From the NCBI GenBank assembly GCA_030523345.1, contig JAUNIR010000016.1, forward strand, positions 1,663 through 36,049: a stretch of 34,387 bases of DNA. Direction: 5' to 3'. The stretch is from Lachnospiraceae bacterium. GTDB taxonomy: Bacteria > Bacillota > Clostridia > Lachnospirales > Lachnospiraceae. The notes under the pieces are model-generated. The model saw nothing but the letters and a program-made list of their open reading frames with translations, did not search any database and had not been told where the DNA came from. This document shows positions 1-34,387 of this stretch, piece by piece (within the stretch, counting starts at the first letter, position 1; each line of letters opens with the position of its first letter). Both the position numbers and the translations under genes were made by a program.

Positions 1-552
1 GCGACAATTATTGGCTCTATTGGAGCAATTGGTATGTACAAATATAAATTTAAGGGAAAGTCAATTATTGATGGACTTCTTTATATACCTGTTGTAATCC
101 CAGAAATTGTATTAGGTATATCGCTTCTAACAATATTTGCAAAAGTAAATATTCCTAGAGGAATGCTTACATTGATTCTGTCTCATGTCACATTTTGTGT
201 GCCATTTGTCATATTTAATGTAAGGGCAAGATTGTCGGGATATGATAATTCAATTGAAGAAGCAAGTATGGATTTAGGTGCAAATAGACTGGTTACATTT
301 TTTAATATTACGCTTCCTGTCTTAGCACCAGGTATTATGGGTGGTGCGCTTTTAGCATTTACATTGTCTATTGATGATGTGATTATAAGTTATTTTGTAT
401 ATGGTCAGACAAAGACATATCCATTGAAGGTTATGGAAAGTGTTAAGAGTGGTGTTGCACCAGATGTAAATGTTCTTTCTACATTGATACTTGTTGGAAC
501 AATATGTTTTGTAGTATTGACACAAAGTGACTTATTAAAAAGAAAAAAATGA
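1..552 (+). CDS. potC: Spermidine/putrescine ABC transporter permease PotC, 5'-truncated by window edge
   Basis: This is the C-terminal part of an inner-membrane permease of a polyamine ABC importer. The reading frame is open from base 1, so the gene begins outside the window; the ATG at 34 is internal. Several hydrophobic membrane segments are visible. The cytoplasmic EAA loop that docks onto the ATPase is clear (EEASMDLGANRLVTFFNITL, about residues 82-101 of the visible part), followed by LPVLAPGI, as in binding-protein-dependent permeases. The DDVIISYFVYG stretch resembles the PotC C-terminus. It sits 75 bp before potD, and the ATPase and PotB genes are presumably further left. PotC rather than PotB is inferred from its position directly before potD and from the tail. 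Substrate specificity within polyamines cannot be read from the sequence. Confidence 0.9.
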   Translation, partial: ATIIGSIGAIGMYKYKFKGKSIIDGLLYIPVVIPEIVLGISLLTIFAKVNIPRGMLTLILSHVTFCVPFVIFNVRARLSGYDNSIEEASMDLGANRLVTFFNITLPVLAPGIMGGALLAFTLSIDDVIISYFVYGQTKTYPLKVMESVKSGVAPDVNVLSTLILVGTICFVVLTQSDLLKRKK

Positions 553-627
553 TTTGTTAATGAACTGGTATATGTAAAAAGATGAGAGACGCATATATCT
601 GAAAACATTACAAAAGGAGGAAATATT

Positions 628-1686
628 ATGAAAAAGAGATTATTAGGATTACTGATGAGTGTGGCTATGGTCGCTACAATGCTGATTGGATGTGGTGGTG
701 GATCAAAGTCTGCTGAATCTAATGGCGAATTAAATGTATTTGTGTGGACAGAGTATGTCTCAGATGCAGCAATTCAAGCTTTTGAAAAAGAAACTGGAAT
801 TAAAGTAAATGTTTCAACATTTTCATCAAACGAAGATATGCTTGCAAAGTTCAAATCTGAGTCAGAAGGAACTTACGACATTTTGTTACCAAGTGATTAT
901 GCCGTTGAATACTTAGTAGCACAGGATAAACTTATTGAGCTTGATAAGGAAAAGCTTCCAAATATCGCCAATATCAACAGTGCATATTTAAATCCAAGTT
1001 ATGATCCAGATAATAGGTACAGCGTGCCATATGAAGGTGGTGTAGCATGTATTGCTGTTAATAAATCAAAGGTCGATAAAGAAATCACATCATATGATGA
1101 TTTGTTTGACGCTTCGCTTGCAGGAAAGGTCGTAGTACTCGATGACTATAGAGCTATTATCGGTATGACAGCAAGAAGTATGGGATATTCAATGAATGAA
1201 ACTGATGACGCCAAGCTTGCGGAAATACAAGATAAGTTGCTTACATTTAAGGATAATGTAAAGCTTTATGATTCTGATTCACCAAAGTCAGCTCTTATTT
1301 CAGGCGATTGCACAGTAGGTATGGTTTGGTCTGCTGAGGTTGCACTTTCAATGGATGAAAATCCAGATATTGACATCGTATATCCATCAGAAGGAGCATA
1401 TGTATTTCTTGATAACTGGGTAATTCCAAAGGGTGCAAAAAATGTAGATAATGCATATGCTTTCATTGATTTCATGATGAGTGCCGAAGGCGCTAAGATG
1501 AACATTGAGGACTTCCCTTATCTTTGTCCAAATGACGCTGCACTTGAGCTTATGGGTGAAGATTATGTGAATAACGTAGCAAAAAATGTTCCTGCAGAGG
1601 TTATTTCTGGTGGTGAATTTGTTAAGTATTTAGATTCAGCTGTATTGGCTAAGTATGACGAAATGTGGACTAAGCTTAAACAGTAA
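628..1686 (+). CDS. potD: Spermidine/putrescine-binding lipoprotein PotD
   Basis: This 352-residue extracellular solute-binding protein delivers polyamine to the PotABC importer. It has a lipoprotein signal peptide (MKKRLLGLLMSVAMVATM) ending in a lipobox L-I-G-C, so Cys22 is the predicted lipidated residue, followed by a GGGSKS linker. The mature part has the periplasmic-binding fold of the PotD/PotF family: LNVFVWTEYVSDAAIQAFEKE near the start, YDILLPSDYAVEYL, then VPYEGGVACIAVNKS, and VFLDNWVIPKGAKNVDNAYAF toward the C-terminus. Length is normal for the family. The start is fixed by AAAGGAGG at about 614-621. It ends 20 bp before the start of the next gene and has no terminator after it, so potC, potD and the cyclodeaminase-like gene are probably co-transcribed. 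The ligand could be putrescine, spermidine or agmatine; the neighbouring agmatine genes make agmatine or putrescine attractive. Confidence 0.93.
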   Translation: MKKRLLGLLMSVAMVATMLIGCGGGSKSAESNGELNVFVWTEYVSDAAIQAFEKETGIKVNVSTFSSNEDMLAKFKSESEGTYDILLPSDYAVEYLVAQDKLIELDKEKLPNIANINSAYLNPSYDPDNRYSVPYEGGVACIAVNKSKVDKEITSYDDLFDASLAGKVVVLDDYRAIIGMTARSMGYSMNETDDAKLAEIQDKLLTFKDNVKLYDSDSPKSALISGDCTVGMVWSAEVALSMDENPDIDIVYPSEGAYVFLDNWVIPKGAKNVDNAYAFIDFMMSAEGAKMNIEDFPYLCPNDAALELMGEDYVNNVAKNVPAEVISGGEFVKYLDSAVLAKYDEMWTKLKQ

Positions 1687-1706
1687 TATTCGTGTTAGAG
1701 GCAAAT

Positions 1707-2855
1707 ATGAAAATAGATTTTTTATACCTTAATGAAGAAGATATGATAAAGGCAGGAGTTCTTGATGCAGGAAGATGTATTGAGACAATGAGAGACACGC
1801 TTTCGCTATTTGGTAAAAAAGATTTTTTACTTGGTGGGCCAAAAGCAGATGAGCATGGGCTACAGATGAATTTTCCGCAGAAATCAGACATAGAAAATTT
1901 TCCTTTGGATGATGGTCCTGATAGAAGATTCATGGCTATGCCAGCTTATCTTGGCGGTAGATTCCATATTGCCGGTCAGAAGTATTATGGTTCAAATAGC
2001 CATAACTCTGCGTTGGGGCTTCCAAGATCTATCTTGATGGTTACTTTATCTGATGTAGATACAGGTGCACCAAAGGCTATAATGTCTGCAAACCTCTTAA
2101 GTGCTATGAGAACAGGAGCTATGCCTGCCATGGCAGCAATCTATCTTGCTAATAGAGATAGTGAAGTTCTTTCATTAATTGGACCGGGAGTAATTAATAA
2201 GTGTGCGCTTATGTGTTACATGGAGGTTCTTCCGAATATAAAGAAGATTAAGTTAAGAGGTAGTTCTGTTACATCTAAAACTGCTCTTGAAATGAAAGAG
2301 TACATAATTGAAAACTATCCTCAAGTAAAAGAAATAGAGATATGTGATAGTTTAGAATCTGCTTGCCGCGATGCAGATGTTGTAAGCGAGGCAATGAGTG
2401 TATCAAAAGAAAACATGGAAGAATTTAAGCTTGAGTGGTTTAAAAAGGGTGCAACAGTATTTTCTATGGGATCATTCCTTTATAGACAGTACAATGATTT
2501 TATGAATACTAAAATGGTTGTAGACAACTATGGAATGTATAAAAAATATTTAAGTAATTTTATTGCAAGAGGTCCTGTTGATGAGCTCGGTAACAAGAGA
2601 GAATGGGTCATCATGGGAATCCATTTTGTACATCTTGTGGAAAGTGGAGTCGTCCCTAGAGAACAAGTCACAAACCTTTGCGATATAGTAAATGGTGTAT
2701 CAAAGGGTAGAGAAAATAAGGATGAAATAGTGATGTGTTCAATAGGTGGTATGCCACTTGAAGATCTTTCATGGGGATATGATTGCTACCAAAAAGCATT
2801 AGAACTTGGAATAGGAACGAGTCTAAATCTCTGGAATGAGCCATTTATGAAGTAA
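1707..2855 (+). CDS. Ornithine cyclodeaminase / mu-crystallin superfamily protein, paralogue 1
   Basis: A 382-residue member of the ornithine cyclodeaminase/mu-crystallin superfamily, whose characterised members are NAD(P)-linked deaminating cyclases or imine reductases. Supporting stretches are LGLPRSILMVTLSDVDTGAP, MSANLLSAMRTGA and the Rossmann region VLSLIGPGVINKCAL. The dinucleotide loop reads GPGVIN instead of the usual GxGxxG/A, so cofactor binding may be altered. The ATG at 1707 is chosen over an upstream in-frame GTG at 1692 because AGAGG lies just before it and the paralogue at 5098 begins at the same place. Overall it resembles that paralogue throughout, but lacks the final glycine of the loop. 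Close relatives in clostridia have, as I recall, been labelled 'tyramine oxidase subunit B' in automatic annotation; I cannot verify that, and the reaction here is unknown. It is probably translated from the pot transcript, and a hairpin follows it. Confidence 0.8.
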   Translation: MKIDFLYLNEEDMIKAGVLDAGRCIETMRDTLSLFGKKDFLLGGPKADEHGLQMNFPQKSDIENFPLDDGPDRRFMAMPAYLGGRFHIAGQKYYGSNSHNSALGLPRSILMVTLSDVDTGAPKAIMSANLLSAMRTGAMPAMAAIYLANRDSEVLSLIGPGVINKCALMCYMEVLPNIKKIKLRGSSVTSKTALEMKEYIIENYPQVKEIEICDSLESACRDADVVSEAMSVSKENMEEFKLEWFKKGATVFSMGSFLYRQYNDFMNTKMVVDNYGMYKKYLSNFIARGPVDELGNKREWVIMGIHFVHLVESGVVPREQVTNLCDIVNGVSKGRENKDEIVMCSIGGMPLEDLSWGYDCYQKALELGIGTSLNLWNEPFMK

Positions 2856-2875
2856 ATACTTAGTAAGTAATAAAG

Positions 2876-2905
2876 AAGGGCAATGAGAATTAATTCATTG
2901 CCCTT
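2876..2905 (+). terminator. Hairpin between cyclodeaminase paralogue 1 and aguB, weak intrinsic terminator or leader
   Basis: A perfect 11-bp stem pairs AAGGGCAATGA (2876-2886) with TCATTGCCCTT (2895-2905) around an 8-nt loop. The tail is only TTTAAAT, so termination should be partial. It lies 21 bp after the upstream stop and about 37 bp before the aguB start, and no obvious promoter separates it from aguB. Confidence 0.6.
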
Positions 2906-2942
2906 TAAATGTTAACTAAATGCTTGAAAGGAAGTTAATAAC

Positions 2943-3803
2943 ATGAGACATGTTAAAGTTGCAGCAACCCAAATGAGTTGTTCATGGGATAAGAAAGAAA
3001 CATTAATGAAAGCTGATAATCTAGTACGTAAAGCGGCAAAGGAAGGTGCTGAAATAATTCTTATTCAGGAGCTCTTTGAGACACCATATTTTTGTAAGCT
3101 TCAAAAGTTTGAATATATGGAGCTTGCAACCACAATAGACGAAAACCCGGCAATAAAGCATTTTTCCAAAGTTGCAAAAGAGTTAGAAGTGGTACTACCA
3201 ATAAGTTTTTTTGAGAAGGTTGGAAACACACAGTTTAATTCGATAGCAATCATTGATGCTGATGGTTTAATACTTGGAACTTATAGAAAAACACATATAC
3301 CAGATGGTCTACCGTATGCTGAAAAATTTTACTTCACACCTGGAGATACAGGTTTTAAGGTATGGAAAACAAAGTATGCAACGATAGGTGTGGGTATATG
3401 CTGGGATCAGTGGTTCCCAGAAGCGGCAAGATCTATGGCGTTACTCGGTGCAGAGATTTTGCTATATCCAACGGCTATAGGTTCAGAACCAACATTAGGA
3501 AAAGATTCGTCTGTGCATTGGAGAAATACTATGGCAGGACATGCCGCTGCAAATATGATGCCAGTAGTAGCATCGAATAGAATCGGAAGGGAAATAGATG
3601 AGGAAGCTGAAATAACATTTTACGGAAACTCATTTATTGCAGATAATCATGGTGAAATTGTAAAGCAGGCGGATAATTGTACAGAATCAATATTGGTGCA
3701 TGAATTTGATTTGGACGAGTTATCGAAAGAACGTCGTGAATGGGGAATCTTTAGAGATAGAAGACCTGAAATGTACAAAACAATACTTACTCATGGAGAA
3801 TAA
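2943..3803 (+). CDS. aguB: N-carbamoylputrescine amidase
   Basis: This 286-residue cytoplasmic nitrilase-superfamily hydrolase cleaves N-carbamoylputrescine to putrescine, CO2 and ammonia, the last step of agmatine use. The catalytic triad is visible: Glu43 in LIQELFETPYF, Lys116 in YRKTHIPDG, and Cys153 in GVGICWDQWFPE. The substrate-pocket stretch HWRNTMAGHAAANMMPVVASNR is typical of AguB rather than of omega-amidase or beta-ureidopropionase. Length is standard. GGAAG at 2931-2935 precedes the ATG. Only two bases separate its stop from aguA, so the pair is translated from one message, the usual arrangement of the agmatine deiminase pathway. A hairpin at 2876-2905 lies just upstream and may modulate expression. 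Confidence 0.95.
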   Translation: MRHVKVAATQMSCSWDKKETLMKADNLVRKAAKEGAEIILIQELFETPYFCKLQKFEYMELATTIDENPAIKHFSKVAKELEVVLPISFFEKVGNTQFNSIAIIDADGLILGTYRKTHIPDGLPYAEKFYFTPGDTGFKVWKTKYATIGVGICWDQWFPEAARSMALLGAEILLYPTAIGSEPTLGKDSSVHWRNTMAGHAAANMMPVVASNRIGREIDEEAEITFYGNSFIADNHGEIVKQADNCTESILVHEFDLDELSKERREWGIFRDRRPEMYKTILTHGE

Positions 3804-3805
3804 TT

Positions 3806-4903
3806 ATGGCAAATAGAATTATAGGAACTACACCTAAACAGGACATGTACAGAATGCCTGCGGAATATGAACCGCAAAGAAGAATATATATGATATGGCC
3901 ACAGCGTACAGATAATTGGAGGGCTGGAGCAAAGCCAGCTCAGGAGGCCTATACAAATGTCGCGAAGGCAATAAGTGAATTTACACCGGTTACAATGTTG
4001 ACAAATAGCAATCAGTTTGTTAATGCAAGAAATAGACTTCCGGCGGATATTAAAGTTGTGGAAATGAGTTCTAATGATGCCTGGGTAAGAGACTGTGGTC
4101 CTACTTTTTTAATAAATGATAAAGGAAAATTGCGTGCATGCGATTGGAAATTCAATGCATGGGGTGGTCTCGTAGATGGTTTGTATTTTCCATGGGATGC
4201 TGATGATACTTTGGCAGAAAAGGTTTGCGAACTGGAAGATGCAGATAGTTATAGGCTTGATAATTTTATATTGGAGGGAGGTTCATTTCATGTAGATGGT
4301 CAAGGTACAGTTTTAACAACCGAAATGTGTTTATTATCAGAGGGCAGAAATAGTCATCTAAGTAAAGAAGAAATAGAGAACTATCTATGTAACTATCTTA
4401 ATTGTGACAAAGTATTATGGCTTAAGGACGGAATAGATCCAAATGAAACTAATGGGCATGTAGATGATGTTGCGTGTTTTGTTAGACCTGGAGAAGTTGC
4501 GTGCATATATACGGATGATGAAAACGATCCATTCTATGGAGTAGCACAAGCTAATTATGAAGCGTTATTAAATATGAGAGATGCTAAAGGACGAAAACTG
4601 AAGGTTCATAAAGTTTGCACTACTGCAAAACCGGTTTTATTAAAAGGTGCAGAGACAATAGATATAGTTGAAGGAACAATTCCAAGAAGGAATGGAGAGA
4701 TGTGTATTGCATCATATTTGAACTTTCTGATTACAAATGGAGGAGTTATTGTTCCACAATATGATGATGAAAATGATGAGTTGGCTATTTCGCAACTTAG
4801 GGAAATTTTTCCTGATAAAAAGGTTGTAGGTGTGAGAACAAAAGAAATAGTATACGGCGGGGGTAACATTCATTGCATAACTCAGCAGGTGCCGGAGACT
4901 TAA
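3806..4903 (+). CDS. aguA: Agmatine deiminase
   Basis: This 365-residue enzyme of the guanidino-group-modifying (PPAD) superfamily converts agmatine to N-carbamoylputrescine and ammonia. The N-terminal MPAEYEPQRRIYMIWPQRTDNW is the hallmark opening of the family. The catalytic residues are all present: Asp and Arg in DAWVRDCGPTF, His in NETNGHVDDVACF, and the nucleophile Cys357 in GGGNIHCITQQ. TGGAG lies just before the ATG. The gene follows aguB by two bases, and together with the pot genes this makes a complete import-and-convert route from agmatine to putrescine. No carbamate kinase or putrescine carbamoyltransferase is in the window, which fits the AguB (amidase) route and not the catabolic ptcABC route. 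It ends 125 bp before a strong terminator. Confidence 0.96.
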   Translation: MANRIIGTTPKQDMYRMPAEYEPQRRIYMIWPQRTDNWRAGAKPAQEAYTNVAKAISEFTPVTMLTNSNQFVNARNRLPADIKVVEMSSNDAWVRDCGPTFLINDKGKLRACDWKFNAWGGLVDGLYFPWDADDTLAEKVCELEDADSYRLDNFILEGGSFHVDGQGTVLTTEMCLLSEGRNSHLSKEEIENYLCNYLNCDKVLWLKDGIDPNETNGHVDDVACFVRPGEVACIYTDDENDPFYGVAQANYEALLNMRDAKGRKLKVHKVCTTAKPVLLKGAETIDIVEGTIPRRNGEMCIASYLNFLITNGGVIVPQYDDENDELAISQLREIFPDKKVVGVRTKEIVYGGGNIHCITQQVPET

Positions 4904-5027
4904 GATTATAATAACGAGTAATATATTACTTAAAAAGTAGTAGCCAGTAGACAAAATAAGTAAATAAATGGCAACTGGGAGTAATTGTTTAGGTAATACT
5001 TTAGATATAAAGTAAGTATATAAAAGC

Positions 5028-5071
5028 AAAGGCAATGGGGCTGATGATTACATCGGTTCTGTTGCTTTTTT
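5028..5071 (+). terminator. Strong intrinsic terminator or attenuator in front of the cyclodeaminase/flavo-dehydrogenase operon
   Basis: A long stem, including several G-U pairs, runs from AAAGGCAATGGGGCTGATG (5028-5046) across the tetraloop ATTA to the pairing arm ending in GTTGCTTT. A T-run at 5066-5071 closes it. It lies only 13 bp before the ribosome binding site of the next gene at 5098, leaving no room for a promoter downstream of it, so it may act as a leader attenuator as well as ending aguBA. An ATG at 5035 falls inside the left arm and is not a credible start. Confidence 0.82.
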
Positions 5072-5097
5072 ATTTGGAAATTATGGGAGGGATATAT

Positions 5098-6231
5098 ATG
5101 AGCTATCCAACAATTGATTTTTTATTCTTAAGTGAAGAGGACATGATTAAAGCTGGAGTAAAGGATATGCCAGCATGTATAGAGACAATGGAAGAAGTAG
5201 TTAAATGTTTAAACGCTGGTGACTATGTTATGGGTGGTGAAAACCATAACTCTCATGGAAGCCAAGTATCATTTCCTAAAGAATCACCGTTCCCTAATAT
5301 GCCACTTGATGAGGGTGATGACAGAAGATTTATGGCGATGCCTGCATACATTGGTGGATCAATAGATCTTATGGGAATGAAGTGGTATGGAAGTAACAGT
5401 GCAAATAGAAGTAAAGGGCTTCCAAGATCTATTCTTACTGTAATGTTAAATGACAAGGACACAGGTGCACCTCTTGCACTTATGTCAGCAAATATATTAA
5501 GCGCCATGAGAACAGGTGCAATACCTGGGGTAGGAGCTAAGTATCTGGCAAGAAAAGATTCTACGGTTTGTGGAATCTGTGGGCCAGGAGTAATGGGAAA
5601 AACTTCACTTGAAGCTATTCTTTGTGTTTGTCCAGATATAAAGGAAATAAAGGTTAAAGGAAGAGGCCAGAAATCTTTAGATGCATTTATAGAATATGCA
5701 AAGGAAAAATACCCTAATATTCCAACAATAAGGGCAGTTGATACTGTTGAAGAACTGATAAGGGATACAGATGTTGTTTCATTTGCAAACTCAGGAAATA
5801 CGGACCCAAGTACTTATCCATTTATAAAGAAAGAATGGATTAAGCCAGGAGCAACGATTATAGGTCTTAGCTGTTTTGATATGGATTCAAGCGAAATGGC
5901 TGAATGTAAATTAATCGTGGATAATACGCAGTTATATGAAGCATGGGCTGAAGAGTTCCCATACCCAAGCTTTGGAGCAAATAACATTATCGGTTCGAAA
6001 TTCACAGATATGATTCACGATGGAATTATTACTAAGGAAGATATGTACGATTTAGGGGACATCATTTTTGAAAAGAGACCTGGCAGAGAAAGCGATGATC
6101 AGATAATGATTTTCTCAGTAGGTGGAATGCCTGTTGAAGATGTAGCCTGGGGAAAGAAGTGTTATGAAAGGGCGTTAGAGCTTGGAATCGGAACAAAATT
6201 AAGACTCTGGGATAAGCCGGATTTAGCATAG
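5098..6231 (+). CDS. Ornithine cyclodeaminase / mu-crystallin superfamily protein, paralogue 2
   Basis: A 377-residue paralogue of the gene at 1707, similar along the whole length (SEEDMIKAGV, DRRFMAMPAYIGGS, KGLPRSIL, DTGAPLALMSANILSAMRTGA, GGMPVEDVAWG). Its Rossmann loop GPGVMGKTSL keeps the last glycine that paralogue 1 lacks, so it is the better candidate for an active NAD(P)-dependent enzyme. The start is the ATG at 5098 with GGGAGG at 5085-5090; the in-frame ATG at 5035 lies inside a terminator hairpin. It is the first gene of an operon continuing into an Fe-S flavoprotein dehydrogenase (14-bp gap). Known activities of the superfamily are ornithine to proline, alanine dehydrogenase, and ketimine or opine-type reduction. 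Which one applies is not readable; the context suggests an imine or amino-acid intermediate passed to or from the flavoenzyme. Confidence 0.82.
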   Translation: MSYPTIDFLFLSEEDMIKAGVKDMPACIETMEEVVKCLNAGDYVMGGENHNSHGSQVSFPKESPFPNMPLDEGDDRRFMAMPAYIGGSIDLMGMKWYGSNSANRSKGLPRSILTVMLNDKDTGAPLALMSANILSAMRTGAIPGVGAKYLARKDSTVCGICGPGVMGKTSLEAILCVCPDIKEIKVKGRGQKSLDAFIEYAKEKYPNIPTIRAVDTVEELIRDTDVVSFANSGNTDPSTYPFIKKEWIKPGATIIGLSCFDMDSSEMAECKLIVDNTQLYEAWAEEFPYPSFGANNIIGSKFTDMIHDGIITKEDMYDLGDIIFEKRPGRESDDQIMIFSVGGMPVEDVAWGKKCYERALELGIGTKLRLWDKPDLA

Positions 6232-6245
6232 TTGGAGGAACTAAA

Positions 6246-6569
6246 ATGAGTGGAACAAGAATAGAAGAACATCCAATACTTGGAGAAACAATAAAGGGAA
6301 AAGAAATTACTTTTTCATTTGATGGAAAAGAAGTGAAAGGTTATGAAGGAGAACCTATTGCGGCAGCATTAAAGGCAGAAGGCTTAATGGTTCATAGATA
6401 CACACAGAAGGAGCATAAGCCACGTGGCATCTTTTGTGCCATAGGAAGATGTACAGACTGTGTAATGATTGTTGATGGTGTACCAAATGTAAGAACATGT
6501 ATAACACCTTTAAAAGAAGGAATGGAAGTAAAGACGCAGTATGGTGTTAGTGATAAACCATTTGAATAA
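6246..6569 (+). CDS. [2Fe-2S] ferredoxin-like subunit (Fer2_4 type) of amine/imino-acid dehydrogenase
   Basis: A 107-residue single-domain iron-sulfur protein. The pattern FCAIGRCTDCVM followed by VRTCITPLKEG supplies the four cysteines of a plant-type [2Fe-2S] cluster. ITFSFDGKEVKGYEGEPIAAALKAEG is the beginning of the Fer2_4 fold found as the N-terminal part of sarcosine oxidase alpha and as the separate gamma-like subunits of HcnA, opine oxidases and archaeal proline dehydrogenases. It probably carries electrons between the flavins of its partners. GGAGG is placed before the ATG. It is followed by the flavoprotein gene after 30 bp. Confidence 0.85.
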   Translation: MSGTRIEEHPILGETIKGKEITFSFDGKEVKGYEGEPIAAALKAEGLMVHRYTQKEHKPRGIFCAIGRCTDCVMIVDGVPNVRTCITPLKEGMEVKTQYGVSDKPFE

Positions 6570-6599
6570 AAACATATTGTGCATTAGGAGAATGTGATT

Positions 6600-8180
6600 A
6601 TGAAAAGATATGATTTGATAATTGTTGGTGCAGGTCCTTCAGGTCTTTCAGCGGCAATAGAGGCGGCAAAAAGAGGAATAGAGGTTATTGTATTTGATGA
6701 AAATGAAAAGCCAGGCGGACAGCTTTTTAAACAGATACATAAATTTTTCGGTTCAAAGGAACATAGAGCAAAAGTAAGAGGTTTTGTAATTGGTGAACAG
6801 TTACTAGAGGAAGCAGACAAGCTTGGAGTTAAGGTTGAACTGAATTCAACGGTCATTGGACTATATCAGGACAAAGAGGTTGTGGTTAAGAAAGATGACA
6901 AGGTTACTCATTATAAAGCAGATGCAATAATTATAGCAACTGGTGCAGCAGAGAACATGGTTACATTCCCAGGCTGGACATTACCGGGTGTGATTGGTGC
7001 TGGTGCTGCTCAGACAATGATGAACCTTCATGGAGTAAAGCCTGGTAAAAAAATACTTATGCTAGGATCCGGTAATGTTGGACTAGTAGTTTCATTTCAG
7101 TTGATGCAATGCGGATGTGATGTTGTAGCACTAGTAGATGCAGCACCTCGTGTAGGTGGATACGGGGTTCACGCAGCAAAGGTTGCAAGGACAGGAGTAC
7201 CATTTTATTTATCTCATACGATTGTAAAAGCTGAGGGAGAGGAATGTGTTACTGGCGTAACAATCGCTGAGGTTGATTCATCATTTAAGTTTATTGAGGG
7301 AACAGAAAAACATTTTGATGTAGATACAATTTGTCTTGCTGTAGGACTTTCTCCTATGTCACAGCTTCTTAAAATGGCTGGATGTAAAATGGAAGATAAC
7401 CCAAAGCGTGGTGGACAGGTTCCTATATGTGATGAACATGGAAGCACATCAATACCTGGTATATTTGTTGCAGGAGATGTATCTGGAATTGAAGAAGCAT
7501 CATCAGCAATGATAGAAGGAAGAATGGCTGGAATTACAGCAGCCGAATTCCTTGGATATATACAGAAAGATGAAATGGGAACAGAACTTGAAAATCTTGA
7601 TAAGGCACTTGATGGATTAAGACAAGGTATGTTTGCACCATCTAATAGAGGAAAGCTTATTGAAAAAACTGATGAAGGGATTGAGGTATCAGAGAGTTTA
7701 TTAAAGAAGGGATATGTATCAGATGATGAGATAGAAAGATTCCCTGGTGTTACACATAAGAAAGGTATTCATCCTGTAATTGAGTGTACGCAGAATATAC
7801 CATGTAATCCATGTCAGGATGCATGTGTTAAGAAATGTATCTCAATCGGAAGTAACATTACTTCTCTTCCAATAGTAGTAGAAGATGGTGATTGCATTAA
7901 CTGTGGAATGTGTGTTGCAAGTTGTTCAGGACAGGCAATCTTCCTTGTTGATGAGGATTGTGGAGATGGCACTGCGACAGTAACTCTTCCATATGAATTT
8001 TTACCACTTCCTAGTGAAGGAGACAAAGGAATAGCACTTGGAAGAGATGGAAAGAAAGTATGCGAAGCTACAGTTGTATCTGTAAAGAGTGCAAAGGCAT
8101 TTGATAAGACACATTTATTAACTATGAGAGTTCCAAAGGAATATGCGATGAAGGCTCGTTTTTACAAGGAGGCAGAGTAG
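6600..8180 (+). CDS. FAD/NAD(P)-binding iron-sulfur flavoprotein subunit (HcnB / opine oxidase / proline dehydrogenase alpha-like)
   Basis: A 526-residue pyridine nucleotide-disulfide oxidoreductase-type flavoprotein. FAD site: YDLIIVGAGPSGLSAAIEA at residues 3-21. Second Rossmann motif: ILMLGSGNVGLV at about 155-166. FAD closure: STSIPGIFVAGDVSGIEEAS. The C-terminal third has cysteine-rich ferredoxin-like segments, CTQNIPCNPCQDACVKKC and CINCGMCVASC, consistent with one or two [4Fe-4S] clusters. The ATG at 6600 is preferred to the GTG at 6594 because AGGAG ends 9 nt before it. This subunit probably oxidises or reduces NAD(P)H or passes electrons from the DAO-type subunit (8513) through the two [2Fe-2S] proteins. 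In an anaerobe a dehydrogenase is more likely than an oxidase. Relatives act on proline, hydroxyproline, sarcosine, glycine or opines. Confidence 0.87.
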   Translation: MKRYDLIIVGAGPSGLSAAIEAAKRGIEVIVFDENEKPGGQLFKQIHKFFGSKEHRAKVRGFVIGEQLLEEADKLGVKVELNSTVIGLYQDKEVVVKKDDKVTHYKADAIIIATGAAENMVTFPGWTLPGVIGAGAAQTMMNLHGVKPGKKILMLGSGNVGLVVSFQLMQCGCDVVALVDAAPRVGGYGVHAAKVARTGVPFYLSHTIVKAEGEECVTGVTIAEVDSSFKFIEGTEKHFDVDTICLAVGLSPMSQLLKMAGCKMEDNPKRGGQVPICDEHGSTSIPGIFVAGDVSGIEEASSAMIEGRMAGITAAEFLGYIQKDEMGTELENLDKALDGLRQGMFAPSNRGKLIEKTDEGIEVSESLLKKGYVSDDEIERFPGVTHKKGIHPVIECTQNIPCNPCQDACVKKCISIGSNITSLPIVVEDGDCINCGMCVASCSGQAIFLVDEDCGDGTATVTLPYEFLPLPSEGDKGIALGRDGKKVCEATVVSVKSAKAFDKTHLLTMRVPKEYAMKARFYKEAE

Positions 8181-8181
8181 T

Positions 8182-8523
8182 ATGAATGCTGTAAATGATA
8201 GAACAAGAGATATAGGACCATTTGTTGAAGGACCAGATGACGATATGCTTATCTGCCGTTGTGAAGAAATTACAAAGGGAGAAATCAGACGTGCTGTACA
8301 TGATGGAATGTGGACTATGACAGAGATTAGAAGATACCTAAGAACTGGTATGGGATTATGTCAGGGACAGACTTGTGCAAAGCTCGTTAAGGGAATTGTG
8401 GCAAGAGAACTTGGAATTTCACCAGCAGAATTAGAACCAGCTACTTCAAGAGTTCCAATGCGTCCAATAGAAATGCATATTTTTGCAAATGAGGCTAAGG
8501 AGGGCGAAGAATATGAAGACTAA
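8182..8523 (+). CDS. BFD-like [2Fe-2S]-binding subunit
   Basis: A 113-residue small iron-sulfur protein of the BFD-like [2Fe-2S] family (bacterioferritin-associated-ferredoxin fold). Cysteine spacing LICRCEEIT...GLCQGQTCAKLV gives C-x-C and C-x4-C, the signature of this cluster. In related complexes the domain is either fused to the C-terminus of the FAD subunit or, as here, separate. It starts one base after the flavoprotein stop and overlaps the next gene by 11 bases, so all subunits are tightly coupled. It probably wires electrons between the two flavin subunits. Confidence 0.87.
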   Translation: MNAVNDRTRDIGPFVEGPDDDMLICRCEEITKGEIRRAVHDGMWTMTEIRRYLRTGMGLCQGQTCAKLVKGIVARELGISPAELEPATSRVPMRPIEMHIFANEAKEGEEYED

Positions 8524-9643
8524 CGCTCAGGTAGTAATAATTGGTGGTGGTATTATTGGTTGTTCTACAGCCTATTATTTAGCAAAATCAGGTGTTAAGG
8601 ATGTTATTGTCCTTGAAGGATCTGATCATATAGGAAACGGTGGATCATCAAGAAATGGTGGTGGTGTTCGTCAGTCAGGACGTGATGTAAGAGAACTTCC
8701 ACTTGTAATGTATGGAATCAAAAATTTATGGCCAACGCTTTCAGAAGAACTTGAAGTTGATTGTGAATACCATCAGGATGGTAACTTAAGACTTGGAAAA
8801 AATGATGAGCATGCAAAGATTCTTACAAAGCTTGCAGATAATGCTAGAGCAGTAGGTCTTGATGTAAGAATGATAGATGGTGATGAAGTTAGACAAATTA
8901 ATCCATATTTGTCACATGAGGTAACAGTTGCCAGCTGGTGTCCTACAGATGGTCATGCAAATCCACTTACAACAACACTTGGATTTTACAAAATGGCAAG
9001 AAGACTTGGCGTAACATTCATATCAGGTGAACCTGTTAAGGAACTTCGTGTAATCAAAGGAAAAATCCGTCAGGTAATTACTCCAAATAATGTGTATGAA
9101 GGTGAAAGCGTTTTAGTTGCAGCTGGTCTTGATTCAAGGGAGATACTTTCAACAGTTGGTATTGATGTTCCAATGGTTAAGTCGCTTCTTGAAGCATTAG
9201 TTACAGAAGCTCAGCCACATATGTTTGATCAGATGCTTGGAACTGCAGAAGCAGATTTCTACGGTCATCAGACAAAGCACGGATCATTTGTATTTGGTGG
9301 TTCATCAGGAATGGAAAGATTTAATAAAGACAATGGAACACCAGTAACAAATTCAAAGACAGCACCTTGTATCTGCAGAGGTATTATGAAATACTTCCCA
9401 GATCTTGCAAATGCCAAGATTGTAAGAACATGGGCTGGCTGGATGGATGCTTCATATGATGGCGTACCAGCACTTGGTAAAGTTGATGAAATAGACGGAT
9501 TGTATGTGGCATGTGCATTCCACGGACATGGATTTGGTATTGCACCGGCAGCAGGTCATCAGCTTGCTAAGCTAATAACAACTGGCACAACAGATATAAG
9601 CTTAGATGAATTAAGATATGACAGATTTAAGGCAAAAATATAA
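8513..9643 (+). CDS. DAO-family FAD-dependent amine / imino-acid dehydrogenase catalytic subunit
   Basis: A 376-residue D-amino-acid-oxidase-fold flavoprotein, the probable substrate-oxidising subunit. The N-terminal dinucleotide site is VVIIGGGIIGCSTAYYLAKSG, followed by GGSSRNGGGVRQSGRD, as in sarcosine oxidase beta, glycine oxidase, HcnC and proline dehydrogenase beta subunits. The C-terminal GWMDASYDGVPALGKV and ACAFHGHGFGIAPAAG motifs are also typical. The ATG at 8513 is chosen because AAGGAGGG lies just before it and it gives a normal DAO N-terminus. The substrate is a secondary or primary amine; the exact one is unknown. With two cyclodeaminase-like genes nearby, proline-like, opine-like or polyamine-derived substrates are the leading options. 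Confidence 0.87.
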   Translation: MKTNAQVVIIGGGIIGCSTAYYLAKSGVKDVIVLEGSDHIGNGGSSRNGGGVRQSGRDVRELPLVMYGIKNLWPTLSEELEVDCEYHQDGNLRLGKNDEHAKILTKLADNARAVGLDVRMIDGDEVRQINPYLSHEVTVASWCPTDGHANPLTTTLGFYKMARRLGVTFISGEPVKELRVIKGKIRQVITPNNVYEGESVLVAAGLDSREILSTVGIDVPMVKSLLEALVTEAQPHMFDQMLGTAEADFYGHQTKHGSFVFGGSSGMERFNKDNGTPVTNSKTAPCICRGIMKYFPDLANAKIVRTWAGWMDASYDGVPALGKVDEIDGLYVACAFHGHGFGIAPAAGHQLAKLITTGTTDISLDELRYDRFKAKI

Positions 9644-9692
9644 AGCTAGAAACACCAATAATTGTTTAGAAAGTATATGAGGATTCTCGGTT

Positions 9693-10853
9693 ATGAACAA
9701 TTTTACTTTTAATATTCCAACAGATATAAGATTTGGCAAGGACCAGATAGAATGTCTTCCTAACGAACTATCAAAATATGGCAATAAAGTACTTTTAGTA
9801 TATGGTGGAGGCAGTATTAAGAGAACAGGGTTATACGACACTGTCATTAGTCTTCTAGACAAATATGAAGTATATGAATTGCCAGGAATTGAACCAAATC
9901 CAAAGCTTACAAGTGTAGAAGAAGGTGCCAAAATCTGTAAGGAAAAAGGAATAGAAGTAATTCTGGCAGTCGGCGGTGGAAGTACAATAGATGCGTGTAA
10001 GCATATAGCGTGTGCAGCCTGCTATGATGGTCCGGCATGGGATCTTATGATGGATAGAAGTAAAATAACAAAGGCACTTCCAATAGCAGTAGTTTTAACT
10101 ATTTGTGCGACAGGTTCTGAGATGAATTCTGGAGGTGTAATAACAAATGAGGATACTAAGGAAAAATTAGAAATTAATTCACCTCTGCTTTATCCAAGAC
10201 TTTCGATATGTGATCCGACTTATTTATATACACTACCACAGAAGCAGACAGCAGCAGGAACAGTAGACATTCTGTCTCATGTACTCGAGCAGTATTTTCA
10301 GCCAAATGACGAAGCATATATTACAGATACACTAAGTGAAGCTGTAATGAGAACTGTTATAAAGTATGGAAAAGTTGCAATCGACAATCCTACAGATTAT
10401 GAGGCCAGATCAAATCTAATGTGGTCAAGTACAGTAGCATTGAATCACCTTCTCACAGTTGGTAAAGGCGGTGGATGGTCCGTACATCCAATAGAACATG
10501 TGGTAAGTGCTTTTTACGACATAACACATGGTGTAGGTCTTGCAATTATTACTCCTAAATGGATGAGATTTGTTCTAACAAGTAATACTGTTGACAGATT
10601 TGAACGATATGCGAAAGAGGTATGGGGAATTACAGGAAGTGACAAGTATGCCATAGCAATGGAAGGCATTGAAAAAACAGAGGAATTCTTTAAATCTTTA
10701 GGAATGCCATTAACACTTTATGATGCAGGAATAACAGATGACAGAATAAAAGAGATGGCAAAAGAAGCATACAGAACCAATAATGAATTTAAGCGCGCAT
10801 ACGTGAAATTATCTGTCGATGACATAGAAAATATACTTAATATGTGTAAGTAA
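9693..10853 (+). CDS. Iron-containing (group III) alcohol dehydrogenase, BdhA/YqhD-like
   Basis: A 386-residue Fe-dependent NAD(P)-linked alcohol dehydrogenase. The cofactor site is GGGSTIDACKHIA at about residues 94-106. Metal ligands are in DILSHVLEQYF (Asp and His) and PIEHVVSAFYDITHGVGLAI (two His), and the N-terminal NNFTFNIPTDIRFGKDQIE resembles butanol dehydrogenase BdhA. It probably reduces an aldehyde to an alcohol or the reverse. It lies 49 bp after the DAO subunit with no terminator between, so it is likely in the same operon and may dispose of an aldehyde made by the amine dehydrogenase (inference). Its transcript would end at the hairpin at 10947-10979. Confidence 0.92.
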   Translation: MNNFTFNIPTDIRFGKDQIECLPNELSKYGNKVLLVYGGGSIKRTGLYDTVISLLDKYEVYELPGIEPNPKLTSVEEGAKICKEKGIEVILAVGGGSTIDACKHIACAACYDGPAWDLMMDRSKITKALPIAVVLTICATGSEMNSGGVITNEDTKEKLEINSPLLYPRLSICDPTYLYTLPQKQTAAGTVDILSHVLEQYFQPNDEAYITDTLSEAVMRTVIKYGKVAIDNPTDYEARSNLMWSSTVALNHLLTVGKGGGWSVHPIEHVVSAFYDITHGVGLAIITPKWMRFVLTSNTVDRFERYAKEVWGITGSDKYAIAMEGIEKTEEFFKSLGMPLTLYDAGITDDRIKEMAKEAYRTNNEFKRAYVKLSVDDIENILNMCK

Positions 10854-10891
10854 TAACACTAAAGTTCTATAAAAATGGTATATTCAGTGAA

Positions 10892-10920
10892 TTGAAAGTA
10901 TATGATTTATGGTTTAACAT
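10892..10920 (+). promoter_or_regulatory. Putative sigma-A promoter of the ATP-grasp operon
   Basis: TTGAAA (10892-10897) and TAACAT (10915-10920) are separated by 17 bp. A transcript starting near 10927 would begin upstream of the terminator hairpin at 10947-10979, so the hairpin would lie in the 5' leader. Match is moderate. Confidence 0.4.
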
Positions 10921-10946
10921 TCGAATTAATCAAAAATGTTAAGCAA

Positions 10947-10979
10947 TGGGGCTTATCCTGTGTGGGATAAGTCCTTTTT
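10947..10979 (+). terminator. Strong intrinsic terminator / possible attenuator before the ATP-grasp operon
   Basis: GGGGCTTATCC (10947-10957) pairs with GGATAAGTCC (10964-10973), with G-U pairs at the base, followed by six T. It ends 39 bp before the ATG at 11019, so the downstream operon must either read through it or start within it. Confidence 0.85.
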
Positions 10980-11018
10980 TGTTGTTAAAACTAAATGTTT
11001 TAGATTGGAGGAAATTAT

Positions 11019-12338
11019 ATGAAACATTTAGAACTTCTCGAGCACACTGATACCGTTAATGAACTGTTAGCAAGATATGGAGTGCGTTTTGGTATATACA
11101 AAAATAATGAATTTAAGGAACAGCTTTTCCCATTTGATGCAATTCCAAGAGTTATTGAAGAGCAGGAATTTGCATATCTCGAAAAGGGTTTGAAGCAAAG
11201 AGTTGTTGCCCTTAATTTGTTTTTAAAGGACATTTATTCAAAGAAGCAGATAGTTAAGGATGGAGTAGTACCTGAAGATTTTATCTTTGCTTCAAGTGGA
11301 TATATGGTTGAGTGTGAAGGTGTCACACCACCAAAAGATATTTATTCTCACATATCAGGAATAGATTTAGTAAAAGGAAAAAATAATGAATGGTATATCC
11401 TCGAGGATAATTTAAGAGTACCATCTGGAGCGTCATATCCAATGATAGCAAGAGAATTATGCAGACGTTCTTCTCCAGATACATTCTCTGAACTTAAGAT
11501 TGCAGACAACAGAAATTATGCACAGCTTCTGAAAAGAACTTTCGATAATGTTAATACAGGTGGTCATACAGTAATTCTTACACCTGGAAGATACAATGCA
11601 GCTTATTTCGAGCATAGTTTCTTAGCCGAGCAGACAGGTGCACACCTTGTCAATGGTTCGGAACTCGTTGTAAAAGATGACAAGCTGTATTTTATTACTG
11701 CAGACCAGAAACTCGAGCAGGTCGGAGCTGTTTATAGACGTATATCTGACGAGTATCTTGATCCTATGAATTTCAACCCAGAATCTCTCATTGGAATACC
11801 TCATATTTACGACGTTTTTAAGAAGGGAAATGTTGCCCTTCTTAATGCGCCAGGTAATGGTGTAGCAGACGATAAGGGTATTTATTATTTCGTTCCTAAG
11901 ATGATCAAATATTATTTGGACGAAGAGCCGATTCTTCAAAATGCGCCGACCTATCTGCCATTTTATGAAGAGGACTATAAGTATGTATTAGAGCACTTTG
12001 ATGATCTGGTACTAAAGGATGTAGCAGAAGCAGGTGGGTATGGTGTTGTATTTGGAAATACAATGACAAAACAGCAGAAAGCAGATTTCCTAAAGCTTTT
12101 AGAAAATGAACCACGAAGATTTATTGCACAGGAAGTAATAGATTTTCAGGATATCGATATTCTTGAAGGAAAGGAAGCAGTCCCTAGAAAGGCCGATTTA
12201 AGAGCCTTTGTATTGATGGCGGATGAGCCATTAGTGTGGAAGAGCGGACTAACAAGATTTTCACGAAATCCAGATTCATTTATTGTAAATTCATCACAAG
12301 GTGGAGGTTTTAAAGACACATGGGTATTATCTCAGTAG
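11019..12338 (+). CDS. Circularly permuted ATP-grasp type 2 protein
   Basis: A 439-residue protein of the circularly permuted ATP-grasp type 2 family. Diagnostic stretches are HISGIDLVKGKNNEWYILED, DNLRVPSGASYPMIAREL and the nucleotide-binding LVLKDVAEAGGYGVVFG. ATP-grasp enzymes join a carboxylate to an amine or thiol through an acyl phosphate; no substrate is established here. GGAGG is placed before the ATG. The gene overlaps the alpha-E gene by 19 bases. The trio ATP-grasp, alpha-E and transglutaminase-like is a widespread conserved cassette that comparative genomics has proposed to make or process small amide or peptide compounds. The presence of two AstE-like genes next to it here is discussed as a finding. 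Confidence 0.92.
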   Translation: MKHLELLEHTDTVNELLARYGVRFGIYKNNEFKEQLFPFDAIPRVIEEQEFAYLEKGLKQRVVALNLFLKDIYSKKQIVKDGVVPEDFIFASSGYMVECEGVTPPKDIYSHISGIDLVKGKNNEWYILEDNLRVPSGASYPMIARELCRRSSPDTFSELKIADNRNYAQLLKRTFDNVNTGGHTVILTPGRYNAAYFEHSFLAEQTGAHLVNGSELVVKDDKLYFITADQKLEQVGAVYRRISDEYLDPMNFNPESLIGIPHIYDVFKKGNVALLNAPGNGVADDKGIYYFVPKMIKYYLDEEPILQNAPTYLPFYEEDYKYVLEHFDDLVLKDVAEAGGYGVVFGNTMTKQQKADFLKLLENEPRRFIAQEVIDFQDIDILEGKEAVPRKADLRAFVLMADEPLVWKSGLTRFSRNPDSFIVNSSQGGGFKDTWVLSQ

Positions 12339-12982
12339 AACAGGCTGATCATTTATATTGGTTAGGAAGATACACTGAAAGAGTGTATACAACATTAAAA
12401 ATATTTTCAAAAAGATTTGATGTTTTAATTGACGGTTTAGAAAACAGTTATGAGGAATTTTGTAAAAGCATAGATATTCCGATTATATATGCTGATAAGT
12501 CTGAATTTGTAAAGAATTATCCATTTGATAACAATAATCCAGACTCTATCATCAGCAATTTAATTCGTGCGCATGATAATGCGATTACATTAAGGGAAAG
12601 TATCGGATCTGAAACTTTAGCTTACATTCAGCTTGCAATTTATGAAATGAGCAAGGCTGAAAAGAGTAAAGCTCCTATGATTGAACTACAGAAAGTTAAT
12701 GATAACTTATTGGCTTTTTATGGAATAGTTGATGATCAGATTGATAGTGAAAATATAAGAAATATTATCAAAGCGGGAAGAAGAATTGAGCGTATTGATT
12801 TATATGCAAGACTTGGACTTGAAAGAAAAGAATTAGTAAGACAGGTTCATAGACTTATTCCAAGACTTGAAAAGAGTGGTCTTAAATATGACGAAGATAA
12901 GTTAAGACTAGTAAATGAACTAATAGAAGAAAATGAGATTGATTATTACAAAATAGTTAGTAATGTAGAATCAATTCTATAA
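12320..12982 (+). CDS. Alpha-E domain protein
   Basis: A 220-residue, all-helical alpha-E domain protein. The opening VEQADHLYWLGRYTERV is the conserved start of the family. The rest (LGRY, RAHDNAITLRESI, RIERIDLYARLG) is consistent with a helical bundle, and no catalytic motif is recognisable. It always travels with the circularly permuted ATP-grasp protein and probably forms a complex with it. The start lies inside the upstream gene with GGAGG at about 12302-12306, so translation is coupled. Confidence 0.9.
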   Translation: MGIISVEQADHLYWLGRYTERVYTTLKIFSKRFDVLIDGLENSYEEFCKSIDIPIIYADKSEFVKNYPFDNNNPDSIISNLIRAHDNAITLRESIGSETLAYIQLAIYEMSKAEKSKAPMIELQKVNDNLLAFYGIVDDQIDSENIRNIIKAGRRIERIDLYARLGLERKELVRQVHRLIPRLEKSGLKYDEDKLRLVNELIEENEIDYYKIVSNVESIL

Positions 12983-13014
12983 ATACTTAGTTGATATATA
13001 AGGGGGTGATAGCT

Positions 13015-13803
13015 GTGAAGCAGCTTCACTTGTCATACGATATGCTTATAGAGTATTCAGAGGAAGTTAATAGATGTAACTTCACTATTAAGTGTATTCC
13101 TATAGATTCTCTAAGGCAGAAAATAAGTAATGTAGAAATTAATATCTTACCAGAAGTAAAGTATTCATATGGTAAAGATGGATTGCAAAACATACAAATA
13201 TATGGTGTTAACGAAAATCCTCATAAATCATTTTGTTTTCATATAGAAGCGGATGCTAAAACAGGTCTGTGTGATTACGAAACAGAATTTAATGACGATT
13301 TAGATATGATCTTTTCTCATCCACATGGACTTAATTTGTGTGGAGAAAAATTAAAAGCCTTTTATGATGATAAATGTATATTAGACAGCACGTTAAATAG
13401 TTACGAAAAAGCTATATTTATTATGCATGTATTGTCTGATAATTTTAAGTATGTACCTATGTCGACAGATGTAAATACATCTGCAGAAGAGGCATTTGGG
13501 CAAGGTCATGGAGTGTGTCAGGACTATGCACATATATATATATCACTTCTACATCGGGCAGGAATTTCTGCAAGATATGTTACGGGCTTTATTGTTGGTG
13601 AAGGAGAAAGCCACGCATGGGTAGAAGTTTTGTGTGATGGTAAATGGTATGGTTTTGATCCTACACATAACAAATGTATTAACGATGAATATATAAAACT
13701 TGGTATAGGAAGAGATGCAAAGGATTGTATGATAAATCGTGGAATTATGCATGGTGGAGGATTACATACTCAGAAAGTTGTAGTACAGGTTAACGAAGGG
13801 TAG
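13015..13803 (+). CDS. Transglutaminase-like cysteine protease-fold protein
   Basis: A 262-residue transglutaminase-like protein. The Cys-His-Asp triad is visible: Cys168 in HGVCQDYAHIYI, His in ESHAWVEVLCDGKWYGF and Asp in GFDPTHN. The N-terminal roughly 130 residues form the beta-rich domain found in this bacterial subfamily. The start is taken as GTG 13015 because GGGGGTGAT lies 5-6 nt upstream; an in-frame TTG at 12991 has no ribosome binding site. There is no signal peptide, so it acts in the cytoplasm, as a peptidase or amide exchanger. It is the third member of the ATP-grasp/alpha-E/transglutaminase cassette, ten bases before the AstE-like gene. Confidence 0.9.
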   Translation: MKQLHLSYDMLIEYSEEVNRCNFTIKCIPIDSLRQKISNVEINILPEVKYSYGKDGLQNIQIYGVNENPHKSFCFHIEADAKTGLCDYETEFNDDLDMIFSHPHGLNLCGEKLKAFYDDKCILDSTLNSYEKAIFIMHVLSDNFKYVPMSTDVNTSAEEAFGQGHGVCQDYAHIYISLLHRAGISARYVTGFIVGEGESHAWVEVLCDGKWYGFDPTHNKCINDEYIKLGIGRDAKDCMINRGIMHGGGLHTQKVVVQVNEG

Positions 13804-13813
13804 AAAACAAAAA

Positions 13814-14761
13814 ATGATAAAAAAAGTCGCATCAGTAGAGCTTCCGGTTGATGAAGTTCTAACAATAAAAAAAAGACGCATTGCGCCAGAAGGAAAAACT
13901 AAAGGTTTAAAGCGAATAAGTGTTGTTACTGGTATACATGGGGATGAGCTCGAAGGCCAGTATGTATGTTATGAGCTTGGAAAAAGAATTGAAGAAGAGA
14001 TAAACAATCTGACAGGTATAGTAGATATATATCCTGCCATGAATCCGCTTGGAATAGATTCTATCACGAGAGGTATTCCTGCCTTTGATCTTGATATGAA
14101 CAGACTGTTTCCTGGAAACATAGATGGAAATATGACTGAATATCTTGCGGCAGAAATAATAAAAGATGTCTCAAGATCAGATCTTGTAGTAGATATTCAT
14201 GCAAGTAATATTTTCTTAACAGAAATCCCACAGATAAGAATAAATGAACTTCACGAAGATGTACTTGTGCCATTTGCAGAAAAATCAAATGTTGATTTTG
14301 TCTGGATTCACGGAGCAAGTACAGTTCTTGAATCAACATTTGCATATAGTCTTAACAGCACAGGAACACCATGTCTTGTTGTGGAAATGGGTGTTGGAAT
14401 GCGTATAACAAAAGAGTATGGAGACCAGCTTGTTGATGGTATTTTTTCATTGATGAAGGAACTTGGAATATGGCAGGGCAAAACAAAGAAGCCTAGAAAG
14501 CCAATTATTTCAAAAGACCCTGAAGATGTATGGTATTTAAATGCCGCAGCTTGTGGTTTATTTGTACAGAAAGTTAAGCATTGGGAAAAACTGAAAAAAG
14601 GAGATTTAATTGGTCAGATAATTAATCCTCTTAGCGGAAAGGTGTTAGAGGATGTTATTTCCCCAGTAGATGGAATACTGTTTACAATTAGAGAATATCC
14701 TATCGTTGATGAAGGTTCTTTAGTAGGCAGACTTCTTCGTAAGGAGGCGTACGAGAAATGA
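13814..14761 (+). CDS. AstE/aspartoacylase-family zinc hydrolase (active-site residues intact)
   Basis: A 315-residue M14-type succinylglutamate desuccinylase/aspartoacylase-family amidohydrolase. Zinc ligands are in GIHGDELEGQ (His and Glu) and VVDIHASN (His). The catalytic glutamate is in LVVEMGVGMR, and DLDMNRLFPG is the substrate-side signature. These enzymes cut an N-acyl bond or a C-terminal amide from a small molecule. The C-terminal part (VWYLNAAACGLF...GDLIGQI) is the beta-barrel, biotinyl-like tail of the family. It overlaps AstE2 by four bases (ATGA). The pairing with an ATP-grasp cassette suggests it hydrolyses or trims the amide product. Confidence 0.88.
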   Translation: MIKKVASVELPVDEVLTIKKRRIAPEGKTKGLKRISVVTGIHGDELEGQYVCYELGKRIEEEINNLTGIVDIYPAMNPLGIDSITRGIPAFDLDMNRLFPGNIDGNMTEYLAAEIIKDVSRSDLVVDIHASNIFLTEIPQIRINELHEDVLVPFAEKSNVDFVWIHGASTVLESTFAYSLNSTGTPCLVVEMGVGMRITKEYGDQLVDGIFSLMKELGIWQGKTKKPRKPIISKDPEDVWYLNAAACGLFVQKVKHWEKLKKGDLIGQIINPLSGKVLEDVISPVDGILFTIREYPIVDEGSLVGRLLRKEAYEK

Positions 14762-15681
14762 AAACGAGAGTGATTTATGAACTTAAAGGTCTTTACAGAG
14801 ATGATTTAAGAGTTACAGGATATGAATTTGGAAAAGGAAAAAAGAGTATCTGTATTGTAGGTACAATGCGTGGTAATGAAGTGCAGCAGCTATACTGTTG
14901 TTCTTTGCTTGTGAAAAAATTTAAACAGTTAGAAGCAGATGGCAGAATCGCAAAAGGACATAAAATACTAATCATTCCAAGTTGCAATCCTTATTCTATA
15001 AACATACAGAAAAGATTCTGGCCTATTGATAACACAGATATAAACAGAATGTTCCCAGGATACGATCTTGGTGAAACTACTCAGAGAATTGCAGACGGCG
15101 TATTCAAAGAAATAATGGATTATGAATATGGAATCCAGTTTACTTCATTTTATATGCCTGGCGAATTTATGCCACATATAAGAATGATGGATGAAGGCTA
15201 TAGTAAGGTTGAAACTGCATTAAAATTTGAAATGCCATATGTTGTTGTCAGAAAGGTAAGACCGTATGATACGGCAACACTTAACTATAACTGGCAGGTT
15301 TGGGAAACTCAGGCTTTTAGCTTTTACACGACATCTACAACAACAATTGATAGAAGTTCTGCGGGTCAGTCAGTGCTTAGTGTAATGAAATTTTTATCCT
15401 CATTAGGGATAATAAAATACAATCATTCTGAGAGTGGCAAAGAATCAGTAGTTGTATATGATACAGATATGATTTCTGTTCAGACAGCAAAGTCAGGAAT
15501 ATTTGAGCCGCTTGTGAAAGTGGGAGATAGTGTCAAAGAGGGAACACCTTTAGCGAACATTGTGCATCCATATGATGGAGAGATACTGGAGACACTATTT
15601 GCACCATCTGATGCGAGGGTATTCTTTATGCATAATGATCCGCTTACATATGCTAATACCTCGGTAGTAAAGCTTGTATAA
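14758..15681 (+). CDS. AstE/aspartoacylase-family homologue lacking zinc ligands (pseudoenzyme)
   Basis: A 307-residue paralogue of the upstream gene with the same fold (NRMFPGYDLGE, C-terminal VGDSVKEGTPLANIVHP). Its metal site is lost: HGDE has become RGNE, so the first His is Arg; the VDIHAS position reads GIQFTS; and the catalytic VEMG position reads YTTST. Everything else, including length, is intact and there is no frameshift, so this is a maintained protein and not a decaying gene. A regulatory or structural partner of the active paralogue is the simplest reading. ATGA overlap with the upstream gene implies coupled translation in equal amounts. Confidence 0.82.
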   Translation: MKTRVIYELKGLYRDDLRVTGYEFGKGKKSICIVGTMRGNEVQQLYCCSLLVKKFKQLEADGRIAKGHKILIIPSCNPYSINIQKRFWPIDNTDINRMFPGYDLGETTQRIADGVFKEIMDYEYGIQFTSFYMPGEFMPHIRMMDEGYSKVETALKFEMPYVVVRKVRPYDTATLNYNWQVWETQAFSFYTTSTTTIDRSSAGQSVLSVMKFLSSLGIIKYNHSESGKESVVVYDTDMISVQTAKSGIFEPLVKVGDSVKEGTPLANIVHPYDGEILETLFAPSDARVFFMHNDPLTYANTSVVKLV

Positions 15682-15714
15682 ATTATAATTTTTATATGAA
15701 ACTCCTTGTTTTGT

Positions 15715-15753
15715 TTAGGGACAGTCTAAAAATAGGCTGCCCCTAATGTTTTT
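15715..15753 (+). terminator. Intrinsic terminator of the ATP-grasp/AstE operon
   Basis: TTAGGGACAGTCT (15715-15727) pairs with AGGCTGCCCCTAA (15734-15746) with one mismatch, then TGTTTTT. It closes the five-gene operon 34 bp after the last stop. Confidence 0.88.
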
Positions 15754-15767
15754 ATGTGGGAAATTCA

Positions 15768-15797
15768 TTGTTAGCAGGTGTTTATTTGATATATAAT
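15768..15797 (+). promoter_or_regulatory. Putative sigma-A promoter of the aminopeptidase/kinase operon
   Basis: TTGTTA (15768-15773) and a consensus TATAAT (15792-15797) with 18-bp spacing, directly after a terminator and about 45 bp before the M18 gene. Confidence 0.6.
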
Positions 15798-15842
15798 TGA
15801 ATTAAGTATGTTCAAATGGGGTAATCCGCATGGAGGGCAAAT

Positions 15843-17156
15843 ATGCAAAACGATATAAAAGAAATGCTAAATTTTATAGATAGCAATCCAACGGCATATC
15901 ATACATGTCAGTCTGTAAGAAGTATGTTACTTGAAAATGGATTTGAAGAACTTTTAGAGAGTCATAAGTGGGATATTAAACCTTCAAAAGATTATTTTGT
16001 ATGTAGAAATGGATCAAGTATTTTGGCATTTCGTATGTGCGATGATTTGTCGGATTATAGTTTTAATATTGCGGCAGCGCATACTGATTCTCCATGTTTT
16101 AAAATTAAGGAAAAAGCTGAGCTAACTACAGGAGAGTATTACACAAGACTTAATACAGAAGGGTATGGTGGAATGATTTGTTCATCATGGATGGATCGCC
16201 CTCTATCTGTAGCAGGCCGTGTAATTGTAAATAACAATGGCTCTATTGAATCAAGGCTGGTTGCAATTGACAGGGATCTTATGATCATACCGAATGTTGC
16301 AATTCATATGAACAGGGATATCAATGAAAAAGCATCATACAATAAGCAAGTTGATATGCTTCCCCTTTTTGGTTCAAAGACAGAAGAAAATGCTTTAATG
16401 AAATTAATAGCAAAGGAACTTGATATAAATCTAGACCAGATAGTAGGAAGCGATTTATTTTTATATATTCGTGAAAAGGCCACTGTATTTGGATATAACG
16501 AAGAGTTTATAGCTTCAGGAAGACTAGATGACCAGCAGTGTGTATATGGAATACTGAAGGGACTTTTAAACAGTCGAAGCAAAAATTCAATTGACGTTGC
16601 GGCTTTCTTCGACAATGAGGAAGTTGGGTCAGGAACAAAGCAGGGAGCCGCATCAACATTCCTATATGATGTACTTCACAGAATTTCAATGTGTGTAGGA
16701 AAGGACGAAGAGGATTTTCATAGGGCAGTAGCTTCGAGCTTTATGTTCAGCGCAGACAATGCTCATGCAGTTCATCCAAATCATCCAGAGTACACAGACG
16801 CAAATAACTGTAATTATATGAACGAAGGAATTGTAATAAAGTCTCATGCCGGACAGAAATATACAAGTGATGGTTTAAGCATTGCCATAGCTAAGAATCT
16901 TGCTAAAAAGGCAGACGTGCCAGTACAGTATTTTGCAAATAGATCAGATAAGGTAGGAGGCAGTACTCTTGGGAATCTGGCAATGGCGCAGGTTTCAATT
17001 AATTGTGTTGATATAGGTCTTCCACAGCTTGCTATGCATTCAGGTTATGAAACAGCTGGAATAAAGGATACACAGTATCTGATAAGACTTATGGAGGAAT
17101 TCTATAAAAGTCATTTTAAAGAAACAGGATTTGGAGCAGTTACAATCACAGATTAA
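15843..17156 (+). CDS. M18 family aspartyl aminopeptidase
   Basis: A 437-residue dizinc M18 aminopeptidase that removes N-terminal acidic residues from peptides in the cytoplasm. Metal and catalytic motifs are present: NIAAAHTDSPCFKIK (His), GRLDDQQC (Asp), FFDNEEVGSGTKQGA (catalytic Glu pair), FMFSADNAHAVHPNHPE, and GLPQLAMHSGYE near the end. The start is supported by GGAGGG. Length matches the family. It has its own promoter and is 17 bp upstream of the histidine kinase gene, so the two may share a transcript. No functional link to the kinase is known. Confidence 0.94.
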   Translation: MQNDIKEMLNFIDSNPTAYHTCQSVRSMLLENGFEELLESHKWDIKPSKDYFVCRNGSSILAFRMCDDLSDYSFNIAAAHTDSPCFKIKEKAELTTGEYYTRLNTEGYGGMICSSWMDRPLSVAGRVIVNNNGSIESRLVAIDRDLMIIPNVAIHMNRDINEKASYNKQVDMLPLFGSKTEENALMKLIAKELDINLDQIVGSDLFLYIREKATVFGYNEEFIASGRLDDQQCVYGILKGLLNSRSKNSIDVAAFFDNEEVGSGTKQGAASTFLYDVLHRISMCVGKDEEDFHRAVASSFMFSADNAHAVHPNHPEYTDANNCNYMNEGIVIKSHAGQKYTSDGLSIAIAKNLAKKADVPVQYFANRSDKVGGSTLGNLAMAQVSINCVDIGLPQLAMHSGYETAGIKDTQYLIRLMEEFYKSHFKETGFGAVTITD

Positions 17157-17173
17157 GGTATACAGGAATTTAT

Positions 17174-19552
17174 ATGAACAAAAAAAACAACGCCCCAACT
17201 AGATTCGATAATATATTGCGGACAATGATAGTATTTTGTTTTTCATTTATTATTTTGTACGTAATTTGTGGAGCAATAGTTTCACCAGATTTGGATTTTT
17301 TCCATGAAACGGCGCACATATATAACGAAGACTGGGTAGTAGAATACCCGGATGGAACTAAAGAAACACATAAAATGCCAATGAGTCTTGATATTAATGA
17401 TGATGAAATGGCAATTTTATATACGGTATTACCTGATGATGTAGAAGATGGAATGTACTTAGCTGTAAATACAGGTAAGAGTTTCTCTATGTCTGTTGAT
17501 GGAGAAGAGATATACAATTTTAATAATACAAAATCAAATCTTCCAGGTAATATAACAAAGACGGTTATAGTGCCAGTGCCTCTTGATGAAGTCTATGCAG
17601 ACAAGCAGCTTACTATGACAGTTACAAATGGAAAATATGATAGAACAAGTGTAAATACAGCCTATATTGGTAACTTAATGGGAATTTTTCTCATGCTTGT
17701 CAGAAACTTTGCTTTACAGTTTGTAATGGCAATAATACTTATTCTTGCATCAGTAACAGTCATTTGTATATTTGCATATATAAAAAAACGTGACAACAGA
17801 AACGTACCTCTTATTTACTTAGCAGAAGGAATATTTGCAATTTGTCTTTGGATCGTATTTGATAGTCCATTATTTCAGATAGTATTCAGGCTGTATTTTT
17901 TTGATGGTATAACAGGATTTATGCTTGTTACTACAATGGCTTTGCCATTTTTATTATATTTTGATGCGCTTCTTGAGAACAGACATCACAAGATTTTTGC
18001 AATATTTGAAACAATAATTGTTATTAATTTTATTGTACTAACGATGCTTCATATTACAGGTATTCGCAGCTATGACAGGGCTCTTATATATGTGGACCTA
18101 ATGTTGCTTGTGTATATTGGTGTAATGATTGGAGTAACATTCAATGATTATGTAGTTAATAAAAACCGAGATCACAGAAATGTTTTTATAGGTCTTATTG
18201 GATTAAGTGTTTTCAGTTTCTTTGAAATAATAGTTACAATATTAAGTGCGAAAACACCGTTAAAAATTGATATTGGTGGACTATTTGTTTTAACTGGAAT
18301 GATTATATTATTGTTCTTTGCTATTCTTGACCAGGTTAAAGTTCTAGATAGATTACAGCAGGAAACTCAGAATGCATTAAGTGCAACAAGAGCTAAATCA
18401 GATTTTCTTGCAAATATGTCTCATGAAATACGTACGCCTATCAATGCAGTTCTTGGAATGAATGAAATGATTCTCAGAGAATCGGAAGAGGAAAATGTCA
18501 GAGGCTATGCAAATAACATTGCAGACGCGGGCAAATCACTTCTATCACTTGTTAATGATATTCTCGATTTCTCAAAGATAGAATCAGGAAAGATGGACAT
18601 CGTATGTGTAGAATATCAGATGAAGTCACTTCTTAGAGATCTTATCATGATGGTTAGAAGCAGGATGGCTAGTAAGAATCTTGAACTTATTCTTAACATT
18701 GATGAAAACATTCCGTCTGTATACTTTGGAGATGAAGTAAGAATTAAGCAGGTACTTACAAATATTCTTACTAATTCCGCTAAATATACTCCATCAGGAA
18801 GTATTACATTAACCGTTGAAAATCGAGGAATAGTAAATGATGAAATAGAACTGTATTTCTCTGTTAAAGATACTGGAATTGGAATTAAAAAAGAAGACAT
18901 AGATAAGCTCATGAATTCTTCTTTTATTCGTGTAGATCAGGAGAAGAACAGAAACATCGAGGGTACAGGTCTTGGTGTTACTATTACAAGACAGCTTCTT
19001 AATCTTATGGGTTCAAAGCTTGAACTCGATAGTGAATATGGCAAGGGATCTAATTTCCACTTTATTCTTAAGCAGAAAGTATTAGATGAAAAAGCTATGG
19101 GTTCTGTTATGAGTAAAAGCGAGAAGACAGCTAAAAAAGAGAGCTGGACATTCAGGGCTACAAAAGCAAGAATACTTGCAGTTGATGACACAAGGACTAA
19201 CCTGCTTGTCATAAAGGGATTACTTAAACCATATCAGTGTTCTGTAACTACATGCGAATCGGGGGAACAGTGCATAGAGTTATGTAAGAATAGTGGATAT
19301 GATTTAATATTTATGGATCATATGATGCCAGGGATAAATGGTATAGATACCCTTAAAGAACTTAGAAAAGATGATGGAATAATTTCAAGCTATACTAAGG
19401 TAATTGCTCTTACAGCTAATGCTATATCTGGGGCTGCAGATTTATATAGAGAAAATGGTTTTGATGGATATCTGACAAAACCTATAGATACAAAAGAACT
19501 TGATGACTGCCTAAAGAGTCATCTTCCTAAAGAAGTAATTGAGGAGATTTGA
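17174..19552 (+). CDS. Hybrid sensor histidine kinase / response regulator with 7TM-type sensor
   Basis: A 792-residue membrane hybrid kinase. One transmembrane helix at about residues 15-38 precedes an extracytoplasmic beta-rich domain of about 120 residues. About seven hydrophobic helices (about 160-385) follow, resembling the 7TMR-DISM arrangement. A short coiled coil leads to HisKA (KSDFLANMSHEIRTPINAVL, phosphorylated His417) and an ATPase domain with N box NILTNSAKYTPSG, DTGIGI and GTGLGVTI. A C-terminal receiver carries ILAVDDTRTN, Asp715 in LIFMDHMMPGING, and lysine in GYLTKPI. No HPt and no DNA-binding domain are in the protein, and no separate HPt or response regulator is in the window, so the output partner is elsewhere. 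The downstream genes (GH78 remnant, GH26, MATE) may be regulated or sensed by it. The stop overlaps the GH78-like gene's in-frame TTG. Confidence 0.93.
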   Translation: MNKKNNAPTRFDNILRTMIVFCFSFIILYVICGAIVSPDLDFFHETAHIYNEDWVVEYPDGTKETHKMPMSLDINDDEMAILYTVLPDDVEDGMYLAVNTGKSFSMSVDGEEIYNFNNTKSNLPGNITKTVIVPVPLDEVYADKQLTMTVTNGKYDRTSVNTAYIGNLMGIFLMLVRNFALQFVMAIILILASVTVICIFAYIKKRDNRNVPLIYLAEGIFAICLWIVFDSPLFQIVFRLYFFDGITGFMLVTTMALPFLLYFDALLENRHHKIFAIFETIIVINFIVLTMLHITGIRSYDRALIYVDLMLLVYIGVMIGVTFNDYVVNKNRDHRNVFIGLIGLSVFSFFEIIVTILSAKTPLKIDIGGLFVLTGMIILLFFAILDQVKVLDRLQQETQNALSATRAKSDFLANMSHEIRTPINAVLGMNEMILRESEEENVRGYANNIADAGKSLLSLVNDILDFSKIESGKMDIVCVEYQMKSLLRDLIMMVRSRMASKNLELILNIDENIPSVYFGDEVRIKQVLTNILTNSAKYTPSGSITLTVENRGIVNDEIELYFSVKDTGIGIKKEDIDKLMNSSFIRVDQEKNRNIEGTGLGVTITRQLLNLMGSKLELDSEYGKGSNFHFILKQKVLDEKAMGSVMSKSEKTAKKESWTFRATKARILAVDDTRTNLLVIKGLLKPYQCSVTTCESGEQCIELCKNSGYDLIFMDHMMPGINGIDTLKELRKDDGIISSYTKVIALTANAISGAADLYRENGFDGYLTKPIDTKELDDCLKSHLPKEVIEEI

Positions 19553-19554
19553 TC

Positions 19555-20514
19555 ATGAAAATTTCAAATGCAAAAGTAAATCATGTGACGAATCCTATAG
19601 GATATAAGATGGACAATTTTGTATTTTCATGGGTGTTAGAAGAAGCAGGAAGTCTTGATCCATTCAGTGCTGATTATAGAATAATTATTTCCAACGGTGA
19701 CTCGGTAGTTGATACGGGATATAAAAAATTAAACCCTCTTGCTTGTAAAATTGATGTAGACCTTAACCCAAGAACAAGATACACATGGAAGCTCTGTGTG
19801 AAAGATAGTGATGGTTTAGAGCAATGTTTTGATGCGGGATTTTTTGAAACAGGTAAGATGAATGAGGCATGGCAGGGTAAGTGGATAACCTGTAACATGT
19901 CTATTGACAGACATCCTGTATTTGAGCGCGATTTTCTATCTGATAAGAAGGTTACAAAAGCGAGACTATATGTAGCAGGACTTCGTCCAATAGAGGATGA
20001 GCCTGGATTTAAAAGAGTTACTATTTCTCCAAAACTCAATTATAAGTTAGGAAAGGTAGATGCTTCATATCCTTCAAGTGCAGGAACATATACCATTCAT
20101 TGGGATATTCCAGACTTAAATACTGTGAATACTAAGATTGCAATCCCAGCAGGATGTAGTGCAAAAGTCACACTTCCTAAAATAAGCGAAAAGGACTTAT
20201 TAGAAGAATATGGAGATAATGCATTAGTAAAAGCTATGCAGAATGGATTTGTTACTGCTGGTGAATATGAGATTACTTATAAGACGAAGGAACCACTTGC
20301 GAGAATATTTACAATCGAAGATACTCTTAATGATATATGGTGTGATCCATTTGCATCAAAAGTATTGCAGAGAGTATATCCTAAGATATATGAATATATT
20401 TTGTGGTTCAGAAGAATGCAGCTTAAGGTTGTTCTTGATAACCATGGTGAGGGCAATGATGAGATTTACAAAAAATTAAATGATGCTTTCTACGAGGACG
20501 CTATTAGAAGATAG
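19555..20514 (+). CDS. Alpha-L-rhamnosidase (GH78) remnant with the catalytic domain deleted in frame
   Basis: A 319-residue protein joining the two ends of a GH78 alpha-L-rhamnosidase. Residues 1 to about 100 are the N-terminal fibronectin-like module (VNHVTNPIGYKMDNFVFSWV, GFFETGKMNEAWQGKWI). At about 110-142 it enters the next beta domain (FERDFLSDKKVTKARLYVAG) and then jumps within one residue to RPIEDEPGFKRVTISP and SYPSSAGTYTIHWDI, the C-terminal beta domain that normally follows the alpha/alpha-barrel. The several hundred residues carrying the catalytic glutamates are absent, yet the reading frame is open and has a ribosome binding site (GAGGAG). Extra sequence follows to residue 319. 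No rhamnosidase activity is expected. It could be a carbohydrate-binding remnant or a decaying gene. ATG 19555 is chosen; an in-frame TTG at 19549 overlaps the kinase stop. Confidence 0.8.
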   Translation: MKISNAKVNHVTNPIGYKMDNFVFSWVLEEAGSLDPFSADYRIIISNGDSVVDTGYKKLNPLACKIDVDLNPRTRYTWKLCVKDSDGLEQCFDAGFFETGKMNEAWQGKWITCNMSIDRHPVFERDFLSDKKVTKARLYVAGLRPIEDEPGFKRVTISPKLNYKLGKVDASYPSSAGTYTIHWDIPDLNTVNTKIAIPAGCSAKVTLPKISEKDLLEEYGDNALVKAMQNGFVTAGEYEITYKTKEPLARIFTIEDTLNDIWCDPFASKVLQRVYPKIYEYILWFRRMQLKVVLDNHGEGNDEIYKKLNDAFYEDAIRR

Positions 20515-20534
20515 ATTCAAAAAAGGGCAGAAAA

Positions 20535-21473
20535 ATGCAAAAACCTGTAAATAAAAATGCCAGTAAAGGGGCAGTAGCATTACTTAAATATTTGGAAGAA
20601 ACGGCTGGGAATAAAATTATCAGTGGTCAGCATACTCAGACTATTCCAATGGAAGAAATCACATATATCAAGGAAAAGACAGGAAAAGAGCCAAAATTAA
20701 GAGGTTTTGAATTATTGGCGTATTCACCGAATATTAATTATGATGATGCCAGTGAAGCTTGTCTTACTGAGGTGTATGAGAATCGTGGCACTCTTGAAGA
20801 GGCTCTTAGATGGGGGAATGAAACAGATGGTATCATCACTTTTTCATTTCACTGGTTTTCACCACTTGGTGGAAGAGATAAGGCTTTCTACAGTGAGCAT
20901 ACTGATTTTGATCCGGAAAAAGTTCTGATAGAAGGAACTAAAGAAAGAGAAGCATTTTATAGTGACCTTGAAAAGATAGCTGCATTACTTGTTCCATTTA
21001 AGGAAGCAGATATCCCGATTTTGTGGAGACCATTTCATGAATCAGACGGAAAGTGGTTTTGGTGGGGAAGAAAGGGACCTAAGGTCGCCTGTGAATTATA
21101 TAAGCTTGTTTATCATCTATTTGTGGATACATACGAGCTTAATAATCTCCTATGGGTATGGAACTGCCGTCTTGAGGAAGGGTACCCTGGAGATGAATAT
21201 GTTGATGTGATTTCTGTAGATATTTATCTTGAAGAATATGCTAAGACAGACTACAAGAAAGAATATGAAGAATTAATAAATGCGACTACAAAAAATAAAG
21301 TTGCAGCGTTGGCAGAAATTGGTTATTTACCTGACATTAATATTTTGTCAGAATCAAAAGTTCCTTATGCTTATTTTATGACATGGTCTAAGGAATTTAT
21401 TATAGGAGAACAGTATAATTCTGTAGATTCTCTTAAGGCTGTATATGACAGCTCTTATGTCGTAACACTATGA
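20535..21473 (+). CDS. Glycoside hydrolase family 26 (beta-mannanase-type)
   Basis: A 312-residue GH26 glycosidase without a signal peptide, so it is cytoplasmic. The start GNKIISGQHTQ is typical. The acid/base Glu169 is in WRPFHESDGKWFWWG, the nucleophile Glu261 in AALAEIGYLPD, and VDIYLEEY and FSFHWFSPLGG line the site. The likely substrates are imported beta-mannan or manno-oligosaccharides, though a family of this size also includes other beta-glycanases. It is preceded by AAGGGC and overlaps the MATE gene by four bases. A link to plant cell-wall saccharides fits the rhamnosidase remnant before it. Confidence 0.9.
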   Translation: MQKPVNKNASKGAVALLKYLEETAGNKIISGQHTQTIPMEEITYIKEKTGKEPKLRGFELLAYSPNINYDDASEACLTEVYENRGTLEEALRWGNETDGIITFSFHWFSPLGGRDKAFYSEHTDFDPEKVLIEGTKEREAFYSDLEKIAALLVPFKEADIPILWRPFHESDGKWFWWGRKGPKVACELYKLVYHLFVDTYELNNLLWVWNCRLEEGYPGDEYVDVISVDIYLEEYAKTDYKKEYEELINATTKNKVAALAEIGYLPDINILSESKVPYAYFMTWSKEFIIGEQYNSVDSLKAVYDSSYVVTL

Positions 21474-22852
21474 TAAATTTAAAGAAAATATACAATATTG
21501 AAAATAGCAAATTAATGTTCACAAATAGGCAGATGTGGGCACTTCTAGTTCCGGTTATGCTGGAGCAGTTTCTCAATTCATTTATGGGTATGGCTGATAC
21601 TATGATGGTAAGTAGAGTGGGAAGTGCAGCAATATCTGCAGTATCTTTGGTGGATGCAATTAATGTTCTCATCATTCAGATTTTTGCAGCTATGGCTACA
21701 GGAGCAACAATAATATGTGCCCAGTACATAGGTGCAGGTAAGGTAAAAGATGCTAATAAAGTTGCATCCCAGGTTACATTAACTGTATTTGTAATATCTA
21801 TTGCACTTACTATATTAGGCTTAGTTTTTTGCAGACCGTTATTATCATTTATATTTGGTAAAATTGAGTCAGATGTAATGGAAGCATCGGTTATATATTT
21901 TATCGTATCTGTTATCTCGTATCCATTTATTGCGTTATTCAATGCGGGTTCGGCATTTTATCGTTCTGGTGGTGAGAGTAAATTCCCTATGAAGGTTTCA
22001 GTTATATCCAATGTGCTAAATATAGTTGGTAACGCTATATTCATTTTTGTATTTCATATGGGAGTATTTGGGGCAGCACTCGCGACTTTGATTTCGAGAG
22101 TCTTTTGTGTGGTTGTTATTTTCTTGTTCCTTAGAAAACCAAAGCAACCAATTGTACAGAAAAATTATTTATCAATAAGACCTGAGTGGGCGCTTATAGG
22201 CATGATATTGGCAGTAGGTATTCCATCTGGCATTGAGAATGGTATGTTCCAGTTTGGTAAGCTTGCAATTCAGTCAAGTGTGTCTACACTTGGTACAACG
22301 GCGATAGCAGCTAATGCTATGACTATAATTCTTGAAAATATAAACGGAATTGCCGGAATGGCTATGGGAATTGGTCTTATGACAATTGTAGGTCAGTGTA
22401 TAGGTGCTGGGGAAATAAATCAGTCAAAGTATTATATTGTGAAAGTCACAGCATTTGCAGAAATTGTTGTAATTACATCCTGTCTTATACTGATTGTGGC
22501 TACAAGGCCGGTAACTTATATTGCAGGAATGGAAAGAGAAGTATCTGATATGGTATTTGATATGATGCTTTATATAACTCTCACAAAGCCATTTGTGTGG
22601 GTATTATCATTTGTACCAGGGTATGGAATGAGGGCAGCAGGAGATATTAAATTTTCTATGATAGCATCTACTATTACAATGTGGACTGTAAGAGTTGCTA
22701 TTTGTGTTTTCTTAATCAGGGTAATGCATGTTGGACCAATTGCGGTATGGATTGGTATGTCCTGTGATTGGACGATACGTGCAATAATATTTACATGGAG
22801 ATTCTTCAGCAATAGATGGCTTAATAATAGGGTAATTGATGCCGAAAACTAA
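21470..22852 (+). CDS. MATE family efflux transporter
   Basis: A 460-residue, twelve-helix cation-coupled multidrug and toxic-compound exporter. Family features: the N-terminal LVPVMLEQFLNSFMGMADTMMVSRVGSAAISAVSL, the matching second half IPSGIENGMFQFGKLAIQSSV, and GMRAAGDIKFSM. It starts within the last codons of the GH26 gene (ATGA overlap), so it is the end of the kinase/GH78/GH26 operon. The exported substrate is unknown. The stop overlaps the convergent ybaK stop by three bases. Confidence 0.94.
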   Translation: MINLKKIYNIENSKLMFTNRQMWALLVPVMLEQFLNSFMGMADTMMVSRVGSAAISAVSLVDAINVLIIQIFAAMATGATIICAQYIGAGKVKDANKVASQVTLTVFVISIALTILGLVFCRPLLSFIFGKIESDVMEASVIYFIVSVISYPFIALFNAGSAFYRSGGESKFPMKVSVISNVLNIVGNAIFIFVFHMGVFGAALATLISRVFCVVVIFLFLRKPKQPIVQKNYLSIRPEWALIGMILAVGIPSGIENGMFQFGKLAIQSSVSTLGTTAIAANAMTIILENINGIAGMAMGIGLMTIVGQCIGAGEINQSKYYIVKVTAFAEIVVITSCLILIVATRPVTYIAGMEREVSDMVFDMMLYITLTKPFVWVLSFVPGYGMRAAGDIKFSMIASTITMWTVRVAICVFLIRVMHVGPIAVWIGMSCDWTIRAIIFTWRFFSNRWLNNRVIDAEN

Positions 22853-23331
22853 TGATTAATAACATCAGCATATGACACACGGATTATCTTATCTATATCA
22901 GATATTGCTACTTTAACCTGGTGTCCGATTTTACCTGCTGAGAAATATATTTCGTCATAGTTAAGAGCAGATGAATCTATTGTTGTTGTGAAGAATTTCT
23001 TCATGCCGATAGGTGAGCATCCGCCATGTACATATCCTGTAAGCGGTAATAAATCTTTTTGCTTAAGCATTTCTATAGATTTTTCTGAAACAGCACTGGC
23101 CGCAAGCTTAAGATTTAATTCACTTGCTACAGGAATTACGAATACGTAGTGGGTACCACTTTTCCCAGTAGTTACCAAAGTCTTAAAAGCTTGTCCTGGA
23201 TCTTCGTTAAGAGCTTTTGCAATTTCTTCTCCTGTCAATCCATCTGCATTATCTAAAGATACAGCTTCATAAGATATTTTCTTTTGTTCAAGCAGACGCA
23301 TTACATTTGTTTTATCATCTTTTTTAGCCAT
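22849..23331 (-). CDS. ybaK: YbaK/EbsC-family Cys-tRNA(Pro) deacylase
   Basis: A 160-residue cytoplasmic editing-domain protein that hydrolyses misacylated Cys-tRNA(Pro). Family motifs: MRLLEQKKISYEAVSLDN, DPGQAFKTLVTTGKSGTHYV, VIPVASELNLKLAASAV, GYVHGGCSPIGMKKFFTT, and the end IYFSAGKIGHQVKVAISDI. The start is set by GGGAGA 7 nt upstream of the ATG at 23331 (reverse strand); a longer reading frame to 23424 adds non-conserved sequence. It is the only convincing long minus-strand gene and is divergent from the condensation-cNBD gene. Confidence 0.93.
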   Translation of the reverse strand: MAKKDDKTNVMRLLEQKKISYEAVSLDNADGLTGEEIAKALNEDPGQAFKTLVTTGKSGTHYVFVIPVASELNLKLAASAVSEKSIEMLKQKDLLPLTGYVHGGCSPIGMKKFFTTTIDSSALNYDEIYFSAGKIGHQVKVAISDIDKIIRVSYADVINH

Positions 23332-23451
23332 ATAATTCTCCCAAACATTTAATACTACTATATTATATATTATTAAGATAAAATATACACTATTTATATG
23401 TGTTATAATTAACGTGATATGCAATTTAGTTCAGGCTACGGAGATAACACA
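23332..23451. promoter_or_regulatory. Divergent intergenic region between ybaK and the condensation-cNBD gene
   Basis: This AT-rich 120-bp stretch contains TATAAT at 23404-23409 on the + strand, about 43 bp before the ATG at 23452, and TATAAT-like sequence on the minus strand toward ybaK. No good -35 boxes are apparent, so promoters are probable but not defined. GGAG at 23440-23443 is the ribosome binding site for 23452. Confidence 0.4.
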
Positions 23452-25224
23452 ATGAGCAGCTACGTGAATTCATCAAAAGAAACCGCGCAGGACACAATAT
23501 TAAATTTAGATGTGCCTGTAAAAACAAGAAGAGATTTAACAGAAGATGAGAGAAATCTCATAGGTGATATAAGGGCAGGAATTAATAAAAAGTACAAAAT
23601 GTTCTGCTGGTCTATGAGGGGACCTGTGACTCTTCAAGCAAATAATAAACGGTATGCTGAACTCATTAACAAATATGAAGTGTTTAGACGCCGCTATCTA
23701 TACAAATCTGTAAAAAGACCATTGTGTGCAATATTAGAACAACAGGAGCAGACAAGTTTTTCAGTTCTAGATTTACGTAAAGAGTCTTTAGAGAGAAAAA
23801 AGGAGTGCATTAAGAATATCGCTGTTGCAGAAGCGAGAGATGTTTTTAATCCAGAAGAAAGTGCTCCATTAAAAATCAGAGTTCTTGTTATGGAAGAAGA
23901 CAGAATTGTGATTATTATGAAGGCTTATATGTATGTGAATCTGCCTATGTCTCCATTTGATATAAGAAGATTTATATTTTATAACATGCGCATGGATTCT
24001 GATTCTGTGTATTCAATTGATGAAGAAAAAATTGAGTATGAAAATATGGAAATTACTAATAAATGCTTTGATTACTGGAGAAAAACTCTTAAGGATGTAG
24101 AAAAGCCAGTATTAATTCCATTTTCAAATAATGATGTTGTAGAGGAATCAGTATTTTATACGGTTAGGAAAACAATTGATCCAGAGTTATGTAAAAAAAT
24201 ATACAGATATATTGATAAAAAAGAGTGCAAATTAGAGTATGCGTTTTTACATGAATATGGTCATATTTTTGGTGAAGCCAGTGATACAAAATTACCCCTG
24301 CTTGCAGTGAGAAAAAGTGGTAGTTTTATGCAGATAATGCCATGCAAGGTGGATTTGAACAAAAAGGTAAGCGAATCTTACGAGGAATTATTAGTTCAAG
24401 ATACGCTTTTTTATAAATATAATCAATGTGGTTTTGATGATGCTATGAACGCTGCCGGAATAAGTGTGTTGAAATTCTTTAATATAATGATTGAATTTGT
24501 TGAAGAAGATGAAGACGATAACAGAGTACTTAATATTCTTAAAAGTATAAATAGTGGTAGTGTAAGCGAGATAGCACCTAGACTTGAAATTCTTGTTACA
24601 TATTCTAGAGATGGTATACAGATTAAATATTCTTATGACGCACAGTCTGTAAACGAGCATACAGTTGATGCAATTCATGACTTGTTTGAAAAAGCATTGG
24701 AAGAGAGAATAACTGCGAAGGATGGATTTAGCTGGAAAGAATATGTTACAGATTACAAGACAAGAGAAGAGCAGATTCAGAAGCTTACAATTGCACAAAA
24801 ATCATTATATATAAAAGAAGCAGAATTTCTTATGTCTGATGATCCGGAGGATTTCATTAAGTTATCGACTAAGGGTACCTATGGCAATTACATAGCAGAA
24901 GACATAGCTCTGGAACAGGGAAAGATAATAAATAAAGTCGGCATTATAATATCTGGTCATTTGGAGGAACGCGAAAAAGATATAGATGGAATACTTAAAA
25001 CGCTTTCGGTCTACAAGGCAGGATATATTGTTGGTCTTGAGAGTGTAGCTTCTATAGATAGAAGTCCTTTTGAATATGTGGCTGCAGATGATGCGCGAGT
25101 TTTATGGCTTGATGCAGATGTTCTTAAGGAAATCTTGCAGAAGTACCCTATGAGCTATGAAGCATTAATGAGGAGAGTTGTATTAGATACCCACAGAGTG
25201 AAGAAACTCTGGGCTCTGGATTAA
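23452..25224 (+). CDS. Degenerate NRPS condensation-like domain fused to a cyclic-nucleotide-binding-like domain
   Basis: A 590-residue protein with two recognisable parts. Residues about 30-430 follow the condensation-domain (CoA-dependent acyltransferase fold) pattern: YAELINKYEVFRRRYLYK, EARDVFNPEESAPLKIRVLV, then CFDYWRKTLKDV, and LEYAFLHEYGHIFGE. At the place of the catalytic HHxxxDG motif the sequence reads KAYMYVNLPMSP, with no histidine pair, so ordinary condensation chemistry is not expected. Residues about 476-590 look like a cNMP-binding/CRP sensor domain (IISGHLEEREK, AGYIVGLESVAS, DARVLWLDADVLKEILQKYP) without an HTH. The ATG at 23452 with GGAG is chosen over an ATG at 23419 that lies too close to the -10-like box. 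It heads a tight cluster with an XRE regulator, PrsW protease and others. I assign no function; a nucleotide-responsive scaffold or regulator is possible. Confidence 0.68.
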   Translation: MSSYVNSSKETAQDTILNLDVPVKTRRDLTEDERNLIGDIRAGINKKYKMFCWSMRGPVTLQANNKRYAELINKYEVFRRRYLYKSVKRPLCAILEQQEQTSFSVLDLRKESLERKKECIKNIAVAEARDVFNPEESAPLKIRVLVMEEDRIVIIMKAYMYVNLPMSPFDIRRFIFYNMRMDSDSVYSIDEEKIEYENMEITNKCFDYWRKTLKDVEKPVLIPFSNNDVVEESVFYTVRKTIDPELCKKIYRYIDKKECKLEYAFLHEYGHIFGEASDTKLPLLAVRKSGSFMQIMPCKVDLNKKVSESYEELLVQDTLFYKYNQCGFDDAMNAAGISVLKFFNIMIEFVEEDEDDNRVLNILKSINSGSVSEIAPRLEILVTYSRDGIQIKYSYDAQSVNEHTVDAIHDLFEKALEERITAKDGFSWKEYVTDYKTREEQIQKLTIAQKSLYIKEAEFLMSDDPEDFIKLSTKGTYGNYIAEDIALEQGKIINKVGIIISGHLEEREKDIDGILKTLSVYKAGYIVGLESVASIDRSPFEYVAADDARVLWLDADVLKEILQKYPMSYEALMRRVVLDTHRVKKLWALD

Positions 25225-25252
25225 TAATTAATAAGTATGAGAGGATAATAAG

Positions 25253-25765
25253 ATGCCAAAGGTTTCATCAAAGGAGAATAAAAATATATATTTTAGAAAA
25301 AGAGAAGAGTTAAAGCTTACAAGAGATCAGGCTAGTGAGCTACTAGAAGTAATATCGCCTGAAAGAATCGAAAAAATCGAGAATGAAAGAGTAGAGCCAC
25401 ATCCCGACGAAATATTAATTATGGCCGAAAAATATAAAGCTCCGGAATTAAGTAATTACTACTGTGCCAATCAATGTCCTATAGGTAAGAAGTATGTCCC
25501 TGAAATAAAAATGCAGGATTTATCTCAGATAGTTCTAAGGATGTTATCATCACTTAATTCCGTTCAGGACAATCAAAGAGAATTTATTAATATAACTGCA
25601 GATGGCATTATAGATGATGAAGAACTTGAAGACTTTATTGGTATTCAGGAAGAATTAGAAAAAATAGCTAATACGGTGAAAGCGCTTCAGCTATGGTCAG
25701 AGCAGATGATGGCTAATGGTGAAATTAACGTAGATAAATATAACGAGATAAAAGGAAAAAGATAA
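25253..25765 (+). CDS. XRE-family helix-turn-helix protein
   Basis: A 170-residue protein with an N-terminal XRE helix-turn-helix (FRKREELKLTRDQASELLEV, then ERIEKIENERVEPHPDEI) at about residues 10-65, followed by YYCANQCPIGKKYVPEI and a mostly helical C-terminal half. A small cysteine pair (C-x4-C) sits at the hinge. The likely role is transcriptional regulation of the local genes or of a distant target. It is 28 bp after the condensation-cNBD gene and 14 bp before the PrsW-like gene, so it is in the same operon. Confidence 0.85.
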   Translation: MPKVSSKENKNIYFRKREELKLTRDQASELLEVISPERIEKIENERVEPHPDEILIMAEKYKAPELSNYYCANQCPIGKKYVPEIKMQDLSQIVLRMLSSLNSVQDNQREFINITADGIIDDEELEDFIGIQEELEKIANTVKALQLWSEQMMANGEINVDKYNEIKGKR

Positions 25766-25779
25766 AGGAAAATAAAGTT

Positions 25780-26601
25780 ATGTTTGTGATAGGAATTATA
25801 CCCCCTCTGTTACTTTTAATTTATATATATAAAAAAGACAAAAGAGAAAAAGAACCTATCAGATTTCTGACAGGCTGCTTTTTTTGTGGAGTGGCAATTA
25901 TTCCATTTGCTTATGTAATGGAGATGCTATTGACTGTGATTGAGGACTTGTTTTTATCAAGTGGTTCAGTTACCTACGCGTTAGTAGATGGATTTATTAT
26001 TGCAGCGTTTTCAGAGGAACTGTTAAAATACCTGGCTCTTAAATTAAAAACGTGGAAATCACGTAACTATAACTGTACCTTTGATGGAATTGTGTATGCT
26101 GTGTATGTATCCCTTGGGTTTGCGGCGCTGGAAAACGTATGCTACATAGCAGACGGCGGGTTAGGTACTGCTATAATGAGAGCTTTCACGTCTATTCCCG
26201 GGCATGCAAGTAATGCTGTATTTATGGGATATTATTACAGTCTAGCTAAGAAAGCAGCGCTTAATGGTGACAAAGCATCAGAAAAGAGAAATAAGTTTCT
26301 GGCAGTATTCGTTCCAGTTATCACACATGGATTTTATGACAGTTTATTATTTTTCCAGGAAGAAACTGTTGGAGAGATGTTTGTCTTAATGGCATTATTT
26401 GTATGGAGTATATACATTGTAGTGCTTTATATTTTTACATTTACATTTGTTAATAAAGCTTCAAAGTGTGATACATATTTTGATCCAGAAGATGAAGCAA
26501 GAGAGACTCTTATATTAAAAAAAGGAAGCTGGATATGTACATGCAGAAATATTAATACAAGTAATTTCTGTACGCAGTGTGGTACGAAGTGTCCAGAGTA
26601 G
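25780..26601 (+). CDS. PrsW-family intramembrane metalloprotease with a C-terminal zinc ribbon
   Basis: A 273-residue polytopic membrane protein of the PrsW/CPBP superfamily. PrsW of Bacillus cuts the anti-sigma factor RsiW. Conserved features: E79-E80-x-x-K83 in SEELLKYLALK, the GFAALENVCYI motif, HASNAVFMGYYYSLAK and ITHGFYDSLLF. Seven or so hydrophobic helices are visible. The C-terminal tail carries five cysteines (C253, C255, C264, C267, C271) in WICTCRN...FCTQCGTKC, a zinc ribbon not part of the basic PrsW core. No sigma or anti-sigma gene is in the window. It probably senses or processes a membrane protein. Confidence 0.87.
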   Translation: MFVIGIIPPLLLLIYIYKKDKREKEPIRFLTGCFFCGVAIIPFAYVMEMLLTVIEDLFLSSGSVTYALVDGFIIAAFSEELLKYLALKLKTWKSRNYNCTFDGIVYAVYVSLGFAALENVCYIADGGLGTAIMRAFTSIPGHASNAVFMGYYYSLAKKAALNGDKASEKRNKFLAVFVPVITHGFYDSLLFFQEETVGEMFVLMALFVWSIYIVVLYIFTFTFVNKASKCDTYFDPEDEARETLILKKGSWICTCRNINTSNFCTQCGTKCPE

Positions 26602-26629
26602 ATTAAATATTGTCGAGGTCAATAAATAT

Positions 26630-26905
26630 ATGGCAACAGAAAAAAGTCAGGAACTTATGGAAGAATTATTAAAGAAAGGTTATCCTGAAGAATTCTGCAG
26701 AGAAGTTACATACAAATATATGAATACAGATTTTACAGCAGGTAGAATGATAGGGTATTTAAAAAAGATGCCTAAATTACGGATAGAAGATTGTGTTGAT
26801 GAAATGCTTGCAATTATTTCTGATAGAGACAGAATAGTAGAAAAGCATAGAATGCTTGAAGCGCAGGCTGTTATGAATGAAGTGTACAGAAATGGAATTT
26901 CATAA
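26630..26905 (+). CDS. Small conserved-looking helical protein of unknown function
   Basis: A 91-residue soluble, charged, probably all-helical protein beginning MATEKSQELMEELLKKGYPE, with an internal MIGYLKKMPKLRIEDCVDEM. I do not recognise a family with confidence. The ATG at 26630 follows GAGG at 26615-26618; the in-frame GTG at 26579 overlaps the PrsW gene and adds a non-conserved extension. It sits between the PrsW and acetyltransferase genes and is probably part of the same operon. Confidence 0.75.
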   Translation: MATEKSQELMEELLKKGYPEEFCREVTYKYMNTDFTAGRMIGYLKKMPKLRIEDCVDEMLAIISDRDRIVEKHRMLEAQAVMNEVYRNGIS

Positions 26906-26920
26906 TTTTTGAGGTGACAA

Positions 26921-27394
26921 ATGTTTAGATATGCGAATAGAGAAGATTCAGAATTAATTCTTGGTTTTATAAAAGCTCTTGCTAAATATGAAAATATGGA
27001 AGACGAAGTAGTAGCTACACAGGAGACTCTTTCAGAGTGGATTTTTGATAAAAAGAAGGCCGAAGTAATTTTTGTAATGGAGGATGGTAAAGAGGTTGGA
27101 TTTGCATTATTTTTCCATAACTTCTCAACGTTCTTAGGACGTGCAGGAATATATCTTGAGGATTTATTTGTATATCCAGAGTACAGAAAGAAAGGTTATG
27201 GAAAAGCTCTCATTGAAGAACTTGCACGTATTGCAGTGGAAAGACAATGTGGAAGACTAGAATGGTGTTGTCTTGATTGGAACAAGCCAAGCATTGATTT
27301 TTATTTATCTCTAGGTGCAGAACCAATGTCCGATTGGACAATATATAGAGTAAGTGGTGACAGGCTTAAGGAGATGGGAAAAGAAAATAAATAA
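26921..27394 (+). CDS. GNAT acetyltransferase, spermidine/spermine (SSAT)-like
   Basis: A 157-residue GNAT acetyltransferase. The acetyl-CoA loop is YRKKGYGKAL, followed by VERQCGRLEWCCLDWNKPSI and FYLSLGAEPMSDWTIYRV. The last two segments and YLEDLFVYPEYR match the order seen in eukaryotic-type diamine/thialysine acetyltransferases (SSAT family). That makes a small amine such as a polyamine or lysine analogue a plausible substrate, in keeping with the polyamine genes at the left of the window, but the distance is 25 kb and the assignment is inference. It closes the 23452-27394 gene cluster just before the terminator. Confidence 0.88.
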   Translation: MFRYANREDSELILGFIKALAKYENMEDEVVATQETLSEWIFDKKKAEVIFVMEDGKEVGFALFFHNFSTFLGRAGIYLEDLFVYPEYRKKGYGKALIEELARIAVERQCGRLEWCCLDWNKPSIDFYLSLGAEPMSDWTIYRVSGDRLKEMGKENK

Positions 27395-27431
27395 AAGAGT
27401 CCCATTTATTGGATATATAACTGTATATAGT

Positions 27432-27463
27432 AGGATCATGGAGATAGTCCATGGTCCTTTTTT
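27432..27463 (+). terminator. Strong intrinsic terminator between the GNAT gene and the PLD-ATPase gene
   Basis: AGGATCATGG (27432-27441) pairs with CCATGGTCCT (27449-27458) with one G-U pair, followed by six T. It ends 11 bp before the ribosome binding site of the next gene and no promoter is visible after it, so it may also attenuate that gene. Confidence 0.88.
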
Positions 27464-27488
27464 ATTGATTTTATGGAGGAAGAAATTG

Positions 27489-29513
27489 ATGATTAAAGAT
27501 TTGGGATTAGTGAATGAAAATGAACAGATTTCGATATTTGATTTGGAACCTGAGCAGGCAGAAAGAGCTACTTCTGGAATACTTACTGTTGTAAGAGCTA
27601 AGTATATCAGTACTGAGAAGATGAATTGGCAAGAATTATTTAGTGGATATGATGAATTATATGGAATCACATATTCCTCAGGAATCGGATTTATGGAGAA
27701 GGTATTCGACAGATTCGAGTATGTGGAGATGATATTTGGATGTGAGGGAGTAATGAATGATGATATAGCTGCAATTATGTCCACAGAGATAAAGACTGTT
27801 GAGTTACTTGCTAAGAGCAAAAGTGCTAAGAGAATGGCAGAGAGAATTGAAAATGACACTATGAAGTTATATGTGTCGAGAGATACTAATTCACATGAGA
27901 AGGAGTTCATCCTTAAAGCAAAAGATGGAAGGACAAGAGTAATAACAGGTAGTGCCAATATGTCAGCATCAGCATTTTGCGGATATCAAAGAGAAACAAT
28001 ACGATGTTTTGATGACATAGGAGCATATGAGGATAGTAAGAACCGGTTCGAAGAATTTAAGCAGATTTGTACTGACAATGTAAGTCAGAAAGTGTTGCTA
28101 GCGCAGTTAGAGGATGAAGACTATATAAGAGATAATGTTGAAGAAATACCTATAATCAAAACGATTGAGAAAAAGAACATAGTAATTATAGAACCATCTC
28201 TTAATAAAGATGATGATATTGAAATACTTGCAGACATTAAGGGTTTAGAAAAAGAAATAAAACCAATGATACCAAAACCGAGCAAAAGCGATGGAAAAGT
28301 TGTATTAACTGGCGAGTATATAAAAAGCTTTGCAAGGAAATATAAGGAGCATGTCGGTATAAAAAAGGTAAAGGAAAAACGGTTACCAAAATTACATATT
28401 GATTATGATGGTAGACTCATAAGCTTTAATGGGAAAGAACAGGAAATAAATCCTAGCATAGAGGACATAAAAACAGACATTAAATGTATCGACAGTTACA
28501 TGTCTAGCCCATCATCTTTTTATGGGGACTGGAAACAGAGTCAAAGAGATTATTATGCATTTATGAATTGGTATTTTGCCAGTTTATTTATGCCTTATTT
28601 GCGTTATGTAGCAAGTAAAAACAATTATGATATGACTCCATTCCCGGTATTTGGAATTATATATGGAGATTCTAATGGCGGTAAGTCTACATTCATAAAG
28701 CTACTGTCAAAATTAATGTGTGGTGTGAAAGTACCTCTTAATAACAGTTCGGATTTCACTTCTGGAAACATTGAGGCTCTAAAGAGAGCTTGTGAAGGAC
28801 TACCTATAAATATCGATGATTTAGCAAAGGCACAGTATGATGCACATTATGAGAAGATTATTAAAGATGATAACTGGGGGATTGCAGATGCATTTATTAA
28901 TTATCCATCGGTTGCTATTTCTACTAATAAGATAGCATCGTTGAAACCAGACATTACAAAGAGAACAGTTACGTGTCATATTAGTACTGTGTTAAATAAA
29001 GAAGATGGCGCTAAGAACTCTAAGAAGATTAATGAAAGTATGAAGCAGGCTAGTAATTCAATGTACATGGAATATGTGCGTCGTATGTTTGACCTGATAG
29101 AAAATATGGTGGATGAAATGAAGTCAGGAGATGAGGAATACTTCCCAGATGTATTTAGTATTTCATCATATGTTATAAAAAGCATCTACAGCGATTATAT
29201 GGAGGAAATTCCAGAATATGTTACAGAGTTAAATTATTCCGATTATTTTGGAGATAAAGCCATAGGTAAAAACGCAATGAAAAAAATAGTTAAGGCTTGG
29301 GAGGTCGATAAAAAGGGATTTTCTATCGATAAAAAGAAAAATATGCTAACATATACATATGCCGATAGTAGCAGAACATATGAGCTTAGGTATATCCAGC
29401 AGGAGCTTCCACCTGTTTTAAATGCTATTGTCGTGGGTAGTAGCATTGTTATGGATTTAGACAAGGCGAAGCAGGTATTTGAGATGGAATTTAAAAGAGG
29501 ATTTTTTGGATAG
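27489..29513 (+). CDS. PLD-family nuclease domain fused to a P-loop (AAA/SF3-like) ATPase
   Basis: A 674-residue soluble fusion. The N-terminal part carries one PLD-type active-site motif, H136-x-K138 (SHEKEFIL) followed by TGSANMSASAF (G154, S155, N157), as in PLD-like endonucleases. The middle (about 215-335) is charged and looks like a linker. The C-terminal part has a Walker A loop GDSNGGKST (G393 to S400, K399), a Walker B LPINIDD (D443-D444), a sensor-like AISTNK (N480) and a nearby KRTVTCHI with a possible arginine finger, resembling viral/plasmid-type SF3 or AAA ATPases. Only one PLD motif means dimerisation would be needed for a full nuclease site. ATG 27489 is chosen from GGAGGA 8 nt upstream. 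An ATP-driven DNA-cutting or translocating defence protein is a reasonable hypothesis, not a demonstrated function. Confidence 0.75.
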   Translation: MIKDLGLVNENEQISIFDLEPEQAERATSGILTVVRAKYISTEKMNWQELFSGYDELYGITYSSGIGFMEKVFDRFEYVEMIFGCEGVMNDDIAAIMSTEIKTVELLAKSKSAKRMAERIENDTMKLYVSRDTNSHEKEFILKAKDGRTRVITGSANMSASAFCGYQRETIRCFDDIGAYEDSKNRFEEFKQICTDNVSQKVLLAQLEDEDYIRDNVEEIPIIKTIEKKNIVIIEPSLNKDDDIEILADIKGLEKEIKPMIPKPSKSDGKVVLTGEYIKSFARKYKEHVGIKKVKEKRLPKLHIDYDGRLISFNGKEQEINPSIEDIKTDIKCIDSYMSSPSSFYGDWKQSQRDYYAFMNWYFASLFMPYLRYVASKNNYDMTPFPVFGIIYGDSNGGKSTFIKLLSKLMCGVKVPLNNSSDFTSGNIEALKRACEGLPINIDDLAKAQYDAHYEKIIKDDNWGIADAFINYPSVAISTNKIASLKPDITKRTVTCHISTVLNKEDGAKNSKKINESMKQASNSMYMEYVRRMFDLIENMVDEMKSGDEEYFPDVFSISSYVIKSIYSDYMEEIPEYVTELNYSDYFGDKAIGKNAMKKIVKAWEVDKKGFSIDKKKNMLTYTYADSSRTYELRYIQQELPPVLNAIVVGSSIVMDLDKAKQVFEMEFKRGFFG

Positions 29514-29531
29514 GATTCAGAAGGTATAGAA

Positions 29532-29786
29532 GTGGTTAGTATATTTAAAAAGAAAACGCAAAAGGATCTTGAAGATTTGATTTTAAAAACAAGAAGCAGC
29601 ATGCAGAATAACTATAAAGATATGGCTCAAGATTTCTTTAAGGATTTCTGTAAAAAGTATGATGAGCTTATGTCTATTGGAGCACTTAATGATAAGCAGA
29701 TAGAGAATTACAAGAAAGAGCGTGATATACTTACGGAGGAATTAAAAGGGTTCACACATAAGGATCAAAAGCCTTATTGGCATTAA
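29532..29786 (+). CDS. Small hypothetical helical protein
   Basis: An 84-residue charged protein, mostly helix with coiled-coil-like spacing (KQIENYKKERDILTEEL), starting at GTG with AAGG 8 nt upstream. No family is recognised. It lies 18 bp after the PLD-ATPase gene and 29 bp before the SCP2-like gene, so it belongs to that operon. A role as partner of the PLD-ATPase is possible on position alone. Confidence 0.65.
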   Translation: MVSIFKKKTQKDLEDLILKTRSSMQNNYKDMAQDFFKDFCKKYDELMSIGALNDKQIENYKKERDILTEELKGFTHKDQKPYWH

Positions 29787-29815
29787 GATATTATTTTGCA
29801 TGTAAAGGAGAGAAT

Positions 29816-30238
29816 ATGAAATACGAAGAATTAGTTAAGTCATTAAAGGACAATTATGAGCAGGCAGATGCATCTATGGTTAAAGAACATATTGCTATTC
29901 AGTTTAATGTGACTGGGGAAGCCGCAGGAGCTTTTTACTTAGAAATAGCAGATGGGCAGATTCATATTGAGCCATATGAGTATTATGATAGAGATGTACT
30001 TGTAACAGTGTCTGAAGAAAATCTTATTAGCATTTTTGAAGGCAAGCTTGATTTTGTAGATGCATTCAATTCGGGTCTTTTGCAGGCTGACGGAAACCTC
30101 ATAAAGGGTCTTACATTAAAAGAAGTAATTGAAAAGAACTCAGGTGAGAAGAAATCATTATTATCAAAAGTTAAGAGTACAGCTGCAAAAGCAAAAGCTG
30201 CCAAAAAGGTAGTTACTAAAAAGACATCAAAGAAATAA
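29816..30238 (+). CDS. SCP2-like sterol/lipid-carrier domain protein
   Basis: A 140-residue protein with the SCP2 fold pattern: AAGAFYLEIADGQIHIEP, DVLVTVSEENLISIFEGKLD, FVDAFNSGLLQADGNLIKG. SCP2 domains bind hydrophobic ligands, and their function in bacteria is mostly unknown. A lysine/alanine-rich tail of about 26 residues (KSTAAKAKAAKKV) follows the domain. AAAGGAG before ATG 29816 sets the start; an in-frame TTG at 29777 would add an unlikely extension. Confidence 0.8.
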   Translation: MKYEELVKSLKDNYEQADASMVKEHIAIQFNVTGEAAGAFYLEIADGQIHIEPYEYYDRDVLVTVSEENLISIFEGKLDFVDAFNSGLLQADGNLIKGLTLKEVIEKNSGEKKSLLSKVKSTAAKAKAAKKVVTKKTSKK

Positions 30239-30262
30239 AGTTTTTTCAAGGATGTATATAGT

Positions 30263-31180
30263 ATGTGGAATCATTTGTATAAAGTGCCTGAGAATAGAAA
30301 AATAAGATATATTGTACACTCTGATGCATATAATGAAGCTGATGATCAGTACACTATAGCGCATGCTCTTATGATGGATAAATTTGACGTGGTAGGTCTT
30401 ATCGGAGGTCACTTTGCAAAGAGCGAAATAAGCAGAGTTCCTATAGACAAAACTGCGGATGCAAGCTATAGAGAAATTGTTAAAATTTTAGATTTGATGG
30501 ATATAAAAGATAAAAAGGTTTTCACAGGTTCAAATTATCCGTTGGAAAATGAACATATTCCTCAAAGGTGTGAAGCTGTAGACTTTATTATCGAAGAGGC
30601 AATGAAATATGATAAGAGGCCTTTGTATATAGGGCTTCAGGGTGCAATAACAGATCTAGCAAGTGCTATATTGATTGAGCCTGAAATATGTAACAGAATG
30701 ACAGCTATATGGGTTGGCGGAGATGACTATCCTAATGGCGGTCCAGAGTTCAATTTACGTCAGGATATAAATGCGGCAAATGTTGTATTTTCATCAAACA
30801 TGCCGCTATGGCAGATTCCAGTAAAGGCATATCGTTCATTTGCTACATCATTGGCTGAGCTTCAGCTTAAGGTAAGGCCATGTGGAAAAATTGGAAAATA
30901 TTTATTCGATCAGCTTGCTGAATTTAATATGCAGGTAGATATGTGGGATGCGTGGCCACATGGAGAAATGTGGACACTTGGAGATGAGGGTTGTATAGCA
31001 GTACTTTTACAAGACATAAACAAGGACGATAATTATGAGATGGTAGAGGCTCCACATGTCCTTTCAGACGGAAGATATGAATTTGGTCATAATTACAGAA
31101 AAATAAGAGTATATAGTTCTTTTGACTCACGTCTTGATCTTGAAGATTTGTTTGCAAAACTCAGCTTGAATTTTAAGTGA
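30263..31180 (+). CDS. Nucleoside-hydrolase-like protein
   Basis: A 305-residue protein of the inosine-uridine nucleoside hydrolase-like superfamily. The N-terminal Ca-binding stretch reads SDAYNEADDQ: the first and last two aspartates of the classical D-x-D-x(3)-DD are kept but the middle Asp is a Tyr/Asn pair, a variant seen in the family's less-studied branches. GLIGGHFAKSE, WVGGDDYPNGGPEFNLRQDI and INAANVVFSS are also typical. It probably cleaves the N-glycosidic bond of a nucleoside, or has drifted to another ribosyl compound. It is inside the operon ending at 32492. Confidence 0.82.
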   Translation: MWNHLYKVPENRKIRYIVHSDAYNEADDQYTIAHALMMDKFDVVGLIGGHFAKSEISRVPIDKTADASYREIVKILDLMDIKDKKVFTGSNYPLENEHIPQRCEAVDFIIEEAMKYDKRPLYIGLQGAITDLASAILIEPEICNRMTAIWVGGDDYPNGGPEFNLRQDINAANVVFSSNMPLWQIPVKAYRSFATSLAELQLKVRPCGKIGKYLFDQLAEFNMQVDMWDAWPHGEMWTLGDEGCIAVLLQDINKDDNYEMVEAPHVLSDGRYEFGHNYRKIRVYSSFDSRLDLEDLFAKLSLNFK

Positions 31181-31196
31181 TAGTAAGGGGATTGTT

Positions 31197-31439
31197 ATGA
31201 GCTATTTCACAGATGCAGTTTCTAACCTAACAACCCAGGTTGCTTACAAGGACGCGATTCGTCGGTTGTATGATAAAGGTTTGTCTATAGATGAGATTAT
31301 TAAGAACTGTACATATCCGGTTAATGAAGACATAGTGAATAATGTAATCAGGAAATATGAACAGTCGAAAACAAAACCAAAGGCAACATATGTAGAAGAG
31401 TACGATAAGTCTGGTCGCAAAACATTTCGCAAAATATAA
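31197..31439 (+). CDS. Small hypothetical protein, helical, possibly HTH-like
   Basis: An 80-residue charged protein: YKDAIRRLYDKGLSIDEII and NEDIVNNVIRKYEQSK suggest a short helix-turn-helix-like arrangement; the C-terminal tail is basic. AAGGGG precedes the ATG. No family is recognised. It lies 16 bp after the nucleoside-hydrolase-like gene. Confidence 0.7.
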   Translation: MSYFTDAVSNLTTQVAYKDAIRRLYDKGLSIDEIIKNCTYPVNEDIVNNVIRKYEQSKTKPKATYVEEYDKSGRKTFRKI

Positions 31440-31470
31440 ATATCGAAAAATAGAGAATAAGGAGGACAAT

Positions 31471-31698
31471 ATGCCACATATAAGTGTTAAATGTTACCCT
31501 GGAAGAACAGAAGAACAAAAGATCATGCTTGCTAAGAAAATCACAGAAGATGTTAAAGAGATTATGGAAGCAAAAGAAGAAACAATTTCTATTACAATAG
31601 AAGATGTACAGCCACAGGATTGGGATACGACTGTTAAGAATGTTGAAATCCTTCCAAAGGCTTCAGTTATGTATAAAAAGCCACACTATATGGAATAG
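31471..31698 (+). CDS. 4-oxalocrotonate tautomerase family protein
   Basis: A 75-residue tautomerase-superfamily protein with the N-terminal catalytic proline (MPHISVKCYPGRTEEQK), which becomes residue 1 after methionine removal. The rest (KKITEDVKEIM, ISITIEDVQPQDW) fits the beta-alpha-beta monomer of this family. The native reaction is unknown. AAGGAGGA precedes the start. Confidence 0.9.
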   Translation: MPHISVKCYPGRTEEQKIMLAKKITEDVKEIMEAKEETISITIEDVQPQDWDTTVKNVEILPKASVMYKKPHYME

Positions 31699-31705
31699 AT
31701 GATAT

Positions 31706-32443
31706 ATGAATTATGACGTGTTAATAAATGGCATTGAGGTAAATGCTCATTATTCTGAAGAAAGTATTAACAAAATATTCATTCCATTGCTTAAAAGGTT
31801 TTGTGACATTCAGGAAAAGAAGGGCAGTAGAATTCTTGTAATGCTTGCAGCACCTCCTGGAGCTGGAAAGAGTACACTATTATCGTTCCTTAAGCATTTA
31901 TCAGAGAATACAGAGGGACTTAGGCCTGTAACCACTATAGGTATTGATGGATTTCATCATTATCAGGATTATCTGTTAAATCATACGACAATTAGAGATG
32001 GCAAAGAAATACAGATGGTTAAGATAAAAGGTGCTCCTATTACGTTTGATGTAGATATGTTAAGAAATCGAATTAAAAAGGTAGCATCTGGAGAAGTATG
32101 TGGCTGGCCAGAATATGATCGTATGAAACATAATCCGGTAGAGGATGCGATTCAGGTTACAGGAGATATAATTATTCTAGAAGGAAATTATCTTCTCTTA
32201 AATGATGACAGATGGAGCAATCTTGCTGATTACGCAGATCTCACGATAAAGATAGACGCTGACATAGATATGCTAAGAGGCAGACTTATAGAGCGTAAAA
32301 TGATGTCAGGAGCGGAAGCAGAGTTAGCTAAAGAATTTGTTGAATACAGTGATTTATACAATGCAAAGCTTTGTATTACAAATTCTAAAGATGCTGATAT
32401 TACGCTTAAGCTTAAAGATGATGATGAATATGAGCTTGTTTAA
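31706..32443 (+). CDS. P-loop nucleoside/sugar kinase-like protein (uridine-kinase/PRK fold)
   Basis: A 245-residue P-loop kinase. Walker A is in MLAAPPGAGKSTLLSFL, and TTIGIDGFHHYQDYL and GDIIILEGNYLLLNDDRW correspond to the substrate and Walker B regions of the uridine kinase/phosphoribulokinase/pantothenate kinase fold. It likely phosphorylates a nucleoside or sugar, in keeping with the nucleoside-hydrolase-like gene two genes upstream (salvage is an inference). Last gene before a strong terminator. Confidence 0.85.
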   Translation: MNYDVLINGIEVNAHYSEESINKIFIPLLKRFCDIQEKKGSRILVMLAAPPGAGKSTLLSFLKHLSENTEGLRPVTTIGIDGFHHYQDYLLNHTTIRDGKEIQMVKIKGAPITFDVDMLRNRIKKVASGEVCGWPEYDRMKHNPVEDAIQVTGDIIILEGNYLLLNDDRWSNLADYADLTIKIDADIDMLRGRLIERKMMSGAEAELAKEFVEYSDLYNAKLCITNSKDADITLKLKDDDEYELV

Positions 32444-32457
32444 ATAATATGGTACGG

Positions 32458-32492
32458 TCCACGCTGGAACTTTTAATAGCGTGGATTTTTTT
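32458..32492 (+). terminator. Intrinsic terminator of the PLD-ATPase/kinase operon
   Basis: TCCACGCT (32458-32465) pairs with AGCGTGGA (32478-32485) across a 12-nt loop, followed by seven T, directly after the kinase gene. Confidence 0.9.
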
Positions 32493-32503
32493 GTGATTTA
32501 GTA

Positions 32504-32532
32504 TTGAATGGTTTAACCTTATGGTCTATAAT
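32504..32532 (+). promoter_or_regulatory. Putative sigma-A promoter upstream of the Rpn/PDDEXK gene
   Basis: TTGAAT (32504-32509), 17-bp spacer, TATAAT (32527-32532), about 180 bp before the ATG at 32711. It directly follows a terminator. The long leader between it and the gene contains no other gene that I can see; another TATAAT lies at 32643-32648 without a clear -35. Confidence 0.6.
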
Positions 32533-32710
32533 CAAGTCACTCGTTAAAACCTATCAAATTCACTTCTGGCAAATCAAATCGCCAACGAATTTCAGGTTAT
32601 TAAAAAATATTAATTGCTTTCATTGGCGTAATAGATGTCAGTTATAATCACAGTTGCTGAATTAAATACGCTATAGAAAGTTGCATTGCCATAGGCAGAA
32701 AGGCGTATTT

Positions 32711-33538
32711 ATGGAAAAGAAAAAGAACTATGAAGAATTAACAATTAGAGATCATTTCATGTTTGGAAAGATATGTTCTAAGCCAGAGATTCGAAAGTTG
32801 ATTCTAGATTCATTACTGCAAATCGATCTTCAAGAAAAGTATGGAGAAATAGAAAAACAAATTAGAGAATTTAAGGATGCAAAGTATGCAAGACTCGATT
32901 TACTTGTAGAAGATGAGAAGGGAGCAGTATATGATACAGAAATGCAGAACAAATCAAAGGATAGAGCACGTCAGGATGAATTGCCAAAAAGAGGAAGATA
33001 CTATCAGTCGATAATTGATACTTCATATGCAAATAGTGGAGAAGAATACTTAAATCTTCCAGAATTATTTATAGTGTTTATATGTACATATGATCCATTT
33101 GGAGAGAATTTACCTATATATACATTTGAGAGTAAATGTTTAGAAAAAGAAACAATAAAGTATGATGAAAAAGTACATAAAATCTTTTTTAATACAACTG
33201 CAGATTTATCATGTCTCCCACAGAATATGAAAAATATGTTAGAATATATAAACACAGGAGCCACTAATGATAAGGCAACAGAACTAATAGATGAAGAGGT
33301 AAAAGAAGCCAGACTTAAAGAAGAATGGAGGGCGGAATATATGCTTACTGTTGTTCATGATAAAGATGTATATAGAGATGGTTTTGAGGATGGCAAGGAG
33401 CAGGGAATAGAGCAAGGAACATTTACAACTACAATTAATCTTATTAAAAATTTAATGGAGTCGTTAGAGATTACATTTGATGAAGCATGCGATAAGTTAT
33501 GTATTAAAGATAAAGAAATCTACAGATCACATATATAA
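32711..33538 (+). CDS. Rpn/PD-(D/E)XK nuclease family protein (transposase-like)
   Basis: A 275-residue member of the Rpn/PDDEXK_2 family (recombination-promoting nuclease / putative transposase). The fold signature is in YARLDLLVEDEKGAVYDTEM followed by QNKSKDRA (the Asp and E-x-Q of the nuclease core); RAEYMLTVVHDKD and a glycine-rich GFEDGKEQGIEQG hinge precede a C-terminal helical part. ATG 32711 follows AAAGG; an in-frame TTG at 32681 is not supported. Some Rpn genes are known to encode a short C-terminal inhibitor from an internal start, and this gene has such a site at 33341. The protein is probably a DNA nuclease; a mobile-element or defence role is possible. No terminal repeats are visible. 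Confidence 0.85.
   Translation: MEKKKNYEELTIRDHFMFGKICSKPEIRKLILDSLLQIDLQEKYGEIEKQIREFKDAKYARLDLLVEDEKGAVYDTEMQNKSKDRARQDELPKRGRYYQSIIDTSYANSGEEYLNLPELFIVFICTYDPFGENLPIYTFESKCLEKETIKYDEKVHKIFFNTTADLSCLPQNMKNMLEYINTGATNDKATELIDEEVKEARLKEEWRAEYMLTVVHDKDVYRDGFEDGKEQGIEQGTFTTTINLIKNLMESLEITFDEACDKLCIKDKEIYRSHI
33341..33538 (+). CDS. Possible internally initiated 65-aa C-terminal product of the Rpn-like gene
   Basis: An ATG at 33341 is in frame with the nuclease gene, and GGAGGG (33327-33332) sits 8 nt upstream, the best-placed site in this gene. It would yield residues 211-275 (MLTVVHDKDV...YRSHI). In Rpn proteins a short C-terminal form made from an internal start is reported to inhibit the full-length toxin. 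The bases of the site also encode EWRAEYM, a conserved-looking stretch of the protein, so the site could be a by-product. Confidence 0.4.
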   Translation: MLTVVHDKDVYRDGFEDGKEQGIEQGTFTTTINLIKNLMESLEITFDEACDKLCIKDKEIYRSHI

Positions 33539-33556
33539 TTATGAGAGGACTTTAAA

Positions 33557-33718
33557 ATGGCAAATGAACTAGATATAAATGAGGTATTAAAAACAATTCC
33601 ACCTGAAATGGTTGAGGATATGAAAAAGCAAGCTGAAAAGTATGGGTTTCCATTTGAGGAATATGTACAATCAGTTCTTGGTGCAATTATAATGGATCCT
33701 GATTTGGGAGCATATTGA
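33557..33718 (+). CDS. 53-residue acidic protein downstream of the Rpn-like gene, ribbon-helix-helix-like
   Basis: A 53-residue protein, MANELDINEVLKTIPPEMVE to the end DPDLGAY, starting at ATG with GAGAGG about 8 nt upstream and ending before a terminator. The stretch MKKQAEKYGFPFEEYVQSVL resembles the second half of small ribbon-helix-helix antitoxins (helix, turn, helix with 'EYV'), but there is no clear N-terminal strand, and I do not claim the family. The 18-bp gap to the nuclease gene suggests co-expression. Confidence 0.65.
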   Translation: MANELDINEVLKTIPPEMVEDMKKQAEKYGFPFEEYVQSVLGAIIMDPDLGAY

Positions 33719-33727
33719 TAGAGAATG

Positions 33728-33767
33728 AAAAGAGTTTATATCGGTATTATTCGATATGAACTCTTTT
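33728..33767 (+). terminator. Intrinsic terminator after the 53-residue gene
   Basis: A 16-bp stem, AAAAGAGTTTATATCG (33728-33743) with CGATATGAACTCTTTT (33752-33767), contains one G-U pair and an 8-nt loop, and is followed by a short T-rich tail. It closes the Rpn transcript. Confidence 0.75.
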
Positions 33768-33837
33768 ATTTTATATAGAAGATTATCATCACAAGTATTT
33801 CAAGAATTATACCTAAAAGGTATAACAAACCAATCAT
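33766..33837 (-). CDS. Possible 23-residue single-helix membrane peptide
   Basis: Reading the reverse strand from ATG 33837, a 23-residue, almost entirely hydrophobic peptide (MIGLLYLLGIILEIL...) ends at 33766. A good ribosome-binding sequence lies upstream but 21 nt away, and the nearest start codons to it lead straight to stops. The hydrophobicity resembles small membrane toxins or transporter accessory peptides, but nothing else supports translation. Confidence 0.18.
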   Translation of the reverse strand: MIGLLYLLGIILEILVMIIFYIK

Positions 33838-33846
33838 AATATGTAT

Positions 33847-33875
33847 TTCACATAATTACTCCCCTGCGTTATTAT
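33847..33875 (+). promoter_or_regulatory. Putative promoter of the micropeptide unit
   Basis: TTCACA (33847-33852) and TATTAT (33870-33875) with a 17-bp spacer, each one mismatch from consensus, about 80 bp before the first micropeptide start. It follows the Rpn-unit terminator, so the micropeptides are transcribed independently. Confidence 0.55.
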
Positions 33876-33954
33876 AATATCAACAAGAGAGATAAGTAAT
33901 AAAAAGTACTACAAATTCATTCCATTCAAATAATAAATAAAGGAGGTAGCGGTT

Positions 33955-34005
33955 ATGATTAAAGAATTTCTTAAAGAGTATTACGGAACATTTGGCAGAC
34001 GTTAG
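33955..34005 (+). CDS. Micropeptide 1, 16 residues
   Basis: MIKEFLKEYYGTFGRR, with AGGAGG at 33941-33946 spaced 8 nt before the ATG, an excellent initiation site. No signal peptide and no cysteine. It shares the decamer EFLKEYYGTF with micropeptide 2, encoded with different synonymous codons, which is good evidence that the peptide is the selected product. The N-terminal half could form an amphipathic helix and the end is basic. Function unknown; similarity to PSM-like secreted peptides, type I toxins or regulatory leader peptides is only by size. Confidence 0.65.
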   Translation: MIKEFLKEYYGTFGRR

Positions 34006-34042
34006 TTGACAAGAATTTAGAAATTTACAGGAGGTAGAAACT

Positions 34043-34099
34043 ATGAAGGTTAGAGAATTCTTAAAAGAGTATTATGGAACATTCGCACATAAGAAGTAG
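34043..34099 (+). CDS. Micropeptide 2, 18 residues, paralogue of micropeptide 1
   Basis: MKVREFLKEYYGTFAHKK, with AGGAGGT just upstream of the ATG at 34043. Over the ten shared residues the two genes differ in four codons (ttt/ttc, ctt/tta, tac/tat, ttt/ttc) and all four are synonymous. The ribosome binding sites are also nearly identical. The gene begins 37 bases after micropeptide 1 ends, on the same apparent transcript, and the basic C-terminus is conserved in character (RR vs HKK). Confidence 0.65.
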   Translation: MKVREFLKEYYGTFAHKK

Positions 34100-34125
34100 G
34101 CTGTAATGTGAAAGCAGGTGATTAT

Positions 34126-34158
34126 ATGTTAAAGGAAGTATTTAATCCAGTATTATAG
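34126..34158 (+). CDS. Possible micropeptide 3, 10 residues
   Basis: MLKEVFNPVL with a weak AGGTG before ATG 34126; an in-frame GTG at 34108 would give 16 residues. It lies inside the micropeptide transcript and shares only LKE with the first two, so translation is uncertain. Confidence 0.25.
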   Translation: MLKEVFNPVL

Positions 34159-34171
34159 GAGAAAATTGAAT

Positions 34172-34201
34172 ATGGTGACAATTAGAGATGTTAATCTATA
34201 G
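34172..34201 (+). CDS. Possible micropeptide 4, 9 residues
   Basis: MVTIRDVNL with GGAG ten nt upstream of ATG 34172. It ends at the base of the terminator stem. It could equally be chance; no similarity to the other peptides. Confidence 0.2.
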   Translation: MVTIRDVNL

Positions 34202-34241
34202 CCCATGCTGAAGTTGATTCGGTGTGGGCTTTCTCTTTTTT
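34200..34241 (+). terminator. Intrinsic terminator of the micropeptide unit
   Basis: AGCCCATGCTG (34200-34210) pairs with CGGTGTGGGCT (34220-34230), including G-U pairs, across a 9-nt loop; the tail is TTCTC followed by six T. It gives the micropeptide transcript a defined end. Confidence 0.85.
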
Positions 34242-34244
34242 ACA

Positions 34245-34274
34245 GTGACATCAATGTAGGGTGAATATTATAAT
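34245..34274 (+). promoter_or_regulatory. Putative promoter of the ArsC/Spx-like gene
   Basis: GTGACA (34245-34250) and consensus TATAAT (34269-34274) with an 18-bp spacer, about 60 bp before the ATG at 34336. Confidence 0.55.
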
Positions 34275-34335
34275 ATACACAGCAAATCACATTGAATAAA
34301 TTAAAAGGGATTAAAGTAATATTACAGGATAAATT

Positions 34336-34387
34336 ATGAATATTCAGATTTTTGGTACTAAAAAATGCAATGATACAAAGAAAGCAG
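34336..34387 (+). CDS. ArsC/Spx-family (arsenate-reductase-like) thioredoxin-fold protein, cut by window edge
   Basis: Only 17 codons are present (MNIQIFGTKKCNDTKKA). The beginning beta strand followed by G-T-K-K-C-N-D-T-K matches the N-terminus of the ArsC/Spx-like family of small thiol proteins, with a single cysteine at position 11. ACAGG lies upstream of the ATG, and its own promoter is in place. The rest lies outside the window. Confidence 0.7.
   Translation, partial: MNIQIFGTKKCNDTKKA

Follow-up and report, generated by a model that had tools for sequence, protein, structure and literature searches.

In the OxyR/OxyS system, a LysR gene is accompanied by a divergent small transcript, OxyS, which acts as an RNA. 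We know of no micropeptide that is driven by GltC, the LysR regulator of Bacillus subtilis. GltC is encoded next to the gltAB glutamate synthase genes and has boxes at the promoter, as described in excerpts of PMC6794564. Small proteins that control nitrogen metabolism have precedents elsewhere. In Methanosarcina mazei, the 23-residue sP26 interacts with the glutamine synthetase GlnA1; in the excerpts available from this source, its effects on activity are called small and stable binding in vitro is said not to have been found (PMC11957540). According to parts of PMC10714827, the 61-residue sP36 of the same organism is a regulator of AmtB1-GlnK1 that acts on ammonium transport. The cyanobacterial IF7 and IF17 (7 and 17 kDa) are controlled by NtcA and bind glutamine synthetase (GS) by an arginine-based contact (PMC6316151, in excerpt).

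Here we analysed a stretch of 34,387 nucleotides, called the window below, which belongs to contig C244 of genome G000 and finishes at the same end as the contig. By eye, the window starts with an apparent polyamine cluster of ABC transporter parts and genes resembling those for N-carbamoylputrescine amidase and agmatine deiminase (34-4903). Near its end lie an Rpn/PD-(D/E)XK-type gene with a 53-aa frame behind it (32681-33718) and the start of an ArsC/Spx-like gene (MNIQIFGTKKCNDTKKA, 34337-34387), which is cut by the contig end; both were also recognised by eye.

The mini-operon and selection on its peptides

At the end of the window lies a mini-operon of 9-18-residue peptides that is real and under selection (Table 1).

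Table 1. Features of the micropeptide unit and their positions in the window
Feature	Position	Strand	Description
LysR-type operator (predicted recognition site)	33809-33823	+	ATACCTAAAAGGTAT; dyad ATACC-N5-GGTAT
Probable LysR activation half-site	33839-33851	+	ATATGTATTTCAC; overlaps the weak -35
-10 element	33870-33878	+	TATTATAAT; position constant in 22 aligned units
Purine-rich transcript 5′ end, conserved	33880-33895	+	TCAACAAGAGAGATAA
sORF1	33955-34005	+	MIKEFLKEYYGTFGRR, 16 aa; SD site; decamer under purifying selection
sORF2	34043-34099	+	MKVREFLKEYYGTFAHKK, 18 aa; SD site; decamer under purifying selection
sORF3	34126-34158 from ATG, or 34108-34158 from GTG	+	MLKEVFNPVL, or 16 aa from GTG
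sORF4	34172-34201	+	MVTIRDVNL, 8-9 aa; in 4/4 units of the two closest species
Intrinsic terminator	34200-34241	+	13-bp stem and T run

The unit is present twice in the genome of the window (the window copy and L008 on contig C196) and twice in the congener G029 (L009 and L010). All four units share the operator, promoter, leader, core peptide or peptides, sORF3, sORF4 and terminator; L008 encodes a single core peptide and the other three units encode two each. The preliminary description had proposed an independent transcription unit with two paralogous peptides between a promoter and a terminator. Both frames were confirmed as described, with strong Shine-Dalgarno sequences at 33939-33947 and 34028-34035, as was the terminator, and the proposal of an independent unit is supported. 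Its extent was correctly given at the terminator end, but the unit begins further upstream than had been thought, with the operator. Neither this operator nor its regulator nor the spread across the family was part of that description.

The two further short frames that had been mentioned, sORF3 and sORF4, are likewise found in each of the four units that the two closest species carry. The ATG of sORF3 at 34126 is preceded by the Shine-Dalgarno-like AGCAGGTGAT, and both nonsynonymous and synonymous changes were seen in this frame, which was not recognised in the remaining genus units read. The counterparts of sORF4 in the other three units are MVNIRNVN or MVKIRNVN, with the stops TAG, TAA and TGA. 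A stretch resembling sORF4, followed by a terminator, was also found in the same genome behind a gene for a 190-aa lipoprotein-like product (L041, G000:C47:5563-5704), with ACG in place of the ATG. As this copy without an ATG precedes a terminator, sORF4 may be part of a terminator element.

The peptides of sORF1 and sORF2 share the decamer EFLKEYYGTF, in which four codons differ, all of them synonymously, as had been stated; these differences comprise five nucleotides. In a simulation, five random changes kept the decamer intact in about 1/20,000 trials. Among seven copies of the core, 81 of 81 pairwise codon differences within the decamer were synonymous (pN/pS 0.03, compared with 0.84 and 3.2 in shifted frames), and 14 peptides of the commonest type in the genus set gave a pN/pS of 0.13 (shifted frames 2.2 and 3.5). 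Changes on both sides of a base pair were found in 3 of the 13 pairs of the terminator helix across the four units and in 0 of 22 pairs elsewhere, coding-region helices included, a comparison comprising four sequences. Folding of the whole unit was not below that of shuffled sequences (z -0.37), and Rfam returned no family. The synonymous changes in the decamer, together with both-side changes in the terminator helix only, support the earlier view that the peptides rather than the RNA are selected. This view also survived the search for homologues, since homologous peptides exist in related genomes and the decamer is kept across them through synonymous change. Purifying selection acts on the peptide.

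Distribution of the unit, its operator and its LysR partner

When the upstream 89 nt of the four units were turned into a sequence model (R1), it recovered this region in many congeners, with micropeptides and their ribosome sites behind it (for instance MLKKILEFIEEYYEEFSHSEKW and MKKFLLHLEEMLEAYYKTFA). A second set of weak R1 sites (20 stretches) contained one operator, located before glnN (L102). With a model of the 3′ half of the unit (R2), matches at E ≤ 1e-5 were confined to the two species, apart from the terminator-like L041; the matches read were those below E 0.016. The 22 genus units served to build model R3, which identified 26 sites in 21 of 37 genus genomes at E ≤ 4.4e-7. Twenty-two of these are intact micropeptide units in 19 genomes, which form the training set of R3 and were found by construction. 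The remaining sites are two operators before glnN (G014 and G033) and two decayed units (L084 in G030:C302 and L124/L135 in G013:C23), in which an internal deletion fuses the operator to the tail of the micropeptide gene. Strong operator sites in the genus scan face only micropeptides, intact or decayed, and two glnN genes. Because two species of the genus carry decayed units, the peptide seems dispensable there; both G030 and G013 retain the LysR gene elsewhere.

In 299 genomes of the family, R3 gave 57 sites at E ≤ 1e-3, of which three fall in the own genus. Reading covered 42 of the 54 sites outside the genus. A micropeptide is carried by 13 sites, all at E ≤ 7e-10 and in 13 genera, and no core peptide was recognised at the other 29 sites read (E ≥ 7e-9; Shine-Dalgarno filter 6 or more), the loci of which have a LysR-like gene in 21 of 27 cases. 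The total amounts to 35 micropeptide loci with 38 peptides of 16-25 aa, in the genus and 13 other genera of the family, and the core of these peptides is F-x-E-Y-Y-x-x-F. In a draw of 391 genomes of the class, four besides the own genome passed R3 at E ≤ 1e-6. Three belong to one genus of another family (f45) and have the operator directly before gltB; one of them also has it directly before amtB. The fourth match is in a third family, where the site precedes a 118-aa frame that is MerR-like by eye. The filters of these large scans were strict, so absence in them is soft.

Exact peptide patterns are too narrow for this peptide family. A peptide pattern matched eight stretches in genome contigs, two of which are the own units of G029. 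The other six, together with two stretches in viral contigs, were rejected as chance matches: three of these eight lie in frames of 13-22 codons, and none has a start preceded by a Shine-Dalgarno sequence. The only match to exact EFLKEYYG outside the own genome in 397 family genomes was also rejected, as it lies within a 763-codon open frame. NCBIfam gave no family for the one peptide tested, Pfam nothing at its cut-off for four peptides tested, and in the open-access PMC literature we found no description of a LysR-linked micropeptide of Lachnospiraceae or of this peptide family.

A LysR gene of one clade adjoins the unit at 22 of the 35 micropeptide loci (12/22 genus units and 10/13 others). 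The adjacent gene is divergent to the unit except at L165, where both have the same direction and LysR is upstream, and at L008 a 100-aa frame is found between the two. LysR orthologues (E ≤ 1e-60) are present in 22 of 37 genus genomes, and 21 of these 22 have the unit, intact in 19; at this level units were found in 0 of the 15 genus genomes without LysR (best R3 match E 0.005, unread). Fisher's test gave 1.7e-9 for this co-occurrence and 8.7e-8 for intact peptides, both not corrected for kinship. In G007, the LysR gene is close to the contig end, with the box present and no unit seen. In the family draw outside the genus, LysR (E ≤ 1e-70) was found in 16 genomes, 13 of them with the unit, and a recognised unit was found in 0 of 281 genomes without LysR, with 42 of the 54 R3 sites there read (Fisher 3e-20, not corrected for kinship). 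In two of the three LysR-positive family genomes without the unit, the available DNA does not extend upstream of LysR, and the LysR of the other, G302, is the most divergent (43% identity). In addition, an ATACC-type box is retained immediately before several of the relocated LysR genes, which suggests autoregulation of LysR. The LysR match of G018 (G018:C80:62759-63637, L203) contains one TGA.

When two of the LysR proteins were compared with NCBIfam, AlsR, CidR, HcaR and GltC were among the nearest models, all below the cut-off. The GltC model scored 137.6 and 140.9 bits at a cut-off of 350, which neither protein reaches. Among relatives of solved structure, BenM and CatM match the L008 LysR best. 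In a LysR tree, the LysRs of micropeptide loci, including the relocated ones of the genus, and the gltB-linked LysRs of f45 form one group (35 rows, support 90/90), within which the f45 proteins branch with the LysRs of G028 and G007 (100/98); the LysR of G028 is micropeptide-adjacent.

A different LysR group is found at L171-L174 and L184 and at the related L179, L180, L182, L185 and L195, with a related operator (ATAC...GTAT followed by ATATGTATTTGATAT). In five of these cases the operator precedes a gene starting like MAEANDVYGSIYQNLIDAGCD, as judged by eye. The whole looks like a second LysR regulon.

The preliminary description had placed a promoter at 33847-33875. A scan alone did not bear this out (8 sites found and 10.1 expected by chance), but the position overlaps the -10 element, and the promoter is credible because the surrounding 89-nt region is conserved between the four units. 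In the alignment of 22 units, columns 2-4 and 13-16, at the operator, are invariant, as are ten columns (32-41) at the probable activation half-site, the T, the A and one later T of the -10 element, and C74, A75, A78, A79, G80 and A81 at the transcript 5′ end. The dyad of the operator is centred at about -66 from the inferred start, with near-fixed spacing in the 22 units, a position typical of LTTR binding as an activator. A second half-site, ATATGTAT, lies near -40 with a weak -35. From LTTR promoter anatomy, the half-site at 33839-33851 would have a role in activation, and this anatomy predicts an activation that depends on an inducer. Both a T-N11-A dyad (ATAC-N7-GTAT) near -65 and an adjacent or co-occurring LysR gene were thus found, as in an LTTR-type promoter. 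The window operator fits the LTTR consensus ATAC-N7-GTAT as well as the form favoured by CatM, ATAC-pyrimidine-N5-purine-GTAT, both as quoted in excerpts of PMC6628147.

Nitrogen genes near the LysR clade

The LysR clade is linked to nitrogen genes and, from its gene neighbourhoods, appears to control nitrogen assimilation. With a query set of gltB/D, amtB, glnN, asnB, carA/B, purF, guaA and pyrG, nitrogen or glutamine genes were found within 3 kb at 11 of 35 LysR-clade loci, a count that can be inflated as the 10 query genes were drawn from these same loci. The comparison loci had 0/13 (micropeptide loci without LysR) and 1/27 (other R3-weak loci). For 11/35 versus 1/40, Fisher's P is 9e-4, and without family f45 (8/32) it is 0.008. 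At 24 of the 35 LysR-clade loci, none of the 10 tested genes lies within 3 kb. The single positive among the 27 R3-weak loci is L178, the LysR of which is sister to the micropeptide clade. At this locus (G273:C12), the LysR gene faces a gene for CTP synthase, the operator match is weak, and guaA is also near.

Within 6 kb, L008 in the own genome has gltD-gltB, and L085 has gltD, amtB, asnB and guaA. L080, L082, L227 and L228 have genes from the set carA, carB, amtB, purF and glnN, and L081 and L139 from glnN, asnB and pyrG. At this distance, gltB and/or gltD are present at 5 of 35 LysR-clade loci (L008, L085, L234, L235 and L236). Family models support glnN at L081, gltB and gltD at L008, the amidotransferase part of gltB at L220, L221 and L223, amtB at L082, L085 and L225, asnB at L081 and L085, guaA at L085 and pyrG at L178; carA, carB, purF, the pyrG of L081 and the gltD of L085 were identified from partial domain hits or by eye. 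Two of the ammonium transporters are fused to a P-II domain (L082:6319-8115 and L085:1631-3409).

The link to nitrogen genes is further supported by f45, where the operator lies directly before gltB in three genomes and before amtB in one, and where the LysRs group with that of G028. None of the four f45 sites read, where the operators precede gltB and amtB, showed a core peptide, suggesting that this type of regulator needs no peptide. At L081 and L102, glnN has its own promoter-like TTGACA/TATAGT between the operator and the gene (by eye), so the operator at these glnN loci may serve the LysR gene only.

Possible role of the micropeptides

The peptides show no signal sequence. Their helical moment reaches at least the 98th percentile of shuffled sequences in 22 of 38 peptides and at least the 95th in 25 of 38. 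None of the seven window-type peptides is significantly amphipathic (shuffle fractions 0.21-0.58), and amphipathicity as a defining trait was discarded, as it fails for the window's own peptides. These seven are basic and 20 of the 31 others are net negative. In a count limited to genes of at least 80 aa, no gene except LysR recurs at more than 5 of the 38 loci, and no shared exporter, receptor or immunity gene was found among them. We read the peptides as probably intracellular and protein-binding. Leaderless secreted peptides, small toxins and regulators had been named as candidates in the preliminary description. A regulator is favoured, because a LysR that has nitrogen genes as neighbours is the partner and no other gene of that size recurs at more than five loci, and the first two roles fit worse.

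In the reading that we prefer, the window unit would be one of two copies of a LysR-regulated micropeptide operon in the genome. The LysR encoded beside the other copy, next to gltD-gltB, is predicted to bind ATACC-N5-GGTAT and the ATATGTAT half-site and would activate the promoter, the -35 of which is poor, in response to nitrogen status, probably signalled by 2-oxoglutarate, glutamate or glutamine. Translation of this short mRNA from its strong ribosome sites would yield peptides of 16-25 residues, with a core F-x-E-Y-Y-x-x-F that is amphipathic in most relatives. These peptides would remain in the cytoplasm and bind a nitrogen-assimilation protein, possibly GS type III, glutamate synthase or an ammonium transporter with a PII domain, which would be tuned, up or down, after translation. 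The operator is conserved, the LysR clade co-occurs with the unit and this clade is linked to nitrogen genes; the precedents sP26, sP36 and IF7/IF17 count in favour as well. Points that weigh against this reading are the 24 LysR-clade loci at which no tested nitrogen gene is near, the origin of the query genes, the genus operators that face only micropeptides and two glnN genes with promoter-like sequences of their own, the basic and not significantly amphipathic peptides of the window's type, and the decayed units. In our judgement there is an even chance that a nitrogen-status LysR drives a micropeptide which binds a protein, perhaps this LysR, and so tunes nitrogen metabolism. A more specific form, in which a nitrogen-sensing LysR has the peptide as its main conserved output and the peptide directly represses or stimulates the activity of GS-III, glutamate synthase or the Amt-PII fusion, is a tentative proposal that we would sooner expect to fail than to hold. 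The same tentativeness applies to the combined claim of such direct control and of a previously undescribed micropeptide family shared by 14 or more genera within a single bacterial family.

Instead of a nitrogen enzyme, the target could be the LysR protein, with the peptide serving as an anti-activator or as a co-factor in feedback. No partner other than LysR was found to co-occur with the peptide almost without exception, and at most loci the two are neighbours. However, such co-occurrence is equally expected if LysR merely drives the gene, and the f45 LysRs have operators before gltB and amtB with no core peptide at the sites read, so that we attach a rather low probability to this alternative. 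The divergent arrangement of the LysR gene and a small transcript, together with the conserved purine-rich 5′ end, would also suit a regulatory RNA beside its LysR gene, as for OxyS and oxyR, with the peptide being incidental. Selection at the codon level argues against this, as do the confinement of both-side changes to the terminator among the four sequences, the unremarkable folding and the lack of an Rfam family, which make such an RNA improbable.

The length of the peptides, the missing signal sequence, the basic ends in the window and the high helical moment (shuffle fraction ≤ 0.02 in 22/38) are in line with a secreted leaderless peptide, either a signal or a small toxin of the phenol-soluble-modulin-like or type I kind. 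There is little chance of this, as most peptides of other types than the window's carry a net negative charge and have a conserved aromatic core, LysR is the only gene of at least 80 aa that recurs at more than 5 of the 38 loci, and a nitrogen-type LysR would not be the usual regulator of a toxin or signal. Short frames followed by a terminator and then by genes are also what leader peptides of a transcription attenuator controlling the downstream gene would look like. This is very improbable, since the downstream genes vary by locus, the core has no run of a single amino acid longer than two (Y-Y), and one transcript holds up to four ORFs.

If the more specific form, with direct action on GS-III, glutamate synthase or the Amt-PII fusion, is true, few known regulators of central metabolism in bacteria would be as small as this peptide. 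Such short genes usually escape annotation; here selection keeps one in at least 14 genera with its own regulator. This offers a way into the question of how nitrogen assimilation may be adjusted post-translationally in these bacteria, and the peptides are short enough for direct synthesis and binding tests.

Compared with known systems, the unit resembles OxyR/OxyS in its divergent layout, whereas it is selected on codons and OxyS is an RNA. GltC is a LysR encoded beside glutamate synthase genes (PMC6794564, in excerpt), and here such genes lie within 6 kb at 5 of the 35 LysR-clade loci; the AlsR, CidR and HcaR models outscore that of GltC. IF7 and IF17 are small proteins too; they bind GS under the nitrogen regulator NtcA, are larger and come from another phylum (excerpts of PMC6316151). 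Likened without sequence comparison, sP36 is also linked to nitrogen, but it is about three times longer and archaeal (PMC10714827, in part). In length and nitrogen link the micropeptides are most like sP26, again without sequence comparison, which is archaeal as well (PMC11957540, in part). As in the sP26/sP36/IF7 type, a short coding frame appears to be under selection here, as judged from pN/pS values of 0.03 and 0.13.
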